The notes under the pieces were generated by a model that worked only from the letters and a program-made list of their open reading frames with translations, was not told where the DNA came from and ran no database searches. The translations under genes and the position numbers were made by a program. This document shows, piece by piece, positions 1 through 61,369 of a stretch of DNA of 61,369 nucleotides (positions are counted from its first letter, which is position 1; each line of letters starts with the position of its first letter). The DNA comes from a virus. The stretch is from positions 1 through 61,369 of the IMG/VR virus record IMGVR_UViG_3300045912_000939. One strand, written 5' to 3'.

Positions 1-1773
1 ATGAAAGACCTGCCCATCGACGACGAGGTCATCAGCATTAGCCGCACGGCGCTCGACACGCGCGCTCCGGTCGACGAACGGTACGACGCTACCGCGCAAG
101 TCGCCAAGACGGTCGCGCCGGCGGTGCCGCGCTTCGACCGCTCGATGATCGTCAAGGCCGCCGTCGACGCGCACCGGCTCACCGAGCGCCTAAACCGCCA
201 GTCGCTGCCCGGCCGCCCCAAGAGCGGTAACCCGGACGTCTACGGCATCTTCAAGTACCACGATTACCTCAGGCGCCCGGCACCGATGGGCTTTACCGAA
301 CTGCGCGCCATCTTGCAACACAACCCCGTGACCAGCAGCATCATGTTCACCTTCAGCCGCTGGGTGTCGCGCATGGCCAAGCCGGTGCAGGAGGACTACG
401 AGTCCGGCTTCCGCATCAAGCTCCGCGGCCCCCGTAGGCGCCTCAGCGAGGGCGAGCGCCAGCGCGTCGAGTGGCTCGAGCGCTTCGTCATGAACTGTGG
501 CGCGGAGTTCGACCCCTTCAAGCGCGAACTGCTCGAGCGCGACGACCTCATCGGCTACCTAAAGAAATCCACGCTCGACACGCTGGCGCTGGACGCCATG
601 CCGACCGAGATCATCCGCACCCCAAGCGGCCGCATTCACGGCTGGGCGCACGTGGACGGCGCCACCGTGTACCTGGCGCCCAAGGAAGGGCTCGAGCCGG
701 ACGCTGTGCCGCCCCCGAATGCCGACCCCGAGCGCCTGCCCGATCCCGAGTGGGTCAAGGCCGTGGAGGCGACCGGCGACGGCACCACCGTGACGCAGTG
801 GTTTGGTTACGACGAGATCCTGTATCGGCCGCGCAACCCACGCCCAGACGTGTACGGCGAGGGCTACGGCATCAGCGAGTCCGAGCTGATCATGCGCGTC
901 ATCACCGGCTTCATCAACCTGCTCAACTACAACCAGAAAGCCTACGAGGACAACCACATCCCGCAGGGCTTTTTGCAGCTCTGGGGCGACTTCAAGCAAG
1001 ACGACGTCGAGGACTTCAAGGCCGAGTGGGCCGCGATGGTGGCGGGCGTGTCGAACGCCTGGCGCTTGCCGCTCCTCGTCTCCGAGAAGGGCAAGGAGGC
1101 CGGCGCCAACTTCATCAAGACCGGCGTCGAAGTAACCGAGATGCACTTCATCAAGGGGACGCTCATGTACGTAGGGCTCGAGTGCGCCATGCGCGGCATC
1201 GACCCCGAGGAGATCAATTTCGAGTCGTTCTCATCGAAAACCTCGAGCCTCTCCGACGGCTCTATCGAGGCGAAGCTGATCAACTCGAAAAACAAGGGCT
1301 TCTACCCGCTACTCCAACACCACGAGGCGTACCTCAACCAGATCCTGCAGGCCGTCGACCCGGACGCCTACCTCGAGTGGACGGGTTTCATCAGCGCCAA
1401 GGACGCTTGGGAGCGCGACGCGAAGGCGCTGACCTTCGGCGAGCTGCGCGAACGCCAAGGGCTGCCGCTTAGCGGCATCGAGCTGCTCGACAGCGCCCCC
1501 ATCGACCCCACCATGCAGAGCGTCTACCTGCAGGCCATGGGGCAACAGATGCAAGGCTTCGCCGGTGAGTCCTTAGAGGGCATGCCGCCGGAGCTGCAGC
1601 AACAGCTCGCCCAAGGCGGCTGGCCGCCCGCAAACGAAGAAGGCGAAGAAGGCGAGGTGGCCGAGCAAGACGCGGACGACCAGGAGAGCGACAACGAAGC
1701 CGAGGACGCGGACGGCCCGACGGGCTCCTTCCAGAAGCTGCGCGACGCGCTGCTCCTCGACGGCCACGAATAG
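1..1773 (+). CDS. Phage portal protein
   Basis: This 590-residue protein should form the dodecameric portal at one capsid vertex, through which DNA is packaged and ejected and to which the neck binds. The central part (residues 90-480) has the mixed alpha/beta look of portal proteins, with a conserved-looking stretch ending in GYGISESELIMRV and a long helical stem region. The last 60 residues are very acidic and Gln/Glu/Asp-rich, as in many portals. Base 1 is the A of the ATG, so an upstream start cannot be excluded. The minor head gene follows 7 bases after the stop. Assignment as portal is from overall sequence character and gene order. Confidence 0.85.
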   Translation: MKDLPIDDEVISISRTALDTRAPVDERYDATAQVAKTVAPAVPRFDRSMIVKAAVDAHRLTERLNRQSLPGRPKSGNPDVYGIFKYHDYLRRPAPMGFTELRAILQHNPVTSSIMFTFSRWVSRMAKPVQEDYESGFRIKLRGPRRRLSEGERQRVEWLERFVMNCGAEFDPFKRELLERDDLIGYLKKSTLDTLALDAMPTEIIRTPSGRIHGWAHVDGATVYLAPKEGLEPDAVPPPNADPERLPDPEWVKAVEATGDGTTVTQWFGYDEILYRPRNPRPDVYGEGYGISESELIMRVITGFINLLNYNQKAYEDNHIPQGFLQLWGDFKQDDVEDFKAEWAAMVAGVSNAWRLPLLVSEKGKEAGANFIKTGVEVTEMHFIKGTLMYVGLECAMRGIDPEEINFESFSSKTSSLSDGSIEAKLINSKNKGFYPLLQHHEAYLNQILQAVDPDAYLEWTGFISAKDAWERDAKALTFGELRERQGLPLSGIELLDSAPIDPTMQSVYLQAMGQQMQGFAGESLEGMPPELQQQLAQGGWPPANEEGEEGEVAEQDADDQESDNEAEDADGPTGSFQKLRDALLLDGHE

Positions 1774-1780
1774 GGCCCAC

Positions 1781-2821
1781 GTGTCGTTCGAGCGCAACAT
1801 CTGGGCCGACGACCTCGACCCCGCCAAAGCCGCCCTTGAACGCGCCTGGACGGCGCTGGGCCGTGACTACCTCTACGCGCTGCATCTGGAGACGCATCGG
1901 CTGCTCGAGCTTCCCCCACTGCCGCGCGCTAGCGTCGAGGCGGTGTACCAGATGTCGGTGGGTGGCGTGATCGCCAAGGCCGACGACGCCCCCATCGAAC
2001 GAGCGCTACGCTATTCCAACGCGCTCAGGCGCTTTCGCGAACTGAGGCGCGCAGGGCGGGTACCTGCAGAGCACGCGCGACACCTCGCCGCGATCCTCGC
2101 CGACAAGTGGTACGGCGAATACCGCCTGCATACGCGCGCGCAGGCTAGGGCCGTCCGCACCTGGTTGGCGGGGTTCCTGCGCGCCAAGACGCGCGCCCCG
2201 CGCCCCGCCACGCCGCCCGTCACCTGGCAGGAAGCCAAGGCGGTGTACAGGCTCGACGACACGCTCGCCAACAGCATCCAGTGGGCGCAAGCGCACGCCG
2301 CCGAGCACGTGACCAGCCTCAAGGAGCGCGCCCGCCATGCGCTGGCGGAAACACTGCTTGCCGCCCAAGCCGAAGGCACCACCCAACCCCTGACCGTCGC
2401 CAGCAACCTGCTGACCAAAATGGGCACCCTGAATCGCGATTGGCGCACCATCGCCATCACGGAGCAGGCGATGAACCACGCGCACGGAGAACTGGCAGGA
2501 CTGATCGGGCAGAAGGTCGAGTGGATCGCCGCTGCCGACGCATGCCCGCACTGCAAGCAGTTTGCTGGGCAAATCTTCGAGGTGGTCAGCCCGGACGCGC
2601 CCCACAAGGACTTTTGGCGGCACGTGTGGGCCGGCAAGAGCAACGTGGGCCGCAGCTTCGCGCCGCGCACCAGGGACGGGCGCACCCGCACGCGCGAGGA
2701 GCTGGCCGGGCCGGCGATCCCCGCACATCCCTCGTGTCGCTGCCGTTGGCGTCGGGTGCTGCAAAAACCCGCAGCCGATCCGAGGTTGCTGGCGTATCTC
2801 CGCACCACCATGGCCCCCTGA
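1781..2821 (+). CDS. Minor head / head morphogenesis protein (SPP1 gp7 / Mu F-like)
   Basis: A 346-residue protein with a GTG start just behind the portal. The N-terminal two thirds is helical; the C-terminal part carries the gp7/Mu F signature: a CPHC cysteine pair near residue 250, then a Gly/Arg-rich stretch, then HPSCRCRWR near residue 317. Family members are minor capsid proteins bound to the portal and sometimes ejected with DNA. The position directly after the portal is the usual one. The stop is TGA followed by CCCC. Confidence 0.85.
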   Translation: MSFERNIWADDLDPAKAALERAWTALGRDYLYALHLETHRLLELPPLPRASVEAVYQMSVGGVIAKADDAPIERALRYSNALRRFRELRRAGRVPAEHARHLAAILADKWYGEYRLHTRAQARAVRTWLAGFLRAKTRAPRPATPPVTWQEAKAVYRLDDTLANSIQWAQAHAAEHVTSLKERARHALAETLLAAQAEGTTQPLTVASNLLTKMGTLNRDWRTIAITEQAMNHAHGELAGLIGQKVEWIAAADACPHCKQFAGQIFEVVSPDAPHKDFWRHVWAGKSNVGRSFAPRTRDGRTRTREELAGPAIPAHPSCRCRWRRVLQKPAADPRLLAYLRTTMAP

Positions 2822-2839
2822 CCCCACCTCGAAGACGCC

Positions 2840-3767
2840 ATGCGCGCGGACGTGCTGCGCGACCTCGCGAGCGAAGCGCTCAAGATCAAGCACCGCCCAC
2901 TTCTGGATCGACGAGCGCGATACCCCTACCGCCTCGGACGGGTCGCTCGAGCTGCGCACCGACCCTGGCGGCATAGCGCTACAGCCGGGCGAGCGCTTCT
3001 TGCTCAACACGCCAGGCGACCTCACCTTGTTCGCGAAGTTCCATCCAGACGGGGTAGACAGCAGTCACAGCTTGCCGTTTCCAGCAGTCTTGCGGCGCGT
3101 CAGCGACCCGAGCTTGCCATACGGCTACACATTCCGGTACGTGCCCGCAGAGCAGCACGAATATGCCGTCAAGGCGACCGCCCTACCCGGCCTGTGCCTC
3201 TTTACCCGCAAGCCGCTGCCGAGACTGCTCGTGGCCAAAGCCTACAAGCTCGAGGGCCGCTGCAAGTGGCACGGGCTCGACATCTCCATCGAGAACGGCA
3301 AAGGGAGCGTCAGGCGCGGCGTAGATCCCGACGGGCACGCCTGGTCGACGCGCATGCTGTACCCTTACGGTTACCTCAGAAACACCCAGGGGACCGACGG
3401 CGACCACCTCGACTGCTACGTCGGCCCCGACGAGGACGCCGCCAAGGTCTACATCGTGCATCAAGTCGATCCCACCACCGGCGGGTTCGACGAGGACAAG
3501 GTGATGCTCGGCTTCCCCAGCGCCGACGCCGCCAAGCGCGCCTATCTGGCGCACTACGACACGCCCAAGTTCTTCGGCGGCATGACCGAGATGCACGCTG
3601 CGGAGTTCGCCCAGCTCGTCAAAAGCGGTAAACTGACGGGCAAGGTCGTCATGGGCGAGCCGCGCGCTCGAGCTGGCAAGGCGGAGCTGAAGCGCCTGCT
3701 CGAGGTCGCCAAGCGCCAGCGCACCGTTACGGGTGGGCTGAGCTACTACGTCAAGAGGTCACAATGA
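2840..3767 (+). CDS. Phage pyrophosphatase-domain protein, apparently frameshifted near 2891
   Basis: The reading frame from 2882 to the stop at 3767 encodes a convincing protein. Its core (about 3250-3650) looks like the inorganic-pyrophosphatase-like domain found in phage head operons: YPYGYLRNTQGTDGDHLDCYVGP followed by a VYIVHQVD strand and a helical DAAKRAYLAHYD segment. That frame has no ATG, GTG or TTG near its beginning. The only good start is ATG 2840, whose frame reads MRADVLRDLASEALKIK and then turns into an Arg-rich shadow. Skipping one base at about 2891 joins the two. This may be a one-base sequencing or assembly error, a real mutation or programmed +1 frameshifting. The stop overlaps the next ATG (ATGA). 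Confidence 0.7.
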
Positions 3768-4108
3768 TCGACGAACCGCGCTTCAGAGGAATCGTACAGC
3801 TCTTGCAGCGAGACCCCGGCAGCTACCGGGCGTTCGGCCCTTACTGGTGGCCACTCAAGCAGATGTTGCGGCGCCACTACGCTACCGAGACGCTCTACCT
3901 CCTCGGCAACCATGACGAGCCCGTCACCCGCGGCGCGCTCGAGCGCCACTACCCGGACGAAGAGGCGCTGTTCGTTGCGGCCGTCAACCACTACCGTGAG
4001 AAGGCCGTACTTGGCGAGCGATACGACGGCAGCTCGAGCCTGCCCGATGGCGCGGACTACGCGCTGTTCGATCCGGATGGCGGCGTGGCGAATGCCGTCG
4101 GCAGCTAG
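3764..4108 (+). CDS. Hypothetical protein of the portal operon
   Basis: A 114-residue protein whose ATG overlaps the preceding stop, so it is translationally coupled to the pyrophosphatase-domain gene. It starts MIDEPRFRGIVQLLQRDPGS, has aromatic-rich segments (YWWPLKQML) and no cysteine, signal peptide or membrane segment. It is the last gene of the left head operon and is met by a convergent gene 19 bases later. I do not recognise a family. Confidence 0.7.
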   Translation: MIDEPRFRGIVQLLQRDPGSYRAFGPYWWPLKQMLRRHYATETLYLLGNHDEPVTRGALERHYPDEEALFVAAVNHYREKAVLGERYDGSSSLPDGADYALFDPDGGVANAVGS

Positions 4109-4126
4109 CCGTTTGGAAAAACAAGA

Positions 4127-4864
4127 TCAAAACGGGTAGACCGCGATATTTTGATGTATCGTCTGCTCGAGCCGATCGATGTGTATCCAGCTCAAAAGCA
4201 ACACGCGCCCTTCGCTGGTCGCAAAGCGAATGAGCCAAGCGTCATCCAGATTGCTGACAAAGGGCGCTTCGCTTTCGTACAGCTCGATGATCCCCCAGTC
4301 ATGAATGTCATCGTCCGGGATACGCCACACAAAGCTCATCAGATCATCTATCGTCGGTCCTGTTGGCTCTTGACCGGACCTGACGGTAAAACTGTAGACC
4401 GCGCAGGGTGTCAGCGACCGCCCGTCGATAGTCAGCGTGTACCGCTGCGTATCTGCCAATCTCGCCGGATACAGGCGAGCCGACCCCTCACAAATCGCCG
4501 TCAAAAAGGGCCTACGGTCGATGCTGTAAGGGATAAGCCTGTTGCCGATGAGATCGTCAAGAAAAACCTCCCCGGTAAACTTATGAACCGCAAACCACTC
4601 GATGACCGGTGCGAGATTGGGGTCGCCGCCGCATGCTGGGTCTCGGTGGTTTCCCCGCAGCGCGAGATGATAAAAGCGATCCGTTTCCCGGTCGAATGTG
4701 ATCATCACGCACTCGACGCGAACGCGCGTTTCATAAAATCGATTTTCGCGCAGCGCGTCAAACACAAGACGGGTCGCTTCGCTTCTCGTCAACGCTTCGC
4801 CGGAGCTGGCGACGGCAAAAGACAGCAGCAAAACGGCTGCGAGCACGGTGTACACTTTCCGCAT
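4127..4864 (-). CDS. Secreted hypothetical protein (accessory gene)
   Basis: A 245-residue protein beginning MRKVYTVLAAVLLLSFAVASS, a classic signal peptide with likely cleavage near residue 24 (GEA). The mature part has two widely spaced cysteine pairs and mixed alpha/beta composition, without a motif I recognise. It points against the head operon, and its bases are visibly more AT-rich than the flanking phage genes. Both fit a later-acquired gene expressed during lysogeny (a moron). It may act in or beyond the cell envelope. Confidence 0.75.
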   Translation of the reverse strand: MRKVYTVLAAVLLLSFAVASSGEALTRSEATRLVFDALRENRFYETRVRVECVMITFDRETDRFYHLALRGNHRDPACGGDPNLAPVIEWFAVHKFTGEVFLDDLIGNRLIPYSIDRRPFLTAICEGSARLYPARLADTQRYTLTIDGRSLTPCAVYSFTVRSGQEPTGPTIDDLMSFVWRIPDDDIHDWGIIELYESEAPFVSNLDDAWLIRFATSEGRVLLLSWIHIDRLEQTIHQNIAVYPF

Positions 4865-4913
4865 TTGCGCAGAGTGTACTATGCTTTCTGTCGCTTTAGC
4901 AATCGAGTGGATT

Positions 4914-4940
4914 GGTGGCGCTGGTGGCGCTGGTGGCGCT
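4914..4940. repeat. Three tandem copies of a 9-base unit (GGTGGCGCT)
   Basis: Three perfect head-to-tail copies of GGTGGCGCT lie between the start of the secreted gene and the stop codon of the HTH gene. The last base of the third copy is the first base of the HTH stop codon. Such a repeat can vary in copy number by slippage. Confidence 0.9.
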
Positions 4941-5185
4941 CAGTCTGTTTCGTCGATGAACTCGAGCAGGTCATCAAATGTGACTTTTTTGCCTGTTATT
5001 GCCATCAGACCATCCATCACCGCAGCAAGTGTGCTAAACCGAACCCCTTCAGTCTCGTCATTGGCGAGTCGGTAAATTACTTTTTGCGACACCCCTTTTG
5101 CTTCTTTTGCAAGCGAATACGGGGTCACGTCATGCTCTCTTAGAAATTCTTTCAACTTCCATCGAATAACGCCCACGCCGGGCAT
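4940..5185 (-). CDS. XRE-family HTH regulator
   Basis: About 81 residues from ATG 5185 (MPGVGVIRWKLKEFL). A longer version from 5224 is possible, but the first 13 residues look non-coding. The helix-turn-helix reads PYSLAKEAKGVSQKVIYRLA, then a C-terminal helical region ends in VTFDDLLEFIDETD. This layout is common in small Cro/CI-like repressors. It is divergent from the 5350 operon, whose promoter has a perfect 12-base palindrome just upstream, so it probably controls that promoter and its own. Confidence 0.85.
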   Translation of the reverse strand: MPGVGVIRWKLKEFLREHDVTPYSLAKEAKGVSQKVIYRLANDETEGVRFSTLAAVMDGLMAITGKKVTFDDLLEFIDETD

Positions 5186-5244
5186 TGTATCATCGCGAAC
5201 TCCGCTCGAAGACCCTGCTTCCATGGCAAGACTATAGCATATTC

Positions 5245-5256
5245 AGGGTTAACCCT
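5245..5256. promoter_or_regulatory. Palindromic operator AGGGTTAACCCT
   Basis: A perfect 12-base palindrome lies two bases before the -35 box of the promoter at 5259-5287 and between the divergent HTH gene and the 5350 operon. This is the expected site for the dimeric HTH protein encoded at 4940-5185. The binding partner is inferred from position only. Confidence 0.6.
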
Positions 5257-5258
5257 AT

Positions 5259-5287
5259 TTGACTATTGCCCGCAAAGGGGGTATATT
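5259..5287 (+). promoter_or_regulatory. Sigma-70-type promoter for the 5350 operon
   Basis: TTGACT at 5259-5264 and TATATT at 5282-5287 are separated by exactly 17 bases. Transcription would begin near 5294. That leaves a leader of about 55 bases with AAGGAGG eight bases before ATG 5350. Confidence 0.8.
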
Positions 5288-5349
5288 GATCATCAGAGCG
5301 GCGCATCCACCAAGACAAACCGCTCTGAAATCCCATAAGGAGGATCACC

Positions 5350-5613
5350 ATGCATCCTACCACCCGCCACCGCGGCCGAGTCCTTGCCGGCGTGCTGAAC
5401 GTCGATAGCGTCGAGCCGTGGGCGCTGCCGGCGCTGCTCGAGCTCGTCCACCGCAAGGCCGACAAGGCCGGGATCGACGTCGGCGTGGTCGTCGCCACCG
5501 TGTGCATCGGCATCGAGTGGCGCGAGGGCGAGGGCAGCCTCGAAACCTTCACCGAGGCCCTGCGCGACCAGCACGTCAGCTTCACCTTCAAGGAGAAGGC
5601 GTTCGATGAGTGA
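5350..5613 (+). CDS. Hypothetical early protein
   Basis: An 87-residue protein with an excellent ribosome binding site (AAGGAGGATCACC before the ATG). It has a Gly/Val-rich core (GIDVGVVVATVCIGIEW) flanked by charged helices. It is first in the rightward early-type operon, and its stop overlaps the start of the DUF3102 gene. Family not recognised. Confidence 0.75.
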   Translation: MHPTTRHRGRVLAGVLNVDSVEPWALPALLELVHRKADKAGIDVGVVVATVCIGIEWREGEGSLETFTEALRDQHVSFTFKEKAFDE

Positions 5614-6598
5614 ACTGCAAACGGCGACGTTCAGCTACGACCGGCTCGATCCTGAAACCCGCATCGTGGTGCAGCAGCGCACGAGCGAGATCCTGACCAT
5701 CATGCGCCGCACCGCCCAGGACGTCATCGACCTGGGCGGGAAACTCCTCGACGTCAAGAACCGCCTCGATCATGGCCAATTCGGGGAGTGGTTGCGAGCG
5801 GAGTTCGGGTGGAGCGAGGACACCGCACTCAGGTTTATGCAAACATACAAGGCTTTTTACCAAAAACCGCACATTGCGGAATTTGCCCCCTCCGCCCTCT
5901 ACGCCCTCTCGGCCCCCTCGACCCCCGAGGAGGCCCGCCAAGAAGCCCTGAAGCGCGCTGAATCCGGCGAGAAGATCACCCATCGGGCAGCCAAGGAGAT
6001 CGTCGCCAAGCACAAGCCCGAGCCCGAGAAGCTCGAGCGGCTCGTCGAGAACTACCTGTCCATCTGGTGCCGCAGCCCGCAGGAGAAAGTGGATCGGCTC
6101 GAGGCGATCCTGAGCGGCGGCGCGGAGAACAAGTGGAACGAGCTGTCCAACTACGTCCGCAACGTCATGCCGGTGTCGAGCGAGCGGCTGCTCGAGGCCG
6201 TTCGTATGGCGAAAGCGCGGTGGGAGGCGCCCGCACGGACGCCCGCCGTCGCGCCCGAATCCGCTCGCTCTGCCAAGCCCCAAGAGGCGGAGCCGGGCAC
6301 GCGCGCGACTCCTGCCGAACCCACGCACCCCGCACCCACGCCACAACCTCCCACGCTGCAGGGCACCCCTCCATCCGTCACCCTTAGGGGCAAGGAGACC
6401 GCCACTTCGCTTCGCTCGAGTGCAGGCGCCGAGGTGCACGACCTGCTGCAGGCGCTCTACGACCTGGGCGTGGACGAACTTGCCGAGGCGCTGCGCGGCA
6501 AGGCGAACGAGGACGGCAGCTTGGCCAAACTGTACGACATCGTGGCCGCCATGCTCAGGCGGGCAAGGGAGCGGGTGAATCGTGGAATCGGCGCTTGA
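5606..6598 (+). CDS. DUF3102-type phage protein
   Basis: A 330-residue protein. Residues 25-110 match the DUF3102 pattern seen in phage and plasmid proteins: a helical region with IDLGGKLLDVKNRLDHGQF and GEWLRAEFGWSEDTALRFM. A Pro/Thr-rich linker (about 215-255) and a short C-terminal helical domain follow. The family is thought to bind DNA or act in early phage regulation; function is not established. It overlaps both neighbours, which supports one operon. Confidence 0.8.
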   Translation: MSELQTATFSYDRLDPETRIVVQQRTSEILTIMRRTAQDVIDLGGKLLDVKNRLDHGQFGEWLRAEFGWSEDTALRFMQTYKAFYQKPHIAEFAPSALYALSAPSTPEEARQEALKRAESGEKITHRAAKEIVAKHKPEPEKLERLVENYLSIWCRSPQEKVDRLEAILSGGAENKWNELSNYVRNVMPVSSERLLEAVRMAKARWEAPARTPAVAPESARSAKPQEAEPGTRATPAEPTHPAPTPQPPTLQGTPPSVTLRGKETATSLRSSAGAEVHDLLQALYDLGVDELAEALRGKANEDGSLAKLYDIVAAMLRRARERVNRGIGA

Positions 6599-7562
6599 AC
6601 TCAGCAGCACCCCGCAGCTGTCGGCCTTCCGCTTCCGCAACGCCGAAATCCGCGCGGTCGGCGAAGGCGAACGGGTGTGGTTCGTCGCCAAGGATGTGTG
6701 CAAGGCGCTTGAGATATCCTGGAGCGGCAGGACTCTGGACTCCATCAAGGACGAATGGAAAGGGATGATGGATTTCATCACCCCTCGAGGAACGCAGTCC
6801 CTCACCGTCATCTCCGAGCCGGCGGTGTACAAGCTCGCCTTCCGCAGCCGCAAGCCGGAAGCGGAGGCCTTCACCGACTGGGTCGCCTCCGAGGTGCTGC
6901 CCGCTCTCCGCAGGACCGGCATTTACAGCATGCGGCAGCCAGTAGCGCTCGAGCCCTTGATCGAGTCCATGCTCGAGCAAGAGGAGCGGCTGAGAGCGAT
7001 GGAGGTATGGCGCGAGAACGCCCCCGTCTCGGTCGATGCTCCGAAGGTCGCTCGCCTGCGCCTCATGATCCAGGCGTACGGACGGGCGCTCGGTGGTGGC
7101 CGTTCGGGTTACGCTCGAGCCTACCGCCGTTTCTACGACCGCTTCGGCTTGGCGAAGTACGACCACCTGCCGCTCCACCGCTACCATGAAGCCGTGGAAG
7201 TGTTAGGGGCATGGCATCGTGAGGCGAGCCGGCAGTTGGTGGCTGCAACGGCGGATGACCACACGAGCACGGCCGAGACCGACGAAGGGCGCGCTCGTCG
7301 GCTCGGCCGGTACGTCAAGGCCCGGCGCCTGTACCTGGGGATCAAGCGGCCCGAGTTTTGCTCGGAGCTGCAACGACTTGGGAAGCGGCTGACCGAAGAC
7401 CACCTGGCGAAACTTGAAGGAGGCCACCGGAGCCTCGCTCGAGCCTCCTTCGAGTTGCGCGAGGCCATCCGCACCATCCTCAAGATCGACCCGCAGACTT
7501 GGTATTGCGACACAGGACTCTACGTAACGAACGAAAAAGGAAGTGGAGGACGCACACCATGA
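6582..7562 (+). CDS. BRO-N antirepressor fused to a repressor-like DNA-binding domain
   Basis: A 326-residue protein with a GTG start. Residues 12-116 are a BRO N-terminal domain (RVWFVAKDVCKALE, then SEPAVYKLAFRSRKPEAEAF and VLPALRRTG), typical of phage antirepressors. Residues 120-230 are a linker with helical character. Residues 236-314 are close to residues 10-88 of this phage's own repressor at 59253: by eye 54 of 79 positions are identical, including DHLAKLEGGHR and REAIRTILKIDP. The antirepressor therefore carries a copy of the repressor's HTH domain. It could occupy the operators itself or form mixed complexes with the repressor; both are inference. Confidence 0.88.
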   Translation: MESALELSSTPQLSAFRFRNAEIRAVGEGERVWFVAKDVCKALEISWSGRTLDSIKDEWKGMMDFITPRGTQSLTVISEPAVYKLAFRSRKPEAEAFTDWVASEVLPALRRTGIYSMRQPVALEPLIESMLEQEERLRAMEVWRENAPVSVDAPKVARLRLMIQAYGRALGGGRSGYARAYRRFYDRFGLAKYDHLPLHRYHEAVEVLGAWHREASRQLVAATADDHTSTAETDEGRARRLGRYVKARRLYLGIKRPEFCSELQRLGKRLTEDHLAKLEGGHRSLARASFELREAIRTILKIDPQTWYCDTGLYVTNEKGSGGRTP

Positions 7563-7978
7563 CCCACGATGAGAAAGAGCGGAGGCATATGCGGATGGAG
7601 AAGTATGAGCTTGGCGAGCTGCTAACAGAACTGCGGAGGCTCGAGGTACTAGCGACGCCTGGGTTGTGGGAACATGACGGCAACGTCATTTACGGGCCGG
7701 ACGGCGACAGCGTGGCTGTGTGCCATGGCAACATCGGCCATTATCCCGAACCCATCGCCGCGGAGAACGACGCGTGCTTTATAGCATTCGTCCGCAACAA
7801 TTTACCTGCGCTCATCGATCACCTTAACCAACTCGTGGCCACACCCAGAAGCGACGACCAAGCTCGCGTGGACGTTCTCTCGGACGTCGACGACGCAGCA
7901 CGCGCACTCGGCCTTGAGCCCATAGGGGAGTGGGAAGAGACGCGCGGCGAAGGGAAGCTCGAGCGCAACGGCAATTAG
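7559..7978 (+). CDS. Ea22-like hypothetical phage protein
   Basis: A 139-residue protein whose ATG overlaps the antirepressor stop. It contains the pattern common to small early phage proteins of the Ea22 kind: a GLWEHDGNVIYGPDG segment, then ENDACFIAFVRNNLPALIDHL. The C-terminus is acidic. Function is unknown. Start 7559 is preferred over an upstream GTG because it couples to the previous gene. Confidence 0.7.
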   Translation: MTHDEKERRHMRMEKYELGELLTELRRLEVLATPGLWEHDGNVIYGPDGDSVAVCHGNIGHYPEPIAAENDACFIAFVRNNLPALIDHLNQLVATPRSDDQARVDVLSDVDDAARALGLEPIGEWEETRGEGKLERNGN

Positions 7979-7991
7979 TCTTTGCCCGCGA

Positions 7992-8007
7992 CTTTGCTCT
8001 AAGATTG
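7992..8007 (+). promoter_or_regulatory. Predicted early operator (CTTTGCTCTAAGATTG)
   Basis: This site lies about 10 bases before the ATG of the ParB-like gene at 8016. It shares TTTGCTCTAA with the site in front of the Cro-like gene at 59073 and the TTGCTC core with sites near 51853-51882 and 59166-59207. It is a probable target of the repressor or of the antirepressor's repressor-like domain. Confidence 0.5.
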
Positions 8008-8015
8008 GACTAGAC

Positions 8016-8801
8016 ATGGCCAATGGTGAGACGCAAGCTCCACTCTTTACTCCAGTCACGCCCGTACCTATGACTGTCAAACTGGCCGAGGTCGAGCCGT
8101 GGAAGAGCACGGCTCGCAACCTCGTCAAGAAGTCGGTGGCGCTGCTCGGCTTTACGAGCACGCCACTGCTGCAGGAGACCGGAGCCACGCCGTATAAATA
8201 TCGCGTCGTCGCGGGTAGGCGCCGCCTCGACGCGGCAGCCGCCGCCGGGCTCGAGTGCGTGACGGCACTCGTGATCGGCGCCGACGTTACCGAGGCCGAT
8301 GTGCGCGCGCTCGGCGCCATGTCGAACCTGGCTCGCAGCTCGAGCCCCGTCGACGAGGCGTTCGACTTGCACAGGCTGGTCGAGCTTGGCCACACACCCG
8401 CCGACCTCGCCAAGCTCTTCGGCATCTCCAAAGCAGTGATCGAGAAGCGCCTCAAGCTGGCAAGCCTTCCCGATGCGCTGCTCGAGGCGGTCAGGCGCGG
8501 CGACATGGCGCCAGGCGTCGCGGCCGACGTCGCCAATCTGACGCTCGAACAGCAGGAGCAGCTGATTCAGCGCCTTGAGACGCAAGACCGGATCACCGGC
8601 GCCGACGTAAAGGCCGTTCGACTGGCGCAGAAGGAAGCAGCCGTCAAGGCGCTGCCCGAGTCGCTCTTTGGACCCATCCCCGAACTCACGCCCAGCGAGC
8701 GCTTCAAGCACGCGGCACGCCAGGCCCTCGCCGAGGGCGTGACAACCCAGGAACTCGCGAGATTGCTCGAGGAGGCTACGAAAAGCGAGGTGACGACGTG
8801 A
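8016..8801 (+). CDS. ParB-like protein (first copy)
   Basis: A 261-residue protein with the ParB N-terminal fold: residues 20-90 include ATPYKYRVVAGRRRLDAAAAAGL. A KorB/ParB-type helix-turn-helix follows (TPADLAKLFGISKAVIEKRL, about 128-147). No ParA is present, so plasmid-like partition is unlikely to be complete. Phage ParB-like proteins often act as DNA-binding regulators or nucleases. It has its own upstream operator-like site at 7992. Confidence 0.85.
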   Translation: MANGETQAPLFTPVTPVPMTVKLAEVEPWKSTARNLVKKSVALLGFTSTPLLQETGATPYKYRVVAGRRRLDAAAAAGLECVTALVIGADVTEADVRALGAMSNLARSSSPVDEAFDLHRLVELGHTPADLAKLFGISKAVIEKRLKLASLPDALLEAVRRGDMAPGVAADVANLTLEQQEQLIQRLETQDRITGADVKAVRLAQKEAAVKALPESLFGPIPELTPSERFKHAARQALAEGVTTQELARLLEEATKSEVTT

Positions 8802-9586
8802 GCACGATTGCGCGAGCCACGCCAGGCATCGTTCGCGGCTGCGGCCGACGGGTTGAAGGTGGTGTCTATCTAGAGTGCGGGACGGCGCCAGGAGGGGCGC
8901 CGCTCGAGCACTTCTTCTGCGACCCACCCATTCCGTACGAACCCGACCACAAGATCGGGGTAGACATCCAGTTGGGTCCCGACGGGCTCTATCACGTCGT
9001 CGATTACGTCGGCAGCGAGCACTACCCCTGGACGGCGGACTTCATCGAAGAGGGACGCTGCTACGGCTTCAGCCGGCGCGTCCCCAGAAACCTCGACTTC
9101 AGCAAGCTCCAGCACGGCAGCCGCATGCTCTTCGTCCACGCGCGCGGCTACCTCGCCAACGCCAAGGAGCTGCATCCGCACTTCATCGACCCCGAACTCA
9201 AGTGGCGCTGCGGGCTCTGGGAAAAGTACGGCAGAGACGATCATCTGAACGACCCCGCGATAGCCTGCTCGCGCGACTGGTATGCACTCGCGCCGGCCAC
9301 GTCCGCCACCCAAGGCGGCATCGCCCAAGCGGTCGATCCGCAGCGCGTCGGCGCACGGTCGAGTAATGATGTTCAATTTCGCAGGGAGGTTACGGAAGCC
9401 ATTTCGTACCGCGTCTATCCCGTGGCCCCGGACGCGCCCGACCCCGTCTGCAAGAGCGCAATCGTCGCCAGCGTGCCCATAACGAACATTAGCGTCGTCA
9501 AGGCACGTGACGGCAGCCATAAGGAGACGCTCGAGCGCATAAGAGGCAAGGCGAACGGGATCAACGTGGAGGAGAGCGATGGCTAG
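8798..9586 (+). CDS. Hypothetical phage protein
   Basis: A 262-residue protein with a GTG start overlapping the ParB stop. The first 45 residues hold four cysteines (CGRR, ECGT, FFCDPP), which could bind a metal. A beta-rich middle contains HYPWTADFIEEGRCYGFSRR. The last 60 residues look like a separate segment. I do not recognise a family. It is coupled to the small acidic protein that follows. Confidence 0.7.
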   Translation: MSTIARATPGIVRGCGRRVEGGVYLECGTAPGGAPLEHFFCDPPIPYEPDHKIGVDIQLGPDGLYHVVDYVGSEHYPWTADFIEEGRCYGFSRRVPRNLDFSKLQHGSRMLFVHARGYLANAKELHPHFIDPELKWRCGLWEKYGRDDHLNDPAIACSRDWYALAPATSATQGGIAQAVDPQRVGARSSNDVQFRREVTEAISYRVYPVAPDAPDPVCKSAIVASVPITNISVVKARDGSHKETLERIRGKANGINVEESDG

Positions 9587-9779
9587 TTGTGGCGACACGT
9601 ACGACGAATGCGACGTTGACTATGACGACGAGCTCGACGACTACGAGACGATGCTCGCCGAGTGTGGCTACGTGCCCGGCCACGGCTGCATGCTCGCGGG
9701 CACCGAGTATTGCGACTGGGAGTGCCGGATAGGTGAGGAGCTCGAGGCCGACAACCTCGAGATCGAGGAGCCGGCGTGA
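9579..9779 (+). CDS. Small acidic cysteine-rich protein
   Basis: A 66-residue protein with six cysteines and about 20 Asp/Glu. The core GYVPGHGCMLAGTEYCDWEC recalls small zinc-binding proteins often found beside phage DNA-modification and replication genes. It overlaps both neighbours. Function is unknown; a metal-binding or protein-inhibitor role is possible. Confidence 0.65.
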   Translation: MASCGDTYDECDVDYDDELDDYETMLAECGYVPGHGCMLAGTEYCDWECRIGEELEADNLEIEEPA

Positions 9780-9961
9780 TGTGCCGTCGCTATGGCGACA
9801 CCGTGCGCCTCTGTTATCGTCACGGTGAGCATAAAGGGGAGCGGCTCTCCGTGGAGGCCGCTCAAGCGCTCGGCTGGCCAGGCCGTGGTTGTGTTCCCGG
9901 AGCTAAGCGGCGGTATCTACGCCGCCAACCCAAGGGCATGTACAATTTCTTGAACCTATAG
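9776..9961 (+). CDS. Small hypothetical protein, probably cut by the IS element
   Basis: Sixty-one residues starting MMCRRYGDTVRLCYRHGEHKG. The first 45 residues look coding. The tail (RYLRRQPKGMYNFLNL) runs to the edge of the IS element and may be read from its end, so the natural C-terminus is uncertain. Confidence 0.45.
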   Translation: MMCRRYGDTVRLCYRHGEHKGERLSVEAAQALGWPGRGCVPGAKRRYLRRQPKGMYNFLNL

Positions 9962-9971
9962 GCCGCGCAGT

Positions 9972-10001
9972 CCCCTACCTTGGGCGTAGCCCAGGTGGGG
10001 G
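9972..10001. repeat. Left-end hairpin of the IS element
   Basis: The bases CCCCTACCTTGGGC and GCCCAGGTGGGGG can pair around a three-base loop with two mismatches. Subterminal imperfect hairpins like this are what the Y1 transposase recognises in IS200/IS605 elements. Confidence 0.6.
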
Positions 10002-10010
10002 TTAGCGGCC

Positions 10011-10430
10011 TCAGTCCGTAGGACTGTTCTGAGACTGCAAGTAGCGTTTTATGACCTCGATAGGCGCGCCACCTGTTGAGAGGATGCAGTAGGAACCCGA
10101 CCACAGCACAGGCTTGGAGTAGAACCGCGCTAGGTGCTCGCGGTGGTCCCGCCTTAGAAGGCGACTCGTCACGGTCTTGAGGTTGTTGACGAACTTGGCT
10201 AGCTCCATGCTTGGGTGACCCTCGAAGAGGATGTGTACGTGGTCGGCCTCTCCCGAAAACTCCACTAGCTCTCCGCCCCAACGCTCGCAGAGCCTTGCAG
10301 CGATGCCTTTGAGGTCGCCCAGCATCGCCGCTGTCAAGGCTTTGCGACGGTACTTGCAAACCAGAACCAAGTGATAGCTGAGCCTGTAAACGCTGTGCGA
10401 GTGGGCTTTTAGGTTTGCTTTTGTAGCCAT
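10011..10430 (-). CDS. tnpA: IS200-type Y1 transposase TnpA
   Basis: A 139-residue protein, the normal length for TnpA. It has the HUH metal motif (EADHVHILF, about residue 60) and the catalytic tyrosine in IKRYLQSQ near the C-terminus. YHLVLVCKYRRKAL near the start is also typical. ATG 10430 is chosen because the homologous region begins immediately there. It cuts and rejoins single-stranded element ends as a dimer. Confidence 0.93.
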   Translation of the reverse strand: MATKANLKAHSHSVYRLSYHLVLVCKYRRKALTAAMLGDLKGIAARLCERWGGELVEFSGEADHVHILFEGHPSMELAKFVNNLKTVTSRLLRRDHREHLARFYSKPVLWSGSYCILSTGGAPIEVIKRYLQSQNSPTD

Positions 10431-10449
10431 AACCAAGTATACTAGAGAG

Positions 10450-11670
10450 GTGCTTGTGACGCGCAGAGTCGAGTTCAAGGTGTACCCCAACGCCGCCCAA
10501 CGTGAGCAGCTTGAGGTGTGGACGGTGTTGCACGCTCGGCTCTACAACGCCTGTTTGGAGCAGCGCATCACGCACTATCGTCAGCACAAGGGCTCGGTAA
10601 GCTACTACGACCAGCAGAACGAGTTGCCCGCCCTTAAAGCCGAGTTTCCCGAGTACACCCCCTTGGGCTCGCACGCCCTCCAAGAGACGGTGAGGCGAGT
10701 GGACAGGGCGTTTCAGGCGTTCTTCCGGCGCGTCAAAGCTGGCCAAACGCCGGGATTCCCCCGCTTCAAATCGGCGCGGCGCTTTAAGGGCTTCACCTAC
10801 CCCGACCCCGCCGGGTGGAAGTTCGCCCTTGGACAGAACGGCAAGCACGGGGCGCTCTCTATCTCCAACCTCGGCACCCTCAAACTGAGAGGCAAGCCGC
10901 GTCAGTGGGGCAAGCCGACCACCTTGACGCTGACCCGTAAGAGCACGGGGGAGTGGTTTGCGTCCATCACGGTGCGGTGCATCCCCAAGCGCGAAGCAGG
11001 ACCGCACGCGGTCGGCGTGGACTTGGGGTGCGAGACGGCTATCAGCCTTTCGGACGGCGGCACTATCGAGAACCCGCGCCACCTCAAGGAGTCGCTGCAA
11101 AAGCTCAAGGTGCTGCAAAGGAGGATGGCGAAGCGCAAGCGGGGCGGCGCTAACCGAGAGAAGGCGCGTCTTGCCGTTGCCAAGCTGTACGCCAAGGTAG
11201 CGAATCAACGCAAACACTTTCAGCACTTTGAGACGGCGAAGCTCGTCCAGACCTACGGGCTCATCGCTACCGAAACGCTTCAAGTCAAGAACATGACCGC
11301 CAAGGGCGGTGCGTACAAAAAGGGCCTTAACCGCTCCATTCTGGATGTGGGCATGGCGACCATTAAGCAGATGCTCAGCTACAAAGTCGAAGAAACTGGT
11401 GGCTATGGGCGACTGGTAGAGGTCCCGACCCGCAAGGTTAAACCCTCACAGACGTGTCCCGCGTGTGGTCATCAACATAAGAAGCTCCTTTCGGAGCGCA
11501 CACACGTCTGTGAGCAGTGCGGATACACCGCGCCGCGTGACGTGGCGGCTGCCCAAGTCATGCTTGCTTGGGCGCTTAACGAGTTGGGAACCGACTCGCT
11601 GGCGAGTCCCTGTAGTTTGGGGATGACGACCCAGGAAACTACCCCCATAGCCGTCAGGCTTGGGGCGTAG
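10450..11670 (+). CDS. tnpB: TnpB RNA-guided nuclease
   Basis: A 406-residue protein with a GTG start. The three RuvC segments are present: VGVDLGCE (Asp), IATETLQVKN (Glu) and APRDVAAAQ (Asp). A zinc ribbon (CPACGH and CEQCGY) lies between the last two. Characterised relatives such as the ISDra2 protein are guide-RNA-directed DNA nucleases that help the element persist; the guide comes from the element's right end. All catalytic acidic residues appear intact, so the protein is probably active. Confidence 0.93.
   Translation: MLVTRRVEFKVYPNAAQREQLEVWTVLHARLYNACLEQRITHYRQHKGSVSYYDQQNELPALKAEFPEYTPLGSHALQETVRRVDRAFQAFFRRVKAGQTPGFPRFKSARRFKGFTYPDPAGWKFALGQNGKHGALSISNLGTLKLRGKPRQWGKPTTLTLTRKSTGEWFASITVRCIPKREAGPHAVGVDLGCETAISLSDGGTIENPRHLKESLQKLKVLQRRMAKRKRGGANREKARLAVAKLYAKVANQRKHFQHFETAKLVQTYGLIATETLQVKNMTAKGGAYKKGLNRSILDVGMATIKQMLSYKVEETGGYGRLVEVPTRKVKPSQTCPACGHQHKKLLSERTHVCEQCGYTAPRDVAAAQVMLAWALNELGTDSLASPCSLGMTTQETTPIAVRLGA
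11612..11670 (+). ncRNA. Candidate right-end (omega RNA) structure of the IS element
   Basis: The 3' end of tnpB contains GTAGTTT pairing with AAACTAC (11612-11642) with an inner GGG/CCC, followed by CCCCC and GGGG that can pair. In related elements the guide RNA overlaps the tnpB 3' end and the right-end hairpin, with the guide read from the flanking DNA. Here that would be the bases from about 11675, inside the helicase remnant. No transcript evidence. Confidence 0.4.
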
Positions 11671-12044
11671 TAGTTCATAAGCGCCGGATGTTCCACCCGG
11701 ACCAGGGCGGGCCGGAGGTCGACATCCTGGTGATGTCCGACGCCGGCGCCGTCGGGATGAACCTGCAACGCGGCCGCTGGCTGGTCAACTATGACGTGCC
11801 CCTGACTTACAAGACCCTCGCGCAGCGCAACGCCCGTATCGACCGCATCGGCCAACGGCACGATGTCGAGGTGCACAACCTCGTCACCGACAGCAAGTTC
11901 GACAAGGATGCGGTGCGGCGCGTGCAGCGCAAGGGATTGCTGCAAGACATCTTCGAGAGCGACTGGGAGTCGATGGACGACAGCGGCCTGGCCAAGTCCA
12001 TCGCGCTGGCTCGATCCGCGCGCAACGAGCTGCTGGCGGCGTAG
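11671..12044 (+). pseudogene. Remnant of a SNF2-type helicase (C-terminal part only)
   Basis: About 120 residues that match the last part of phage SNF2-like helicases: motif V (ILVMSDAGAVGMNLQRG) and motif VI (QRNARIDRIGQRH), then a short helical tail ending LLAA. Everything upstream, including Walker A and DEAH boxes, is absent; the frame opens at the tnpB stop codon. No corresponding N-terminal half exists left of the element. The gene was therefore truncated by deletion rather than simply split. Confidence 0.85.
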
Positions 12045-12076
12045 GCTACTGGCGAAAATCGCCAGTTCATCCGCTC

Positions 12077-12154
12077 GCTCCCATTCGCCACGCTCAGGGC
12101 AAGCCGCTCAGGCTTCGCCCTGAGGGCTCAGCCCGAAGGGACAAGACTGTCCCC
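12077..12154. repeat. Dispersed repeat copy (intergenic)
   Basis: It contains the complement of CCCTGAGCGTGGCGAATGG, a variant of the 20-base unit also seen at 25371, 27464, 38135, 50926, 51263 and 58269. A second block, CAGCCCGAAGGGACAAG, is shared with the copy at 25364-25420. It fills the gap between the helicase remnant and the next gene. Confidence 0.7.
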
Positions 12155-12176
12155 ACCCTCGCGCCACGGTAGACCG

Positions 12177-12968
12177 GTGAGCACTGCCCAGCGACTCATG
12201 GCGGAACTTCTCGGCCTGCATGCCGCCACCCTTCGCACCGACCGCATGCTGGCCGGGGTTGCCGACAAAATTCACGATCACCACGCGAACCGCGCCGACG
12301 TCCTGGCCAAGAGGATCGGCGCGCCAGGCGCACGCGGCGACGACCTCGAAGAGGATTACCTCGAGTCGCTCTTCGAGCGCGATATCGCCGCCCGCTATGT
12401 GACGCCGAGCGAAGGCGCTGAGCTTGTCAGCAAGGCCCACTACGAACGCGTTTGGAAGCGGCGCCGCGATGGTGTGGAACAACGCTATCGAGTTAAGATG
12501 CTCGACGTGGAGGAGATAAATGACCGCATCTCCATAGGCACGCAAGTGCGGGTACGTACAAGGGACGGACGACCGCGGTTGCTTACCAAGGTGGCCGATT
12601 TGCATCCCACTATCGTCGAACTCGCCGGCGCCAGGACTCGTGGCGTTTGGTACGACCAAGAAGCCTTGGATATCGACCGCGACAAGCACGGGGCCATCCT
12701 CAAAAATCCCCTACTCATCGTGCGCCGTATGCTCGAGGAGTTGTCGCCCGAGACCTCGATTATTCAAACGAACGACGTTCCCGAGGTGCTGCGATTCTAC
12801 CGTACGCTAAATAGCCTTGGCGATCTGGTAGCGCAGCATCGTCGGCTCAACTACGTCTATCTTGTCGTGGCCTTTAACCTACCTGGTGGACGACACGCAT
12901 ACAATTTCGTGAAGAGCCTGTACTACAAGCGTGCTATAATGCAAGACAGGAGGAGGTTATGGCCCTAA
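12177..12968 (+). CDS. Hypothetical phage protein
   Basis: A 263-residue protein with a likely GTG start at 12177 (an ATG at 12198 is also possible). The N-terminal 80 residues are helical and acidic; the C-terminal part has a predicted alpha/beta character with RLNYVYLVVAFNLPGG. Codon use is less GC-rich in its second half. The following gene overlaps its end and has a strong AGGAGG. No family recognised. Confidence 0.65.
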   Translation: MSTAQRLMAELLGLHAATLRTDRMLAGVADKIHDHHANRADVLAKRIGAPGARGDDLEEDYLESLFERDIAARYVTPSEGAELVSKAHYERVWKRRRDGVEQRYRVKMLDVEEINDRISIGTQVRVRTRDGRPRLLTKVADLHPTIVELAGARTRGVWYDQEALDIDRDKHGAILKNPLLIVRRMLEELSPETSIIQTNDVPEVLRFYRTLNSLGDLVAQHRRLNYVYLVVAFNLPGGRHAYNFVKSLYYKRAIMQDRRRLWP

Positions 12969-13288
12969 CTGGCACCATCAGACGCTCGGACGGCATCGAT
13001 GGCGGGCGGATCGTCGTCGTCACCCGGCGTCTTGAAAACACGTATGCCGCCGACGATACCGACTACATCTCGGGCCTTGTGCAAGTGTTGCGCGACCTCG
13101 ACTCCGACGAATTCGTAGCGATCGCGCACGATGCGCCTCATCTCATCCCCAAGCATTATGGGGCGCTGCGGGCACTGGACTTGCCGCATCTGGACGTGGC
13201 GGAAGCAGAATTGCGCGACGCCCACCCCGCCGACGTGCTCAAGTGGGCGTACGAGCGCTACCTCGCTGCCGAAACCGTCGAGGCCTAA
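12959..13288 (+). CDS. Hypothetical phage protein
   Basis: A 109-residue acidic protein starting MALTGTIRRSDGIDGGRIVV, with AGGAGG five bases before the ATG. It has helical segments SGLVQVLRDLDSDEF and DVLKWAYERYLAAE. Translationally coupled to the gene before it; last gene of the rightward early module. Confidence 0.7.
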   Translation: MALTGTIRRSDGIDGGRIVVVTRRLENTYAADDTDYISGLVQVLRDLDSDEFVAIAHDAPHLIPKHYGALRALDLPHLDVAEAELRDAHPADVLKWAYERYLAAETVEA

Positions 13289-13450
13289 CACTTCCTTTCA
13301 TAGGCGCTTACCCATGAATGAATGACTGAGGCGCAGGTAGCCAAGAAGCTACGCGACCACAAAAGATAGCCGCCGTTCGGGGCGGATCTCCCGAATCCCT
13401 AGCGCGCAGAAGGGCTCAGCCTTCAGATCCTCTAGGAGTCCTATTCCACC

Positions 13451-13789
13451 TTACGGTGGAAGTCCGGCGACCGCTCTTAGTCTAGCAAAAACCCGGCCAC
13501 GATTGGATGCCCAGTACGCCACCGCACCCCACGGGCCCTGGTAGCCGTCGCCCCCTGGCAGCGCGTCCTCCCAGGCCTCCTCAGCCGCGACTTGCGCTTC
13601 GCCTTCGGCGTCGTTGCGCAACACGAGCAAAGGATCGTCCTTGCCGCGGCTCATGGTCTCGAGGCGGATGAGGGCCTTGGCCAGCGGGTTGGAGATCGCT
13701 TCAGCCTTCAGGCTCCCCGTCAGCTTGACCGCTTGGTACCACAGCTTCAGCTTCGCCAGACTCTCGCTCTCGAACAGGCTCTCGAAACG
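13451..13789 (-). CDS. Tail assembly chaperone extension (T-like, reached by +1 or -2 frameshift)
   Basis: This frame has no start codon but continues the chaperone smoothly: RFESLFESESLAKLKLWYQA to the stop at 13451, 112 residues. It joins the upstream frame if ribosomes slip forward one base on AAG-AAA-A at 13796-13790, giving a fusion of about 243 residues. In contractile and siphophage tails the long chaperone form binds the tape measure while the short form coats it. Mu-like phages use a -2 shift and some others +1 at this position, so the arrangement is expected although the site is not a known one. The C-terminus GPWGAVAYWASNRGRVFARL fits the end of such proteins. Confidence 0.7.
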   Translation of the reverse strand, partial: RFESLFESESLAKLKLWYQAVKLTGSLKAEAISNPLAKALIRLETMSRGKDDPLLVLRNDAEGEAQVAAEEAWEDALPGGDGYQGPWGAVAYWASNRGRVFARLRAVAGLPP

Positions 13790-14183
13790 TTTTCTTCCAC
13801 TGGACGAAGGCTTGATGCACGTCCAGGACCAACTCCTCATCGCCTTCCCCGAGAGCGCCGGGAGCCAGAATCGGCCTGCCGGATTCCGAGGTGATGTACC
13901 AGCCTTTGGGCGCCGTTTTGATCACGTGCTCGAGCGTCGCAATGGCCGCCACAAAAAGCCTCGCGCGCAGCGGCAGGTCGTCGACGTGCAGGTTGCTGAT
14001 GCGCCCTTGGCGCACCAGCTCGGTCATGCGCGCGCCGATGGCGACCTCGTCGAACGAGGTGGGGTACTTGAAGGTGACTTCGCCATTCAGCGCGGGGTTG
14101 CGGGCGGCCGTGACGGTGTAGCGGCCGACGCTCGGCGTCGCCGTCGGCGGCTGGTAGTCGCCGGGCTCTGCGGGTTCGTACAT
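13701..14183 (-). CDS. Tail assembly chaperone (G-like, short form)
   Basis: A 160-residue protein from ATG 14183, which overlaps the stop of the tail tube gene (TAATG). The block VTFKYPTSFDEVAIGARMTELVRQ is characteristic of tail assembly chaperones encoded between tube and tape measure genes. After residue 131 the reading in this frame looks like antisense filler (FREPVRERESGEAEA), while the +1 frame looks coding. This supports a frameshift site at 13790. The protein would act in the cytoplasm during tail assembly. Confidence 0.75.
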   Translation of the reverse strand: MYEPAEPGDYQPPTATPSVGRYTVTAARNPALNGEVTFKYPTSFDEVAIGARMTELVRQGRISNLHVDDLPLRARLFVAAIATLEHVIKTAPKGWYITSESGRPILAPGALGEGDEELVLDVHQAFVQWKKTFREPVRERESGEAEAVVPSGQADGEPEG

Positions 14184-14629
14184 TACGCCGCGGTCGCCTG
14201 GCTCGAGCGGCCAGCAGCTGCCGGGCGGATGTTCAGCGCCATCAGCTGCACATTCTTGTTGACGCGCTGGTTCAAGGGGATGGTGACGCTGTCGCCGACC
14301 GGCTCGCAGCCGCTCGCGATCATCAGCGTGCCGGTGTCGCGGTCGATGAATTCGATGTCGAACGGCTCGACGTCGCCCAGGGTCGCGCCCAGCTTGTTGA
14401 CCACCGCGTTGCCGGCGCGGCGGCGCAGAATCAAGCTGGTGGCCGTCGCGCGGTACGAGCCGCGGTTGTGGTTGATCTCGACGGGATTGAACTCGCCCAG
14501 CTCGTAGACGTAGTCGGCGCCGGTGTCGCGCGTGAACTGAAGGTTTTGCAGCCGCCCGATCTTTTGCCCGGCGAACTTGACGTCGCCGTGGTTGGCGTGG
14601 AGCGTCTCCGCGTTGCGAATCGTTGCCAT
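14183..14629 (-). CDS. Phage tail tube protein
   Basis: A 148-residue protein directly downstream of the sheath gene, the normal order in contractile tails. It starts MATIRNAETLHANHGDVKFAG and is beta-rich with few charged helices. AGGAGACGTAG precedes the ATG. It should form the inner tube surrounded by the sheath. Confidence 0.85.
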   Translation of the reverse strand: MATIRNAETLHANHGDVKFAGQKIGRLQNLQFTRDTGADYVYELGEFNPVEINHNRGSYRATATSLILRRRAGNAVVNKLGATLGDVEPFDIEFIDRDTGTLMIASGCEPVGDSVTIPLNQRVNKNVQLMALNIRPAAAGRSSQATAA

Positions 14630-14640
14630 CTACGTCTCCT

Positions 14641-16368
14641 TTACGCCGCCAACTGGATGGTGGTCGGCACGAGTAGCGCGGTGTGCCGGATGAAACCGAT
14701 GCGCCCGACGGCGTTCGCCTCGAAGTCGATGGCAACCAACTCCACACCGTCGAATACCGCCAGGATCGCGCCGACGCCGCTCAGCACCCCTTCGGGGTTC
14801 TGGCCGCCACGCACTTCCTCGCGCAGCGCGCGCTCGGTGGCGTTCAGGATCGACTCGACGGTGGAGGCGTCGCCCACCCCGCCCACGAACGGCTTGGTGT
14901 AACGGCGGATCTTGCGCACCAGATAGTGGCGCAAGTCCACCCCGAAGCGCAAGCGGTGCATGATGTTGCTGTCGCGCTGCCAGCTCGTCACGTCGTCGGC
15001 GATGCGGAAGACGCCGTCCTCGTCGTCGTAGAAGACGGCCAGCGCGCCGGCTTTGATGAAGGCGCCGATCTCCTGGCGGTCGTACTCGAAGACGGTGCCT
15101 GCCACCCGCAGCGTCTTGTAGGTGAGGTCTATCTCCGGCCGCACGCCGCACGCCATCCCCAGGATCATGGCCGCCGTCTCGTTGGGGGAGAGGTCTTCGA
15201 TGCGGCCGGTGCGGAGGTTGCGGCGCCTCAGCGGCGTGCCGACCACGGTGGCGAGCTCGGACTGCAGCTCGCGCGCCAGCGCCTCTGCCGCCGTTTGCTG
15301 CGCCGCCTTGTTGGCCTCGAGCGCAGGGCCGCAGTAGACGCGGCGCTCGTTTTGCTCGACCGGATGCGACATGAGCGTGCAATGTTGCTCGGCCATGGCG
15401 TGTACCGCCGGGTCGGTGGACTCCACGTAGACCGCTTGCACGTCACGGCTCTGCAGCGCCTGGAAGGCCGCTTCGTAATCCGCGAGCACGACCGGGTCGC
15501 CCTCGCTCCCGCCCGAGAAATACAGCCAACCTTCGTCCGTGCCCGTCGCGGCCGACGCGACCGGCTCGCCGCGGGCGATCTCGCTCCCCTCGAGCCAGGC
15601 GACTTGCGCTGCCGCGCCGAGGTCGAGCACCGCCTTGTTGCTCGTCACGGTTACCGTGCCGTCGGGCAACAGCGAGGGATCGAAGGTGTGATGGCTATGC
15701 AGGACGGTGCCCGCCCAGGCGCTCGTGCCGTTCAGGAACGCCGCTAGGTCGGCGAAGGTGCGAATACCGCCCTCGCCGAGCGCAAGCGCGTAGTTCTCGC
15801 TCGCGTTCTCGCCAGTGAGGATCAGCGTCTTCTGCCCGTTGGTCGTGGTCACCTCGACGGATGGGCTGACGCCACCACCCAGATACTCGACCTCCAAGGC
15901 CGGGCCGAGCGGCGGGCTCTCCTCGAACAGGTCGGCGGCGGCGTCCTCGAGCTTGAGCACCGCCGCCCCACCCGACACGCTGTCGCGGCGAGCGCGAACG
16001 CCGTTCCCGGCGATGCCCGCGTGCGTCGGCAGCAGCGTGAGGAGCAGGTCGCCAAGGTCGAGCGTGGCGCGCGTGGCGTTGTTGATGCGGTAGTAATCGC
16101 ACTCCCCGAGGCCCGGCACGTCCGGACTCGGGTTCACCGCGAAATCCAACGCCTTGAGGCCCTTGCCACCCTTGAGGATGCGCGCGTAGTTCTCCGGCGT
16201 GAGCCGCACGAACTCGCGCGGCGGCCCACCGAGCGAGGTGGCGATGACCGCAGCGCGCTTGAGCAGGGGAGGGCGCGGTTGGTTGAAGCCGTCCGTGCGG
16301 GTGACGGCCACCACGCCGGGGATCACCATCTGCCGGCCAGAAACGACGATTCCGACATCTTCGGGCAT
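14641..16368 (-). CDS. Contractile tail sheath protein
   Basis: A 575-residue protein beginning MPEDVGIVVSGRQMVIPGVV. It has the sheath layout: an N-terminal strand-rich region, a long central domain, and a C-terminal third with VVGTPLRRRNLRTGRIEDLS and a conserved-looking end (HRLRFGVDLRHYLVRKIRRY) that packs against the tube. Its presence makes this a myovirus-type phage. It is translated just after the 72-residue gene at 16370. Confidence 0.93.
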   Translation of the reverse strand: MPEDVGIVVSGRQMVIPGVVAVTRTDGFNQPRPPLLKRAAVIATSLGGPPREFVRLTPENYARILKGGKGLKALDFAVNPSPDVPGLGECDYYRINNATRATLDLGDLLLTLLPTHAGIAGNGVRARRDSVSGGAAVLKLEDAAADLFEESPPLGPALEVEYLGGGVSPSVEVTTTNGQKTLILTGENASENYALALGEGGIRTFADLAAFLNGTSAWAGTVLHSHHTFDPSLLPDGTVTVTSNKAVLDLGAAAQVAWLEGSEIARGEPVASAATGTDEGWLYFSGGSEGDPVVLADYEAAFQALQSRDVQAVYVESTDPAVHAMAEQHCTLMSHPVEQNERRVYCGPALEANKAAQQTAAEALARELQSELATVVGTPLRRRNLRTGRIEDLSPNETAAMILGMACGVRPEIDLTYKTLRVAGTVFEYDRQEIGAFIKAGALAVFYDDEDGVFRIADDVTSWQRDSNIMHRLRFGVDLRHYLVRKIRRYTKPFVGGVGDASTVESILNATERALREEVRGGQNPEGVLSGVGAILAVFDGVELVAIDFEANAVGRIGFIRHTALLVPTTIQLAA

Positions 16369-16369
16369 G

Positions 16370-16588
16370 CTACACCTTCACTTTCTTCAGGCCGTCGAGC
16401 TTAGTCTGCCACTCCTTCGCCGTGAACCGCGCGGCGGCGCCATGCCGCACCTGCAAAGCGCGCACCAGCGTAGCCGACACGCCCTCGCGCGCGGCCCACT
16501 CCGCCAGCGGCAAGCGACGCTCGGCCTTCGCCTTGGCCACACTCTCGCCTTCGGGATCGGGCGATGCCGGGGACTTGTTCTTGGCCAT
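16370..16588 (-). CDS. Small basic protein before the sheath
   Basis: A 72-residue Lys/Ala-rich protein (MAKNKSPASPDPEGESVAKA, then ARFTAKEWQTKLDGLKKVKV). The ATG follows AGGAGG at the proper distance and lies 39 bases after a late-promoter motif. It ends one base before the sheath ATG. Similar short helical proteins occur ahead of sheath genes; function unknown. Confidence 0.7.
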   Translation of the reverse strand: MAKNKSPASPDPEGESVAKAKAERRLPLAEWAAREGVSATLVRALQVRHGAAARFTAKEWQTKLDGLKKVKV

Positions 16589-16598
16589 CGTGCCTCCT

Positions 16599-16627
16599 GC
16601 CCCAAGCCTGCTGGCGGCGTGGGGTCA
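16599..16627 (-). promoter_or_regulatory. Predicted late promoter (minus) for 16588, sheath, tube, chaperones
   Basis: Reading on the minus strand: TGACCCC, ten bases, CAGGCT, six bases, then AGGAGG. The TGA is also the stop of the upstream gene. Confidence 0.6.
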
Positions 16628-17494
16628 GAGGGTGACGCGCCAGGCGAAGGTCACGTTACCCAAGTCGAACGGGTGCGTGCGCTCGATATACGCGTCCACG
16701 ATGCCGTCCAGCGTGATCTCGCGCGTGTAGTAAAGCGCGTCGCCCAGGTCGGCCATGTTATCGCGTGCGCTCATGCCGAGCTCGTCCCAGCCCAACTCGC
16801 CGAACAGCTCGAGGTCGCCTAAGAAGCGCATCATGAAGTAGTCGCCAAGCTCGTCGCGCTGCGCGGGCGTCCGTGCGAGGAGGCGCGCCTCGGCGATGCC
16901 GCGGAAGGTCGCGGTGCGCGCGCTGCCGTCGCCGTCGTCCTCGCTGCCGAGGTGGATGTCGGCGAGCACGTAGCGCTCGGCGATCTGCAACAGCGGCGGC
17001 CCCTGACGGTGAAGCGCTTCGTCCTTGAGAACGAACACCCCTCTCGGGGCAGCGTGGTAGCGCGCGCGCTGATAGACGAGATCCTTGACCTGCAGCGCCA
17101 TGTAGGCATGGAGCGACCGCTGCGGGGTGACCTTGACCATCACACTCTCGCCATAGCTCGAGCCGTGCTTCGGCCACAGGTAGTAGTCCCAAGCGTGCCC
17201 GTCGATCAGGTTGGCCGCGTCGTCGAAGCGATCCCCGAACGCCTGAAGATCCCAGATCTCGCCGCGCTCGAGCGTGCCTTCCAGGTTACGCGCGAAACGG
17301 TACGACGGCTCGCCAGCACGCGGTGGGCCATCCCAGACCAGATGCGCGCTCTCGTCCTCCGGCCCACCGACCGGCGTGCCCTCCGGCACCCTGAGCACCC
17401 GGACGTGCGGGTAGCCCTTCGGCATCCCGAACGAGATGCGAACGGCCCCGCCCTCGGCTCGAGCGGTGGTGGTGATGTGGGAGAGCGTGGGCAT
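16625..17494 (-). CDS. Hypothetical structural protein (289 residues)
   Basis: Starts at ATG 17494 (MPTLSHITTTARAEGGAVRI), two bases after the upstream stop. It is rich in acidic and aromatic residues with segments such as LIDGHAWDYYLWPKHGSSYG. It lies between the fibre-like genes and the sheath. I do not recognise a family; a tail-terminator or connector role is possible from position. Confidence 0.7.
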   Translation of the reverse strand: MPTLSHITTTARAEGGAVRISFGMPKGYPHVRVLRVPEGTPVGGPEDESAHLVWDGPPRAGEPSYRFARNLEGTLERGEIWDLQAFGDRFDDAANLIDGHAWDYYLWPKHGSSYGESVMVKVTPQRSLHAYMALQVKDLVYQRARYHAAPRGVFVLKDEALHRQGPPLLQIAERYVLADIHLGSEDDGDGSARTATFRGIAEARLLARTPAQRDELGDYFMMRFLGDLELFGELGWDELGMSARDNMADLGDALYYTREITLDGIVDAYIERTHPFDLGNVTFAWRVTL

Positions 17495-17495
17495 C

Positions 17496-18968
17496 TTACA
17501 ATTGCTTGATCGTGGCCTCCAGCAAGAACGCCACGGGTATCGAGATGCGTTTGGGATTGTTGCTCGTCCCGTGCAGTTGCGCGTAGACCCCCTCCGCCAT
17601 TTGCGCCAGCCTGTCGGCATGGGTGCCATCGTCATGCCACGGCATAACGCAGAAATAGTGCGAGTCGCCCAACCGCGAGCGTGTCGTGCGAGACCAGTAC
17701 TGCCCGCTATGCGTCTTGTGCTGCCCAATGCCCTCGATAACTCTCTCGGTGCCGTCCCAAAAGTCCACGAGACGGTCGGTCTCGTAACCGCTCATGCTCG
17801 AGCCGCCCTCCCAAGTGCTATGCACGGGCAAGCCCATATCCAGGGCGTTGTCGGCTATCGAGTGGTGCATCCGGCGCATGATTTCGTCATCGGCAAACCG
17901 ATACCAGTTGGTCAGCTTCATGATGGTCAAAAAGCAGACGTCCTCGCGGAAGTAGGCCATAGGACGAGCGTATTTTGAAGAGTGGCCTGGGTTGTCCGGC
18001 CAGCCGTGCATCCCACGGCCCATCACGTACCCTGGCCGTCCCAAATCCGTAGGTAGCTTGCGAAGCCAAGTGTCCATGTAAAAATCGGTGAGGTACTTGG
18101 CGGCGTCCTCGTACTTCTGTTCCCCCGAAAACAGCCACAGAAAGTAATTGGTCGAGAAGGCCGTGCCACCATCAGCCGTGTGCGAGTTTCTAGCAGGAGC
18201 CTCGAACGGTTTCAGCCCCCATGCTCCCCCAGGCGTCCCCTCCCGCTCATTCCACTTCCACAGCTGGTGGTTGAACACCAGGTTATGCCAGTATTCATAC
18301 CTGTCTGCCCCCGTGGTTTCGGTTTTGGCCGCAATCGGCGCACGGTTTATGTTCGGATCGGTTTCTTTGGCGGGCCGCACGTAGCTCGTGACGGGTTGAT
18401 CGGGATTCTGCCTGTAGACCTCGGCCAGCAAGCAGAACAGCCACATGTACCTGGCCTCGCTGTGCGCGTAATCGCGGTCGGTGCCAAGGTAGTGATTCGA
18501 GATGCCTCCGCCCTTATGGACGGCGATGAGCGTTTTGATGCCTGGCTCTCCGAGGTCGTGTTCGCCGTCGCTCCAGGTGTTGTTCCCCAGCGCGTCGGCG
18601 TCACGGAAGCCGCCAACGTCTAACGAGCCCTGCCGTATGGCCTGCCCTAATTTGTCTATCTCATCGAAGAAAAACTGGCTTCCCGTACAGTGGAGAATAA
18701 GCATGAAGTCCACCAAAGGTTCCCTTAGATGGGAGTGGTGGCGTTGGTTGTCGTTGTGGGCTGCCCCGATATAATCCCACGCGATGTTGCCCGTACTGAC
18801 CGAGTTGTAGGCGCGGTCGTAGTGGAACTGCTGAGTGGAACTCAGAGATACAGACCGCACCTGTAAGTTCAGTCCCCCGTCAGGCGGTGGAGGCGGCGGT
18901 GGAGGCGGTGGCTCAGGCTCCAGGACTAGCCCACGCCCTAGTAACAGTCCCCGCTTGACTTTGCTCAT
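17496..18968 (-). CDS. Putative virion-associated enzyme or fibre with polyproline linker
   Basis: A 490-residue protein. After a short N-terminus it has EPEPPPPPPPPPPDGG, a rigid proline linker, then a 440-residue domain rich in Trp, His and Tyr. That domain has repeated helical patterns (DGGTAFSTNYFLWLFSGEQK, YRFADDEIMRRMHHSIADNA) resembling alpha/alpha-barrel carbohydrate enzymes. The linker suggests the domain is displayed from the virion. It is coupled to the collagen-containing fibre gene upstream and is less GC-rich than the structural genes. The enzymatic role is a guess from composition. Confidence 0.6.
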   Translation of the reverse strand: MSKVKRGLLLGRGLVLEPEPPPPPPPPPPDGGLNLQVRSVSLSSTQQFHYDRAYNSVSTGNIAWDYIGAAHNDNQRHHSHLREPLVDFMLILHCTGSQFFFDEIDKLGQAIRQGSLDVGGFRDADALGNNTWSDGEHDLGEPGIKTLIAVHKGGGISNHYLGTDRDYAHSEARYMWLFCLLAEVYRQNPDQPVTSYVRPAKETDPNINRAPIAAKTETTGADRYEYWHNLVFNHQLWKWNEREGTPGGAWGLKPFEAPARNSHTADGGTAFSTNYFLWLFSGEQKYEDAAKYLTDFYMDTWLRKLPTDLGRPGYVMGRGMHGWPDNPGHSSKYARPMAYFREDVCFLTIMKLTNWYRFADDEIMRRMHHSIADNALDMGLPVHSTWEGGSSMSGYETDRLVDFWDGTERVIEGIGQHKTHSGQYWSRTTRSRLGDSHYFCVMPWHDDGTHADRLAQMAEGVYAQLHGTSNNPKRISIPVAFLLEATIKQL

Positions 18969-20698
18969 CGCGTGCCCTTCACAAAGGACGCGACTTGGTT
19001 ATCACTGGCGAACGCGACATGGGCAATGGTGCCAAACGCTCCCCAGGTCGTCCAGGCGTTGATGTCGCGTATTTCGCCTTCGTTGTAGAGGGTTTGCAGA
19101 CTCCCCCATGTTTGCGAAGCTAGATCGTACTCCAGATAGTTGACGCTCGCGGAGTTGAGAATCGCCCAGGCTCGCAAGATTCCATCGTGTGCGGTCACGG
19201 AGCGGGTACCACTCAATCCGCTGGGCGTAATGTCCGTCCATGTACCGTTCGGGGCGCGCAAAAAGACGTTGCTGCTGATGATAAGCGCGGCGTAACCTCC
19301 TGGCAGGGGTGCAATCTTCGCATCTGCCGAGGTCGTTGAACTTGTGGGTACCTCGATAGCGCCAAACGTACCAGTCGTGCGGTTATAGGTTCTCGCTGAC
19401 GTGCGGGCGTTGTTGTTGTCGCGCCACACAAGCAGGAACGTTTCTCCATCGTCCAAGAGGGCTAGCGTCGTGCCGCGACCGTGCTGATTGGACGAACCGA
19501 ACGCATCGGCGTGCTTGGGATAGCCCGATAGCATCGTCAGGGTAGCAATGTCGATGGCGGCCAACGTTGGGCGGCGTTGATTGTTGGAGTCTACGACCTC
19601 GTGCTCGTGACTGTTGAAAAAGACGTACAGGACTCCGTTCTTGGCTTCTGCCGACACGTAATGGAACACGTTGGCGGACAGTGGGGAGATGGACACCTGG
19701 ACGGGCGCATCGAACGTAATCGTTCCCTCGCTGGCAACGCCCTTGTGGACCTCGATGAACTCATTGCCGCCCTGCACCCTGACGACCAGAGCCGTGCTTC
19801 CGTCATGAGTTACCGACCGCTGTCCGCTTGTGCTGACCCCCGTGAGGACGGACGCTCCCACATCGTTGGTTTCGAGGTTGACGGCAGCGTAGCGGTACTC
19901 GCTACTCGGGGCTCTCCAGAATTGATAGTTGTAGCCCTCGTGGACGAACCCCTGCCGAGAGAGGACATAGCCAAAGGGACGGTCGGTATCGGCACTGCCG
20001 AGCGAGTCCACGAGCGACTCGAACGCCACCGAGTCCAGATCGAAAGCGTAATTTTGACTTATCCCGTCCAGCTCGAGCCTACCCTCGTCCCTGCCTGGTC
20101 TTCCCCCGTCCCAAACGCATGCGAGCTTGGTCTTAGTGCCAAGTGAGGCTTCGATGGTTTGCGGGAAACTACCCGTGACAAAATTACTCATGTCGATGCT
20201 GCTGTCGGACGAGTGATGATAGACCTTGACGGTAAAGGGTATTTCCCCCGAAAGGTCTGTAGCATCGGCACCTAGCTTGAACGGGTGCTTGGCTTCAATG
20301 ATGTAAATGCTGTTAGTCAAACCAATTTCGGTGCAAATGATCGTTTCGTTGGCTTGCGTAGTCTCAATAGTAGTGTTCGGTAATGCTTCTCGATGAGGTG
20401 GGAGGGTTCCACCCGCCTCGATTCCCACGCTCAAGTCGGCAAGCGCCATTAGGTCAATCCAAGCTGGCTCCCCGAGGTAACGCCACTGCAAGTGGGTGTC
20501 GGTTGCCCGGAGCTCCACTTCTCGGCCATCTTGACCGTCTTGACCAGCGGGACCAGGTGCCCCCTCCAGTTCTGAAAGCGCAATAAGCGGAGTCCATGAG
20601 GCATCCCCCATATAGCGCCATTCGATGTGCGTTGCCGACACCTGCAGCTCGAGCTGCCGACCGTCTTTGCCGCGTTGGCCCGGAAAGCAAAGTCTCAT
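18965..20698 (-). CDS. Tail-fibre-like protein with collagen-type segments
   Basis: A 577-residue protein. The first 90 residues hold two copies of a module made of a Gly-X-Y collagen stretch (GAPGPAGQDGQDG) and a short strand-rich unit (HLQWRYLGEPAWIDLMALADL). Collagen-like trimers are common in phage fibres. The rest (about 100-577) has repeating beta segments that could be a propeller or beta-sandwich head domain. Codon use is less GC-biased, as expected for a frequently exchanged receptor-binding gene. Its end overlaps the next gene (ATGA). Confidence 0.7.
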   Translation of the reverse strand: MRLCFPGQRGKDGRQLELQVSATHIEWRYMGDASWTPLIALSELEGAPGPAGQDGQDGREVELRATDTHLQWRYLGEPAWIDLMALADLSVGIEAGGTLPPHREALPNTTIETTQANETIICTEIGLTNSIYIIEAKHPFKLGADATDLSGEIPFTVKVYHHSSDSSIDMSNFVTGSFPQTIEASLGTKTKLACVWDGGRPGRDEGRLELDGISQNYAFDLDSVAFESLVDSLGSADTDRPFGYVLSRQGFVHEGYNYQFWRAPSSEYRYAAVNLETNDVGASVLTGVSTSGQRSVTHDGSTALVVRVQGGNEFIEVHKGVASEGTITFDAPVQVSISPLSANVFHYVSAEAKNGVLYVFFNSHEHEVVDSNNQRRPTLAAIDIATLTMLSGYPKHADAFGSSNQHGRGTTLALLDDGETFLLVWRDNNNARTSARTYNRTTGTFGAIEVPTSSTTSADAKIAPLPGGYAALIISSNVFLRAPNGTWTDITPSGLSGTRSVTAHDGILRAWAILNSASVNYLEYDLASQTWGSLQTLYNEGEIRDINAWTTWGAFGTIAHVAFASDNQVASFVKGTR

Positions 20699-20707
20699 GT
20701 GATCCCC

Positions 20708-21055
20708 CTAGAAGTAGCTGATCTGCAGCTGGCCGTCGGCGTCGTCGGCGCGGACGTAGCGGAAGCCGGTCAGTTGCAGCTCCGCTGTCAGGATGATTGC
20801 CGCGTCGTCGGGGCGACGGTGCCCCTCGCTGGCGCTGGGTGTACTGCCATCGAGCCAGAAACGCATGTGTTTCCCTTCGGGCAGTTCCACAGTGATGACC
20901 GCGTACTTCGCCCCGTTCGGGATGCCGACCAGCTGCCTTACCGTGTCGTCGATGGGTTGCGTCCCATGCCCGATTGCGGCCTTGTGAAGGGGATGCTCGA
21001 GGTTCAGCGGTTCGCCGTCTTGATCGCGCAGGTTGACGTTGACCTCGAATGCCAT
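20708..21055 (-). CDS. Hypothetical small structural protein
   Basis: A 115-residue protein (MAFEVNVNLRDQDGEPLNLE) with a strand-rich C-terminal half (KHMRFWLDG, LQLTGFRYVRAD). Its ATG lies exactly at the end of a late-promoter motif without a ribosome binding site, so it is probably translated from a leaderless mRNA. The fold hints at a small beta-sandwich, perhaps a neck or decoration protein. Confidence 0.7.
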   Translation of the reverse strand: MAFEVNVNLRDQDGEPLNLEHPLHKAAIGHGTQPIDDTVRQLVGIPNGAKYAVITVELPEGKHMRFWLDGSTPSASEGHRRPDDAAIILTAELQLTGFRYVRADDADGQLQISYF

Positions 21056-21084
21056 GCGCCAACGCTAGATGCGCGCTGGGGTCA
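21056..21084 (-). promoter_or_regulatory. Predicted late promoter (minus) for the 21055 gene and fibre operon
   Basis: On the minus strand: TGACCCC, ten bases, TAGCGT, six bases, ATG. The TGA is the stop codon of the upstream gene. Confidence 0.65.
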
Positions 21085-21948
21085 GACGGACGCCAAGCGC
21101 GTGATGTGTTCGGCGTCGAGCTCGAGCGCCAACGCCATAATGCGCGGCGTCTCGCGCTGCAACCACTCGGCCACCGCTTTAGCCGGGTAGCGGCCGGGGC
21201 GTTCGGGAATCAGCCAGGTACCCGCGGGATTGTTCTCGCTCAGGGTGCGGAAGGTCAGGTAGAGGCTGCTGCCGCGGCGTTCGGTCGACGTGTCCATGCG
21301 GACCATGCCGGCCATGCGCTGCGTCTTGCGGTCCTGCGGGTCGTAGCCGAGCTCCTTGAGTTCCGCCAGGGTCAACCTACCGCCCCAGTCGTACACGTTG
21401 CGCGTGACGCTCGTCTCGGGATCGTGGACGGACGGCTCGCTAAACTGGCCCGTGATGAAGCTCTTGGCCTTCTCGCGCATGCGCTCGTAGACGTTTTCCG
21501 GCATCTCGTTGCCGCTGTACTCGCCTACGACCACGGTGTCGGGCGTGCCGTGGCGGAATGGGATGATCAAGTACAGGCTGCCCTTCTTGCTGCGCCGCAC
21601 CTTATGACTGGTGTAGAGGATGTCGTGCAGATCCCAGGCCGAGGCGCCCTCTTCGATGACGCGCGCCTTGGGATCGTTCGAGTAGATGCTGTAGTCGTGC
21701 TCGCCCGTTTGCTCGAGCTGAATCGAACGCAGGTAGCGGCCGCTCCAACTGCGGATGCGCGAGCCGTCGGGCAGCGCCTCCTTGCCCGAGGCGTAGTTCA
21801 GCCAGCGCCGATGCCCGGCTTCGGCGATCTCCTGGATCGCCCGCACCTGGTTGGGGAAGATGACGGCAGCGTCCTCGGCGGCCATTGCCACCGCCCGCTC
21901 GACGCCGGCGGGGAAGCCGATGGTTAAGCGAACCCTGTATCTGGCCAT
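21082..21948 (-). CDS. Neck / minor tail protein
   Basis: A 288-residue protein from ATG 21948 (MARYRVRLTIGFPAGVERAV). The HYDR-like pattern of helices and strands, with HDILYTSHKVRRSKKGSLYLIIPFRHG, recalls HK97 gp10-like or minor capsid proteins that complete the head-tail junction. The ATG sits at the end of a late-promoter motif. The TIR gene diverges from it. Confidence 0.6.
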   Translation of the reverse strand: MARYRVRLTIGFPAGVERAVAMAAEDAAVIFPNQVRAIQEIAEAGHRRWLNYASGKEALPDGSRIRSWSGRYLRSIQLEQTGEHDYSIYSNDPKARVIEEGASAWDLHDILYTSHKVRRSKKGSLYLIIPFRHGTPDTVVVGEYSGNEMPENVYERMREKAKSFITGQFSEPSVHDPETSVTRNVYDWGGRLTLAELKELGYDPQDRKTQRMAGMVRMDTSTERRGSSLYLTFRTLSENNPAGTWLIPERPGRYPAKAVAEWLQRETPRIMALALELDAEHITRLASV

Positions 21949-21977
21949 GCAGTAAGCATGCGACCGGTCGAGGGTCA
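21949..21977 (-). promoter_or_regulatory. Predicted late promoter (minus) for the 21948 gene
   Basis: On the minus strand: TGACCCT, ten bases, CATGCT, TACTGC, ATG. No Shine-Dalgarno sequence precedes the ATG. Confidence 0.65.
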
Positions 21978-22033
21978 CGACGGTAGAATGACGATAGTAG
22001 TCTTTGGATCTTGTGCAATGCTGGAGGTTGTCG

Positions 22034-22870
22034 TTGAACAACAGTGTGTATTTGAGTCGCATACAACAAGCGCAACGAGTCATCGAGCGATACCAAAGAG
22101 ATTTGAATAGCAAAAGTGGACAAGAAGCCGACAAGGTGAAGCGCATTAGCGACCTGCAAAGCCGCCTTACGAGAACGAAGAATCCATCAACGGTCCGTTC
22201 GATAACCAAGGAGTTGGAGCGACTGAATCGTGACATTGCACAGTTGCGTAAGGATCAGGCTGGATTGCAGAAGCGGATCTCTGACGAAACCAGAAAGCTT
22301 CACGACGCCCAAAACCAGTACAACGTGGAACAGTCCAAGGAGCAAGCGCGACTCCTCAGCTCGCTTAGGAGACTCGAAGAGGAAGAGGCGAGGAAGCGAG
22401 ATCGCGTTGTAGAGCAGATTGAAGCGTCGTTGCCAGCCGCGGAGGCAGCGGTCGATGCAAGCTTCCATGCCTTTATCTCTCACGCTTCCGAGGATAAAGA
22501 GGACATTGCTAGGCCGTTAGCAGAGGGCTTGCAGAAACGTGGCTACAGGATCTGGTACGACGACTTTCAGCTCAGGGTAGGCCATAGTCTCCGTCGCTCA
22601 ATCGATCAAGGGCTGGCTAGCTCGCGCTTCGGCATCGTCATCTTTTCGCCAAACTTCTTTGCAAAGGATTGGCCGCAATACGAGTTAGATGGACTTGTTA
22701 ACAACGAGGTGTCGGGGGCAGCTAGAATTCTTCCGCTCTGGCATAAGGTTTCTAAGAATGAAGTGCAAAGGTACAGCCCGAGCCTCGCCGATAAAGTGGC
22801 TTTGAATACGGCCAACTACACGCTTGAGGAGTTGGTCGACAAGCTTGCAGAGGTCATCGGTAAGCCCTAA
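22034..22870 (+). CDS. Coiled-coil TIR-domain protein (probable defence or exclusion gene)
   Basis: A 278-residue protein. The start is taken as TTG 22034 because GGAGG lies six bases upstream; TTG 22004 is possible. Residues 10-135 form a long charged coiled coil. Residues 144-278 are a TIR domain: FHAFISHASEDKED (strand A), RIWYDDFQLRVGHSLRRSID (box 2 region), FGIVIFSPNFF and WPQYELDGL. The last holds the likely catalytic glutamate E217. Bacterial TIR domains usually hydrolyse NAD+ in anti-phage abortive defence. The gene is on the opposite strand to the late operon around it and is more AT-rich, so it is an inserted cargo gene. It ends by overlapping the stop of the 22867 gene. Confidence 0.9.
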   Translation: MNNSVYLSRIQQAQRVIERYQRDLNSKSGQEADKVKRISDLQSRLTRTKNPSTVRSITKELERLNRDIAQLRKDQAGLQKRISDETRKLHDAQNQYNVEQSKEQARLLSSLRRLEEEEARKRDRVVEQIEASLPAAEAAVDASFHAFISHASEDKEDIARPLAEGLQKRGYRIWYDDFQLRVGHSLRRSIDQGLASSRFGIVIFSPNFFAKDWPQYELDGLVNNEVSGAARILPLWHKVSKNEVQRYSPSLADKVALNTANYTLEELVDKLAEVIGKP

Positions 22871-23790
22871 GAGCGCCCGTAGCTCGCCCCCGGCCGCGGA
22901 TACTGCTCCCACAGCCTGAGCGCCACCCGGCGCGGCAGCTCGAGCCCTCCCTGGTGGCGTACTTGTGGCAGGTCGCGCCAGACGTAATACTCCGGCGCCG
23001 CCTCGTAAACGATGGCGTACGGCCGTCCGGCTGTCGGCCCCTTGCCCTCCGCCCAGACGACCGCGCCGTTTTCGAGGGTGAAGTCCTCGCCCTCGAGGTA
23101 CTCCGTGGGAGCGAAGGCGCTCGTGAGGCTGTAGCAGCGCTCGACGCTAAACACGTAACCGTAGGTGAGGTGCTCGCGCTCCCCGCGATGGAGGACTTGC
23201 TGCGTGCGGATGCGCGCGTGGGGCACCAAAAACCGGTCGTGCTCGCCGATGAGCTGCCACACCGGGTTGAGGTTGTCTGTCGTGTGGGGCGTCTTCAGGT
23301 AACGATCCACCGTCAGGTGCAGATCGCGGTGATGCACCTCGCCCATCTCGCGCCACTCGCGGTGGCTCATCAAGTTCGTCACCAGGCCGCGGACGGTTTG
23401 CGGCGCCAGGTAGCGCACGGTGAACTCGGTGCCGTGCGGCGGCTCGGTGGCGCCGAAGACGACGCGGCCGTCCACGAGGGTCGCGTCGCCATAGACGGCG
23501 CCGTGCTCGTCCCGTACCTCGATCAACGCCGCCGGGCCGACGAAGGCGTGCTCGAGCACCGGCGGCCTGGTTTCCGAGCCCATGTAGAAGGTGGCGAGCT
23601 GCTCGAGCTGCTCGGGTTGCGGCCAGCTGTAGCCGTAACCGAGGCAGTTAGCGCACTCGAGAACAGGAGAGCCGTCGCTGCGGTGGCGGCACGGGCAGAT
23701 GGTCGAGGGGAAGTAGACGAGCTGCCAGCTCTGCGCGCCGTTCAGGACGTCCGTGAACTTCTCCGGGCGGAACGAGACGGTGCCCGCCAT
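22867..23790 (-). CDS. Phage structural protein with cysteine cluster
   Basis: A 307-residue protein starting MAGTVSFRPEKFTDVLNG. Residues 32-51 carry CPCRHRSDGSP and ECANCLGYG, a four-cysteine zinc-binding layout. The rest is strand-rich with a GEREHLTYGYVFSVERCYSL segment. It lies between head genes and neck genes, so a head completion or baseplate-linked role is plausible. No family recognised. Confidence 0.65.
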   Translation of the reverse strand: MAGTVSFRPEKFTDVLNGAQSWQLVYFPSTICPCRHRSDGSPVLECANCLGYGYSWPQPEQLEQLATFYMGSETRPPVLEHAFVGPAALIEVRDEHGAVYGDATLVDGRVVFGATEPPHGTEFTVRYLAPQTVRGLVTNLMSHREWREMGEVHHRDLHLTVDRYLKTPHTTDNLNPVWQLIGEHDRFLVPHARIRTQQVLHRGEREHLTYGYVFSVERCYSLTSAFAPTEYLEGEDFTLENGAVVWAEGKGPTAGRPYAIVYEAAPEYYVWRDLPQVRHQGGLELPRRVALRLWEQYPRPGASYGRS

Positions 23791-23793
23791 TGC

Positions 23794-24585
23794 CTACACC
23801 GAGAAGATGCGCGGGCCGCGCTGTGCCGCGAAGTACATGCTGAGAAAGGCGTCGAGTTCCGCTTCCAGGCTGCTCTGCAGCGGGCTCAGCTTGTGCGACG
23901 TGGCGGATACCGGATAGGAGCGCGATTGGGAGAGCCCGTCGACGCTGACGCTCTCGCTGGTGTTGGATCCCGACTGCAGCATCGCCAGCGCCGGCAAGAG
24001 CGAGATGACCGCTTTGAGGCCGACGGCGTGCGCCAGGTCCGGCTCGTCTGCGAAGACGTCCTCAAAGCCGGCGCGATAGACGATGCGCCAGGCGTTGGGA
24101 ATGCGGCGTTTCGAGGCGACGATGGAGAGGTGAAACGAGCTCGCCGCGAAGGTCTGCAGGCTCAGGTAACCAGGGTAGAGGCGCAAAAAGTAACGCCGCT
24201 CCGAGAGCTGCCACCAGTCGTGGGGGAACTCGATGATGGTTGGCAGCGCCTGGCCGCCGAGCCCCAGGCCGACATAGTCGATGCCCTTAACGGGACCGTA
24301 GGGCAACTGGATCGACGCCCAACGGTCGGCATGCCACGTTTGCGGGTCGTAGTCGATGCCGTTGCTGCTGATGATGGCGCCGCTCTGTGGTTGTGCTTTT
24401 GGCGGCACGTTGCCGAGCACGACGTGCGTCGGCTCGAAGAGCACGCCGAACTTACGAGTGAAGAATGCCTTGGCCTCGCGCAGCGCGTCGTCGAAGTTCT
24501 CGCTCGCGAACGGCTTGCCGCTGGCGTCCTCGAGCGGGACGCCCTGTAAGAAGCGGCGCTTAAGGTAGGCAGCGTCGAGCGCCAT
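23794..24585 (-). CDS. Hypothetical head-tail protein
   Basis: A 263-residue protein (MALDAAYLKRRFLQGVPLED) ending three bases before the next start. It has a conserved-looking middle (DWWQLSERRYFLRLYPGYLS) and a helical C-terminus. Its start overlaps the previous gene by 26 bases. Position after the capsid gene suggests a head-completion protein. Confidence 0.65.
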   Translation of the reverse strand: MALDAAYLKRRFLQGVPLEDASGKPFASENFDDALREAKAFFTRKFGVLFEPTHVVLGNVPPKAQPQSGAIISSNGIDYDPQTWHADRWASIQLPYGPVKGIDYVGLGLGGQALPTIIEFPHDWWQLSERRYFLRLYPGYLSLQTFAASSFHLSIVASKRRIPNAWRIVYRAGFEDVFADEPDLAHAVGLKAVISLLPALAMLQSGSNTSESVSVDGLSQSRSYPVSATSHKLSPLQSSLEAELDAFLSMYFAAQRGPRIFSV

Positions 24586-24850
24586 ACCTGTAACGCCTCG
24601 TCAGTCCCAGCAAGACGGTCCCGTCCGACAGCGCCGCCACTTCCTGCTCGCGCACCGGCAGGCGGGCGCCATTCACATAGAGGATCGACCGGTACATGGT
24701 CAGCTTATCTCCCGTGGTGGCCTCGAACAAGCCGTCGTCGTCCAAGATCACGAAGGCGCGCTTGCCGCGGCGCTCGAGCCTGAGCACGTAGCCGTAGCGG
24801 CCTCGCAAGCGCGCCAGCAGTGCCGCGTCGTTACTGGCCGTCGCTCCCAC
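24560..24850 (-). CDS. Small hypothetical head-operon protein
   Basis: A 96-residue basic protein with beta-strand patterns (RGKRAFVILDDDGLFEATTG). It overlaps the 24831 gene at its start and the 23794 gene at its end, so expression is coupled. No family recognised. Confidence 0.65.
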   Translation of the reverse strand: MGATASNDAALLARLRGRYGYVLRLERRGKRAFVILDDDGLFEATTGDKLTMYRSILYVNGARLPVREQEVAALSDGTVLLGLTRRYRYGARRCLP

Positions 24851-25304
24851 CCTCGTCGCTCGAGCCTGCGAGGGCTTCAGCTACCAGGGCGATGAGGTCG
24901 GCCTTCTTCGCCTCGGGGTCGAAGGCGACCTTGAGCTGCCGCAGCGCGCGTTTGTATTCGTCGTTGCCGATGCGCTCGCGCTGCGCCTCCGACGCTTCGG
25001 CGAAGCGCGTGGCGAAGCTCTCGAGCCACGCCGCGTCGGGGTCGGTCGGGCGCGACTCGGTCTTCTCGGTGGTGACCTTGACCGGCTCGGGCTCGGACAC
25101 GAGATCCCCGCTTACTGCATCGACGATGACGTAGCCGGGCACGCGCCTGAAGGGCTCGACGTGCGCGGCGTTGGCCGGTTCGGACACCACAGCGCCGAGC
25201 TTGTCGCTGAAGCCGAACAGTAGGCCGTTCACGACGCACTTGCCGCGCCGGCGCACGGCGTCGGCGACGCTCGGCGCGTTCACTACCTTCACGCGAAAAT
25301 CCAT
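24831..25304 (-). CDS. Hypothetical head-operon protein
   Basis: A 157-residue protein. The first 45 residues are strand-rich (MDFRVKVVNAPSVADAVRRR). A linker follows, and the C-terminal 50 residues form a SAP-like or HeH-like helical unit (EAKKADLIALVAEAL), a common end in phage capsid-associated proteins. GGAGG precedes the ATG and a late-promoter motif lies 39 bases upstream. Confidence 0.7.
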   Translation of the reverse strand: MDFRVKVVNAPSVADAVRRRGKCVVNGLLFGFSDKLGAVVSEPANAAHVEPFRRVPGYVIVDAVSGDLVSEPEPVKVTTEKTESRPTDPDAAWLESFATRFAEASEAQRERIGNDEYKRALRQLKVAFDPEAKKADLIALVAEALAGSSDEGGSDGQ

Positions 25305-25314
25305 ATCGACCTCC

Positions 25315-25343
25315 GCGCTCAGCGTCGAGCGCTCGAGGGGTCA
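25315..25343 (-). promoter_or_regulatory. Predicted late promoter (minus) for 25304
   Basis: On the minus strand: TGACCCC, ten bases, GACGCT, six bases, then GGAGG. It lies after the capsid terminator, so it would restart transcription for the neck genes. Confidence 0.6.
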
Positions 25344-25363
25344 GACGCCAGCGCATCCGCTAC

Positions 25364-25420
25364 GCTCCCATTCGCTTCGCTCAGGCTTCCCCTGTCAGGG
25401 TCAGCCCGAAGGGACAAGAA
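25364..25420. repeat. Dispersed repeat copy (intergenic)
   Basis: It contains the complement of CCTGAGCGAAGCGAATGG and the block CAGCCCGAAGGGACAAG, both shared with 12077-12154. It lies between the capsid terminator and the 25304 promoter. Confidence 0.7.
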
Positions 25421-25422
25421 TG

Positions 25423-25446
25423 AAAAACCCCTCCGGATGGAGGGGT
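25423..25446 (-). terminator. Intrinsic terminator after the major capsid gene
   Basis: On the minus strand, ACCCCTCC and GGAGGGGT pair around a four-base loop and run into five T residues. It lies 21 bases after the capsid stop codon, a good position to limit read-through from the highly expressed capsid gene. Confidence 0.85.
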
Positions 25447-25466
25447 CGAGGGAGTGCTAGCAACGG

Positions 25467-26972
25467 CTAGCCGTGCGGCTTCCACTTCACGTTCTTCGGC
25501 ACGACGTTGGTCACGACCCAGTGCCGTTGCGGGATCGCCAGCTTCAGCGCGCCGAAGAGCAGCACCGCCCACGGGTACGCGGCCTTGTCGGTCGGGTACA
25601 GCGGGAACTGCATCAGCGGCAAGAGCTGCGTCCAGTCGATGGAGCGCTCGGTCAGCTCGAGCAGGAAGATCTTCGAGGCGCCCGGCAGGTGGTGGTTCTT
25701 GTCGTCGTAGGTCAGGGTGGTGCTCGGGTTCTCCGGGTCGGGGTTGGGCACGCGCTGCACGAGGCGCAAGTCCGCCGCTTCGGGCGCGGCCGCCGGGTCT
25801 TGCATCGAGCGGTAGATGACGAACCCCGACTGCGTGGGCGACGCGGGCGGCTCGATCTCGAGCCGGGCGAAGCCATCTGCGGAGATGGTGACGGCCTGGA
25901 TGGCGGACAGCGGCCCCTCGCCCTTCTCGCTGATGGCCGCAACCGCATACCAGTACGTGCCCGCGCGATCCGCACCGAAGCGGCTCTCGGCGTCCGGACC
26001 GACTTGCGCGCTGGCCGTCAAGGTTGGCGCTGCCGGCGCGTCGTCGTTGGGGGCCTTCGCGCGCACCACCACCGGCGCGGTGATGTTCTCGTAGGTGCCC
26101 TCTTCGATCCAGACGCTTTGGTTCAAGGCGACCTTGCCGTGCGAGGTGTTGATCCCCAACACGGGCGCGCCGTACTCGATGTCGGTGTTCTTGTCGAGCC
26201 GCACGCGCCACTGCGGGTGCAGATACAGGTCGAGGTCGTTCTGGATCGACGGCGTGACGTAGGCGTCGGTGATCTTCCCGTAACCGCCCTCGGGGCCGCG
26301 GACGCGCGCGAAGGCGTCGTACACCGCGTTATAGATCTCCTCGGTGTCCGAGCTGCCGTCTAGGTCGATGATGTGCTTCGGGTAGTCGCGCGCCAGCTTG
26401 GTGTAGATGCCGTCAAACTGTTGCGGCAGCACCGACTCGTCCCCCGCGAACAGGCTCCACTCCACGTCGCGCAGCAAGCGGTTGGTGGCGGACTCGTTCT
26501 CCTCCGCCTTGATGTCCTCGATGGTCTGCTGCAGCTTCGCCGCGACCGTGATCTCCGCCGAGGTCATCAGGTACTTGATGCGCAGCACGTCGCGCTTGAA
26601 CTCGGTGCGCGCCTTGCGGATCGAGGCGTACTCGCTATGGAACGTGCCGCCGACGTCGCCGCCGATGCTCGTTTTGGTGCTCCACTCGTGCACGCTCGAG
26701 CGGGTGCGCTTGCGGGTGAGCCTACGCCAGAGCGTGTAGGTCTCCTCGCGCTCGGTGACCGCGCGCAGCACCCCGTCGAGGGCCTCCAAGCGGATGGCCG
26801 GCACGCCGGTGAGGTTGCCCTTGAAGTCGAGGACGTTCGGGTCGCCCGCGGTTTGCACCGCCTTGGCGAACGCCTCGAACTCGTCCAGCGAGTTGAGGTT
26901 GCCGAAGCTTCCGACTCCAGGTCCAGCCAGCGGGCCGCCGAACTGGGTGTTGTGACCGACTCCTCCGAACAC
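25467..26972 (-). CDS. Major capsid protein with an inserted Ig/FN3-like domain
   Basis: A 501-residue protein with a GTG start after AGGAGG. Residues 40-300 and 425-501 look like an HK97-fold capsid protein: a helical N-arm, a long stretch of helices ending in AVYDAFARVRGPEGGYGKIT, then strand-rich axial segments. Residues about 307-424 form a separate beta-rich unit with FN3 features (AGTYWYAVAAISEKGEGPLS) that would project from the capsid surface. The scaffold-like gene precedes it and a terminator follows. Confidence 0.85.
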   Translation of the reverse strand: MFGGVGHNTQFGGPLAGPGVGSFGNLNSLDEFEAFAKAVQTAGDPNVLDFKGNLTGVPAIRLEALDGVLRAVTEREETYTLWRRLTRKRTRSSVHEWSTKTSIGGDVGGTFHSEYASIRKARTEFKRDVLRIKYLMTSAEITVAAKLQQTIEDIKAEENESATNRLLRDVEWSLFAGDESVLPQQFDGIYTKLARDYPKHIIDLDGSSDTEEIYNAVYDAFARVRGPEGGYGKITDAYVTPSIQNDLDLYLHPQWRVRLDKNTDIEYGAPVLGINTSHGKVALNQSVWIEEGTYENITAPVVVRAKAPNDDAPAAPTLTASAQVGPDAESRFGADRAGTYWYAVAAISEKGEGPLSAIQAVTISADGFARLEIEPPASPTQSGFVIYRSMQDPAAAPEAADLRLVQRVPNPDPENPSTTLTYDDKNHHLPGASKIFLLELTERSIDWTQLLPLMQFPLYPTDKAAYPWAVLLFGALKLAIPQRHWVVTNVVPKNVKWKPHG

Positions 26973-26980
26973 GATGCCTC

Positions 26981-27658
26981 CTAGTTCTTAAGCGGCAACC
27001 CGACAACCGACAGCTGCTCGGGGCTGAATTCCTGGTAGACCTGCTCGAGCTTGCCGGCGTTCAGCATCGACTCGAGCTTGGCGACGTCGCGAGCGCTGAA
27101 GTGCTCGAGGTCGGTGGCGGCCTTGGCGACGATCTCGCCGCGGTTGAACGGCTGGGGCTTCGCCGGAGCGGTGGGGAGCTTGCGCTTGCCCGCCTTGCGC
27201 GCGAGCGGGGTCTTCGCGACGTCCTCTTGCAACCCCTCGAACGCCTTGGCGAAGCTCGCCTGCTCGTCGACCAATCCCATGAGGCCCTTGGCGATCAGCG
27301 CGCTCTGCTGCAGTTGACGCTGCTGCACCTCTTGGATGCCCTGCAGCGTGGCGACGAGCTCCTCGATGAGCGGCGTGGCGTCTTGGGGCTGCAGCTCGTG
27401 TGCCTTGCCGACGACGTCCATGCCCTCCTCGGGCTCGTTCGCCTCGGCGGCGTCGTCCTCCTTGTCCTGAGCGAAGCGAGCGGAGTCCTCATTTTCTTCG
27501 GCGCTCGCTGCTACGGCAGCGTCGAGCTCCTCGAAGTCCTCGTCGAGGGAAGTTTCAAGCTCGTCGTTGTCGGCTTCGGCGTTAGGCTCCGAGGCCATGC
27601 CGGCAGCTTTGGCGAACAGGCCACGCAACACCGCCAAACCGCGCTTGTCCTTGCTCAT
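26981..27658 (-). CDS. Probable scaffolding or capsid assembly protein
   Basis: A 225-residue protein from ATG 27658 with AAGGAGG upstream. The first 90 residues are strongly acidic; residues 95-160 form a Gln-rich coiled coil (EELVATLQGIQEVQQRQLQQ). The C-terminus is basic to mixed. This composition and the position between protease and capsid genes fit a scaffold. Residues 61-69 (ENEDSARFAQDKEDD) come from a copy of the dispersed 20-base repeat. Confidence 0.65.
   Translation of the reverse strand: MSKDKRGLAVLRGLFAKAAGMASEPNAEADNDELETSLDEDFEELDAAVAASAEENEDSARFAQDKEDDAAEANEPEEGMDVVGKAHELQPQDATPLIEELVATLQGIQEVQQRQLQQSALIAKGLMGLVDEQASFAKAFEGLQEDVAKTPLARKAGKRKLPTAPAKPQPFNRGEIVAKAATDLEHFSARDVAKLESMLNAGKLEQVYQEFSPEQLSVVGLPLKN
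27464..27486. repeat. Dispersed repeat copy inside the scaffold gene
   Basis: TCCTGAGCGAAGCGAGCGGA on the plus strand. It is read in frame by the scaffold gene as part of an acidic, presumably flexible segment. Confidence 0.65.
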
Positions 27659-27672
27659 GGTGCCTCCTTCAT

Positions 27673-27701
27673 GCTGCCAGCGTGCAAACGGCAAGGGGTC
27701 A
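27673..27701 (-). promoter_or_regulatory. Predicted late promoter (minus) for scaffold and capsid
   Basis: On the minus strand: TGACCCC, ten bases, CACGCT, six bases, then an ATG that opens a five-codon reading frame (MKEAP). This frame contains AAGGAGG and overlaps the real scaffold start. Confidence 0.6.
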
Positions 27702-27708
27702 GGCTGCT

Positions 27709-28716
27709 TTACGCGCGCTTCAACGTGCGATTCGCCACATCGTCGGCCCATGTGCCGAGCTGCCGAGCGAAGGCTCGAGCCAGGCGTTCGGGGGCGCCGA
27801 GGCGCTTGAATTCGCTCGCGACCGCCTCGAGCGTGCCTTCGACCGTGCCTTGCACGATGCCTCGCAGCACCTTCGGCTTGAGGCGCTTATAGAGCTGCTT
27901 CGGTGTGGTTCGGCGAGCGCTGCCTTCGAGGGCTTCCCGACGCAAGGCGGCAGTGCCCTTGAGCTCCCCCTTTGGCGCCAGTGCGCCGTCCTCGCCGGCC
28001 GTCACGACCTGGGCGGCGTGCACGGCCTTCGCGAACGTTTCCACATTGAAGTACGCCACGGAGCCGCTGACGAGCGCTCGCGGGCTTGCCATGGCCTTGG
28101 CGATGAGCTCGTCGCCCTCAAACGGCCCCATCGGGCTCGAGCCGACCGGGCCGAGGGCGGGATGCTGCGCGCGGTTGGCGAAGCCGACACTGAACCAGAT
28201 GAGTGGTCCCTTGATGAAGCGAACCGTCCGGCCGCCGCGCACCTGCAGTTCGACGGCGCCATGCGGCATGCGCCCGAGCACCGAGGGGAACCAGCGCTTG
28301 GCCGGCCTGAGTTGCGTGAGCGAATGCCAGAAGGTGTCGGCCCACCAGCCGTTCGAGCCTTCGGGAGGCGGCGTGGTGGGGGAGAAGACCTCGCCCGCGA
28401 CCCAGATGCTCTTGCCCTGGCGGCGCACGTCTCGAGGCAGGCCAATGGTGTACTCCGGGCGCGCGATGCCGCGCGGGTTGCCGAGATAGCTGAAGTGCCC
28501 GATATCCAGATCGCCCTGCTCGAGGAAGTGTTTTCGCGAGTTCCACAGCGCCTCGCAGGCGATGTCCTCGCCCTGGCGATCCACCACCCCTTCGCGCGAC
28601 GTCTCGAAGTAGACGATCCGCCGGCCCTCGCCGGCGTCGATAGCGTCGGCTTTGGCGGCGACGTGAGGTAGCGGCAGGACGACCGTGTCCACGCCGCTGG
28701 GGAGGATGAGACTCAT
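27709..28716 (-). CDS. Probable prohead protease
   Basis: A 335-residue protein with its ATG at the end of a late-promoter motif. The N-terminal half looks like a phage maturation protease: RIVYFETSREGVVDRQGEDI, a histidine in LDIGHFSYLG, and a strand KSIWVAGEVFS. The C-terminal 100 residues are helical and basic. Position before scaffold and capsid fits. Catalytic residues cannot be fixed by eye, so the call is tentative. Confidence 0.6.
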   Translation of the reverse strand: MSLILPSGVDTVVLPLPHVAAKADAIDAGEGRRIVYFETSREGVVDRQGEDIACEALWNSRKHFLEQGDLDIGHFSYLGNPRGIARPEYTIGLPRDVRRQGKSIWVAGEVFSPTTPPPEGSNGWWADTFWHSLTQLRPAKRWFPSVLGRMPHGAVELQVRGGRTVRFIKGPLIWFSVGFANRAQHPALGPVGSSPMGPFEGDELIAKAMASPRALVSGSVAYFNVETFAKAVHAAQVVTAGEDGALAPKGELKGTAALRREALEGSARRTTPKQLYKRLKPKVLRGIVQGTVEGTLEAVASEFKRLGAPERLARAFARQLGTWADDVANRTLKRA

Positions 28717-28745
28717 GCTCGAAGCATGAGCCTATGTTGGGGTCA
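28717..28745 (-). promoter_or_regulatory. Predicted late promoter (minus) for the head operon
   Basis: On the minus strand: TGACCCC, ten bases, CATGCT, TCGAGC, ATG. No Shine-Dalgarno sequence. Confidence 0.65.
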
Positions 28746-28753
28746 GTTTTTAT

Positions 28754-29155
28754 CTACAGAAGACGTGCTGCGAACTCATGGGGCAACTTGTTGTTCTTTC
28801 GATGATTGCAGGATGCACATGCCACCACTATGTTTTTGGGCAAATTAGTGCCACCCCGGCTTAGTGGAATGAGGTGGTCGGCGTGGTATCGGCTGCGCTC
28901 TCCCGGCAATTCTCGGTAACACCAGTGGCACCTGTTCTTCTGAGCCACCCGCTGTCTTTCGACATCTTGTTCGGTGTAGACACCCTCTGCGCCAATCTTA
29001 CGAGCACGCCTATTTCTATCCATTTCGCGAACCTTGTCGCGGTTATTCCGTTTCCACCTTCGCTCGGCTGCTCGAGCTATACTGAGGTCGCTGTCGTCAC
29101 CGCGTTCGACGCGCCCGAGTCGGACGTGCGCCGTTACCGGAAGGGCACATGACAT
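28754..29155 (-). CDS. HNH endonuclease
   Basis: About 133 residues if it starts at ATG 29155; an internal start is possible because the first 30 residues look non-coding. The region from AAERRWKRNNRDKVREMDRN is typical of free-standing phage HNH nucleases. The catalytic domain has CHWC, then HADHLIPLSRGG, then CASCNHRKNNK, so two zinc cysteine pairs and the HNH residues are intact. It may be a homing nuclease or assist packaging; it is not next to the terminase, which favours homing. Confidence 0.85.
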   Translation of the reverse strand: MSCALPVTAHVRLGRVERGDDSDLSIARAAERRWKRNNRDKVREMDRNRRARKIGAEGVYTEQDVERQRVAQKNRCHWCYRELPGERSRYHADHLIPLSRGGTNLPKNIVVACASCNHRKNNKLPHEFAARLL

Positions 29156-29363
29156 GGCCGATGCAACTAAAGCCAAGCGCAAGGTCATTACTCATCCCGA
29201 TCAGCTCCCCGACTTCTCCAAGCTGACCTGGGAGGAGGAAGACGAGTTTTGGCGCACCCACGATTTTGCCGAGGGCGTCTTTGAAGAAGGCCCTGAGGTC
29301 GATGCCGAACTGGATGGGCTCTTGGGCATCGACCGGTCGAAAGACGGAACAAGGACGAAGTAG
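29154..29363 (+). CDS. CopG-antitoxin-like small protein, no toxin beside it
   Basis: A 69-residue protein from ATG 29154, overlapping the divergent HNH start. The pattern LPDFSKLTWEEEDEFWRTHD is the linker-to-antitoxin motif of CopG/BrnA-type antitoxins, although the usual ribbon-helix-helix is weak. No toxin-sized gene accompanies it. It could be an orphan antitoxin carried against a host toxin. Confidence 0.55.
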   Translation: MADATKAKRKVITHPDQLPDFSKLTWEEEDEFWRTHDFAEGVFEEGPEVDAELDGLLGIDRSKDGTRTK

Positions 29364-29395
29364 CTCCGCCACGAGGCCGGAGCGATGAGGCAGCC

Positions 29396-29423
29396 TGACC
29401 CCCGCTAGGCTCGAGCCTGGGGC
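29396..29423 (+). promoter_or_regulatory. Predicted late promoter for the tape measure gene
   Basis: TGACCCC, ten bases, GAGCCT, five bases, ATG. The whole 28-base block is nearly identical to the one before 42552. Confidence 0.7.
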
Positions 29424-32400
29424 ATGCCCGACAATGATGTGCGCATCAATATCCGAAGCAGCTTTTCCAGCGAGGGTGCCGACGACGTCAAATCCGACGC
29501 GCGCGAGCTACGTGAAGAGTTCGAGCATCTGGCCGATTCCATCGGAGACGCGGACGCCATGTTGCGCGAGCGCTACGCCAGTGCCGTCGAAGACGCCGCG
29601 CGGCAAACGAGTCGTGCGGCCGAGGTCATGGCGCAAGTCGGTCCCTTTAGCGGCATACTCTTTGCGGATGTCGCACGGCAGGCCATACAGGCGGGCGACC
29701 TCGACGCCGCCATCTCGGCGATCATGCAGGGGTACAAGACCGACGAGCCGCGAGCCATCCTGCAGCGCCTACAACAAGAAGTGTTGGAGGCGCGTCGCGC
29801 TACGGCAGACGTCGACCCTAAGGCGCCGGAGCCCGAGCTTGGCGATCCTCGTTCGCCCCGCATCGCCGAGCAGCTGCGCCGCCGCGTCGAAGACGCCATT
29901 CCGACGGTCGAGGCCAATCTCGTGCTCGGCCGAGCAGGAGGGGCCGAACGCAGTCTCGGGCTGGCCGAGCAGTATCTCGAGCAGCTCAGGCAGCTCGAGG
30001 GCAACACCGCCGAGCTAAAAGCACTGGGTGGCATCCTCGGTAAGCATCGCGAGAGCTTGGAGGACCTGAAGACCAAGCAGCCTCTCCCGCTGCCCGATCC
30101 CGCACAACCGCCGAGCCCGGTGGACATGGAAGGCTTTGCCGACACGCTGGTCAAGATGATGCGAGACCGGGGTTTGGGTGGAGCGGGCTCGATAGGGGGG
30201 ATGGTCGGGCGGCTTGGGCGTTTCCTTGGCCCATGGGGGATGGCGCTGACCGGCGTGACGGTAGCTGCGGGAGCGGCACATTCACTACTCGGTCGCATAG
30301 CGAGCGGCGCGCGCGAGGCACGCGAAGAAGCGCTGGCATTCCACGAGCTTGCACGTGAGTTCGGTGCCGACGAGAGCATCTTGCAACACTTCCTCAATAT
30401 CGAAAACGCCACCGGCTTCAACGTCTTCCGTACCAGTCCCGAGCTGCAGGCGCTGCGTTACACGACGACGGAAGCGGGACGCTTCGCTGCGCAGTACGGC
30501 GTCATGGCGCCCAACGTCGGAGCGGCCTTCTACCGCCCCACCCGACGAGAGGTCGATGCGTTGGCCCAAACGCTGCTCGAGCCGGGTGGAGATATCGAGG
30601 AGGCACGGCGCCTTGCCGAAGCGCAGTTGCGCAACAATCCGCCCGAAAGCGGCTCTGGCCGCTACGCCAGTCCTTACGCCCGCGAGTACGGGCTGTACCT
30701 CGATACCGTTGCCGGTTTGGGCCTCGCTCGAGCCACCGGCATCGACGAGTCGCAGATTGCCGCGCTCATGCGCAACGCGGCTCTAGTCGGCACGTTCGAG
30801 CCCGGCTTTGCCGAGCAGTTGGCCAGGGTGCTCTTTCAGGCCGTCCGGGACGGGACGGCCGAAGGCGTCAGCGCAAGCGAAACGCTCGTTTCCATGAAGT
30901 CGTACTTCGAGCGGCTGGCAGCAAGCGGCATCCGCGGTGATATCGAGGGCAGCGCGACCATTGCAATGTTGCAGCAAGTGCTGAACGAGTCGGCCAACCG
31001 AACCCTGCGGGGCGAAAGCGGGGCCCGGGCCCTCACAGGCATGATCACCGGCATGACGGAACTGGGCGACCCAGGGCTCGAGCTCTTCATGCAACGCGCG
31101 TTTGCCGGCCTCACTGCGGAAGACGTGGGCCTGAGCGGCGAAGAGGCGGTATGGTTCGAGCAACTTAGCCCGGTCGTGCGCGGCCGCATTATCGCCGAGC
31201 GTGCCCAGGCGGGCAACTATCGAGCGCTGGAGGCGCTGGGCGCGCAGTACAGCGGCGCGTTTGGGGAAAACCAGAATCTACAGGTCGAGTTCGCCCAGCA
31301 GTATCTTGGCCTGTCTCGCACACAAGCGTTGAGCCTTCTAGCGGAGCACGGCGGCGACCTCTTTCGCGTCTTCACCTCGGGCGAGGATGTCTACCGGCAA
31401 TCGTTGCAGCGCTACGAGGCGGCGCAGATTAGCGATGAGGGGATCGGGGGCGAGGGGGCGCTCAGGCGCATGGCTATCGACGCGGAGCAGCGAGCGTTTA
31501 TCGATGCCGAACGGGAGCGCGTTGGGTCGTATGTCTTCGCGCTACAAAACTTCGATGTCGCGATTACCGAAACCACGCTAAGACTCAACGAGTTTTGGAG
31601 GAACCTCGCGGGAATTGTTGCCGGGTTGCGCCAAGATCCACTGTTGGGTCGTTACATCGGACTGGGGCTCGAGCAGCTTCACCAAGACGAGCTTCAGCGG
31701 GGTGTGTCGAGCGGCCTAATCGATCAGGGCGCGTACGACAACGCCTATCAGGCCTATCGCGATCTCGGCATGAGCCACGAAGAAGCTCGCTCCGTGGCGC
31801 TGCGGACCGTCAGGCAGTCGTCTCCTCGGGGTGGGCAGGAGCCTGAACAGGAAAGGCCGGAGCTTCAGCTTGAGCTCGGCCGACTCAACAGAAGAGAGCC
31901 CCTGACGCGAGAAGAGCTTGTATTAGAGATGTACGAGGCGGCCGTGCGGTTGCGCGAGGCGGGTTACCCGATCAACCCCGCGGTTTTGACGGCACAGGTC
32001 GTTTTAGAAAGTGGCTATTTAGACTCGGAGCTGGCATGGCGCTACAACAACCCGGCTGGCGCCAAAGCTGGACGCGGCTGGACGGGTGAGACGGTCAACC
32101 TTGAGACTACCGAAAACACACCGACTGGCGAGGAGTACCGCGTGCGCGCGGACTTTCGGGTTTATGGCAGTTTCGAGGAAGCGCTGCTTGATTATGAGCG
32201 AGTCATGCAACTGCCGTGGTATGCGGAATCGGTAGCCAATCCCGATGATATCGAGCGCTACATCCAGGGACTCATGCCCATTTACGACGCTGCGGGGCGC
32301 CAAATTAAGCCTGGTTACGCAACCGACGTCAATTACGATAGAAAACTCGACAACATCATCCGCCGGCATGGACTCGACGAGCGGGAGCTCGAGCGTCTTC

Positions 32401-33017
32401 AGCGTGCACACGAACTTCCCGAACGGACGGCATCCGGCTACGAACCCCCAGCCTACACACCGCCCGAGTCCGCTTCCGAATCGGCCGGTGCCTGGATAGA
32501 GGTGGGCGGTAACCGCTTCTACCAATTCAGCGAGGCGGAACTAGACGAATTGATGCAGCGTTATCTCGCTCAGGGCATGGATGAAAGGCGTGCTCGCGAC
32601 ATGGCGACTCGCCTGTTGGAAACGCTTGGCCCGCAGGCGCTCGAAGGGTATCGGAGAGGCGGCTTTACCGGTTGGGGTGGGCGCGATGAGGTGGCTGGGC
32701 TGGTACATCGTGGCGAGTTCGTCGTCAATGCCGAATCGACCGAACGTTACCAAGGCTTGCTCGAGCGCCTCAACGCCGGCGACGACCATGGCGTGCTATT
32801 GAGCGCGCTACGTGATGCGCCAACTTCGCCCGAATCCTCGAGGGGCGGGGAATCCTCGATTCACGTCCACCTCACGCTCGGTGGGGAGGCTCGACTCGTA
32901 GGCGGCAACCTCGACGAGGCCGGGCGAGCGCTGGCGGATTACCTGACCCCGGCGCTCGAGCGGTGGGGGCGCGAACGCTTCAGCCCGTGGAACGCCGGTC
33001 ACCGTAGGGGCGAGTGA
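29424..33017 (+). CDS. Tape measure protein with a muramidase-like domain
   Basis: A 1197-residue protein, the longest in the window. It sets tail length and is ejected with DNA. The first 200 residues are helical, with a hydrophobic segment at about 265-290 (WGMALTGVTVAAGAAHSLLG). Long helical stretches follow. Residues about 840-960 resemble a FlgJ-type glucosaminidase or muramidase: AVLTAQVVLESGYLDSELAW then RYNNPAGAKAG. The C-terminus has GGFTGWGGRDEVAGLVHRGE, a conserved tape-measure ending. Its first 35 and last 120 residues resemble the small protein at 42552. It appears leaderless. Confidence 0.9.
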   Translation: MPDNDVRINIRSSFSSEGADDVKSDARELREEFEHLADSIGDADAMLRERYASAVEDAARQTSRAAEVMAQVGPFSGILFADVARQAIQAGDLDAAISAIMQGYKTDEPRAILQRLQQEVLEARRATADVDPKAPEPELGDPRSPRIAEQLRRRVEDAIPTVEANLVLGRAGGAERSLGLAEQYLEQLRQLEGNTAELKALGGILGKHRESLEDLKTKQPLPLPDPAQPPSPVDMEGFADTLVKMMRDRGLGGAGSIGGMVGRLGRFLGPWGMALTGVTVAAGAAHSLLGRIASGAREAREEALAFHELAREFGADESILQHFLNIENATGFNVFRTSPELQALRYTTTEAGRFAAQYGVMAPNVGAAFYRPTRREVDALAQTLLEPGGDIEEARRLAEAQLRNNPPESGSGRYASPYAREYGLYLDTVAGLGLARATGIDESQIAALMRNAALVGTFEPGFAEQLARVLFQAVRDGTAEGVSASETLVSMKSYFERLAASGIRGDIEGSATIAMLQQVLNESANRTLRGESGARALTGMITGMTELGDPGLELFMQRAFAGLTAEDVGLSGEEAVWFEQLSPVVRGRIIAERAQAGNYRALEALGAQYSGAFGENQNLQVEFAQQYLGLSRTQALSLLAEHGGDLFRVFTSGEDVYRQSLQRYEAAQISDEGIGGEGALRRMAIDAEQRAFIDAERERVGSYVFALQNFDVAITETTLRLNEFWRNLAGIVAGLRQDPLLGRYIGLGLEQLHQDELQRGVSSGLIDQGAYDNAYQAYRDLGMSHEEARSVALRTVRQSSPRGGQEPEQERPELQLELGRLNRREPLTREELVLEMYEAAVRLREAGYPINPAVLTAQVVLESGYLDSELAWRYNNPAGAKAGRGWTGETVNLETTENTPTGEEYRVRADFRVYGSFEEALLDYERVMQLPWYAESVANPDDIERYIQGLMPIYDAAGRQIKPGYATDVNYDRKLDNIIRRHGLDERELERLQRAHELPERTASGYEPPAYTPPESASESAGAWIEVGGNRFYQFSEAELDELMQRYLAQGMDERRARDMATRLLETLGPQALEGYRRGGFTGWGGRDEVAGLVHRGEFVVNAESTERYQGLLERLNAGDDHGVLLSALRDAPTSPESSRGGESSIHVHLTLGGEARLVGGNLDEAGRALADYLTPALERWGRERFSPWNAGHRRGE

Positions 33018-33484
33018 AGCGCAGTAAGCACGACGAAACAGGTGATCTGGGCCGTCTGCGGTCCTTCGAAGTAGAGGCGGTGGCTGGCGAACGGCTGAAC
33101 GAGCAGTAATCGCCGCCCCTCGCTTCCGCGCAGCAGCCACAGTTCGCCCGCCATCGACGACAGCCCTCTCAGCACGATGATGTCGCGTTCGCCCTCGAAG
33201 CGCGCTTCGGTGTATCCCTGATCTCGCAGTGCCTGGAGCGCGCTCAGTTGCCAATTCACGCCTTCCATGTCGAGCGGCGGGTGTTCCACGCAGACCGTTT
33301 CGGGCTGTATGCGATAGTACGGATCGGCGAACCCCACGCGGTACAGTTCGTTGACGATGGCAGCCTCGACCAGCCAAAGGCCCCCCTCGGAGAATTGCAC
33401 CCTCGTGCCCGAGGGATGATCCGGAATATCGATAGCTAGCGCTAGCGCGTATACGCTCCACACCAAGACAGCAACCCACTTCAT
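32999..33484 (-). CDS. Secreted or membrane-anchored hypothetical protein
   Basis: A 161-residue protein from ATG 33484, starting MKWVAVLVWSVYALALAIDI, an N-terminal hydrophobic segment that may be a signal peptide or anchor. It is on the strand opposite to the tape measure and overlaps its last 19 bases. Like the secreted gene at 4127 it is an accessory gene wedged between late genes. No family recognised. Confidence 0.65.
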   Translation of the reverse strand: MKWVAVLVWSVYALALAIDIPDHPSGTRVQFSEGGLWLVEAAIVNELYRVGFADPYYRIQPETVCVEHPPLDMEGVNWQLSALQALRDQGYTEARFEGERDIIVLRGLSSMAGELWLLRGSEGRRLLLVQPFASHRLYFEGPQTAQITCFVVLTALHSPLR

Positions 33485-33514
33485 GGCTTCTCCTGCGCTC
33501 AGCATACCAAGAAC

Positions 33515-33543
33515 TGACCCCCGATGGGATGGAAGGTTCAAGC
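33515..33543 (+). promoter_or_regulatory. Predicted late promoter for the baseplate hub operon
   Basis: TGACCCC, ten bases, GAAGGT, TCAAGC, ATG. Confidence 0.65.
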
Positions 33544-35013
33544 ATGCGCGCCACCGAAAGCGATATCGCGGTCAAGCTGCATCTGCAGTCGGGACAGGTA
33601 CTCGACCTGAGCCACCTGGTGGTCGAGTACGCGGACCGCTCGAGCTTAAATGCCTTCCCCTCCTTTGGGCTGACCGTGCCAGCCGTTTACCCCGAGCCCG
33701 GCCCGTTTGAGGGGAAGCCCTTTGCTGAATTCGTGCGGCTCGGCGATATTCTCGAAGTCGGGCTGATCTCCACGGATGGTAGTCACGGCCCTTATGGGCT
33801 TGGCGGGTATCGGACCGCCATGGTCGGCATGGTGCAGCAGCTGAGCCTGAGACAGGCGCTGTCCGGCGACGATCTCATCAACGTCTGCGTCATCGGCGGC
33901 TCGAGCCTCTCCGGCGTGATGCTCAACGAGTCCGTAAGCTACTTTTTGGCGTACGGCGCGGCGCACGGCGTCTTCCGGGCGCGAGGATTGGTGCCGCTTG
34001 AAGACCTCAACAACGTGCGTCTGGACGCGGCGCTCTTGGCCTTTACCCGTGGTGTGGCCTACAGCATGCTGCGCATCGAACGCCCTCAAGGGAAGCTCGA
34101 GGATCTTCTGGGTGCAGCGTTCAAAACGCTTGACGGCGAAGGCGTCTTCGATACCGCCTGGGGACGGTACGAAGGCTCGTTCTGGGGGTTTTTGCAGAGC
34201 TACGCCGACCAACCACTGCACGAGGTGTATGCCACGCATTGGCCTCTGGCGCGAGTTCGCGAGTTTGCTGGGTTCACCCACCTGCCAAGAGTCTCCTGGG
34301 GGGAAGACCGCGTGGTGCCGGTGCTCGTCATTCGCCCTGCCCCATTCCCGTACTCCGAGGATGGCGGCCCCGCGAGGCTCGACGACTGGCGGGCGTTGCC
34401 CGTGCACGACCTTACAGCCGCGGACTGGGAGGGCTCGGAAGAGCGCTCCACGGAGCTGAGCGCGAGCGAGGTCGCCAATTTCTTCTATGTCTACCCCCGC
34501 ACGTTTAACTTCGACGAGGTGTTTAATCTCACGTACGCGCCGGTAATCATTAATGACGACTCGTGGAAGCGGCACGGCTATCGGCCGCTCAGCTTCGCCT
34601 CGTGGCTGTGGGGAAGAGGCGCCGCCAAGGAGGGCGCCGAGAACTATTTCCAGCGCCTTAACTGGCGCCTGGCCTCGCAGCACAATCGAAGAGACGAGTT
34701 TTTCGGCGGTCAACTAACCATGCGGCTGGCCCCCCATATTCGCGTAGGCGAGCGGATCAAGCTGCGGCACCGTGTCGGCGACGACACCACGGTCGCCTTG
34801 GCGTACGTTTCAGGCGTCTCCCACCGCTTTTCCGTCCGCGGCCCGAGATTGACCACGCTGAGCATCGAGCGCGGGCTTGCCGAGCGCTTTTACGAGGATG
34901 GCGCGTGGTTCGTGAAAGGGCTTATCCAGCACAACCCCATTCGAGACGAGGCGTTGCCGGTAGCCGTTGTGCGGCGCAACGACATACCGGGCGCACATCG
35001 CCTGGAGGAGTAA
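33544..35013 (+). CDS. Baseplate hub protein (gp27/gpD-like)
   Basis: A 489-residue protein whose ATG ends a late-promoter motif; an ATG at 33529 is out of place relative to it. Strand-rich N-terminal domain with LVVEYADRSSLNAFPSFGLT and a C-terminal barrel region (GGQLTMRLAPHIRVGERIKL) match the hub fold. The spike gene follows with a TAATG overlap, the usual hub-spike order. Confidence 0.75.
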   Translation: MRATESDIAVKLHLQSGQVLDLSHLVVEYADRSSLNAFPSFGLTVPAVYPEPGPFEGKPFAEFVRLGDILEVGLISTDGSHGPYGLGGYRTAMVGMVQQLSLRQALSGDDLINVCVIGGSSLSGVMLNESVSYFLAYGAAHGVFRARGLVPLEDLNNVRLDAALLAFTRGVAYSMLRIERPQGKLEDLLGAAFKTLDGEGVFDTAWGRYEGSFWGFLQSYADQPLHEVYATHWPLARVREFAGFTHLPRVSWGEDRVVPVLVIRPAPFPYSEDGGPARLDDWRALPVHDLTAADWEGSEERSTELSASEVANFFYVYPRTFNFDEVFNLTYAPVIINDDSWKRHGYRPLSFASWLWGRGAAKEGAENYFQRLNWRLASQHNRRDEFFGGQLTMRLAPHIRVGERIKLRHRVGDDTTVALAYVSGVSHRFSVRGPRLTTLSIERGLAERFYEDGAWFVKGLIQHNPIRDEALPVAVVRRNDIPGAHRLEE

Positions 35014-36164
35014 TGTTTACTGGCTTACATGAAGCACAGGTCGTGTCACCTCGAGTCGATGGCCGCCTCGAGGTGCTGCTCAACGACTACACATTAATGG
35101 GTGGCACGCTGACGGTAAGGGTGCTGCGCCCCTACGCGCACCCTAGCGCAGGCCATTATCAATTGCCTAGCGTCGGCATGTGGGGCTTGGTCGCGTTTAC
35201 CCGCAACGATGCCCGAAGCGGCGTCTGGCTCGGCAGCCTCGACGACGATCTGCGCAACCTCATCCCCGAGGAGCTGTGGGAAAGCGACCGCTACGCCGAA
35301 CTCAGCCACCACCCCTCCGACACCTACCTCATTCAGCACGGCGACGGCACCACCGAGAAGCTGTGGCCGGATGGCTCGCTCCTCAAACTCACCACCGGCA
35401 AGGACGGCAGCGTCTCCAACGAGACGAAGCGCAAGAGCAGGACGCCGCGCAAGATGCGCCGCAAGACCGGCCCCATGACGAGCGAGCGCCAGGCGTACGT
35501 ACCTCACAGCGAGCCGCCCGTCGACGTGGAGTTCGAGCATTCGAGCGGCGCAGTGGTGCGCATTACCGCCGACGGGTCGTTTCTGCTGCGCACGCCGCGG
35601 GGGCATCTCTGGCGGATGCACGACGCAACCGAGAAGGCGCGAGATCCTGAAAGCGGCGAGGCGACCGCCACGCCCGAGGAGGACGCCGGCCGGGTAGCCA
35701 GCCAGGTAGCGGTGGAGAGCGAAACAGGGCACCAGCTCATCTTCATGGATGACCCACAATCGGCGGCCAACGACCGCTATGTGAAGCTCGAAACTGCCGC
35801 CGGGCACGTGCTCGAGCTGCGCGACCTCGCCCCGGACGATCAGCACGTGAAGCTCGAGACGGCCGCGGGCGTCAAGGCGGAGCTGCGCGATACCCCCATC
35901 GTCAAGGCCACCATCGAAACGCCCGGCGGCCGCAGCTTCGTCATGGACGACGACGCGGCGCAGACCGTCGTCACCGATCCCACAGTGATCAATACCGTGT
36001 CGCCGGTGGCTAACGTCATGGCGGACGAAGTGAATCTCGCCGGTGGCGGACCTGGCGTAGCCCGCCTCGGCGACCAGGTCACCATCGTCATTCCCAGCGG
36101 CTCGAGCGCTGGAACCTACATCGGATACGTCACCAGCTCGAGCGACCGCACGTTTAGCGGGTGA
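35013..36164 (+). CDS. Baseplate spike / gpV-like protein
   Basis: A 383-residue protein from ATG 35013, overlapping the hub stop. An OB-fold N-terminal region (residues 1-90) is followed by repeated beta-strand units rich in Gly and Asp (YVKLETAAGHVLELRD, HVKLETAAGVKAELRD) that would wind as a triple-stranded beta-helix. The end VNLAGGGPGVARLGDQVTIV recalls the tip of such spikes. Punctures the outer envelope at infection. Confidence 0.8.
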   Translation: MFTGLHEAQVVSPRVDGRLEVLLNDYTLMGGTLTVRVLRPYAHPSAGHYQLPSVGMWGLVAFTRNDARSGVWLGSLDDDLRNLIPEELWESDRYAELSHHPSDTYLIQHGDGTTEKLWPDGSLLKLTTGKDGSVSNETKRKSRTPRKMRRKTGPMTSERQAYVPHSEPPVDVEFEHSSGAVVRITADGSFLLRTPRGHLWRMHDATEKARDPESGEATATPEEDAGRVASQVAVESETGHQLIFMDDPQSAANDRYVKLETAAGHVLELRDLAPDDQHVKLETAAGVKAELRDTPIVKATIETPGGRSFVMDDDAAQTVVTDPTVINTVSPVANVMADEVNLAGGGPGVARLGDQVTIVIPSGSSAGTYIGYVTSSSDRTFSG

Positions 36165-36167
36165 GTC

Positions 36168-36605
36168 ATGGCCTGTCCCGAGTGCATGGAACCGATCGTG
36201 GCGAGCATGCCCCAAGCCGAGCGGGATGCGCTCGAGGCCAAGGCGAACGCGGCTATGGCGGCGCTGAATGACAAAGTGGCTGCCATCGACCAGGCGCTCG
36301 CTGGGCTCGAGCTGGCGCGAAGCACGCTCGTCGCCAAGCGGAACCTCGCTCAAACGCTCGTGGACGATGCGAATGGCCTTCTTGCCGATCCCTTTTTCGG
36401 CCATGGCAACTGCCCGCCTATCGACGCACTGGCTGACGCACTGGGCGACGTTCACCATGAGGCCAGCCAAGAGCTTACCCAGGCCCTGGGGAGCCTCGAC
36501 AAACTCGACGACGCCATTGCCGAGGCGACGGCGAAGAAGAATGCGCTCCTCGCGACGCATAGCCAGTTGGCGACGTTGTTGAGCTGCTTGCAAGGGGCGC
36601 CATGA
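36168..36605 (+). CDS. Small coiled-coil structural protein
   Basis: A 145-residue protein starting MACPECMEPIVASMPQAERD, with a CPEC motif, a long Ala-rich coiled coil (residues 20-65), a central GHGNCPPID and a second coiled coil. It follows the spike gene by three bases. Possibly a spike-associated or baseplate trimer protein. Confidence 0.65.
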   Translation: MACPECMEPIVASMPQAERDALEAKANAAMAALNDKVAAIDQALAGLELARSTLVAKRNLAQTLVDDANGLLADPFFGHGNCPPIDALADALGDVHHEASQELTQALGSLDKLDDAIAEATAKKNALLATHSQLATLLSCLQGAP

Positions 36606-36613
36606 GCCCCAAA

Positions 36614-36634
36614 CCTGAAGCAAGGGGCTTCAGG
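36614..36634. repeat. Hairpin after the spike operon
   Basis: CCTGAAGC and GCTTCAGG form a perfect 8-base stem with a 5-base loop. No T-run follows on the plus strand, so it may be a processing site or part of a longer repeat-rich gap (36605-36766) rather than a terminator. Confidence 0.5.
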
Positions 36635-36765
36635 CTCCTGGCAGCCTGGCCGCTCCGTACCGGGCTGTCGGGAGTCCAGGCCCAACCCGGTAGATTCCTG
36701 TCATTCTAGCTCGAAGAGTAGCTCGAGCCGTACACATTGCCTTTGGCAGCTACGTGGTTGGCTTC

Positions 36766-37170
36766 TTACTGCTTGGGAAACAGTTCGTCCAGTCTCGTGC
36801 AGTCCTCGAAGTCGCGCCACACGCCGACAACCTTACCGATGACACGAGCCACCTGCTCGGGCAAGATCACCGCATCGTGGGCGCTGTCGCCCTGTAGGTT
36901 GCGAGCAACGTAATACCGACCGGTGCTCGTGTCTACAATCTCGCGCACGACGGCATAGCCGGTCTCCTTAAGCTCGAGCACGACCGCGTCGCCGGCTTGC
37001 CCTTGCTGCGAGCGATCCACGAATGTGTAGTCGCCTTCGCGTAAAGGTTGCGCTCCGCCGTCCATACCTTCGCCGAGCAACCTGACGAGGACGAGATCGC
37101 GATCCCGGACGATTCCTGCAGGGAGGGGAATCGCTACGCCTCTCTCGCTCCATCGCTGGGGCTTCTTCAT
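36766..37170 (-). CDS. S24/LexA-like peptidase-fold protein lacking HTH and catalytic serine
   Basis: A 134-residue protein with the beta-rich dimerisation and peptidase fold of LexA/CI/UmuD (GDYTFVDRSQQGQAGDAVVL, YAVVREIVDTSTGRYYVARN), but without an N-terminal DNA-binding domain. The normal GDSM nucleophile motif reads GEGMDGG and the general-base lysine position reads Arg, so cleavage seems impossible. It is on the opposite strand to the baseplate operon. It also lacks a ribosome binding site; TATTCT lies six bases before the ATG. It may bind the phage or host repressor through the shared fold. Confidence 0.7.
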   Translation of the reverse strand: MKKPQRWSERGVAIPLPAGIVRDRDLVLVRLLGEGMDGGAQPLREGDYTFVDRSQQGQAGDAVVLELKETGYAVVREIVDTSTGRYYVARNLQGDSAHDAVILPEQVARVIGKVVGVWRDFEDCTRLDELFPKQ

Positions 37171-37203
37171 GGCCTTAGAATACCTAAAATAATAAGGCTT
37201 AGG
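37171..37203 (-). promoter_or_regulatory. Promoter with inverted repeat for the S24-like gene
   Basis: On the minus strand TATTCT at 37182-37177 is followed by six bases and the ATG, a leaderless arrangement. CCTTA (37173) and TAAGG (37193-37197) form an inverted repeat that overlaps it and could be an operator. Confidence 0.55.
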
Positions 37204-37232
37204 AAGGGGCCTTGAGCGACAGTCGCGTTGCC

Positions 37233-37261
37233 TGACCCCAATCGTGCGTCACCTTACCCGC
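37233..37261 (+). promoter_or_regulatory. Predicted late promoter for the 37262 operon
   Basis: TGACCCC, ten bases, CACCTT, ACCCGC, ATG. Confidence 0.65.
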
Positions 37262-37855
37262 ATGGCCAAGGTGTATCTGCGCTTGCTCGAGCCCACCGGT
37301 GCGCTCGTCCCCTGTCCGGTGTCGTTCATCGGCTCGAGCGGCGTCTGGGCGTTCCCCCTCGGCCTGCAGTCTTATGGCGAGGAGCGGCTCGCGCGCGTGC
37401 AGGTGCTGCATATCCCCGACGGTGTGGCGGCCGACAGCCTGGGCATCTCGCCGCCGGTGTTTCAGCTCGAGGCGACCTTCGGCAGTAAGCCGAAAATGGT
37501 CCGCGGCCGCACCATGAGCGCGCAGGAGGTCACCAACGACCTGATCGCGTTCGTGCAGTTCTACTTCAGCGAGCGCCGCCAGCGCGTGCGCGAGCGTAAC
37601 GATCTGATCGAGATGGCGCTCGATGACTTCGTGCACGCCCGCCACTGGATCGTACAGCCCGATGGGGCGCCGAAGGTGCGGCACGCTGCGCGCGAGCCCG
37701 TGCGCACGTATTGGTCGATGACGCTGCAAGGTTTGCGGCGCTGGCAGTCGACCACCACCCCGCTCGATGCGCTGGCCAGCGCGCTCGTCCCCGGCACCAG
37801 CGCGCAGATCGGCAGAGAGTGGGACCGCTTCGACGCCTTCGCGGGTGAAACATGA
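37262..37855 (+). CDS. Hypothetical baseplate/tail protein
   Basis: A 197-residue protein (MAKVYLRLLEPTGALVPCPV). The start at 37262 matches the late-promoter spacing. A beta-rich first half is followed by a helical second half with TYWSMTLQGLRRWQ. It overlaps the next gene by four bases. Similar proteins occur between spike and LysM/gp25 genes in contractile phages; function unknown. Confidence 0.65.
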   Translation: MAKVYLRLLEPTGALVPCPVSFIGSSGVWAFPLGLQSYGEERLARVQVLHIPDGVAADSLGISPPVFQLEATFGSKPKMVRGRTMSAQEVTNDLIAFVQFYFSERRQRVRERNDLIEMALDDFVHARHWIVQPDGAPKVRHAAREPVRTYWSMTLQGLRRWQSTTTPLDALASALVPGTSAQIGREWDRFDAFAGET

Positions 37856-38712
37856 CGCTGCCGGCGTTGCGCGCCCGCCTGGCCGCAGGCGAGGCGAGCG
37901 TCACCGATCTCCGGCGCGCGCTCGAAGCGGCGAACGCTCGCGATGGGCTCGAGCTCGTGACGCAAGGCGCCGCTTCGCTATCGCGCGTGCGCGAGCGGCT
38001 GGAGGCCTTCTTGGGCGAGTACGAGCTGGCGCTGTCCGCGTCGATTCGAGCGCAGTTGCAGGCGTTGCAGGTTCTCATGGGCGAGGTGGGCACGCGCCTG
38101 GCAGCGCTGCTCGAGCCGGACGGCAGTCTGCCACCATCCCTGAGCGCAGCGAATGGGACGGTCGACGTGATCGGCTTGCTCGACGAGGCGACGGCCTACA
38201 CCTTTACCGAGCTGGTGGACCCCGGCGATTTGGACGTGATTCGGCTCGACACCAAGCTCGAGCTGAACGTCGACGTCGATCACTTGCGTCAGCTGCTAAT
38301 TCGCGCGGGCACCGCGTCCTTTCGCGTGACGCTCGAGGCCGAGGGTACGGAGCCCGAAGAGCAAGAGGCCTTCGAGGCGTGGCTCGAGGAGGTGGACGGT
38401 AGCCTCACCATCACCGCTGCGCCGGCGAGCGGCGCCCCCATCGACCTGGAAGGATACGACGCCGTGGTCGCGCTGGCGGCGTCGCTGGCGGATTACGGCT
38501 TGCTGGTGGGCCCCATAAGGCGCACCGCCGTCCTCACGAATGCGCTCCTGGCCGAAACGGGCACGCTCGCGCAGTGGGGCACGCGCGTGGCGGCCCCGGT
38601 GGCGCTCTCGGTCGTTCAGGGCTACGCCCGCGCCGATGCGCCTCGCCATCATCGCAGTACCCAAGCGCGCCTGGCGCTCGGTTGGGCCGTGCAGGCGCTG
38701 CGGGAGGTGTAG
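37852..38712 (+). CDS. Hypothetical baseplate/tail protein with a repeat insert
   Basis: A 286-residue helical protein (MTLPALRARLAAGEASVTDL). Residues about 95-103 (PSLSAANGT) are encoded by a copy of the dispersed 20-base repeat and sit at a domain border. The gene is flanked by ATGA-type junctions. No family recognised. Confidence 0.65.
   Translation: MTLPALRARLAAGEASVTDLRRALEAANARDGLELVTQGAASLSRVRERLEAFLGEYELALSASIRAQLQALQVLMGEVGTRLAALLEPDGSLPPSLSAANGTVDVIGLLDEATAYTFTELVDPGDLDVIRLDTKLELNVDVDHLRQLLIRAGTASFRVTLEAEGTEPEEQEAFEAWLEEVDGSLTITAAPASGAPIDLEGYDAVVALAASLADYGLLVGPIRRTAVLTNALLAETGTLAQWGTRVAAPVALSVVQGYARADAPRHHRSTQARLALGWAVQALREV
38135..38158. repeat. Dispersed repeat copy inside a tail gene
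   Basis: CCCTGAGCGCAGCGAATGGG, read in frame, between the helical N-terminal half and the next domain. Confidence 0.6.
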
Positions 38713-39339
38713 ATGCCGCGCTACGCCGTCTATGAAGTCAAGCAGTTCGACGACATCCGCCGCCTGGCTCAGCACCTACTCGGTGACTTGCATCGCTGGC
38801 GCGAGCTTGTCACTCTGAACCGGCTCGAGTATCCGTACATCGTCAGCGACCCGGCGCAGCACCTCGGCAAGCGGGTGCTGCGCCCTGGCGACCGCATGCT
38901 CTACCCGGGCCGGCCGGTTCGGCAGCTCACGCCCGCTTCGGCGCAGAACGCCGAGGCCGATGCGTACGGGCGCGACTTGCGCTTGACTCGCGACGGCCAC
39001 CTGGTGCCCATCGGCGGCAGCCTAGCGCTCGTCACCGGCCTCGAGAACCTCGAGCATGCCCTCCATCGCCGCATCAACACGCACCTGGGCGGCTTGCCGG
39101 CGCACCCGCGCACCTACGGGCACCTCGCCAAACAGTACGTGGGCAGCGTCGGCGAGCCCGAGTCGCTCGCGCTGATCGCGCTCGAGTTCGAGCGTTGCCT
39201 CCGCCGCGACTCGCGCGTGGCCAGCGTCGAAGTGTCAGGCGAACACGACGGCGCCAAGATCGCCACCACCCGCAGCCGCGTGACGCCGCACCCGCCGGGT
39301 CAAGAGCTCGTGCTTGAGGAGAGCCTGGTCGTTAACTGA
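38713..39339 (+). CDS. LysM plus gp25-like baseplate protein
   Basis: A 208-residue protein. Residues 1-65 resemble a LysM module (VKQFDDIRRLAQHLLGDLHR, then VLRPGDRMLYPG). Residues 95-205 resemble the gp25/DUF2634 wedge protein (LVTGLENLEHALHRRINTHL, GGLPAHPRTYG). The two domains connect baseplate wedge and hub. Its stop TGA is the first base triplet of the next late-promoter motif. Confidence 0.7.
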   Translation: MPRYAVYEVKQFDDIRRLAQHLLGDLHRWRELVTLNRLEYPYIVSDPAQHLGKRVLRPGDRMLYPGRPVRQLTPASAQNAEADAYGRDLRLTRDGHLVPIGGSLALVTGLENLEHALHRRINTHLGGLPAHPRTYGHLAKQYVGSVGEPESLALIALEFERCLRRDSRVASVEVSGEHDGAKIATTRSRVTPHPPGQELVLEESLVVN

Positions 39340-39365
39340 CCCTGCCGGCGCGTCACGCTCCAACT
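39337..39365 (+). promoter_or_regulatory. Predicted late promoter for the baseplate J gene
   Basis: TGACCCT, ten bases, CACGCT, CCAACT, ATG. Confidence 0.6.
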
Positions 39366-40439
39366 ATGATCCAGCGCCCCTACACCTACAAACCGCTCGA
39401 GGAGACCGTCTGGGAGATGCTGGCTTTGTGGTGGTCGCGGACGGGCATCAAGCCCGACGCCGAGCCCGGCAGCGTGCTGCGGACGCTCTGCGAGGCGGTC
39501 GGCTTCGAGGTCGAGGATCTGACCTTCCGTTTCGACAGTGGCCTGGAGACCGCCATCCCACTCGCGATCTTCGAGGCGTTCGGCTTCGAGCCGCTCGAAG
39601 CCACCAAAGCGACCGTCCCCGTGACCTTTACCCGTTCGGCAGCCTTTTCGAGCCCGCTCGAGATTCCTGCCGGCTTCAAGGTAGGGCGGGCCGACGGGGT
39701 GGATTACGAGGTGGTGCTCGGGGGCGAGATCCCCGCCGGCGAGAGCAGCGTGACCCTCGCGGCCTTGTGCACGGTGCCGGGCGCGATAGGCAACGCGCCG
39801 GCCAACACCGTGATCTTCCCTCGCGCGTCGCTACCGACGCTGGTCAGCGTCGCCAATCCGCAGCCTGCCGAGGGCGGCCAGGACGAAGAACCGCTGGACG
39901 ATCAGAAGGCCCGCTTCGCACGTTACATCGCCAGCGTGCACCGGGCGACCCGCGCGGCGCTCGAGGCAGCCGCGCTGGCAGTAACGACCGACGCCGGCGA
40001 GCGCGCGACCGAGGTGCTGGTCTTGGACGCGGTCTATAAGACGGGCCTTTCGCCGGGCTACGTCGAAGTGTGGGTGGACGACGGCTTCGCCACCGCCTCG
40101 CTGGCGCTGGTAGACGCCATCCAACAGGAGCTCGAGCGCTACCGGGCGGCAGGCGCGGTGCATGCCACCTACCCCGTCGAGCCCGTGCCGGTGGATGTCA
40201 GCTACCAGCTCGACGGCGACCCCGACGACCTCGACGCCTGCGACCAGGCGGCCAGGGATTACGTGCGCTCGCTGAGGATCGGACAGAAGGTCTCGCGCGA
40301 GAGCCTGATCACGGCGCTGACGAACGCCGCCGTCAACAGCTTTGAAGTGACGCTGCTCGAGCCCGCCGCCGACGTGATGGTCGGCCAGACGGAGCGCGCG
40401 GTGCTCGGAGCGCTCGGCGGGAGCATGATCGATGAGTGA
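39366..40439 (+). CDS. Baseplate J-like protein
   Basis: A 357-residue protein with the J-like order: helical N-terminus (VLRTLCEAVGFEVEDLTFRF), a strand-rich middle (PVTFTRSAAFSSPLEIPAGF) and a C-terminal part with GYVEVWVDDG and VPVDVSYQL. Forms the wedge ring that triggers sheath contraction. The next gene overlaps by eight bases. Confidence 0.88.
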   Translation: MIQRPYTYKPLEETVWEMLALWWSRTGIKPDAEPGSVLRTLCEAVGFEVEDLTFRFDSGLETAIPLAIFEAFGFEPLEATKATVPVTFTRSAAFSSPLEIPAGFKVGRADGVDYEVVLGGEIPAGESSVTLAALCTVPGAIGNAPANTVIFPRASLPTLVSVANPQPAEGGQDEEPLDDQKARFARYIASVHRATRAALEAAALAVTTDAGERATEVLVLDAVYKTGLSPGYVEVWVDDGFATASLALVDAIQQELERYRAAGAVHATYPVEPVPVDVSYQLDGDPDDLDACDQAARDYVRSLRIGQKVSRESLITALTNAAVNSFEVTLLEPAADVMVGQTERAVLGALGGSMIDE

Positions 40440-41109
40440 GGAGCGCTTCCGGCTTCCCAAGTGGCTGAGGCGCGACGGCGTCAACGCGCCGTTTCTGGAG
40501 ATGCTTTGGCGCGCGCTCGCCTCGAGCGATCCCGACCTGGCGCTCGCCATGCTCTACCTCGCGAAAGCCGCCGGCAAGCACCTCGACGCGCACGGGCGAC
40601 TCTACGGGCTGCCGCGCCTGCTGGGGGAGAGCGACGACCTGTACCGGCAGCGGATCGTCGCGGAGCTGCTCAACCCCCGCTCGAAGGCCGAGGCTATCGT
40701 CGGCGCCATCGAAACCGCGCTGCCGGGCGTCACTGCCAGTGTCACCACGCCCTACGAGGAAGCGCTGGCCGAGGGCGCGCACTTCTTCGACGGCACCTGG
40801 CGCTTCGACGGCGGCGTCTTCTTCAAGGAGCCCTCGAACCCGGATGCGACGGCTCGAGCCGTCTTTTACGTGGACGTCTTCGGCCCGGACCCCGATCTCA
40901 CGCGAGCCAGGGCCGTCATCGAGCGGCTGCGCGCCGCCGGCTACATCCCGACCATCCGCTTCTCGTTCCAGTTCGACACGCTGCTCGAGCTTCCCCTCGA
41001 GGCGAGCGTGCAGCGGCGCGAGGTGTTCTATTTCGATGGGACGCGCACCTTCGACGGCAGCTGGTTCTTCGGGTTGAACGACGTCGGCCCGGAGGAAGCG
41101 CTCGACTGA
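40432..41109 (+). CDS. Tail protein I-like baseplate protein
   Basis: A 225-residue protein following J, as in P2-like baseplates. MSEERFRLPKWLRRDGVNAP and a helical core with GLPRLLGESDDLYRQRIVAE fit the gpI pattern. The C-terminal half has two similar short units (FFDGTWRFDGGVFF and YFDGTRTFDGSWFF) that resemble fibre-attachment motifs. Confidence 0.75.
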   Translation: MSEERFRLPKWLRRDGVNAPFLEMLWRALASSDPDLALAMLYLAKAAGKHLDAHGRLYGLPRLLGESDDLYRQRIVAELLNPRSKAEAIVGAIETALPGVTASVTTPYEEALAEGAHFFDGTWRFDGGVFFKEPSNPDATARAVFYVDVFGPDPDLTRARAVIERLRAAGYIPTIRFSFQFDTLLELPLEASVQRREVFYFDGTRTFDGSWFFGLNDVGPEEALD

Positions 41110-41134
41110 CCCCAGGCCGGGGGCAGCGTGAGGC
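41107..41134 (+). promoter_or_regulatory. Predicted late promoter for the fibre genes
   Basis: TGACCCC, ten bases, CAGCGT, five bases, ATG. The TGA is the stop codon of the I-like gene. Confidence 0.6.
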
Positions 41135-41506
41135 ATGCCGCGCACCACCACCGACACCTTGAAGGCAGCGCTCGCGCAGCACCTGGCGGGGGAGAGCACC
41201 CCGGCGCTGGAAGTGGTCGAGGCGGCGTTCGGGACGGGCGGCGTGGACGCCTTCGGTAACTTGCGCAGTGCCGAGCCCACCCGCACCGCCCTGCGGAGCG
41301 AGGTGCACCGCAACGACAACGTGACCGTCACGCGCGACGGCACCATCGCGACGGCGCTGGTACGGATTAATGGCGACGAGGCTGGAACGGTGACAATCTC
41401 CGAGGCGGGAATCTTCGCGGCCGGAAACAAGCTGCTGGCGTATGCCACCTTCCCGCCGCGCGAGATCGGGCCGGGCACCCAGCTCGACTTCCGCTTCAGG
41501 ATATAG
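41135..41506 (+). CDS. Fibre-associated hypothetical protein
   Basis: A 123-residue protein, strand-rich after residue 55, with GTVTISEAGIFAAGNKLLAY, a pattern seen in short phage tail fibre or collar proteins. It follows the I-like gene, which is where fibre genes normally lie. Appears leaderless. Confidence 0.65.
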   Translation: MPRTTTDTLKAALAQHLAGESTPALEVVEAAFGTGGVDAFGNLRSAEPTRTALRSEVHRNDNVTVTRDGTIATALVRINGDEAGTVTISEAGIFAAGNKLLAYATFPPREIGPGTQLDFRFRI

Positions 41507-41515
41507 GAGACGGTT

Positions 41516-42088
41516 ATGGCGAACCTCGTAGGCAATCCGAGCGCAAGCTTTTTGGCGGAGCTTGCCGAGATCAACCCCGACGGCACCACCCCAGCCAGCC
41601 CTGCACAGATGAATAGCCGCCTGCAGCGGCTGTTGGACAACGACGCGCGCGTGAATTCGCGTTTCGAAGCAGGTGATTGGTTACCAGAGTTGTGGACGTA
41701 TAGCGGTGGCATTTCGAGCGACCCTGGGCAAGCCTACGTATTGCCGTCGCACACAGAACTCAAGTATGCCCGCGCTGGCCACCTTGTCACCGTTTCGGGA
41801 CAACTTGCCATTAGTGATGGCAATACTGGTAGCGGCTTGTTTGCATTCACATTGCCGTACCCTACTCTACAGAGGTATGCGATGGGTGTTGCTTTTAAGC
41901 ACGGGGGTTCTGCATCGCAGATCGTGGTCGCTATTGAGCTTGGGCTAGGCTTTGTTGGTTATCCAAATCATGTCGCTGCCTTGCGTCGGGAGGTCGAGAA
42001 TAGTTTCCATCTCAACTATGAACACTTCGGTGGTAGTCTAAGTATCTTCCGTATTGGCCTGACGTATCCCGCTAACGTCAACCTGTGA
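41516..42088 (+). CDS. Short tail-fibre-like protein
   Basis: A 190-residue protein with GGAGACGGTT before the ATG. The first 50 residues look like a virion-attachment segment and are GC-rich. From about base 41690 the sequence is clearly more AT-rich and the protein becomes a beta-sandwich-like head (LVTVSGQLAISDGNTGSGLF). This pattern suggests the receptor-binding end was exchanged by recombination. Confidence 0.65.
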   Translation: MANLVGNPSASFLAELAEINPDGTTPASPAQMNSRLQRLLDNDARVNSRFEAGDWLPELWTYSGGISSDPGQAYVLPSHTELKYARAGHLVTVSGQLAISDGNTGSGLFAFTLPYPTLQRYAMGVAFKHGGSASQIVVAIELGLGFVGYPNHVAALRREVENSFHLNYEHFGGSLSIFRIGLTYPANVNL

Positions 42089-42100
42089 CGGGATAGCCCC

Positions 42101-42526
42101 ATGATTGCGGCTACCTTAATCCTGTTCGGGCTGGCGGCCTTGCTCGAGCGCCTCACGGGATCGCCGTTCGTCGCTAGCTTCGTCGGGCGCCTTCTCGCGC
42201 GCGCTTATCAAGGCAGGCTTGTGCCGTCGCTGATCGGCGGCCACTACGCGGTCTACGAAGTGCGCGCCGTGCCGAGCCTCGTTCCCGGCATGGCCGCGCA
42301 GACCTGGGGTGAGGTCGTCCTGGTCAGGCGGGGCGAGCACACCCTCCGCCTCGAAGCGCACGAGCGCGAGCACGTGCTGCAGTACCGGCGGTGGACAAGC
42401 TTGCTGTTTTGGTTGGCATACGTCGCGTGCTGGCTCTGGGGTCTCGTTCGCTACCGCGACGCGACGCGGGCGTACTGGCAGATCCCGTTCGAGGTGGCCG
42501 CGCGCCGCGCCGAAAAGCTCGCCTGA
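42101..42526 (+). CDS. Membrane protein with HExxH metallopeptidase-like motif
   Basis: A 141-residue protein. Residues 1-15 form one hydrophobic helix (ATLILFGLAALLERL) and residues 100-115 another (LLFWLAYVACWLWGL). Between them lies EAHEREHVLQYRRW, which has the HExxH zinc signature. The end NPFE-like (QIPFEVAARRAEKL) also appears in small bacterial HExxH membrane proteins. It precedes the second tape-measure-like gene and the endolysin. Whether it is an active peptidase is unknown. Confidence 0.65.
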   Translation: MIAATLILFGLAALLERLTGSPFVASFVGRLLARAYQGRLVPSLIGGHYAVYEVRAVPSLVPGMAAQTWGEVVLVRRGEHTLRLEAHEREHVLQYRRWTSLLFWLAYVACWLWGLVRYRDATRAYWQIPFEVAARRAEKLA

Positions 42527-42551
42527 CCCCCGCCAGGCTCGAGCGTAGGGC
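42524..42551 (+). promoter_or_regulatory. Predicted late promoter for the small tape-measure-like gene
   Basis: TGACCCC, ten bases, GAGCGT, five bases, ATG. Nearly identical over 28 bases to the tape measure promoter at 29396. Confidence 0.7.
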
Positions 42552-43994
42552 ATGCCCGATAACGACGTCCGCATCAACGTCACGAGCACCTTCTCGAGCG
42601 AAGGCTCGGACAAGGTTCAGTCGGACGCGCTCGAGCTGCGCGCCAGCTACGGTTCCATCTGGGAGTTCTTTCAGCGCGCTACGCCCGAAGAGATACAGCG
42701 CATGTCGCATACGGCGCTGCGCGATGTCACGCCGGCGGGCGTGACGGGCGACCTCGCCACGGCGGGCTACCGGCAACAGTTGGAAGCGGAAGAGCTCGAG
42801 CGCATCAGGAGCCTCAACGCATCTTTCCAGGAACTCGATGTATCGGCGCAACAGTTCCGAAAGACGCTTCACAGCTTCGTCACCGATTGGCTATGGGAGC
42901 GCCGTTTCCGGGACGATCCTTATTGGGGGCCACGATTTCGGGAATGGCAAGAGGAGCAAGAACGGCAGGAGCAAGAGACGCTGCGAGATCGCCACTCGCA
43001 ACGGGAGCTTACGGCATCTGCAGCCGAGCTTGCGCGTTCCCCCGACGATGACGTTGCTCTCGTCCTACATGCAGCCAATGTCTTGAAGGCAAGGGAGTCG
43101 CGCGGGAACTACGCTGCCATCAACGAAGATGCTTATGGCCCAGACAATCCGGCGCTGGGCGCCTATCAGATTCTGGCATCGAATCTAGGAGGGCCTAGAG
43201 GTTGGGATACGAAGCATCTCGGGCATGAAATTACCCGAGAAGAGTTCTTGGCGAATCCGATGTTGCAGGATCAGATCGCTCGTGGCCAGCTCATGGAGTA
43301 CCTCGGAAGGATGCCGGAAGGGTTGAGCCTCGAAGAACGCGCACGTCGTCTCGCCGTGGCCTGGTATGCAGGACCGGGCAGGGGAGACGCAAACCTGTTG
43401 CGCGACACCAGTCAACTTAGCGATCGACCAGTCGTCTACACGTACGAAGATGGGACGTGGCACATCGAGGCTCAGGGGAGGCGCTACGATCCCAGCGAGC
43501 GGGAAATCGAACGCCTAGCGCGATACTTTGCCGCACTTGGAGTGGACGAGTCTCTTGCCTATGGTATGGCCCAAAATCGCCTCATCGACGGTGGCCCAGC
43601 GGTGTTGGACGAGTTGCCGACGGGCTACCGAAGCGGCGGCTTCACCGGCGACGGTGCGGAGGACGACGTCGCCGGCATCGTGCACCGCGGCGAGTTCGTG
43701 GTGCGCGCCGACGAGACCCGGCGGCACCGGGAGCTGCTCGAGCGCCTCAACGCCGGCGCGGATGAAGCAGCGCTATTGGCGGCGCTGGCCGCGTCTTCGC
43801 CAGCGCCAGCCGACAGCCCGCAGGCATCCGGCGCCACGAGCGTCGTGCGCTTCGAGGGCGAAGGCCTGCTGCGCATCGAGGTCGACGAGCGCGTGCCGGA
43901 AGGCGCGCGGCTCGAGCGCTACCTCGCCGAGGGCCTGCAGCGCTGGCAGGGTGAAGTCCGCTCGCGCTTCAACCAGGGCGCGCGCCGCGGCTGA
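42552..43994 (+). CDS. Small tape-measure-like protein with a lytic transglycosylase domain
   Basis: A 480-residue protein. It begins MPDNDVRINVTSTFSSEGSD, nearly the same as the true tape measure, and ends with GGFTGDGAEDDVAGIVHRGE plus a further 100 related residues. The middle differs: residues 175-275 resemble a soluble lytic transglycosylase (ARESRGNYAAINEDAYG, ALGAYQILASNLGG) with the glutamate in ARESRG as the likely catalytic residue. It may be a virion peptidoglycan hydrolase built on tape-measure ends, or an alternative tape measure. Confidence 0.8.
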   Translation: MPDNDVRINVTSTFSSEGSDKVQSDALELRASYGSIWEFFQRATPEEIQRMSHTALRDVTPAGVTGDLATAGYRQQLEAEELERIRSLNASFQELDVSAQQFRKTLHSFVTDWLWERRFRDDPYWGPRFREWQEEQERQEQETLRDRHSQRELTASAAELARSPDDDVALVLHAANVLKARESRGNYAAINEDAYGPDNPALGAYQILASNLGGPRGWDTKHLGHEITREEFLANPMLQDQIARGQLMEYLGRMPEGLSLEERARRLAVAWYAGPGRGDANLLRDTSQLSDRPVVYTYEDGTWHIEAQGRRYDPSEREIERLARYFAALGVDESLAYGMAQNRLIDGGPAVLDELPTGYRSGGFTGDGAEDDVAGIVHRGEFVVRADETRRHRELLERLNAGADEAALLAALAASSPAPADSPQASGATSVVRFEGEGLLRIEVDERVPEGARLERYLAEGLQRWQGEVRSRFNQGARRG

Positions 43995-44021
43995 CTGAAG
44001 ATGGGCCCGCCCTCGAGGGTC

Positions 44022-44050
44022 TGACCCTATCGGGTGGCCAGGATGGCCGC
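44022..44050 (+). promoter_or_regulatory. Predicted late promoter for the endolysin and lysis genes
   Basis: TGACCCT, ten bases, CAGGAT, GGCCGC, ATG. Confidence 0.65.
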
Positions 44051-44734
44051 ATGGACATCGTCTTCGTCCCGGCGCACCCCAACAACTACAGCCTGCAGCG
44101 CGTAACCCCGACGTTTCTCGTGTTGCACGGCACCGGCGGGACGTTCCGGGGCGATCAGACGTGGGCGCAGAACCCGCACGCCAGGGCCAGCTATCACTAC
44201 CTCGTCAGCAAGGGCGGCGAGGTCGTGCAGATGGTCGAGGACCGCTACATCGCCTTCCACGCGGGGGCGTCCGAGTGGTCGAAGGAAGCGGCGGAGCGGC
44301 GGGGCTTTCCGTTCAGCGAGCACTCGAGCTGGACTGACCTTAACCGGCACTCGATAGGGGTTGGCCTCGAGTCGCTCAACCGCCGGGACGAAGTGTATCC
44401 GGAAGCGCAACTCCAGGCGCTCGCCGAGCTGGTTCGCTCGCGCTACGGCCGCATCCCGCCTCACCGGATCTTGACACACGAGATGATCAGCGCGCCGCGC
44501 AAAGTCGATCCGGTCAATTTCCCGCTCGAGCAGTGGCTGCAGCTGTTGGCAGGCGAGCAGCTCGAGCCTGCCCCCGCTCCGTTCGCAGGGACAGGGGAGC
44601 CGCGCCGCTTGGGCCGGTACCGGACGCTGGTCGTTCACGGGCTGGCCGAGGGGCCGATTGTTGTCAGGCGGCCGTTTCTAGCCAGTGAGACGGGCGACAA
44701 GATCGACGTCGACTTTCGTGTGGAGGGCACGTAA
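44051..44734 (+). CDS. N-acetylmuramoyl-L-alanine amidase endolysin
   Basis: A 227-residue protein of the Amidase_2 family: FLVLHGTGG (zinc histidine), YHYLVSKGGEVVQMVEDRYI, then SIGVGLESLN, and a second histidine with ILTHEMIS and KVDPVNFP. Residues about 175-227 form a short C-terminal extension that may bind the wall. It cleaves the peptide from the glycan to burst the cell. First gene of the lysis cassette; appears leaderless. Confidence 0.92.
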   Translation: MDIVFVPAHPNNYSLQRVTPTFLVLHGTGGTFRGDQTWAQNPHARASYHYLVSKGGEVVQMVEDRYIAFHAGASEWSKEAAERRGFPFSEHSSWTDLNRHSIGVGLESLNRRDEVYPEAQLQALAELVRSRYGRIPPHRILTHEMISAPRKVDPVNFPLEQWLQLLAGEQLEPAPAPFAGTGEPRRLGRYRTLVVHGLAEGPIVVRRPFLASETGDKIDVDFRVEGT

Positions 44735-44791
44735 CGGAGGTGATCCAGTCGAGTATCTAGGCCAACGCTTGCCCAGATGAAAGGGGTTGCC

Positions 44792-45217
44792 ATGAATAAA
44801 GTTGTCAAGTTCACTACCATGTTGGTGCTGGTCTTCTCGCTCGCGAGCCTCGCATTCGCCGAGACGGGCGATCTTGCCTTGCCCGCCTTCGATCTGGCCG
44901 CGTGGGGCGCGTCGGTGCTGATCTTCGGCAAGGGGCTGCAGCTGCTTACCGAGTTCATCAAGGTGCGTATCAAGAAGCGCTTCAACCTGCCCAACGTGGC
45001 GATTCATCTACTCAACTTCGGCTTGGGCATTGCGGTAGCGCTCTACCTTGCCTCTGTCGGCATGCTGACCGATCCCACCTTCGGCGCGCTGCCGTACCCG
45101 TTCGGCGGCATTGCCTTCGGCGTCGTGGCCGCCATTATTGCTGCAGGCTGGTACGATACCGAGACCAAACCCGACAAGCGGCCACCCGACCCGCGCGTGC
45201 GGAACGGGCAATTATGA
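44792..45217 (+). CDS. Holin-like membrane protein, possible dual start
   Basis: A 141-residue protein from ATG 44792 (MNKVVKFTTMLVLVFSLASL), with a signal-like first segment, then two further hydrophobic helices at about 70-85 and 100-120. An in-frame ATG at 44777 would add MKGVA, placing one extra lysine in front, as in dual-start holin/antiholin genes. Position right after the endolysin supports a holin. Confidence 0.65.
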   Translation: MNKVVKFTTMLVLVFSLASLAFAETGDLALPAFDLAAWGASVLIFGKGLQLLTEFIKVRIKKRFNLPNVAIHLLNFGLGIAVALYLASVGMLTDPTFGALPYPFGGIAFGVVAAIIAAGWYDTETKPDKRPPDPRVRNGQL

Positions 45218-45327
45218 GCTTCCTGCTGGGCTTGGTTGTCGGTGCGCTCGTCGGCTTCTTCGTGGCCGCCTTGTGCGTGGCGGCGCGCCGCGGCGACGAG
45301 CTGATGGGGGTTGACCATGAGCATTGA
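45214..45327 (+). CDS. Very small membrane protein
   Basis: Thirty-seven residues: MSFLLGLVVGALVGFFVAAL then CVAARRGDELMG. One Gly-rich transmembrane helix followed by a charged tail; similar short proteins (DUF3789-like) are common in phage genomes. Overlaps both neighbours (ATGA junctions). Possibly a holin partner. Confidence 0.6.
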   Translation: MSFLLGLVVGALVGFFVAALCVAARRGDELMGVDHEH

Positions 45328-45484
45328 CCTAGTCGTCAAGATGCTGCAGGCGCTCTTGCCCGATTACAGCCTGTCGCAGCTCGTGGCCATGGCCGAGCAG
45401 CGTTTGCGGGGCAAGCTCACGCAGCAGGAGCTGAGCGAGTTTTTAGCGCTCAAGGCGGAAGCGAAACGGCGGTCGCAGTCATGA
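45317..45484 (+). CDS. Small helical protein of the lysis cassette
   Basis: Fifty-five residues starting MSIDLVVKMLQALLPDYSLS and ending in a charged helix (LSEFLALKAEAKRRSQS). It overlaps the preceding stop and the next ATG, which argues that it is translated. No family recognised. Confidence 0.6.
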   Translation: MSIDLVVKMLQALLPDYSLSQLVAMAEQRLRGKLTQQELSEFLALKAEAKRRSQS

Positions 45485-45906
45485 AGAGTCCGACGAACGT
45501 CCGAAACGGCTGGTTGCTCGCCGCACTCATGCTCGCGCTGCTAGCGGGCTGCCTGCCCGCGCTGGCGCCACGCCAGGCCAGCCCGGCCGAGGCGTCCTTG
45601 CTGCTGGAAATGCTCGAGCCCAACCTCTACCAAACGACCTTCCTGCCTGCGAGCCCGGCCGTATGCATCACCGGCCAGGACGGCGCGCCGGTTTGCACCA
45701 CCTTCGTCATCACCGGGAGCGAACTGGCGACCAACGAGACATGTCGGCCTCACCCGAGCCTGGAGGACGCGCTCGAGTGCATCGTCCCAGAGGAGATCCC
45801 CCGCGGTTACCGCATCACCTTCGCCTCGTCGTCCCCGCCTTACGTCGTCGTGGGCTTCTTTTTAAGAGCCAACCTTGCCCAACCCCTCTACCTGGAAGCG
45901 CCGTAA
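45481..45906 (+). CDS. Lipoprotein of the lysis cassette
   Basis: A 141-residue protein with a lipobox LLAGC at residues 21-25 after a hydrophobic signal. The mature part has paired cysteines (AVCITGQ, PVCTTF, ETCRPH, LECIVP). A small lipoprotein beside holin and endolysin resembles an outer-membrane spanin, but it is longer than usual and the host envelope is atypical. Confidence 0.7.
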   Translation: MKSPTNVRNGWLLAALMLALLAGCLPALAPRQASPAEASLLLEMLEPNLYQTTFLPASPAVCITGQDGAPVCTTFVITGSELATNETCRPHPSLEDALECIVPEEIPRGYRITFASSSPPYVVVGFFLRANLAQPLYLEAP

Positions 45907-45944
45907 CGGGGCGGGGCTAAATCGCTGCTGGGAGAAAGAGCACG

Positions 45945-46256
45945 GTGACCGACGACGAGCGCAACCGCCTCATCCAGATTCATAAAGCGCTCTACGGCAA
46001 TGGGCAACCAGGGCTGATCGTGACGGTGAGAGAAATGGAAGCGCACCTGTACGGGACTCGCGGCCGTTCGGGCCTGGTGGCGGAGCTGGCCGAAACGAAT
46101 AGGCGCCTCAAAGACCTCGAGGCTGCCGTGGCGGAGTTTTTGACGGTCATCAAGACCATTCGCGGCGTGCTGGCCTTCTTCGGCCTGACGACCCTCAGCG
46201 GCGTGGTTGCGCTGTTCTGGCTGATCAGCCGGGTAGCGGGCGGCAGTTCGCCATGA
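45945..46256 (+). CDS. Membrane-anchored coiled-coil protein
   Basis: A 103-residue protein with a GTG start after GGGAGA. Residues 25-75 form a coiled coil (LVAELAETNRRLKDLEAAVA) and residues 78-95 one transmembrane helix (VLAFFGLTTLSGVVALFWLI). The shape fits a spanin- or holin-accessory protein such as XhlA. Its stop overlaps the next ATG. Confidence 0.65.
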   Translation: MTDDERNRLIQIHKALYGNGQPGLIVTVREMEAHLYGTRGRSGLVAELAETNRRLKDLEAAVAEFLTVIKTIRGVLAFFGLTTLSGVVALFWLISRVAGGSSP

Positions 46257-46693
46257 GCATGCGAGGCGAGCGCGTCTGGCAGTGGTTTTTCGTGCTGCTG
46301 ATCGTCGCCACCGGCGTAGCGGTGGTCGTCGGAACCGTCGTCCTCTACCGCATCCCGCCGCCGGTCTCCTACAACCTGACCCAATACCAACCGAAAGTAG
46401 CGGAGCTCTGCGCCGGCGACTGGCTCGAGTACGAGGTGGTACGCTCCGTCAACGCCGCGCCCGCGGTGGTGATGACGGTGACCAGCTGGTGGTCGCTCGA
46501 GCGGGAGGTCACGGCCGTCCCCACCCGCGTGCCGCTCTGGAGCGTCTATACCCAAACGGGGGAGGCCGCGCGGCCGGTGCGGGTGCTCGTCCCCGAGCTC
46601 GAGCCTGGCGCTTACGAGTACCGCGTCGCCAGCCAGGCGGTGGGGAGCGGGCTGAGCGTCTATGTCGTGAGAGTCACCGTTCTGCCTTGTTGA
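46253..46693 (+). CDS. Membrane-anchored hypothetical protein
   Basis: A 146-residue protein with one N-terminal helix (FFVLLIVATGVAVVVGTVVL) and an extracytoplasmic beta-rich domain that has a conserved cysteine at each end (ELCAGDW and VTVLPC). Last gene of the rightward late operon; it overlaps the convergent 46674 gene. Confidence 0.65.
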   Translation: MSMRGERVWQWFFVLLIVATGVAVVVGTVVLYRIPPPVSYNLTQYQPKVAELCAGDWLEYEVVRSVNAAPAVVMTVTSWWSLEREVTAVPTRVPLWSVYTQTGEAARPVRVLVPELEPGAYEYRVASQAVGSGLSVYVVRVTVLPC

Positions 46694-46859
46694 CGTCCAA
46701 CCGTTCCAGCTTCCGTGGCACGACGATGACATCGACGACGGTACCCGCGGCATCCGCAATCTCGATGGCTACCAGGCCGCCGCTGTTGGTCTGCTCCGGT
46801 TGACGGGTCCGTACTTTACACAGCCGGACCGGAACGCTCAGGAGCGGTTCGTCACTCAT
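46674..46859 (-). CDS. Small hypothetical protein downstream of terminase
   Basis: Sixty-one residues from ATG 46859 (MSDEPLLSVPVRLCKVRTRQ), overlapping the terminase stop. Strand-rich (GGLVAIEIADAAGTVVDVIV). It converges on and overlaps the 46253 gene by 20 bases. Function unknown. Confidence 0.55.
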   Translation of the reverse strand: MSDEPLLSVPVRLCKVRTRQPEQTNSGGLVAIEIADAAGTVVDVIVVPRKLERLDVNKAER

Positions 46860-48960
46860 GGCCATGGCTTTCGTCGGCCTTACGGTAGTGCCGGCAGTTC
46901 GTCATCCCCGGCGAGGTGCGTACGGGCGGTTTGGGGGCGCCCAGCTCGAACGCGACGCGCGGGTTGTGGCACCAGCCCAGGCCGCCGCCCAGGTTGGGCT
47001 GGAAGTGCTTGCAGCTGGCGCAGGCTCGCTTGAAAGGCGCCGATAAATTGCGGGGGCGCAGATGCTTGGGGAGTTGCGCCGCATAGTCGCCGGTGATGGG
47101 CTGCTTGGGGCTTGCGTCCTTGCGCGCGCCGGTGATGGTGGTCGTGCCCATGCGCCGCATCAGGCCGGCGATGGCGTAGGCGTAGGCGTGGGCGAAGTGC
47201 GGTTCGACCGCCAGGTGCTTGAACAAATATCGGTAGCGGCCGGTGCGGATCGGCTCGCGCGTCTGCCGATCGGTCTCGACGATCTCGATGCTGGTCTTGG
47301 CGATGTTCTCGAGATGCTCGCGCAGCTCCGCGGCGAGCGGCGTGGGGGTGCGCTGGCCGCGCTTGAAGATCTCTTGTACGCGCCGCTCGAAGGCATCGGC
47401 CGGAATGACGGCGCGGTGGTACTTGAAGAGGTTGAAGGCCTGCAGCAGGTGCTTGTAGCGGTCGATCTTGACGATGTACTCGTACTTCGCCTCGGCCGCA
47501 CTCTTGCGAATCTTCTCGTCGTCGGCCTGGTCGCTCCACTTGAGCGGTTGATCCATCTCCTCGTCGTACTCCGCCAGCCAGATGACGCCGTGCGGGAACG
47601 CCCGTCCGAAGCCGCTCGAGAAGCTGTAGTCCGGCATGCGGTCCACCACGCCGATGTCGACCTGCCACTGTCGGGCGATGTCGATGCAGCGCTCCAACAC
47701 CGCCCGCTCCGGGTCGCGGGCGCTGCGGTAGTCCGCGCCCATGACCACCTCGAGGTGGCACAGGTACACGCGCCCGCCGGGGCCAAGCCGCCAGACGGTG
47801 ACGTGCTTCTCCTCGGGCCGCTGGTCGATGCCGATGGCCGTGTACCAGCCTTCAGGGTGCGGGCCGGGCTCGGGCCAGCGGTAGGACGGCTCGAGCTTCA
47901 TGGCGGCGTTGAACACCTCGGCGGTGACGATGACGGCGTTCGGGTCGCGGTGGGGGCGAGCGAGGAAGCTGTTGTAGAACTCGCTGGGGTTCTGCCCTTC
48001 GACGACCATCCGCTGGTAGGCTTGCCACATTTCAGGGAGGTAGCTGGGACCCTTGAGGATCTTGCTGAAGGTGTAGCCGTCCCAGTAGGCGTCGGCGGGG
48101 CCGAGCCGCACATAAGCGCCGCGCTGGGTGTCCGGGATCTCGGTGCCGCACTTGGGGCAGATGTAACGCAGGTTGGCCGGGTCGCGGGTGTCGACGCAGT
48201 CCGGCCAGGCCTCTTCCATGATGAAGCCCTTGTGGTGCTTGCAGCGGACGTTCGGGCAGAAGACATGCCAGTAGTGCTGGCTGGACTGCTGGAAGTAGTA
48301 GTCGATGTCCATGCCGGGGAAGCCGGCGGTCGAGTTGAGGTCGATGATGCCGGGCGGGCCGTCGTCGTCCCAGTAGCGCGATTCGGAGACGCGCAAAAAG
48401 GCACGCTCGATCATGGCAACGGACATCAAGCGGCATTCGTCGAACAGCAGCGCGTCGAGCGGCACTGAATCGACCGCCGTGCCCGCGCGCATGCCGCGAA
48501 AGCGCATGTTCGAGTGGCCGATCCTCACGACCTCGACGGCGTCCACCCCGCCCACGCCGACTAGCCGCATCATGCGGGCGCTCGAGCGCATCATCGGCCT
48601 AAAGCGGGTCTTGTGCAGATCCAGCACGTCCTTCTCGGTAGGGAAGAAGAAGCCGACGTTGCAACGCTTGAAGATGTCGGCCGTGAGATAGGCGCCCTTG
48701 TAAAGCATTTCGACGGTGAGGCCGAGCTGAGCGGCTTTACGCTTGACCGAGCGGCGCTTGAGTGTGTCGCGGGTCTGGTCGTAAAGGGGGAGTGCGTAAG
48801 CGCGACCTTCGAGACTGAAAGGCTGGCCGCCGTCACCTTCGGGCTTCATGCCCGACGCGACGCACCAGGTGGCGAAGTGGCGCAGCTCTTCGGAGGTGAA
48901 CTCGGGCTTGGTAGGCTCGAGCGTCTCGGCGAAGGCGTGAGCCAACTCCTGGACGAACAT
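46852..48960 (-). CDS. terL: Terminase large subunit
   Basis: A 702-residue protein from ATG 48960, overlapping the small-subunit stop (TAATG). Residues 35-260 are the packaging ATPase: a degenerate Walker A region (KRKAAQLGLTVEML) and a clear Walker B (LDALLFDECR). A zinc-ribbon insertion follows (YICPKCGTEI). Residues about 320-560 are the RNase H-like nuclease (AIGIDQRPEEKHVTVW). The last 60 residues contain a CASCKHF and WCHNP cysteine cluster, not usual for the family. The layout resembles the GpA type. Confidence 0.9.
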   Translation of the reverse strand: MFVQELAHAFAETLEPTKPEFTSEELRHFATWCVASGMKPEGDGGQPFSLEGRAYALPLYDQTRDTLKRRSVKRKAAQLGLTVEMLYKGAYLTADIFKRCNVGFFFPTEKDVLDLHKTRFRPMMRSSARMMRLVGVGGVDAVEVVRIGHSNMRFRGMRAGTAVDSVPLDALLFDECRLMSVAMIERAFLRVSESRYWDDDGPPGIIDLNSTAGFPGMDIDYYFQQSSQHYWHVFCPNVRCKHHKGFIMEEAWPDCVDTRDPANLRYICPKCGTEIPDTQRGAYVRLGPADAYWDGYTFSKILKGPSYLPEMWQAYQRMVVEGQNPSEFYNSFLARPHRDPNAVIVTAEVFNAAMKLEPSYRWPEPGPHPEGWYTAIGIDQRPEEKHVTVWRLGPGGRVYLCHLEVVMGADYRSARDPERAVLERCIDIARQWQVDIGVVDRMPDYSFSSGFGRAFPHGVIWLAEYDEEMDQPLKWSDQADDEKIRKSAAEAKYEYIVKIDRYKHLLQAFNLFKYHRAVIPADAFERRVQEIFKRGQRTPTPLAAELREHLENIAKTSIEIVETDRQTREPIRTGRYRYLFKHLAVEPHFAHAYAYAIAGLMRRMGTTTITGARKDASPKQPITGDYAAQLPKHLRPRNLSAPFKRACASCKHFQPNLGGGLGWCHNPRVAFELGAPKPPVRTSPGMTNCRHYRKADESHGHE

Positions 48961-49655
48961 TAGGCATCGAGGGCTTTGGGGGCGCCCAGTGGCCCTAGCA
49001 CCTCGCGCTTGATCCGCTCGAGCACGGCCTCGTACTGCTCGCGGGGGAGGCTCTCCAGGAGCACGACCTTCAGCGCTTTCGTCCACTCGATAAACTGCTC
49101 GAGCGCTTTCGCCTGGGCGGTCTTGGCGACGATGTCGGCGCGCATCTTGGCGATGCGCACCACGTCCTTGTTGAGTTCGGCAAGGGCCTGCAGGTAGCTT
49201 GAGAGATTGCTGTAGAGCCGGGCGGCCTGCATGAGCTCCACTGGGTCGGGGTACTGGCCGTCGTCGATGGCGCGCCTAAGCGCGTCGCGCAGCTCGTTGG
49301 CGTCGGGTTGGAGAGAGAGGGCGTTCTGCAACAGGACGCGCGCCAAGGTGATCTCGCGGTCGGTGTTGTCGAGGTCTCGTTCGAGCTCGAGCGCCTGCTC
49401 GAGCATCTCTTGCACCATGCCCGCGCGGCGCACGCTGTAGATCCCGGTAATGGGTGGTCGGCCCGCGGGCTTGGCGCGCCCCTCGCGTTCGCGCTTCGCC
49501 GAGCCTGGGCCGTGCATCCAGCACTTGGTAAACCCCGTGCGCGCGATGCCGTTGCACTGTTCGCCGTTGCGCTTGACCGCCTGACAGCGCGGTCGTCCGT
49601 CGGAGCGCTTGGGCTCGAGCGAACGCTTGGGTACCTTGGGCTTCTTTTGACGCAT
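48960..49655 (-). CDS. terS: Terminase small subunit (HGGAP-type)
   Basis: A 231-residue protein. The first 70 residues have CQAVKRNGEQCNGIARTGF and KCWMHGPGSAKREREG, the HGGAP pattern of phage small terminase proteins, with cysteines and a histidine that could bind zinc. A long helical region follows, fitting the oligomerisation core. It lies directly before the large subunit in an overlapping pair. It recognises the packaging start site. Confidence 0.85.
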   Translation of the reverse strand: MRQKKPKVPKRSLEPKRSDGRPRCQAVKRNGEQCNGIARTGFTKCWMHGPGSAKREREGRAKPAGRPPITGIYSVRRAGMVQEMLEQALELERDLDNTDREITLARVLLQNALSLQPDANELRDALRRAIDDGQYPDPVELMQAARLYSNLSSYLQALAELNKDVVRIAKMRADIVAKTAQAKALEQFIEWTKALKVVLLESLPREQYEAVLERIKREVLGPLGAPKALDA

Positions 49656-49663
49656 GGGTTTCC

Positions 49664-49855
49664 TCAGTCCTCTCCCATGGCCAAGGTGTTAGCGCAAGGC
49701 GTCGCCTCTTGCGGCGAGTCGACGATGGCATAGTGCTGATCGCAGCGAGGGCAGGCGACGAGGGTCGCGCCAGCCTCGCCGCGCAGGGGTTGCCGGCAGA
49801 CGGCGCAGCGCACGCCGCTCTCTAGCTGTTCGGCGCTGAGTTCCAGCACAATCAT
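49664..49855 (-). CDS. Small zinc-ribbon protein
   Basis: Sixty-three residues from ATG 49855 (MIVLELSAEQLESGVRCAVC), with CAVC and CPRC cysteine pairs. It overlaps the Lar-like gene and ends nine bases before the small terminase gene. Probably a zinc-binding adaptor; function unknown. Confidence 0.65.
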   Translation of the reverse strand: MIVLELSAEQLESGVRCAVCRQPLRGEAGATLVACPRCDQHYAIVDSPQEATPCANTLAMGED

Positions 49856-50064
49856 GACTCTTCCCTCCGCGCCAGGTTCCACATGTCGATGGCGGGTTCT
49901 AGGCGCGCATCGCCCCGCGCGTAAGCGTTGCGGAACTCGACCCACCAATCGCCACATTTGCACCCGACGCGCCCCCACTTTGCCTGGTCGTAGCAGTCGA
50001 GTTGCAGGTCGTTTGCGGTATGGGGTGCGCCACAGGGACAGGGTTTGACGATCTGGGTCGGCAT
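49852..50064 (-). CDS. Lar-like zinc protein (restriction alleviation family)
   Basis: Seventy residues with PCPCGAPHTANDLQLDC and VGCKCGDWWVEFRNAYARGD, then PAIDMWNLARRE. This matches the small Lar-like proteins that phages carry, which in some cases reduce host restriction. Four cysteines in two pairs should bind zinc. Confidence 0.7.
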   Translation of the reverse strand: MPTQIVKPCPCGAPHTANDLQLDCYDQAKWGRVGCKCGDWWVEFRNAYARGDARLEPAIDMWNLARREES

Positions 50065-50068
50065 GGCG

Positions 50069-50974
50069 TCAGTCCTCCAAAGGCAGGTGATCGTCGCACG
50101 GTTTGGGTTCCGGCACGCTCGCGAGGCCGCAGGTCAGGTTGCGGTCGTTCCAGAACTGGCATTGGCAGCGATTGAGGTGGCGGAGTGCGTGCTCGAGCGC
50201 CGCTTCGCCGAAGAGTTCGCGGACGGCGCGCTCGGGCACGAGATGGCGATCCGGCAGGTGCGGGTGTGGCACGATCCCGTGACCGGTGAGGGTGCGGCTC
50301 TCCCGGTCGAGGTTGGCCGTGAACGTGCCAAGTTCGCCGCGGCTCCAAGCCGGAGCGCGGGTCGAAGCGGCAGCGGCGCGTAGCGCGTGCTCGAGCGTCA
50401 CATCGGGGCCAGGGTCGCCGATGATGCGCCACTCGCGCCACCGCGTGTAGCGAACCGGCAGGCGCCGACCGTCCGCCTGGAGTTCATAGCCCTCGCCCAC
50501 GGCGTGCAGCGTGCCGGTGAGGGTACGGTAGTCCCCTACCGCGCTCACTTTGGGCGGCGGGGTGAAGCAGCGGAAGTCGATGTGCCACTCGCGCAGAAAC
50601 ACGTAGAGCTTGGACTCGTGCGTGAGGCCGATCTCGCGAGCGAACTGCGATACGGTGCCGCGCCGGGTAAGGAGCGCGTAGAGGAGTAGCACACGGTGCT
50701 TCCAATCTCCCCAATATTCGCAGGCCTCGAAGCTGCGCGCTTGTCCTCGCGGGCGCGCATTGCGCAGGATGCGCACGGCCGTCTCGTGCTCGATGCCGCT
50801 CACCACCAGGGTTTCGACCGCGCGCTTGAGGTGCGGCGCGTGCTCGCGCCCGATGAACTCGTGCCAGCGAACGCCGCTGCCGACCAGGGCGTTTTCGCGC
50901 CAGCGCTCGAGCGCGCTGCGAGGGGCCTGCCCTGAGCGCAGCGAAGGGGTGGATGCTTGGGTCGCTTCGAGCAT
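50069..50974 (-). CDS. Hypothetical early protein
   Basis: A 301-residue protein. Residues 9-17 (TPSLRSGQA) derive from a dispersed repeat copy near the start. A winged-helix-like segment lies around residues 95-140 (TVSQFAREIGLTHESKLYVF), and the C-terminal 50 residues hold RCQCQFWNDRNLTCG with three cysteines. It may be a DNA-binding early regulator. It follows the ParB-like gene by five bases. Confidence 0.65.
   Translation of the reverse strand: MLEATQASTPSLRSGQAPRSALERWRENALVGSGVRWHEFIGREHAPHLKRAVETLVVSGIEHETAVRILRNARPRGQARSFEACEYWGDWKHRVLLLYALLTRRGTVSQFAREIGLTHESKLYVFLREWHIDFRCFTPPPKVSAVGDYRTLTGTLHAVGEGYELQADGRRLPVRYTRWREWRIIGDPGPDVTLEHALRAAAASTRAPAWSRGELGTFTANLDRESRTLTGHGIVPHPHLPDRHLVPERAVRELFGEAALEHALRHLNRCQCQFWNDRNLTCGLASVPEPKPCDDHLPLED
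50926..50949. repeat. Dispersed repeat copy at the start of the 50069-50974 gene
   Basis: CCCTGAGCGCAGCGAAGGGG on the plus strand, read in frame by the minus-strand gene. Confidence 0.65.
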
Positions 50975-50979
50975 GCGCC

Positions 50980-51831
50980 TTAGTTGAGGTCCTTCTCGCG
51001 CCCCGAGGCGCCGGCGGAGAGGCTTGGCGGGCTGAGGATGGTCGTGAGGCGGGCGTTGGCGTCGCGCAGCAGCTCACGCAGGGGTGTGGGCCAGTCGGCA
51101 GGCTCGTCGACGAGGGCTTCGCGGGCGCTGCTCACCTGAACGGAAAGGATGCTGCGGGCGGCGCGCTCGAGCGTCCCATAGGTCTCGGTCGGTTCCCAGA
51201 TGCCGCGTTGCGGTGTGAACGGCTTGGGCAGTTTGGTGTCTATCGTTCCCCTGGCGTCCCCGCCCTGAGCGGAGCCGAAGGGGTCGCGGGGCGTCTCTTC
51301 GACGGCGACGGCTTGAGCGGGGAGAGTATGGGGGGAGCGGTTGCGCCACTTGCCGTCGCTACCCTGGAGCTTGTCGAACTGGCTAATTTCGCCAGTTGTT
51401 TCGAGCGCGATGCGCGTGGAGCGGACGGTGGCGTGATTGGCGCCCACCTCGTCGGCGATGCGCCTGTCCGCCCAGTGCGTGTAGTGGAGCAGGTAGTAGG
51501 CGATGACGTTTTGCAGCTCTTCGCGGCTGAGCTGGCGACGGCGGACGTTGTTCATCACCAGGTAGCGAACCTCTTCGTTTTCGTCCGCGAACGAGCGCTC
51601 GATGCAGGGGAGTGCGTCGAGCTCGAGCGCCCTCCCGGCACGCCAGCGTTGATGGCCGTCGACGACCGTCGGTGTGCCGGTGCGCGTGGAGATGATGAGC
51701 GGTTGTAAGATCCCGCGTTCCTCGACGTCGGCAAGGAACTGCAGCCACTCGTCGCCGTCGATGGGGCGGAACAGCGCACGCTGCTGAGGGTGCTCTTGCA
51801 GTTCGGCGGGGGGAAGCCAGACGATGCGCAC
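50980..51831 (-). CDS. ParB-like protein (second copy)
   Basis: A 283-residue protein; GTG 51831 is preferred over TTG 51861 because GGAGG lies five bases upstream. Residues 10-75 are the ParB/Srx fold (GILQPLIIST, TVVDGHQRWRAGRALELDAL). A helix-turn-helix follows (HWADRRIADEVGANHATVRS). A copy of the dispersed repeat encodes RDPFGSAQGGD near residue 190. Different from the ParB-like protein at 8016, so the phage has two. No ParA. Confidence 0.85.
   Translation of the reverse strand: MRIVWLPPAELQEHPQQRALFRPIDGDEWLQFLADVEERGILQPLIISTRTGTPTVVDGHQRWRAGRALELDALPCIERSFADENEEVRYLVMNNVRRRQLSREELQNVIAYYLLHYTHWADRRIADEVGANHATVRSTRIALETTGEISQFDKLQGSDGKWRNRSPHTLPAQAVAVEETPRDPFGSAQGGDARGTIDTKLPKPFTPQRGIWEPTETYGTLERAARSILSVQVSSAREALVDEPADWPTPLRELLRDANARLTTILSPPSLSAGASGREKDLN
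51263..51284. repeat. Dispersed repeat copy inside the second ParB-like gene
   Basis: CCCTGAGCGGAGCCGAAGGGG on the plus strand, a one-base-longer variant of the repeat, read in frame between the DNA-binding and C-terminal parts. Confidence 0.6.
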
Positions 51832-51852
51832 CGTTACCTCCAAGCGGGGAGC

Positions 51853-51889
51853 TTGCTCCAAGATGGTGCCAACATTGCTCTAGATTGTA
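51853..51889 (-). promoter_or_regulatory. Promoter and operators of the second ParB-like gene
   Basis: On the minus strand TACAAT (51889-51884) is a good -10 box with no clear -35. Just downstream lie CTAGAGCAATG (complement of CATTGCTCTAG at 51873) and a second variant (TTGCTCCAAGATGG at 51853). They match the core TTGCTC found at the lysogeny switch, so this is a likely repressor target. Confidence 0.55.
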
Positions 51890-51942
51890 TCAGACTGTCC
51901 CTCCGGATGGTGTAAAGCCCTGCACACCTTGCGTGCTGAACG

Positions 51943-52128
51943 CTATTCGGTCCTGAAGTCGTCGGGCACGGCCTCGGTCACATGCAGGCCGCTGTCCAGC
52001 GTGTGTAACGCTCGCGTCCAGAATTCGGCCTCATGCGAAGTCTGAGCGTTGCCGTGCGCCTGCTCGAGCATCTCTCTGAGTTCGCTGACCGTCTCGTCGG
52101 CGATGAGCCACCATCGTGCGTTCGTCAT
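51943..52128 (-). CDS. Small hypothetical early protein
   Basis: Sixty-one residues from ATG 52128 (MTNARWWLIADETVSELREM), chosen for AAGGAAGG seven bases upstream. An earlier ATG at 52170 with GGAGG upstream would add 14 residues. Helical, acidic. Function unknown. Confidence 0.6.
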   Translation of the reverse strand: MTNARWWLIADETVSELREMLEQAHGNAQTSHEAEFWTRALHTLDSGLHVTEAVPDDFRTE

Positions 52129-52166
52129 GTCTTGTCCTTCCTTTCGTCCGAGTTTGGAATCAGGAT

Positions 52167-52751
52167 TCATCGTGTTCCTCCGTTTCTCCATAGTCCCTTC
52201 GTTGGACGTGTAGACGTACGCGGCTGCGTCGCCAGTCGGAAGCGGGCCGTGCAGAGCCACCAGCACCCGAGCCCGAGTGCGTCGATCACATGGCGAACGG
52301 CACTCGGCGGGATCTGCTGCAGGGCTTCTGTAGGCCAGTAGCCAAGCTCGAGCATCACCCGCGCGGCAATCCGAGCGTATTTGGCAGGCAGCTCGATGGG
52401 TGCCGACGGAAGCAGCTCAGCCCCATCCGCAAAGGACGGCTTCCACTTGCTGGCCGCGACCGAGCTCATGTGATGTCCGCGCGCCACAGCGGCCAGCTCG
52501 ATTGCGCCGATCACGCGATTGGGCCACGAGCTGTGAATGTTGACGTCGACCCCCTGATTTTCCCAGTCCTCGTAAATTACCAGGCTCGGCTCGTGCTCCT
52601 CGAAGACGGTGAGGAGCTCGAGCGCTGCCCCCGGCCGGTAGACGAGCACCCCGGCAGCTGCCACGGCGATCCCCTTGGGGGTGTCGTTGAAGGCTGCCCA
52701 GCCGGTGGTGAGGCCGGGATCGAACACGAGCAGGGGGGATGCGGTATTCAT
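52167..52751 (-). CDS. RuvC-like Holliday junction resolvase
   Basis: A 194-residue protein with the RuvC-fold signature: VFDPGLTTGWAAF (first acidic residue), LVIYEDWENQG (second, Glu) and a C-terminal AVRHVIDALGLG (Asp). Phages of this type use it to resolve branched DNA before packaging. It lies in the replication operon near DnaB and DdrB, fitting a recombination-dependent replication scheme. Confidence 0.85.
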   Translation of the reverse strand: MNTASPLLVFDPGLTTGWAAFNDTPKGIAVAAAGVLVYRPGAALELLTVFEEHEPSLVIYEDWENQGVDVNIHSSWPNRVIGAIELAAVARGHHMSSVAASKWKPSFADGAELLPSAPIELPAKYARIAARVMLELGYWPTEALQQIPPSAVRHVIDALGLGCWWLCTARFRLATQPRTSTRPTKGLWRNGGTR

Positions 52752-52909
52752 GACTGGCTCCTTTTTTCGTCTACGAAACGGGTGTCGATCATGAAAACCG
52801 TCTCGTTTCCGTCGATGAGGAAGAGGTTGCGGTGCCCGCGGGCGATGACGTCACGGAAACCTTCGACAGCCTTGCGGAAGCTGGCTTTGGCTTTACGGGT
52901 TATGCGCAT
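52748..52909 (-). CDS. Small basic hypothetical protein
   Basis: Fifty-three residues from ATG 52909 (MRITRKAKASFRKAVEGFRD), overlapping the resolvase start (ATGA). Basic N-terminus, strand-rich end. Function unknown. Confidence 0.6.
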   Translation of the reverse strand: MRITRKAKASFRKAVEGFRDVIARGHRNLFLIDGNETVFMIDTRFVDEKRSQS

Positions 52910-52911
52910 GG

Positions 52912-53343
52912 TTACCGCCCTTCTACAAAGAGGGCAATCTGCTCCGCACCTCTGCCGAGCGCTTGAGTGTCCGGGTAGTAGTACGCTCGTGGGTTTTCGC
53001 GGTAAAGGCGCCACCGTTCCATCAGCTTCTTCGGTTGCATATGCTCTGGCAATACCAGATACTGCCAACCCTTCCCATAAGGGGGCTCGAGCTGTTCTCG
53101 CGGCAGCGCGTCGAGTCGCCGCTTGAGCAGCGATTGTGCTGCTTGCAACAACTCGTCTCGGTCGTACCTGCGCCCAACAGCCGCCTCGAAATACTGCGCT
53201 AGCTCCTCACGCAGCGTCCACCTGGCGGGCTCCCAATCGTAGGGCTGCTCTTTTGCCATGATGTACAGCAGGTGCAGCACTCTGGACTCGTGCCCACCCG
53301 ACCGCTCTCCCAAAAACACTTCTAGGTGTCGCTCAAGGGTCAT
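52912..53343 (-). CDS. Hypothetical replication-operon protein
   Basis: A 143-residue protein from ATG 53343 (MTLERHLEVFLGERSGGHES). Helical, with aromatic-rich segments (RWRLYRENPRAYYYPDTQAL). It overlaps the previous gene. No family recognised. Confidence 0.65.
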   Translation of the reverse strand: MTLERHLEVFLGERSGGHESRVLHLLYIMAKEQPYDWEPARWTLREELAQYFEAAVGRRYDRDELLQAAQSLLKRRLDALPREQLEPPYGKGWQYLVLPEHMQPKKLMERWRLYRENPRAYYYPDTQALGRGAEQIALFVEGR

Positions 53344-53557
53344 GGCGTTGGCACTCCCACGCAAGCTCGAGCCTCCGCTTGCCCTCGTCGACGTCTCCGA
53401 ACGCCCAGGCGGCAAGCCCGCCGAGCACGAAGCGGTTGAAGTTTTCGGTGAACTTGCCGTTGCCGAGAAACGCGCGCCTTGGCAGCTTATCCTCGAGGGC
53501 CAGCCGAACCAGGGCCTGGTAGCGCAGCGGGACACGGGGTATAGCGCTGTTTTGCAT
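53333..53557 (-). CDS. Small hypothetical replication-operon protein
   Basis: Seventy-four residues from ATG 53557 (MQNSAIPRVPLRYQALVRLA). Lies ten bases after the helicase gene and overlaps the next start. Function unknown. Confidence 0.6.
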   Translation of the reverse strand: MQNSAIPRVPLRYQALVRLALEDKLPRRAFLGNGKFTENFNRFVLGGLAAWAFGDVDEGKRRLELAWECQRHDP

Positions 53558-53567
53558 CGCACCTCCC

Positions 53568-54905
53568 TTAAACCCCGACAGCAGAGGCCATCGACCGGAA
53601 GCGCGTGTGCGCATCCAGGTATACGAGCTCCACCGTCCCGGTAGGACCATTGCGCTGCTTGCCGACGATGATCTCCGCGACGTTCGGGTGCTTGCTCTCC
53701 CTATGCTCTTTCGCCGCGTAGTAGTCGTCACGATAGATGAACATCACCACGTCGCTGTCCTGCTCGAGGCTGCCGCTTTCCCTCAGGTCTGACAGCACCG
53801 GGCGCTTATTCGTGCGCTTCTCCACATCTCGCGAAAGCTGCGCGAGCGCCAGAACGGGTACTTCGAGCTCGCGAGCGATGCCCTTGAGTCCGCGCGAAAT
53901 CGCGCCGATCTCCTGCTCCCGATTGGATATGCGCGTGCCCGAGGCGTTCATGAGTTGCAGGTAATCCACGACGATCAACGACAGCGGCGTGCGGCTGGCA
54001 ATCCGCCGGCAGCGGCTGCGGCACTCCATGATGCTGAGCTCGCTGCTGTCGTCGATGATGATGCTCGAGCCGGCAAGCTCCTCGAGCACGCGGGTCGCCT
54101 TGTTGAGGTCGTTGGCGCCCAGCTGGCCGTTCCGTATGCGCTGCATATCGATCTTGCCACGCATCGACAGCAAACGTAAAGCGAGCTGCACGCGTGACAT
54201 TTCGAGACTGTAGAGCAGCACGCCCTTTTTGAGCTCCAGTGCAACGTACTCCGCCACGGAAAGTGCCCATGCGGTTTTGCCCATGCTCGGCCGGGCTGCG
54301 AGTAGATTGAGGCTGCCAGGCTGCAGGCCACTAAGCAGGCGGTCTAAATCCGGGAAGCCGGTCGGGAGCCCGGAGAGGCCGCCGCTTTTCATCGCGTCGA
54401 GGTAGGCAAGTACCTCAGCGGTGATCGTGTGCATGTCGTGATAGGTTTGCCCGGTGTGGGTGTTGGCAACCCGGTAGATCTCCTGCTGGCAGCTGTCGAG
54501 CAGCTCCTCGAGCTCCTCGGCCTGGTCGAAGGCTTTCTGCATGATGCCACCGGCCGCATGGATGAGGTTCCGGAGGATGCTTTTCTCCTTCACGACGCGG
54601 GCGTACGACTCGGTGTACGCGGCCGTGGGTGCCTCGTCGGCGATACCGACCAGCACTAGGGCATCCTGTTCGTCACGGAGGTCGCCGCGGCGGCGCATGA
54701 TCTCGGTCACATGCACCAAATCGATGGGGTCGTTTCGGTCGGCGACCGCGAGGATCGCGCGGTAAATCTTGCGGTGGAACTCCTTGTAGAAGTCTTCAGG
54801 CTGGAGGACATCCCGGATTGCCTCGAGCTGCTCGTTGTCGATCATGATTCCGCCCAGGACGCCGATCTCGGCCTCAAGGTTGGCGGGGGGTTCCCGGCTC
54901 GACAT
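53568..54905 (-). CDS. dnaB: Replicative DNA helicase (DnaB-type)
   Basis: A 445-residue protein of normal DnaB length. N-terminal domain (residues 5-100, NLEAEIGVLGGIMIDNEQLE), linker, and RecA-like domain with Walker A (AARPSMGKTAWAL, about residue 208), Walker B (LIVVDYLQLM) and the arginine finger region (PVLSDLRESGSLEQDSD). It unwinds the phage replication fork. Overlaps the upstream primosomal gene (ATGA), which is probably its loader. Confidence 0.95.
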   Translation of the reverse strand: MSSREPPANLEAEIGVLGGIMIDNEQLEAIRDVLQPEDFYKEFHRKIYRAILAVADRNDPIDLVHVTEIMRRRGDLRDEQDALVLVGIADEAPTAAYTESYARVVKEKSILRNLIHAAGGIMQKAFDQAEELEELLDSCQQEIYRVANTHTGQTYHDMHTITAEVLAYLDAMKSGGLSGLPTGFPDLDRLLSGLQPGSLNLLAARPSMGKTAWALSVAEYVALELKKGVLLYSLEMSRVQLALRLLSMRGKIDMQRIRNGQLGANDLNKATRVLEELAGSSIIIDDSSELSIMECRSRCRRIASRTPLSLIVVDYLQLMNASGTRISNREQEIGAISRGLKGIARELEVPVLALAQLSRDVEKRTNKRPVLSDLRESGSLEQDSDVVMFIYRDDYYAAKEHRESKHPNVAEIIVGKQRNGPTGTVELVYLDAHTRFRSMASAVGV

Positions 54906-55987
54906 CAGTTCACCGCCCTTGCCCGCTGGACGCCCCCGTGGGAAGGGCTCAAGCCCGAAGGGACAGGCCTGCAGGCTTCAGGTGGGACGGGTGGGTGGTC
55001 GTCCTCAAACACCACCAGCGTGCCGACAGGTTTGCGGAGCACGTCGGCAATCACATGCTCGCTCATGTCGGGCAGTTGCACGCACATGCCGGGCTCGAGC
55101 CCGTCGCTGGGAGGTGCCGCAGCGTGGGGTTGTTTATGGGGGAGCAAACTTTTGTCGAGCGCGATTTCGCCCTGGAGGATGAGCAAGAAGGTCTTGTTGG
55201 TGCTGTGGACGGCGTCGCGCTTGGCTTGCTGGTGCGCCGCCAAAATTTCCGTCTCGCTCCATAGTGAAGCGAGCCGCTCGAGCTCCTCAAGCTCCACACG
55301 GTGGCCTCCAAGGTGCTTGAGGATGGCGGCGCCGCTTCGGCTTTGCCCGAGCGCGAGCCGCCGCGCAGTACGTTCTTCGCTGGATAGGTGCGGCTTCCTA
55401 TTGATGGCGGGCCGTGAGGTTGCCCTCGATGATGGCGCGCTTGTCCCGCAAGAATCAAGCCCCTCCTCCTTCGTCGCTTCGATAGCGCTACTGGAGTGAG
55501 GGGGGGTAGGGGGGGAGGAGTCTTTAGCTTTATCTTTAACTTCCTCTTTACCCAACCTAGCTCCGTCGTTACTCCGTCCTTGGTCCGGCGTTAGTCCGGC
55601 GTTAGTCCGGAGTACAGATAATGCTGTGCCTGACGTGTCTTGCTTCGTTGGAGGCGGAATCTTGGATTCCGCTTCCTTGTCCTTGCGCAGCCCCACCTGG
55701 TGAGTCTCAAATTTCGGGAAGTGGAGGTACGCCCGACCTTCGACGGAGTAAAGACGGACCAACTCCGCCTCATGGAGGGCCTCGAGTGCGGCGATGATCT
55801 GCTCGGGAGTGAAGCCTAGATAGGTGAACACCTGCCCGGCGAGGTAGCGGGGATCCGCCTTGACCCGGCCTTCCCGATCGGCGTGCGGGATCATCATCAG
55901 GAACATCAGGCGCGTCTCGTGATCGGGAAGCTCAGCGAACTGTTCGGATTCGCTGATGCTTTTGCTGATGAACCGGCCTCTAGCCAT
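54905..55987 (-). CDS. Replication initiation / helicase-loader-like protein
   Basis: A 360-residue protein from ATG 55987. Residues 1-95 look like the winged-helix domain of phage replisome organisers (RGRFISKSISESEQFAELPD, then ETRLMFLMMIPHADREGRVK). A Ser/Pro/Lys-rich linker follows, encoded partly by an 11-base tandem repeat near 55575-55610. The C-terminal part has helical segments. Position before dnaB supports an origin-binding or loader role. Confidence 0.75.
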   Translation of the reverse strand: MARGRFISKSISESEQFAELPDHETRLMFLMMIPHADREGRVKADPRYLAGQVFTYLGFTPEQIIAALEALHEAELVRLYSVEGRAYLHFPKFETHQVGLRKDKEAESKIPPPTKQDTSGTALSVLRTNAGLTPDQGRSNDGARLGKEEVKDKAKDSSPPTPPHSSSAIEATKEEGLDSCGTSAPSSRATSRPAINRKPHLSSEERTARRLALGQSRSGAAILKHLGGHRVELEELERLASLWSETEILAAHQQAKRDAVHSTNKTFLLILQGEIALDKSLLPHKQPHAAAPPSDGLEPGMCVQLPDMSEHVIADVLRKPVGTLVVFEDDHPPVPPEACRPVPSGLSPSHGGVQRARAVN

Positions 55988-56156
55988 AACGACACACCTC
56001 CGCGATTTCGCGCCGTTCCTTGTAGCGCGCGACAAGGAAGTTGTGGATCTCGCGCAGCTCGGCGTAGCACGCTTGCAACTCACTTGCTGTGAGGTCGGAT
56101 CTAGCAAGCGCCTTACCCAAGCTCTGCGCTCGTTGCTCCAGGCTTTGCCGGGTCAT
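55980..56156 (-). CDS. Small helical hypothetical protein
   Basis: Fifty-eight residues from ATG 56156 (MTRQSLEQRAQSLGKALARS), mostly two charged helices. It overlaps both neighbours by a few bases. Function unknown. Confidence 0.6.
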   Translation of the reverse strand: MTRQSLEQRAQSLGKALARSDLTASELQACYAELREIHNFLVARYKERREIAEVCRYG

Positions 56157-57244
56157 TGTCTTCCTCCATTGCCATCGGCAAAAGGCGAAAAGAGTTGCCC
56201 GCTGAGTGCAGCGACGGTGCGTGGGCTGAGCCATAGGCACTCGATGCGCGAACCGGAACGCCCGGTTGAGAGCTCTCGTTGTGTCTCGACCCGCGTCCAG
56301 CCGTACCGCTCGAGGAAGCGCTCGTAAAGCGTCGAGCGATACCCGCTGAGGACGACATAACCCTCAAGCCCTCGCGCGCAATGGCACAGCAGCCGGTGCT
56401 GCGCCTCGCTCAGCACGTGGGCGTAGGCTGCCCGCCCATGGCCGGTGCTCAGTGTCGCCGCCAGGTACGGAGGATCGAGGTAGAAGAGCGTGTTCGGGGA
56501 GTCGTAGCGCTTGAGGATGGCGTAGGCATCGTCGTGCTCGAGCTGTACCCCGCGCAGTCTCCCCGCGACCTCGAACAGGTGCTCGAGCCTGCCGGGTTCG
56601 CTCCACAAGACACAGGAGGGTTTCCAGGTCACGCGCTTCTCGTAGCGCCAGAGGTTCTTGGCGTCCGTGCGCCCCATGCCGACACCGATGGCTTGCCACG
56701 AGCGCACGAAGAAGCGCCTTGCCGCCTCGAGCGGCGGAAGTTCGGCAAGATCGGCGAAGCGAGCTGCCACGTACTCCTCTCGGGACCAGGGTGTCAGCTC
56801 GAGCTGGCGAACGAGCTCGTCAGGCTGTTCCCGGAGGACGCGAAAGAAGTTCACCACCTCGCCACTGATGTCGTTGTAGGTCTCCAGGGCGCTGCGAGGC
56901 TTCTGCAACAAGACGGCCGCCCCGCCGCCGAAGGGTTCCACATAGTGCTCGTGCGGCGGGAAGTGGCGAATGATCCAGTCCGCCACGAGCCATTTTCCGC
57001 CGTGATACCTGAGGGCCGGGCGCCGCGGCTTTGCCTGGTGCGCGGTAGGAAGCTGAATCACCGCTGCGCGCGCGTGGGCGTCGCGCTCGGTGCGTAATTC
57101 ATATGGCGCGCGAGGCGCCCAGGTGCCTCGGATCCCGATGCGGCGCAGGAGCCGAACCACGTGCATGGCCTCTTGAGGCGTGTCGGTACGGCAGACGATG
57201 GGAAAGGCGCCAGGGCGACCGCGTTTACTGGGGCGGTGGATCAT
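56153..57244 (-). CDS. DNA adenine methylase (Dam-like) with N-terminal extension
   Basis: A 363-residue protein from ATG 57244. Residues about 78-350 are a D12-class N6-adenine methyltransferase: RYHGGKWLVADWIIRHFPPH, YVEPFGGGAAVLL (SAM loop) and FYLDPPYLAA (catalytic DPPY). The first 75 residues are an extra domain, MIHRPSKRGRPGAFPIVCRT onward, not normally present. The phage probably methylates its DNA to avoid host restriction or time packaging. Confidence 0.9.
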   Translation of the reverse strand: MIHRPSKRGRPGAFPIVCRTDTPQEAMHVVRLLRRIGIRGTWAPRAPYELRTERDAHARAAVIQLPTAHQAKPRRPALRYHGGKWLVADWIIRHFPPHEHYVEPFGGGAAVLLQKPRSALETYNDISGEVVNFFRVLREQPDELVRQLELTPWSREEYVAARFADLAELPPLEAARRFFVRSWQAIGVGMGRTDAKNLWRYEKRVTWKPSCVLWSEPGRLEHLFEVAGRLRGVQLEHDDAYAILKRYDSPNTLFYLDPPYLAATLSTGHGRAAYAHVLSEAQHRLLCHCARGLEGYVVLSGYRSTLYERFLERYGWTRVETQRELSTGRSGSRIECLWLSPRTVAALSGQLFSPFADGNGGRQ

Positions 57245-58005
57245 CGACCGAACGCCTCCTCGGCAGTCGGCGCGTCTCGCTCGTCGATGCGTCCGCCCTG
57301 CAGTCCACGCGCCGGCGATGCACGACCAGGTTGCCGGCTTGCCAGCGCCGCCTGTCGCAATCGCGCAAGCTCCCGTTTGGTGAGTTTCGTCAGTTCGCGG
57401 ACGTCCCGACCGCAAACCTGCCGGACGAAGGGGTGGAGGTCTTGCGGTCGGATGCCGTTCGCTACCATCTCCTTGAAGAACGCGCTGGCGTCGTCGGGTG
57501 TCACCATCTCGCCGTCGTCTGCATCCCGGGGCGGGCAGGGTTCGTTTGCCGCTGCCACGGGGGCCGTGGGCTCGAGTGCCAGCTCCTCGCGCCGCTTGCC
57601 GCCCATGAAGCGCACCAGTGTGACGTACTCGATCTCGCCGTCGCTCGGCTCGCGCACGTGAGGCGGATCGGAAGGCTTAGCGCCCCGCGAGTACTTGATG
57701 GTTTCAGGGTAGGTGTAGTGCTTGGTGGTGGTGGCTGGCACCTCGCGTCGTTTCCACACGCGTCCCCGGCAATAAACGCAAGTCTCGCCGCTCTCGTTGG
57801 TAAACAGGCGCGCGCCCAGGATGCTCCAGTCGAAGTCGTATTCGTTGTCGAAGGGGAACTTAAACCCGCGCTCCGGTATGGGAACGTCGCAGTACCAGCC
57901 GCGCCTGCCGTAGCGCTTGACGGTCTCCAAAAGGCTGTCGGCGGTGCAGGGCACCGAGACGCTCAAGCCCAGGTCGGTGACCATGTTGACGTATAAGGTT
58001 TCCAT
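57241..58005 (-). CDS. ddrB: DdrB-like single-strand annealing protein
   Basis: A 254-residue protein. Residues 15-150 match the DdrB family: RYGRRGWYCDVP, FPFDNEYDFDWSILGARLF and KYSRGAKPSDPPHVRE with DGEIEYVTLVRFMGGKRREE. In Deinococcus, DdrB forms pentameric rings that bind single-stranded DNA and anneal it after radiation damage. The C-terminal 100 residues are an extension, helical and basic, absent from the roughly 180-residue host protein. In the phage it probably supplies annealing-driven recombination, working with the RuvC-like resolvase and helicase. Confidence 0.88.
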   Translation of the reverse strand: METLYVNMVTDLGLSVSVPCTADSLLETVKRYGRRGWYCDVPIPERGFKFPFDNEYDFDWSILGARLFTNESGETCVYCRGRVWKRREVPATTTKHYTYPETIKYSRGAKPSDPPHVREPSDGEIEYVTLVRFMGGKRREELALEPTAPVAAANEPCPPRDADDGEMVTPDDASAFFKEMVANGIRPQDLHPFVRQVCGRDVRELTKLTKRELARLRQAALASRQPGRASPARGLQGGRIDERDAPTAEEAFGR

Positions 58006-58124
58006 TAGGCGTCCTCGTCAGGCTCCAGGCCACGCCAACGCAGGTTGCCGGACGCGACGCTGTGCCCGAGCGCGTAACCAATAACGCCAGCGAGCAGAAT
58101 GAGGACGACGATGCTAGTAACCAT
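58005..58124 (-). CDS. Very small membrane protein
   Basis: Thirty-nine residues: MVTSIVVLILLAGVIGYALG, then a short charged tail. One transmembrane helix. Its stop overlaps the ddrB start and its start overlaps the next gene. Confidence 0.6.
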   Translation of the reverse strand: MVTSIVVLILLAGVIGYALGHSVASGNLRWRGLEPDEDA

Positions 58125-58230
58125 GCGGGCCTCCGAATAGCCAGTCGCACACCGCGGCGATGGCGATGATCGCCAGGGATGGTGCCCAGAGAACGATGGC
58201 GGTCCAGAGCATGAGCTCGAGCATGCTCAT
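58114..58230 (-). CDS. Very small membrane protein
   Basis: Thirty-eight residues: MSMLELMLWTAIVLWAPSLA followed by a second hydrophobic run and CDWLFGG. Overlaps the 58005 gene. Function unknown; two adjacent small membrane proteins at this site may act together. Confidence 0.6.
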   Translation of the reverse strand: MSMLELMLWTAIVLWAPSLAIIAIAAVCDWLFGGPHGY

Positions 58231-58358
58231 GGCAAGCACCTTGCCGATCTTGGGAGCGCGTGCAACGGCCCTGTCCTGAGCGAAGCGAACGGAACACCAT
58301 CCACCTCGCGAGGGGTGGCTGGCCTGTCGCCAAGCGATGGGGTTTGCGGTATAGTCAT
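58227..58358 (-). CDS. Possible small protein overlapping a dispersed repeat
   Basis: Forty-three residues from ATG 58358 (MTIPQTPSLGDRPATPREVD), with AAAGGA upstream. The second half is encoded by a dispersed repeat copy. The composition is not convincing, so translation is uncertain. Confidence 0.35.
   Translation of the reverse strand: MTIPQTPSLGDRPATPREVDGVPFASLRTGPLHALPRSARCLP
58269..58292. repeat. Dispersed repeat copy
   Basis: TCCTGAGCGAAGCGAACGGA, within the small reading frame at 58227. Confidence 0.65.
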
Positions 58359-58469
58359 GCTGGTCGTCCTTTCTCCCGGCACGCCCGCCTGTTGGAAGCG
58401 GATCGGGGCTGAGAATCCTGGTCGCTGCCGGCGGCCAGGGTTTTTCTTTCCGGGCATGAACCCGGCCCG

Positions 58470-58853
58470 CTAGTTCCCCGAAGGGAACGGTTGGGTAAAC
58501 GCGGCGCCGATAGCGTCGTGACGCTCGGCGTCGTGGCGGTGCATCACGCGGCGCTTCCACGCGACCACGGAGTCCGGATCGATCAACCACGGGGACTTGG
58601 GTCTATCGGGGTTCTGGCGCACGGCATGAATCTCGCCGCTGGCGATGAGCGCACGCACCTGGTCGGCGGTGAAGCGGGGAGAGATGAACGCAGCGGCTTG
58701 TTCGGTGTCCCAGAAGAGGGTGCCGTGAGGCATCCCGCCGCGCAGCTCCTCGCGCACTTGCTCGCGAACGATGGACGCCACTTCGGCTTTTAGGTGCTCT
58801 AGGAGCGCCCCCAGGAGCTGCTCGAGCGGTGCCTTGCCGGCGTACTCAGCCAT
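58470..58853 (-). CDS. Helix-turn-helix DNA-binding protein (excisionase-like)
   Basis: A 127-residue protein. Residues 5-35 form a helix that may mediate oligomerisation. Residues 48-110 look like a MerR/Xis winged helix: TEQAAAFISPRFTADQVRAL then IHAVRQNP and LIDPDSVVAWKRR. It follows the Cro-like gene and overlaps it. Could be the excisionase or an early regulator. Confidence 0.7.
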   Translation of the reverse strand: MAEYAGKAPLEQLLGALLEHLKAEVASIVREQVREELRGGMPHGTLFWDTEQAAAFISPRFTADQVRALIASGEIHAVRQNPDRPKSPWLIDPDSVVAWKRRVMHRHDAERHDAIGAAFTQPFPSGN

Positions 58854-59073
58854 GGTCGTCCCCCTCCCGCGAGGTAGAATTGAGACTTAAAGAGTCATAA
58901 TCTAGGTCAAGGTAATGGCATAGAACTTTGATGGTCGCCACGCGAGTCGAGCGTGCGTCGTTGAGAAAGTCGCCAATCGTTCGCTTCGACAAGCCCGTCA
59001 CGCCCGCCAGTTTTCGTGCGGAGAGGTTGCGCTTGCGCATCGCGTCCCTCACTGCGTCTCGAATATCGACCAT
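58846..59073 (-). CDS. Cro-like HTH regulator
   Basis: Seventy-five residues with one XRE helix-turn-helix (SARKLAGVTGLSKRTIGDFL) and a short acidic tail. First gene of the leftward early operon, divergent from the repressor. It has a perfect promoter (TTGACA-17-TACACT) and the ATG lies five bases after the -10 box, so the mRNA is leaderless. Confidence 0.85.
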   Translation of the reverse strand: MVDIRDAVRDAMRKRNLSARKLAGVTGLSKRTIGDFLNDARSTRVATIKVLCHYLDLDYDSLSLNSTSREGDDHG

Positions 59074-59078
59074 GCCTT

Positions 59079-59107
59079 AGTGTAAAGGTGGGACGATATT
59101 GTGTCAA
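59079..59107 (-). promoter_or_regulatory. Leftward early promoter
   Basis: On the minus strand TTGACA (59107-59102), 17 bases, TACACT (59084-59079), five bases, ATG. A textbook sigma-70 promoter giving a leaderless mRNA; drives the Cro-like gene and the replication operon. Confidence 0.85.
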
Positions 59108-59112
59108 GGATT

Positions 59113-59207
59113 AGAGCAAAATATTAAGATGTCCACACCCAAGGCTTGTTCGCATTTCGGGTCAACATTGCTCCGCTTTGGGTCTATATGCTACCATCCG
59201 AGCAATG
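59113..59207. promoter_or_regulatory. Lysogeny operator region
   Basis: Contains AGAGCAAA at 59113-59120 (complement TTTGCTCT), next to the leftward -35 box, and a pair CATTGCTC (59166-59173) and GAGCAATG (59200-59207) that flank the probable rightward promoter in opposite orientation. The same core occurs at 7992 and 51853-51882. Confidence 0.6.
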
Positions 59208-59252
59208 ACCGTTGGCGAGGCATCAATGCGAGGGTCGGTAGGAGCTGCACCT

Positions 59253-59993
59253 ATGACCAAATCCAAAGCCGAGGAGCAGCGCGCCAAGAAGCTAGGCAAA
59301 TACGTGCAAGAGCGGCGCATGCAACTGGGCCTCAAACGCCCCGAGTTCATCGCTGAGATGGAGCGCCTCGGCGAAAGCATCACGGCCGATCACCTCGCGA
59401 AGCTCGAAGGAGGCCATCGCTACCTGCAAAACGCCGCCGTCAGCACGCGCGAGGCCATCCGCACCATTCTCAAGATCGATCCGGAAACCTGGTACAAGGA
59501 CACAGGGCTCTACGTCCCGACCGAAAGCAACGGAAGTAAGCCGGGCTTCCTCGAGCGGGTCGGCTACGAAGCGGACTTTAGCCTGGAGCTGCCAGCTTAC
59601 GGGTCTCTGGCCGCAGGCATCCACGGCTTCGAACATCAAGAGCACCCTGAGAGATTCATGCGCTTCGACCGCCGCGAGTTGCCTCAGGGCGTCAATCTGC
59701 GCAAGCTCTACGTCGTCAGGGTCAACGGCGACAGCATGTACCAGGAAAACATGCGTCGCCCCATCCCCGACGGCGCCTGGTTGGTGGTCGAAGCAGGCGC
59801 GGTACCGGCCGAGGGCAGCATCGTCGTGGCCTACATCCCTGAAAAGGAGATCGGTGTCGTCAAGGAGTACGCTAGAGTCGGCAACGACGTCGTGCTACGG
59901 AGCTTCAAGCGTGGCGGCCCCATGTTCTGGAGCAGCGAGTTCCCGGACATGCGCGTTCAGGGTGTCGTTCGCGCCGTGACCTACAAGGTGTAG
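59253..59993 (+). CDS. CI/LexA-type repressor with S24 peptidase domain
   Basis: A 246-residue protein from ATG 59253, chosen for GGAG eight bases upstream. Residues 10-90 are the DNA-binding domain (GKYVQERRMQLGLKRPEF, DHLAKLEGGHR). Residues 115-246 are the S24 domain with autocleavage site Ala121-Gly122 (GSLAAGIHG), Ser161 (NGDSMYQ) and Lys204 (GVVKEY). All residues for RecA-stimulated self-cleavage are present, so DNA damage should induce the prophage. Its DNA-binding domain is duplicated in the antirepressor at 6582. Confidence 0.93.
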   Translation: MTKSKAEEQRAKKLGKYVQERRMQLGLKRPEFIAEMERLGESITADHLAKLEGGHRYLQNAAVSTREAIRTILKIDPETWYKDTGLYVPTESNGSKPGFLERVGYEADFSLELPAYGSLAAGIHGFEHQEHPERFMRFDRRELPQGVNLRKLYVVRVNGDSMYQENMRRPIPDGAWLVVEAGAVPAEGSIVVAYIPEKEIGVVKEYARVGNDVVLRSFKRGGPMFWSSEFPDMRVQGVVRAVTYKV

Positions 59994-59995
59994 CA

Positions 59996-61369
59996 ATGCC
60001 TCGAGGACGGCGCACGCGCGGCCGGGCAGCAGGCGAGGGATCTATTCGCCGCCGCACCATCACGCGAAAAGACGGCAGCACCTACAAGCGTTACAGTGCC
60101 GTCATCACCATGGGCTGGATCGATGGCAAACAGAAGCAACGCGAGGGCCCTTTGCGCGCCACCGAAAAGGAGGCTCGCGACGACCTCAAGCAGATGCTCG
60201 AGGAGCGCGACGAGAGTGGCCTCAGCAATTATGCCACCATGACCCTCAGCCAGTATCTCGATTACTGGCTCGAGCAGCGCCAGCCGTACCTGGCCGAACG
60301 AAGCCACAGGAACTACCGGCTCGACAGCGAAAAGTACATCAAGCCTCGCATCGGCCACGTGCAAATGCGAGACCTGTCCCCAGTCGTGATTCAAGCGTGG
60401 CAGACCAAGCTCCTTAAGGACAAGACCCCGCACGTCGCCAAGCGCACGCGCGCTGCGCTCAGCGCGGCCCTCAGGCAAGCGGTGCATTGGCAGATCCTCA
60501 AGTACAACCTCATGGATGCAGTTCCGCCCGTCAAGCTCCCCGAGAAGAACCGCCGCCGCTGGACGTTGGCTGAGGTACGGCGCTTCTTGAAGGTCGCCGA
60601 GCCACACCCCCTGTACCCCCTCTTTTTGCTGACCCTGAACACCGGGTTGCGGATAGGGGAGGTTCGCGGACTCCGTTGGGGGGACATCGACGGCAACGTG
60701 ATGCGAGTCCGTCACCAGATTCAGGGTTACAGCGCAACCCCACGTTTCCTGGCACTGAAAACCAAAGGGAGCCGCCGCAACCTCACGTTACCTGCCGACG
60801 TTCTCTTCGCCCTTGCCCAACACCGCAAGCGGCAAGACGAGCGGCGGGCCTTAGCCGGCACGTTGTGGAGGGACTACGATTTGGTGTTCTGCACCGGCAT
60901 CGGCACGCCCCTTGGCCCGGACAAAATCTACGATGCTCTGGTCGAACTCATTCACCAGACCGTACGCGACGATCTCAACCAGATCATCAAGGACATAGCC
61001 GGCAAATCAAGCTTGACCTTACGGGATCTCGAGCGAACCTTCAAAGGCGTGTCCTCGCCAAAAGAGGAGACGGCTCGCAGTGCCGTGCATGCCCTCATCG
61101 ACATGGCGGCGGAGAAGCACGAGATCGACGCCGTGCGCCTTCATCAGCGTGTGGAGAACGCCGGCATTCGACGTATCCGCTTTCACGATTTGCGGCACAC
61201 AAACGCCAGCTTGCTGATCCGCATGACGGACGCCAAGACGGTATCCAAGCGCTTGGGCCACGCTGACTCCAGCATCACGCATCGAATCTACGTGCATGAG
61301 TTCGAAGATCAACTGGAAAAGTTCGCGCCTTCCATGGATGATCTCTTGGGCGGCAATGATGATCCCTAA
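59996..61369 (+). CDS. int: Tyrosine integrase with an insertion in the catalytic domain
   Basis: A 457-residue protein two bases after the repressor. Arm-binding and core-binding domains occupy residues 1-175. Catalytic residues: R219 (GLRIGEVRGLRW), K257, H397-x-x-R400 (HDLRHTNASLL), H422 (LGHADSS) and Y432. About 75 residues (312-388) are inserted between the strands preceding HDLRHT, a charged helical block not usual in phage integrases. It integrates and, with an excisionase, excises the phage. The window ends at its stop, so attP is not visible. Confidence 0.93.
   Translation: MPRGRRTRGRAAGEGSIRRRTITRKDGSTYKRYSAVITMGWIDGKQKQREGPLRATEKEARDDLKQMLEERDESGLSNYATMTLSQYLDYWLEQRQPYLAERSHRNYRLDSEKYIKPRIGHVQMRDLSPVVIQAWQTKLLKDKTPHVAKRTRAALSAALRQAVHWQILKYNLMDAVPPVKLPEKNRRRWTLAEVRRFLKVAEPHPLYPLFLLTLNTGLRIGEVRGLRWGDIDGNVMRVRHQIQGYSATPRFLALKTKGSRRNLTLPADVLFALAQHRKRQDERRALAGTLWRDYDLVFCTGIGTPLGPDKIYDALVELIHQTVRDDLNQIIKDIAGKSSLTLRDLERTFKGVSSPKEETARSAVHALIDMAAEKHEIDAVRLHQRVENAGIRRIRFHDLRHTNASLLIRMTDAKTVSKRLGHADSSITHRIYVHEFEDQLEKFAPSMDDLLGGNDDP

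Follow-up and report, generated by a model that had tools for sequence, protein, structure and literature searches.

The stretch of DNA analysed here, called the window below, is the whole of the IMG/VR virus record IMGVR_UViG_3300045912_000939 (61,369 nucleotides). Its left part carries an apparent operon, starting at 5350, made of an 87-aa ORF, a DUF3102 protein, a Bro-N antirepressor-like protein (hereafter the antirepressor), more ORFs and a ParB-like protein. The features of this region are the following.

4940-5224, minus strand: 94-aa Cro/C1-type (HTH_26) regulator, divergent from the antirepressor operon (Pfam, E = 4.4e-9)
5225-5349: divergent control region, with a sigma-70-like promoter and a palindrome
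5350-6598, plus strand: the two genes upstream of the antirepressor in the apparent operon, 87-aa ORF (5350-5613) and DUF3102 protein (5606-6598), with stop-to-start overlap
6582-7562, plus strand: Bro-N antirepressor-like protein, 326 aa, GTG start
6645-6902, plus strand: Bro-N domain, residues 22-107 (Pfam PF02498, E = 1.6e-20, 74 bits for a cut-off of 25.6)
7104-7223, plus strand: borderline ORF6C-like stretch, residues 175-214 (Pfam PF10552, 22.1 bits for a cut-off of 22.0)
7293-7529, plus strand: copy of the repressor N-terminal HTH domain, residues 238-316 (BLASTP; family profile E = 1e-29)

The Bro-N part of the antirepressor found its best matches in PHROG anti-repressor families (top E = 2.5e-39). 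The ORF6C match, whose score is barely at the cut-off, covers positions 68-107 of 114, and no ANT domain was matched by Pfam. The HTH part is net basic (18 K/R versus 9 D/E); as it is C-terminal, and as Pfam finds no S24 domain in the protein, the build is not that of an S24 (LexA/CI-type) repressor. In the control region, the promoter-like sequence lies at 5259-5287 (TTGACT-17-TATATT) and a 10-bp palindrome, GGGTTAACCC, found once in the record, at 5246-5255. An inverted repeat, whose arms TCAGAGCGG and CCGCTCTGA are 18 bases apart, was also seen by eye between this promoter and the gene at 5350 (5293-5328). Judging from this layout, in which the promoter of the operon faces away from the gene of a distinct 94-aa HTH regulator, the operon is probably silent in the lysogen, under a second control of its own in the manner of P22 immI. 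The layouts are similar but the kind of regulator differs: it is of the HTH_26 type here, while the immI regulators of P22, Mnt and Arc, are ribbon-helix-helix proteins.

The second region of interest, close to the right end of the window, contains the repressor gene.

58470-58853, minus strand: excisionase-like protein (phrog_2907, E = 1.2e-4)
58846-59073, minus strand: Cro-like HTH_3 protein, divergent from the repressor (Pfam)
59074-59252: immunity intergenic region, 179 bp, with three GAGCAA copies (59111-59119, 59166-59173 and 59200-59207)
59253-59993, plus strand: phage repressor, 246 aa from ATG, HTH N-terminal domain (NTD) and S24 peptidase domain
59277-59522, plus strand: N-terminal HTH domain of the repressor, residues 9-90 (BLASTP and family profile)
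59592-59906, plus strand: Peptidase_S24 domain of the repressor (Pfam, E = 8.9e-11)

With an N-terminal HTH followed by an S24 domain, the gene at 59253 has the build of an S24 (LexA/CI-type) repressor. Its product looks self-cleaving, since it displays an Ala-Gly pair (residues 121-122), a serine within GDSM (161) and a lysine within VKEY (204), like the self-cleaving LexA/CI repressors. It is a full-length relative, at 28% identity, of the LexA-like regulators of the Thermus phages phiMa and Cumys. The genes for the latter are located upstream of the integrase, with a second regulator gene divergent from them, and have been likened to lysis-lysogeny switches for phiMa and the Lalka phages (PMC11437467). 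The window shares this layout, i.e. repressor, then integrase, with the Cro-like gene divergent, and the relatives keep it too, with divergent HTH genes of 75-89 aa beside the repressor.

The phage is temperate and, by sequence comparison, related to Thermus phages and to Deinococcota prophages. Its major capsid protein shares 55-56% identity with those of Cumys and phiMa and 50-63% with those of prophages in three Deinococcota genomes, and many further genes are common. Both limits of the record coincide with gene limits, the first codon of the portal gene at position 1 and the last codon of the integrase gene at 61369; since these genes are neighbours in phiMa, the record resembles a provirus cut back to gene boundaries. 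A helicase gene, intact and 1617 aa long in Cumys, is reduced to its last 109 codons or so (11715-12041), its remainder being found nowhere else in the window, and an IS200/IS605 element (TnpA, TnpB) directly adjoins this remnant (10011-12044). The TerL gene and the neighbours of the helicase gene (window 1-3000 and 46852-49679) also stand in an order and orientation different from those of Cumys, which suggests an inversion or a large rearrangement. No homologue of the genes of the antirepressor cassette was seen in Cumys or phiMa, so this cassette looks accessory.

The preliminary description of this DNA, made by eye, had claimed that the C-terminal part of the antirepressor and the N-terminal part of the repressor are about two-thirds identical (54 of 79 residues), with a similarity that extends over the same domain border in both and a BRO domain without counterpart in the repressor. 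BLASTP aligned residues 229-326 of the antirepressor with residues 2-97 of the repressor (59/98 identical, i.e. 60%, 78% positives, 125 bits, E = 1e-38). The two-thirds estimate holds, with a recount of 53 identical residues out of 79 instead of 54; the match ends where the linker of the repressor begins, and neither the Bro-N nor the ORF6C part was matched in the repressor. The window contains these two copies and no third one.

The two copies are old. Over the 79 codons, nucleotide identity is 68% (70% at first, 85% at second and 49% at third positions). For 81 codons, dN was estimated at 0.27-0.28 and dS at 1.1-1.8, so that dN/dS is about 0.15-0.25. Synonymous sites close to saturation together with a low dN/dS indicate that the copies split long ago and that purifying selection has acted on both. 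Two other origins were discarded: a chimeric assembly, given that the copies differ at 32% of nucleotides, and a recent duplication, given that only 29 of the 53 identical residues have identical codons when 24 are expected under synonymous saturation.

Pfam recognised no HTH in either copy, a profile built from the two sequences gave nothing significant against solved structures, and single-sequence structure models were of poor quality (pLDDT 40 and 35). Direct searches of IMG/VR, GTDB genome contigs and phage records returned no close relative of the domain, nor did the two-sequence profile among 111 Deinococcota genomes; relatives were reached only through searches with the full-length repressor and a 13-sequence profile. 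That profile matched the P22 C2 repressor (E = 7e-4 and 1e-3), the 434 repressor (0.0097) and related HTH chains, and by these matches the shared domain is a Cro/C1-type HTH. The same profile detected the domain in 48 of the 111 Deinococcota genomes. The loci examined were those that it returned plus 20 odd places. Strong members, with E up to 1e-14, number about 34, phiMa and Cumys being counted in. In every one of them that was examined, the domain is N-terminal, and all but five have a recognised S24-type domain after it. Four of the five are two-domain proteins of similar build, in which the second domain was missed by the profile, and the last one (L161) is a stand-alone protein of 104 aa. 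Among the strong members examined, the domain is not the common stand-alone unit that would have told against the proposal of the preliminary description, i.e. duplication and fusion. Weaker profile matches include ordinary HTH proteins and one double-HTH protein of Deinococcota, 311 aa long, in which the repressor-NTD profile matched two HTH stretches (L159:762-1697, minus strand).

Among the family members examined, the antirepressor is alone in having the domain at its C-terminus and a Bro-N partner. Its copy is 63% identical to the repressor NTD, and no other family member exceeds 24% identity to that NTD, which makes it very probable that one copy arose from the other in this lineage. As the usual home of the family is the N-terminus of repressors, the direction was presumably from repressor to antirepressor. 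On these figures and on the otherwise N-terminal placement of the family, the duplication and fusion are well supported.

Conservation is not uniform along the domain. With helix regions assigned by analogy with the 434 repressor, identity is lowest in helices 1-2 (18 of 33 residues) and higher both in helix 3, the likely recognition helix (13 of 17), and in helices 4-5 (22 of 29). The likely recognition helix, TxDHLAKLEGGHR, shows a single change, from Ala to Glu, the core DHLAKLEGGHR being identical in both copies. The changed position aligns with Gln28 of the 434 repressor, a residue that contacts bases there; the specificity of the two copies may therefore be the same or slightly shifted, and an identical operator specificity is not assured.

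The three sites put forward earlier as possible targets of the two proteins have the word GAGCAA in common. Besides the copies of the immunity region, the motif is found at two places.

7994-8002, minus strand: one motif copy upstream of the ParB-like gene at 8016; the 10-mer TTAGAGCAAA is also in the immunity region
51853-51883, minus strand: two further motif copies beside the ParB-like gene (51861); the 11-mer CAACATTGCTC is also in the immunity region

For the 11-mer as for the 10-mer, a match of the same length was obtained in 1 of 300 shuffles. The 9-bp motif TTAGAGCAA, with one mismatch allowed, occurs in the whole record no more often than chance predicts (6 occurrences versus 5.9 expected), and it is non-palindromic. 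Comparison of the antirepressor control region with the motif and the immunity region gave nothing above chance (an 8-mer match, reached in 104 of 300 shuffles). The sites sharing the word are plausible candidate operators, though the motif could belong to another factor.

To see how Bro-N proteins are built elsewhere, we used 80 further IMG/VR loci and five earlier ones, which gave 91 Bro-N proteins, the window included. Bro-N was recognised in all 91, ANT (ANT/KilAC) in 33, ORF6C in 6 and various HTH models in a few; Pfam found a Cro/C1-type HTH in none, a weak negative since it also misses the domain of the window. Each Bro-N C-terminus was then compared with the other ORFs of its own contig, over 45 contigs that total 1.29 Mb and are mostly complete or almost complete, the window serving as positive control. 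Apart from this control, no Bro-N protein shared a domain with an S24/CI-type repressor in the 45 viral contigs. One case of sharing with another regulator was found in L056 (IMG/VR 2576861818_000004), whose contig also encodes a 70-aa excisionase-like protein, with which the C-terminal HTH_17 of the Bro-N protein shares 56% identity over 57 aa.

L056:9695-10777, plus strand: Bro-N + HTH_17 protein
L196:6504-6716, minus strand: excisionase-like partner on the contig of L056

In L005, the C-terminal 70 aa or so of the Bro-N protein are 48% identical to a non-Bro protein of the same contig that looks like a Rha-type regulator (L005:5965-6522 and L005:3704-4270, both plus strand). The few other matches were weak or did not involve regulators. 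The 111 Deinococcota genomes contain no Bro-N protein.

The function of Bro-N proteins is poorly understood. In the reading that we favour, a copy of the N-terminal Cro/C1-type HTH of the repressor was added, long ago, to the C-terminal end of a Bro-N/ORF6C antirepressor; for this step the homology, the architecture, the age and the purifying selection are shown. With Bro-N/ORF6C in place of the cleavable S24 part, the fusion has the DNA-reading head of the repressor without its RecA-sensitive part. The fusion would go to the same operators as the repressor, or to overlapping ones, and there either displace it or form unproductive mixed complexes on the DNA, Bro-N/ORF6C supplying oligomerisation or further contacts; the switch would be tipped toward lytic growth or, alternatively, the repressor's own promoter would be closed. 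That the fusion reaches the operators of the repressor and antagonises it there, insensitive to RecA-driven cleavage, is put forward tentatively, as a proposal that falls a little short of an even chance; operator sharing, contact with the repressor or mixed dimers, antagonism and the sign of the effect are all things that we infer. Several observations point that way: the homology of the domains, the nearly unchanged recognition helix, the constraint on both copies, the profile matches to P22 C2 and 434, the N-terminal place of the family in repressors of Deinococcota prophages and Thermus phages, the basic HTH part, the PHROG anti-repressor match and the divergent HTH_26 gene with its promoter and palindrome. 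To these can be added a precedent for antirepression of one HTH protein by another, the Mor protein of TP901-1, which binds the NTD of the CI repressor (PMC11149083). Against it count the Ala to Glu change, the non-palindromic motif, absent from the antirepressor control region, and the poor structure models. Moreover, a repressor that looks self-cleaving makes an antirepressor unnecessary for SOS induction, and the helicase remnant beside the IS200/IS605 element suggests that the prophage may be partly decayed and no longer fully active.

In lambda-type NTDs, helices 4-5 carry the dimer contact. Their high identity in the two copies would suit another mode of action, in which the C-terminal HTH pairs with the repressor NTD, either away from DNA or at half-sites, as a steric block, with no need for operator binding of its own. 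Mor, an HTH protein that blocks the CI-NTD and has no demonstrated high-affinity DNA binding, could be seen as a model for it (PMC11149083); Mor, however, is a single small HTH protein without Bro-N fusion, and a pure decoy would not need a recognition helix kept as well as helices 4-5. We regard this mode as unlikely. It is likewise unlikely that the fusion is an uncleavable operator binder which shuts down the repressor gene or certain early promoters, and so a regulator in itself, not an antagonist. The same DNA-reading head without S24 and the net basic HTH part would fit that role, and the recurrence of the candidate motif by both ParB-like genes would make a small regulon possible, but the phage already has a dedicated Cro-like gene divergent from the repressor (58846-59073) and Bro-N proteins are generally annotated as antirepressors. 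Domain shuffling without shared function, the copy now binding different sites with no link to the repressor, is improbable: Bro-N proteins do readily acquire C-terminal domains (PMC6145125), L056 (HTH_17) and L005 (non-Bro protein) show parallel sharing within a contig and the Ala to Glu change affects the likely recognition helix, but the core of that helix is identical in spite of nearly saturated synonymous sites, and a repressor NTD is a specific, not a generic, source domain.

The antirepressors known so far have mostly been described as proteins that bind the repressor itself. If operator-directed antagonism is what the fusion does, an antirepressor with the DNA-reading head of the repressor would represent a second route, through operator competition or mixed complexes, and one that RecA-driven cleavage would leave untouched. 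Consisting of two proteins and one 179-bp control region, the pair lends itself to simple tests. The parallel of L056 is a hint that Bro-N proteins may have copied the DNA-binding domain of another regulator of their genome more than once. A broader proposal, which we find rather doubtful, is that some of these antirepressors use operator mimicry, the DNA-binding domain of a regulator of their own phage carrying the Bro-N module to its sites; in the window the regulator copied would be the repressor and in L056, independently, an excisionase.

How does the antirepressor compare with known systems? Mor of TP901-1 and phi13 is a small single-domain HTH protein, without Bro-N fusion, whose gene shares a short switch region with cI, whereas the antirepressor is a multi-domain protein of 326 aa encoded about 8.7 kb from the repressor, even with the record ends joined. 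The Gifsy-type antirepressors (GfoA, GftA and FsoA) resemble it in that their genes lie outside the immunity region; they are small, no DNA binding was seen for GftA and, in the available part of the source, no domain shared with the repressor is reported (PMC3121763). The S24 repressors of Deinococcota prophages, phiMa and Cumys have an HTH of the same family; theirs is N-terminal and nearly always stands before an S24-type domain, unlike that of the antirepressor, which is C-terminal and without S24. The L056 protein is closer in build, with Bro-N and a C-terminal DNA-binding domain matching a regulator of its own contig, but its partner is an excisionase-like HTH_17 protein and not a lysogeny repressor. 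Combinatorial shuffling of Bro/KilA domains has been described (PMC6145125), Bro-N antirepressors were earlier suggested to act in complex with Xre-type regulators (PMC2701414), and a literature search of partial coverage found no report of an antirepressor bearing the repressor NTD of its own phage. With the Bro-N antirepressors of the P22 Ant type (PHROG 130, 2899 and 463), the protein of the window has in common the N-terminal Bro-N and perhaps, at a borderline score, an ORF6C-like middle; the usual ones end in ANT/KilAC or ORF6C, while this one adds a copy of its own phage's repressor NTD. Bro-N antirepressors and their domain shuffling are thus already known, and the fusion with the phage's own repressor NTD is, within the literature searched, what is new.
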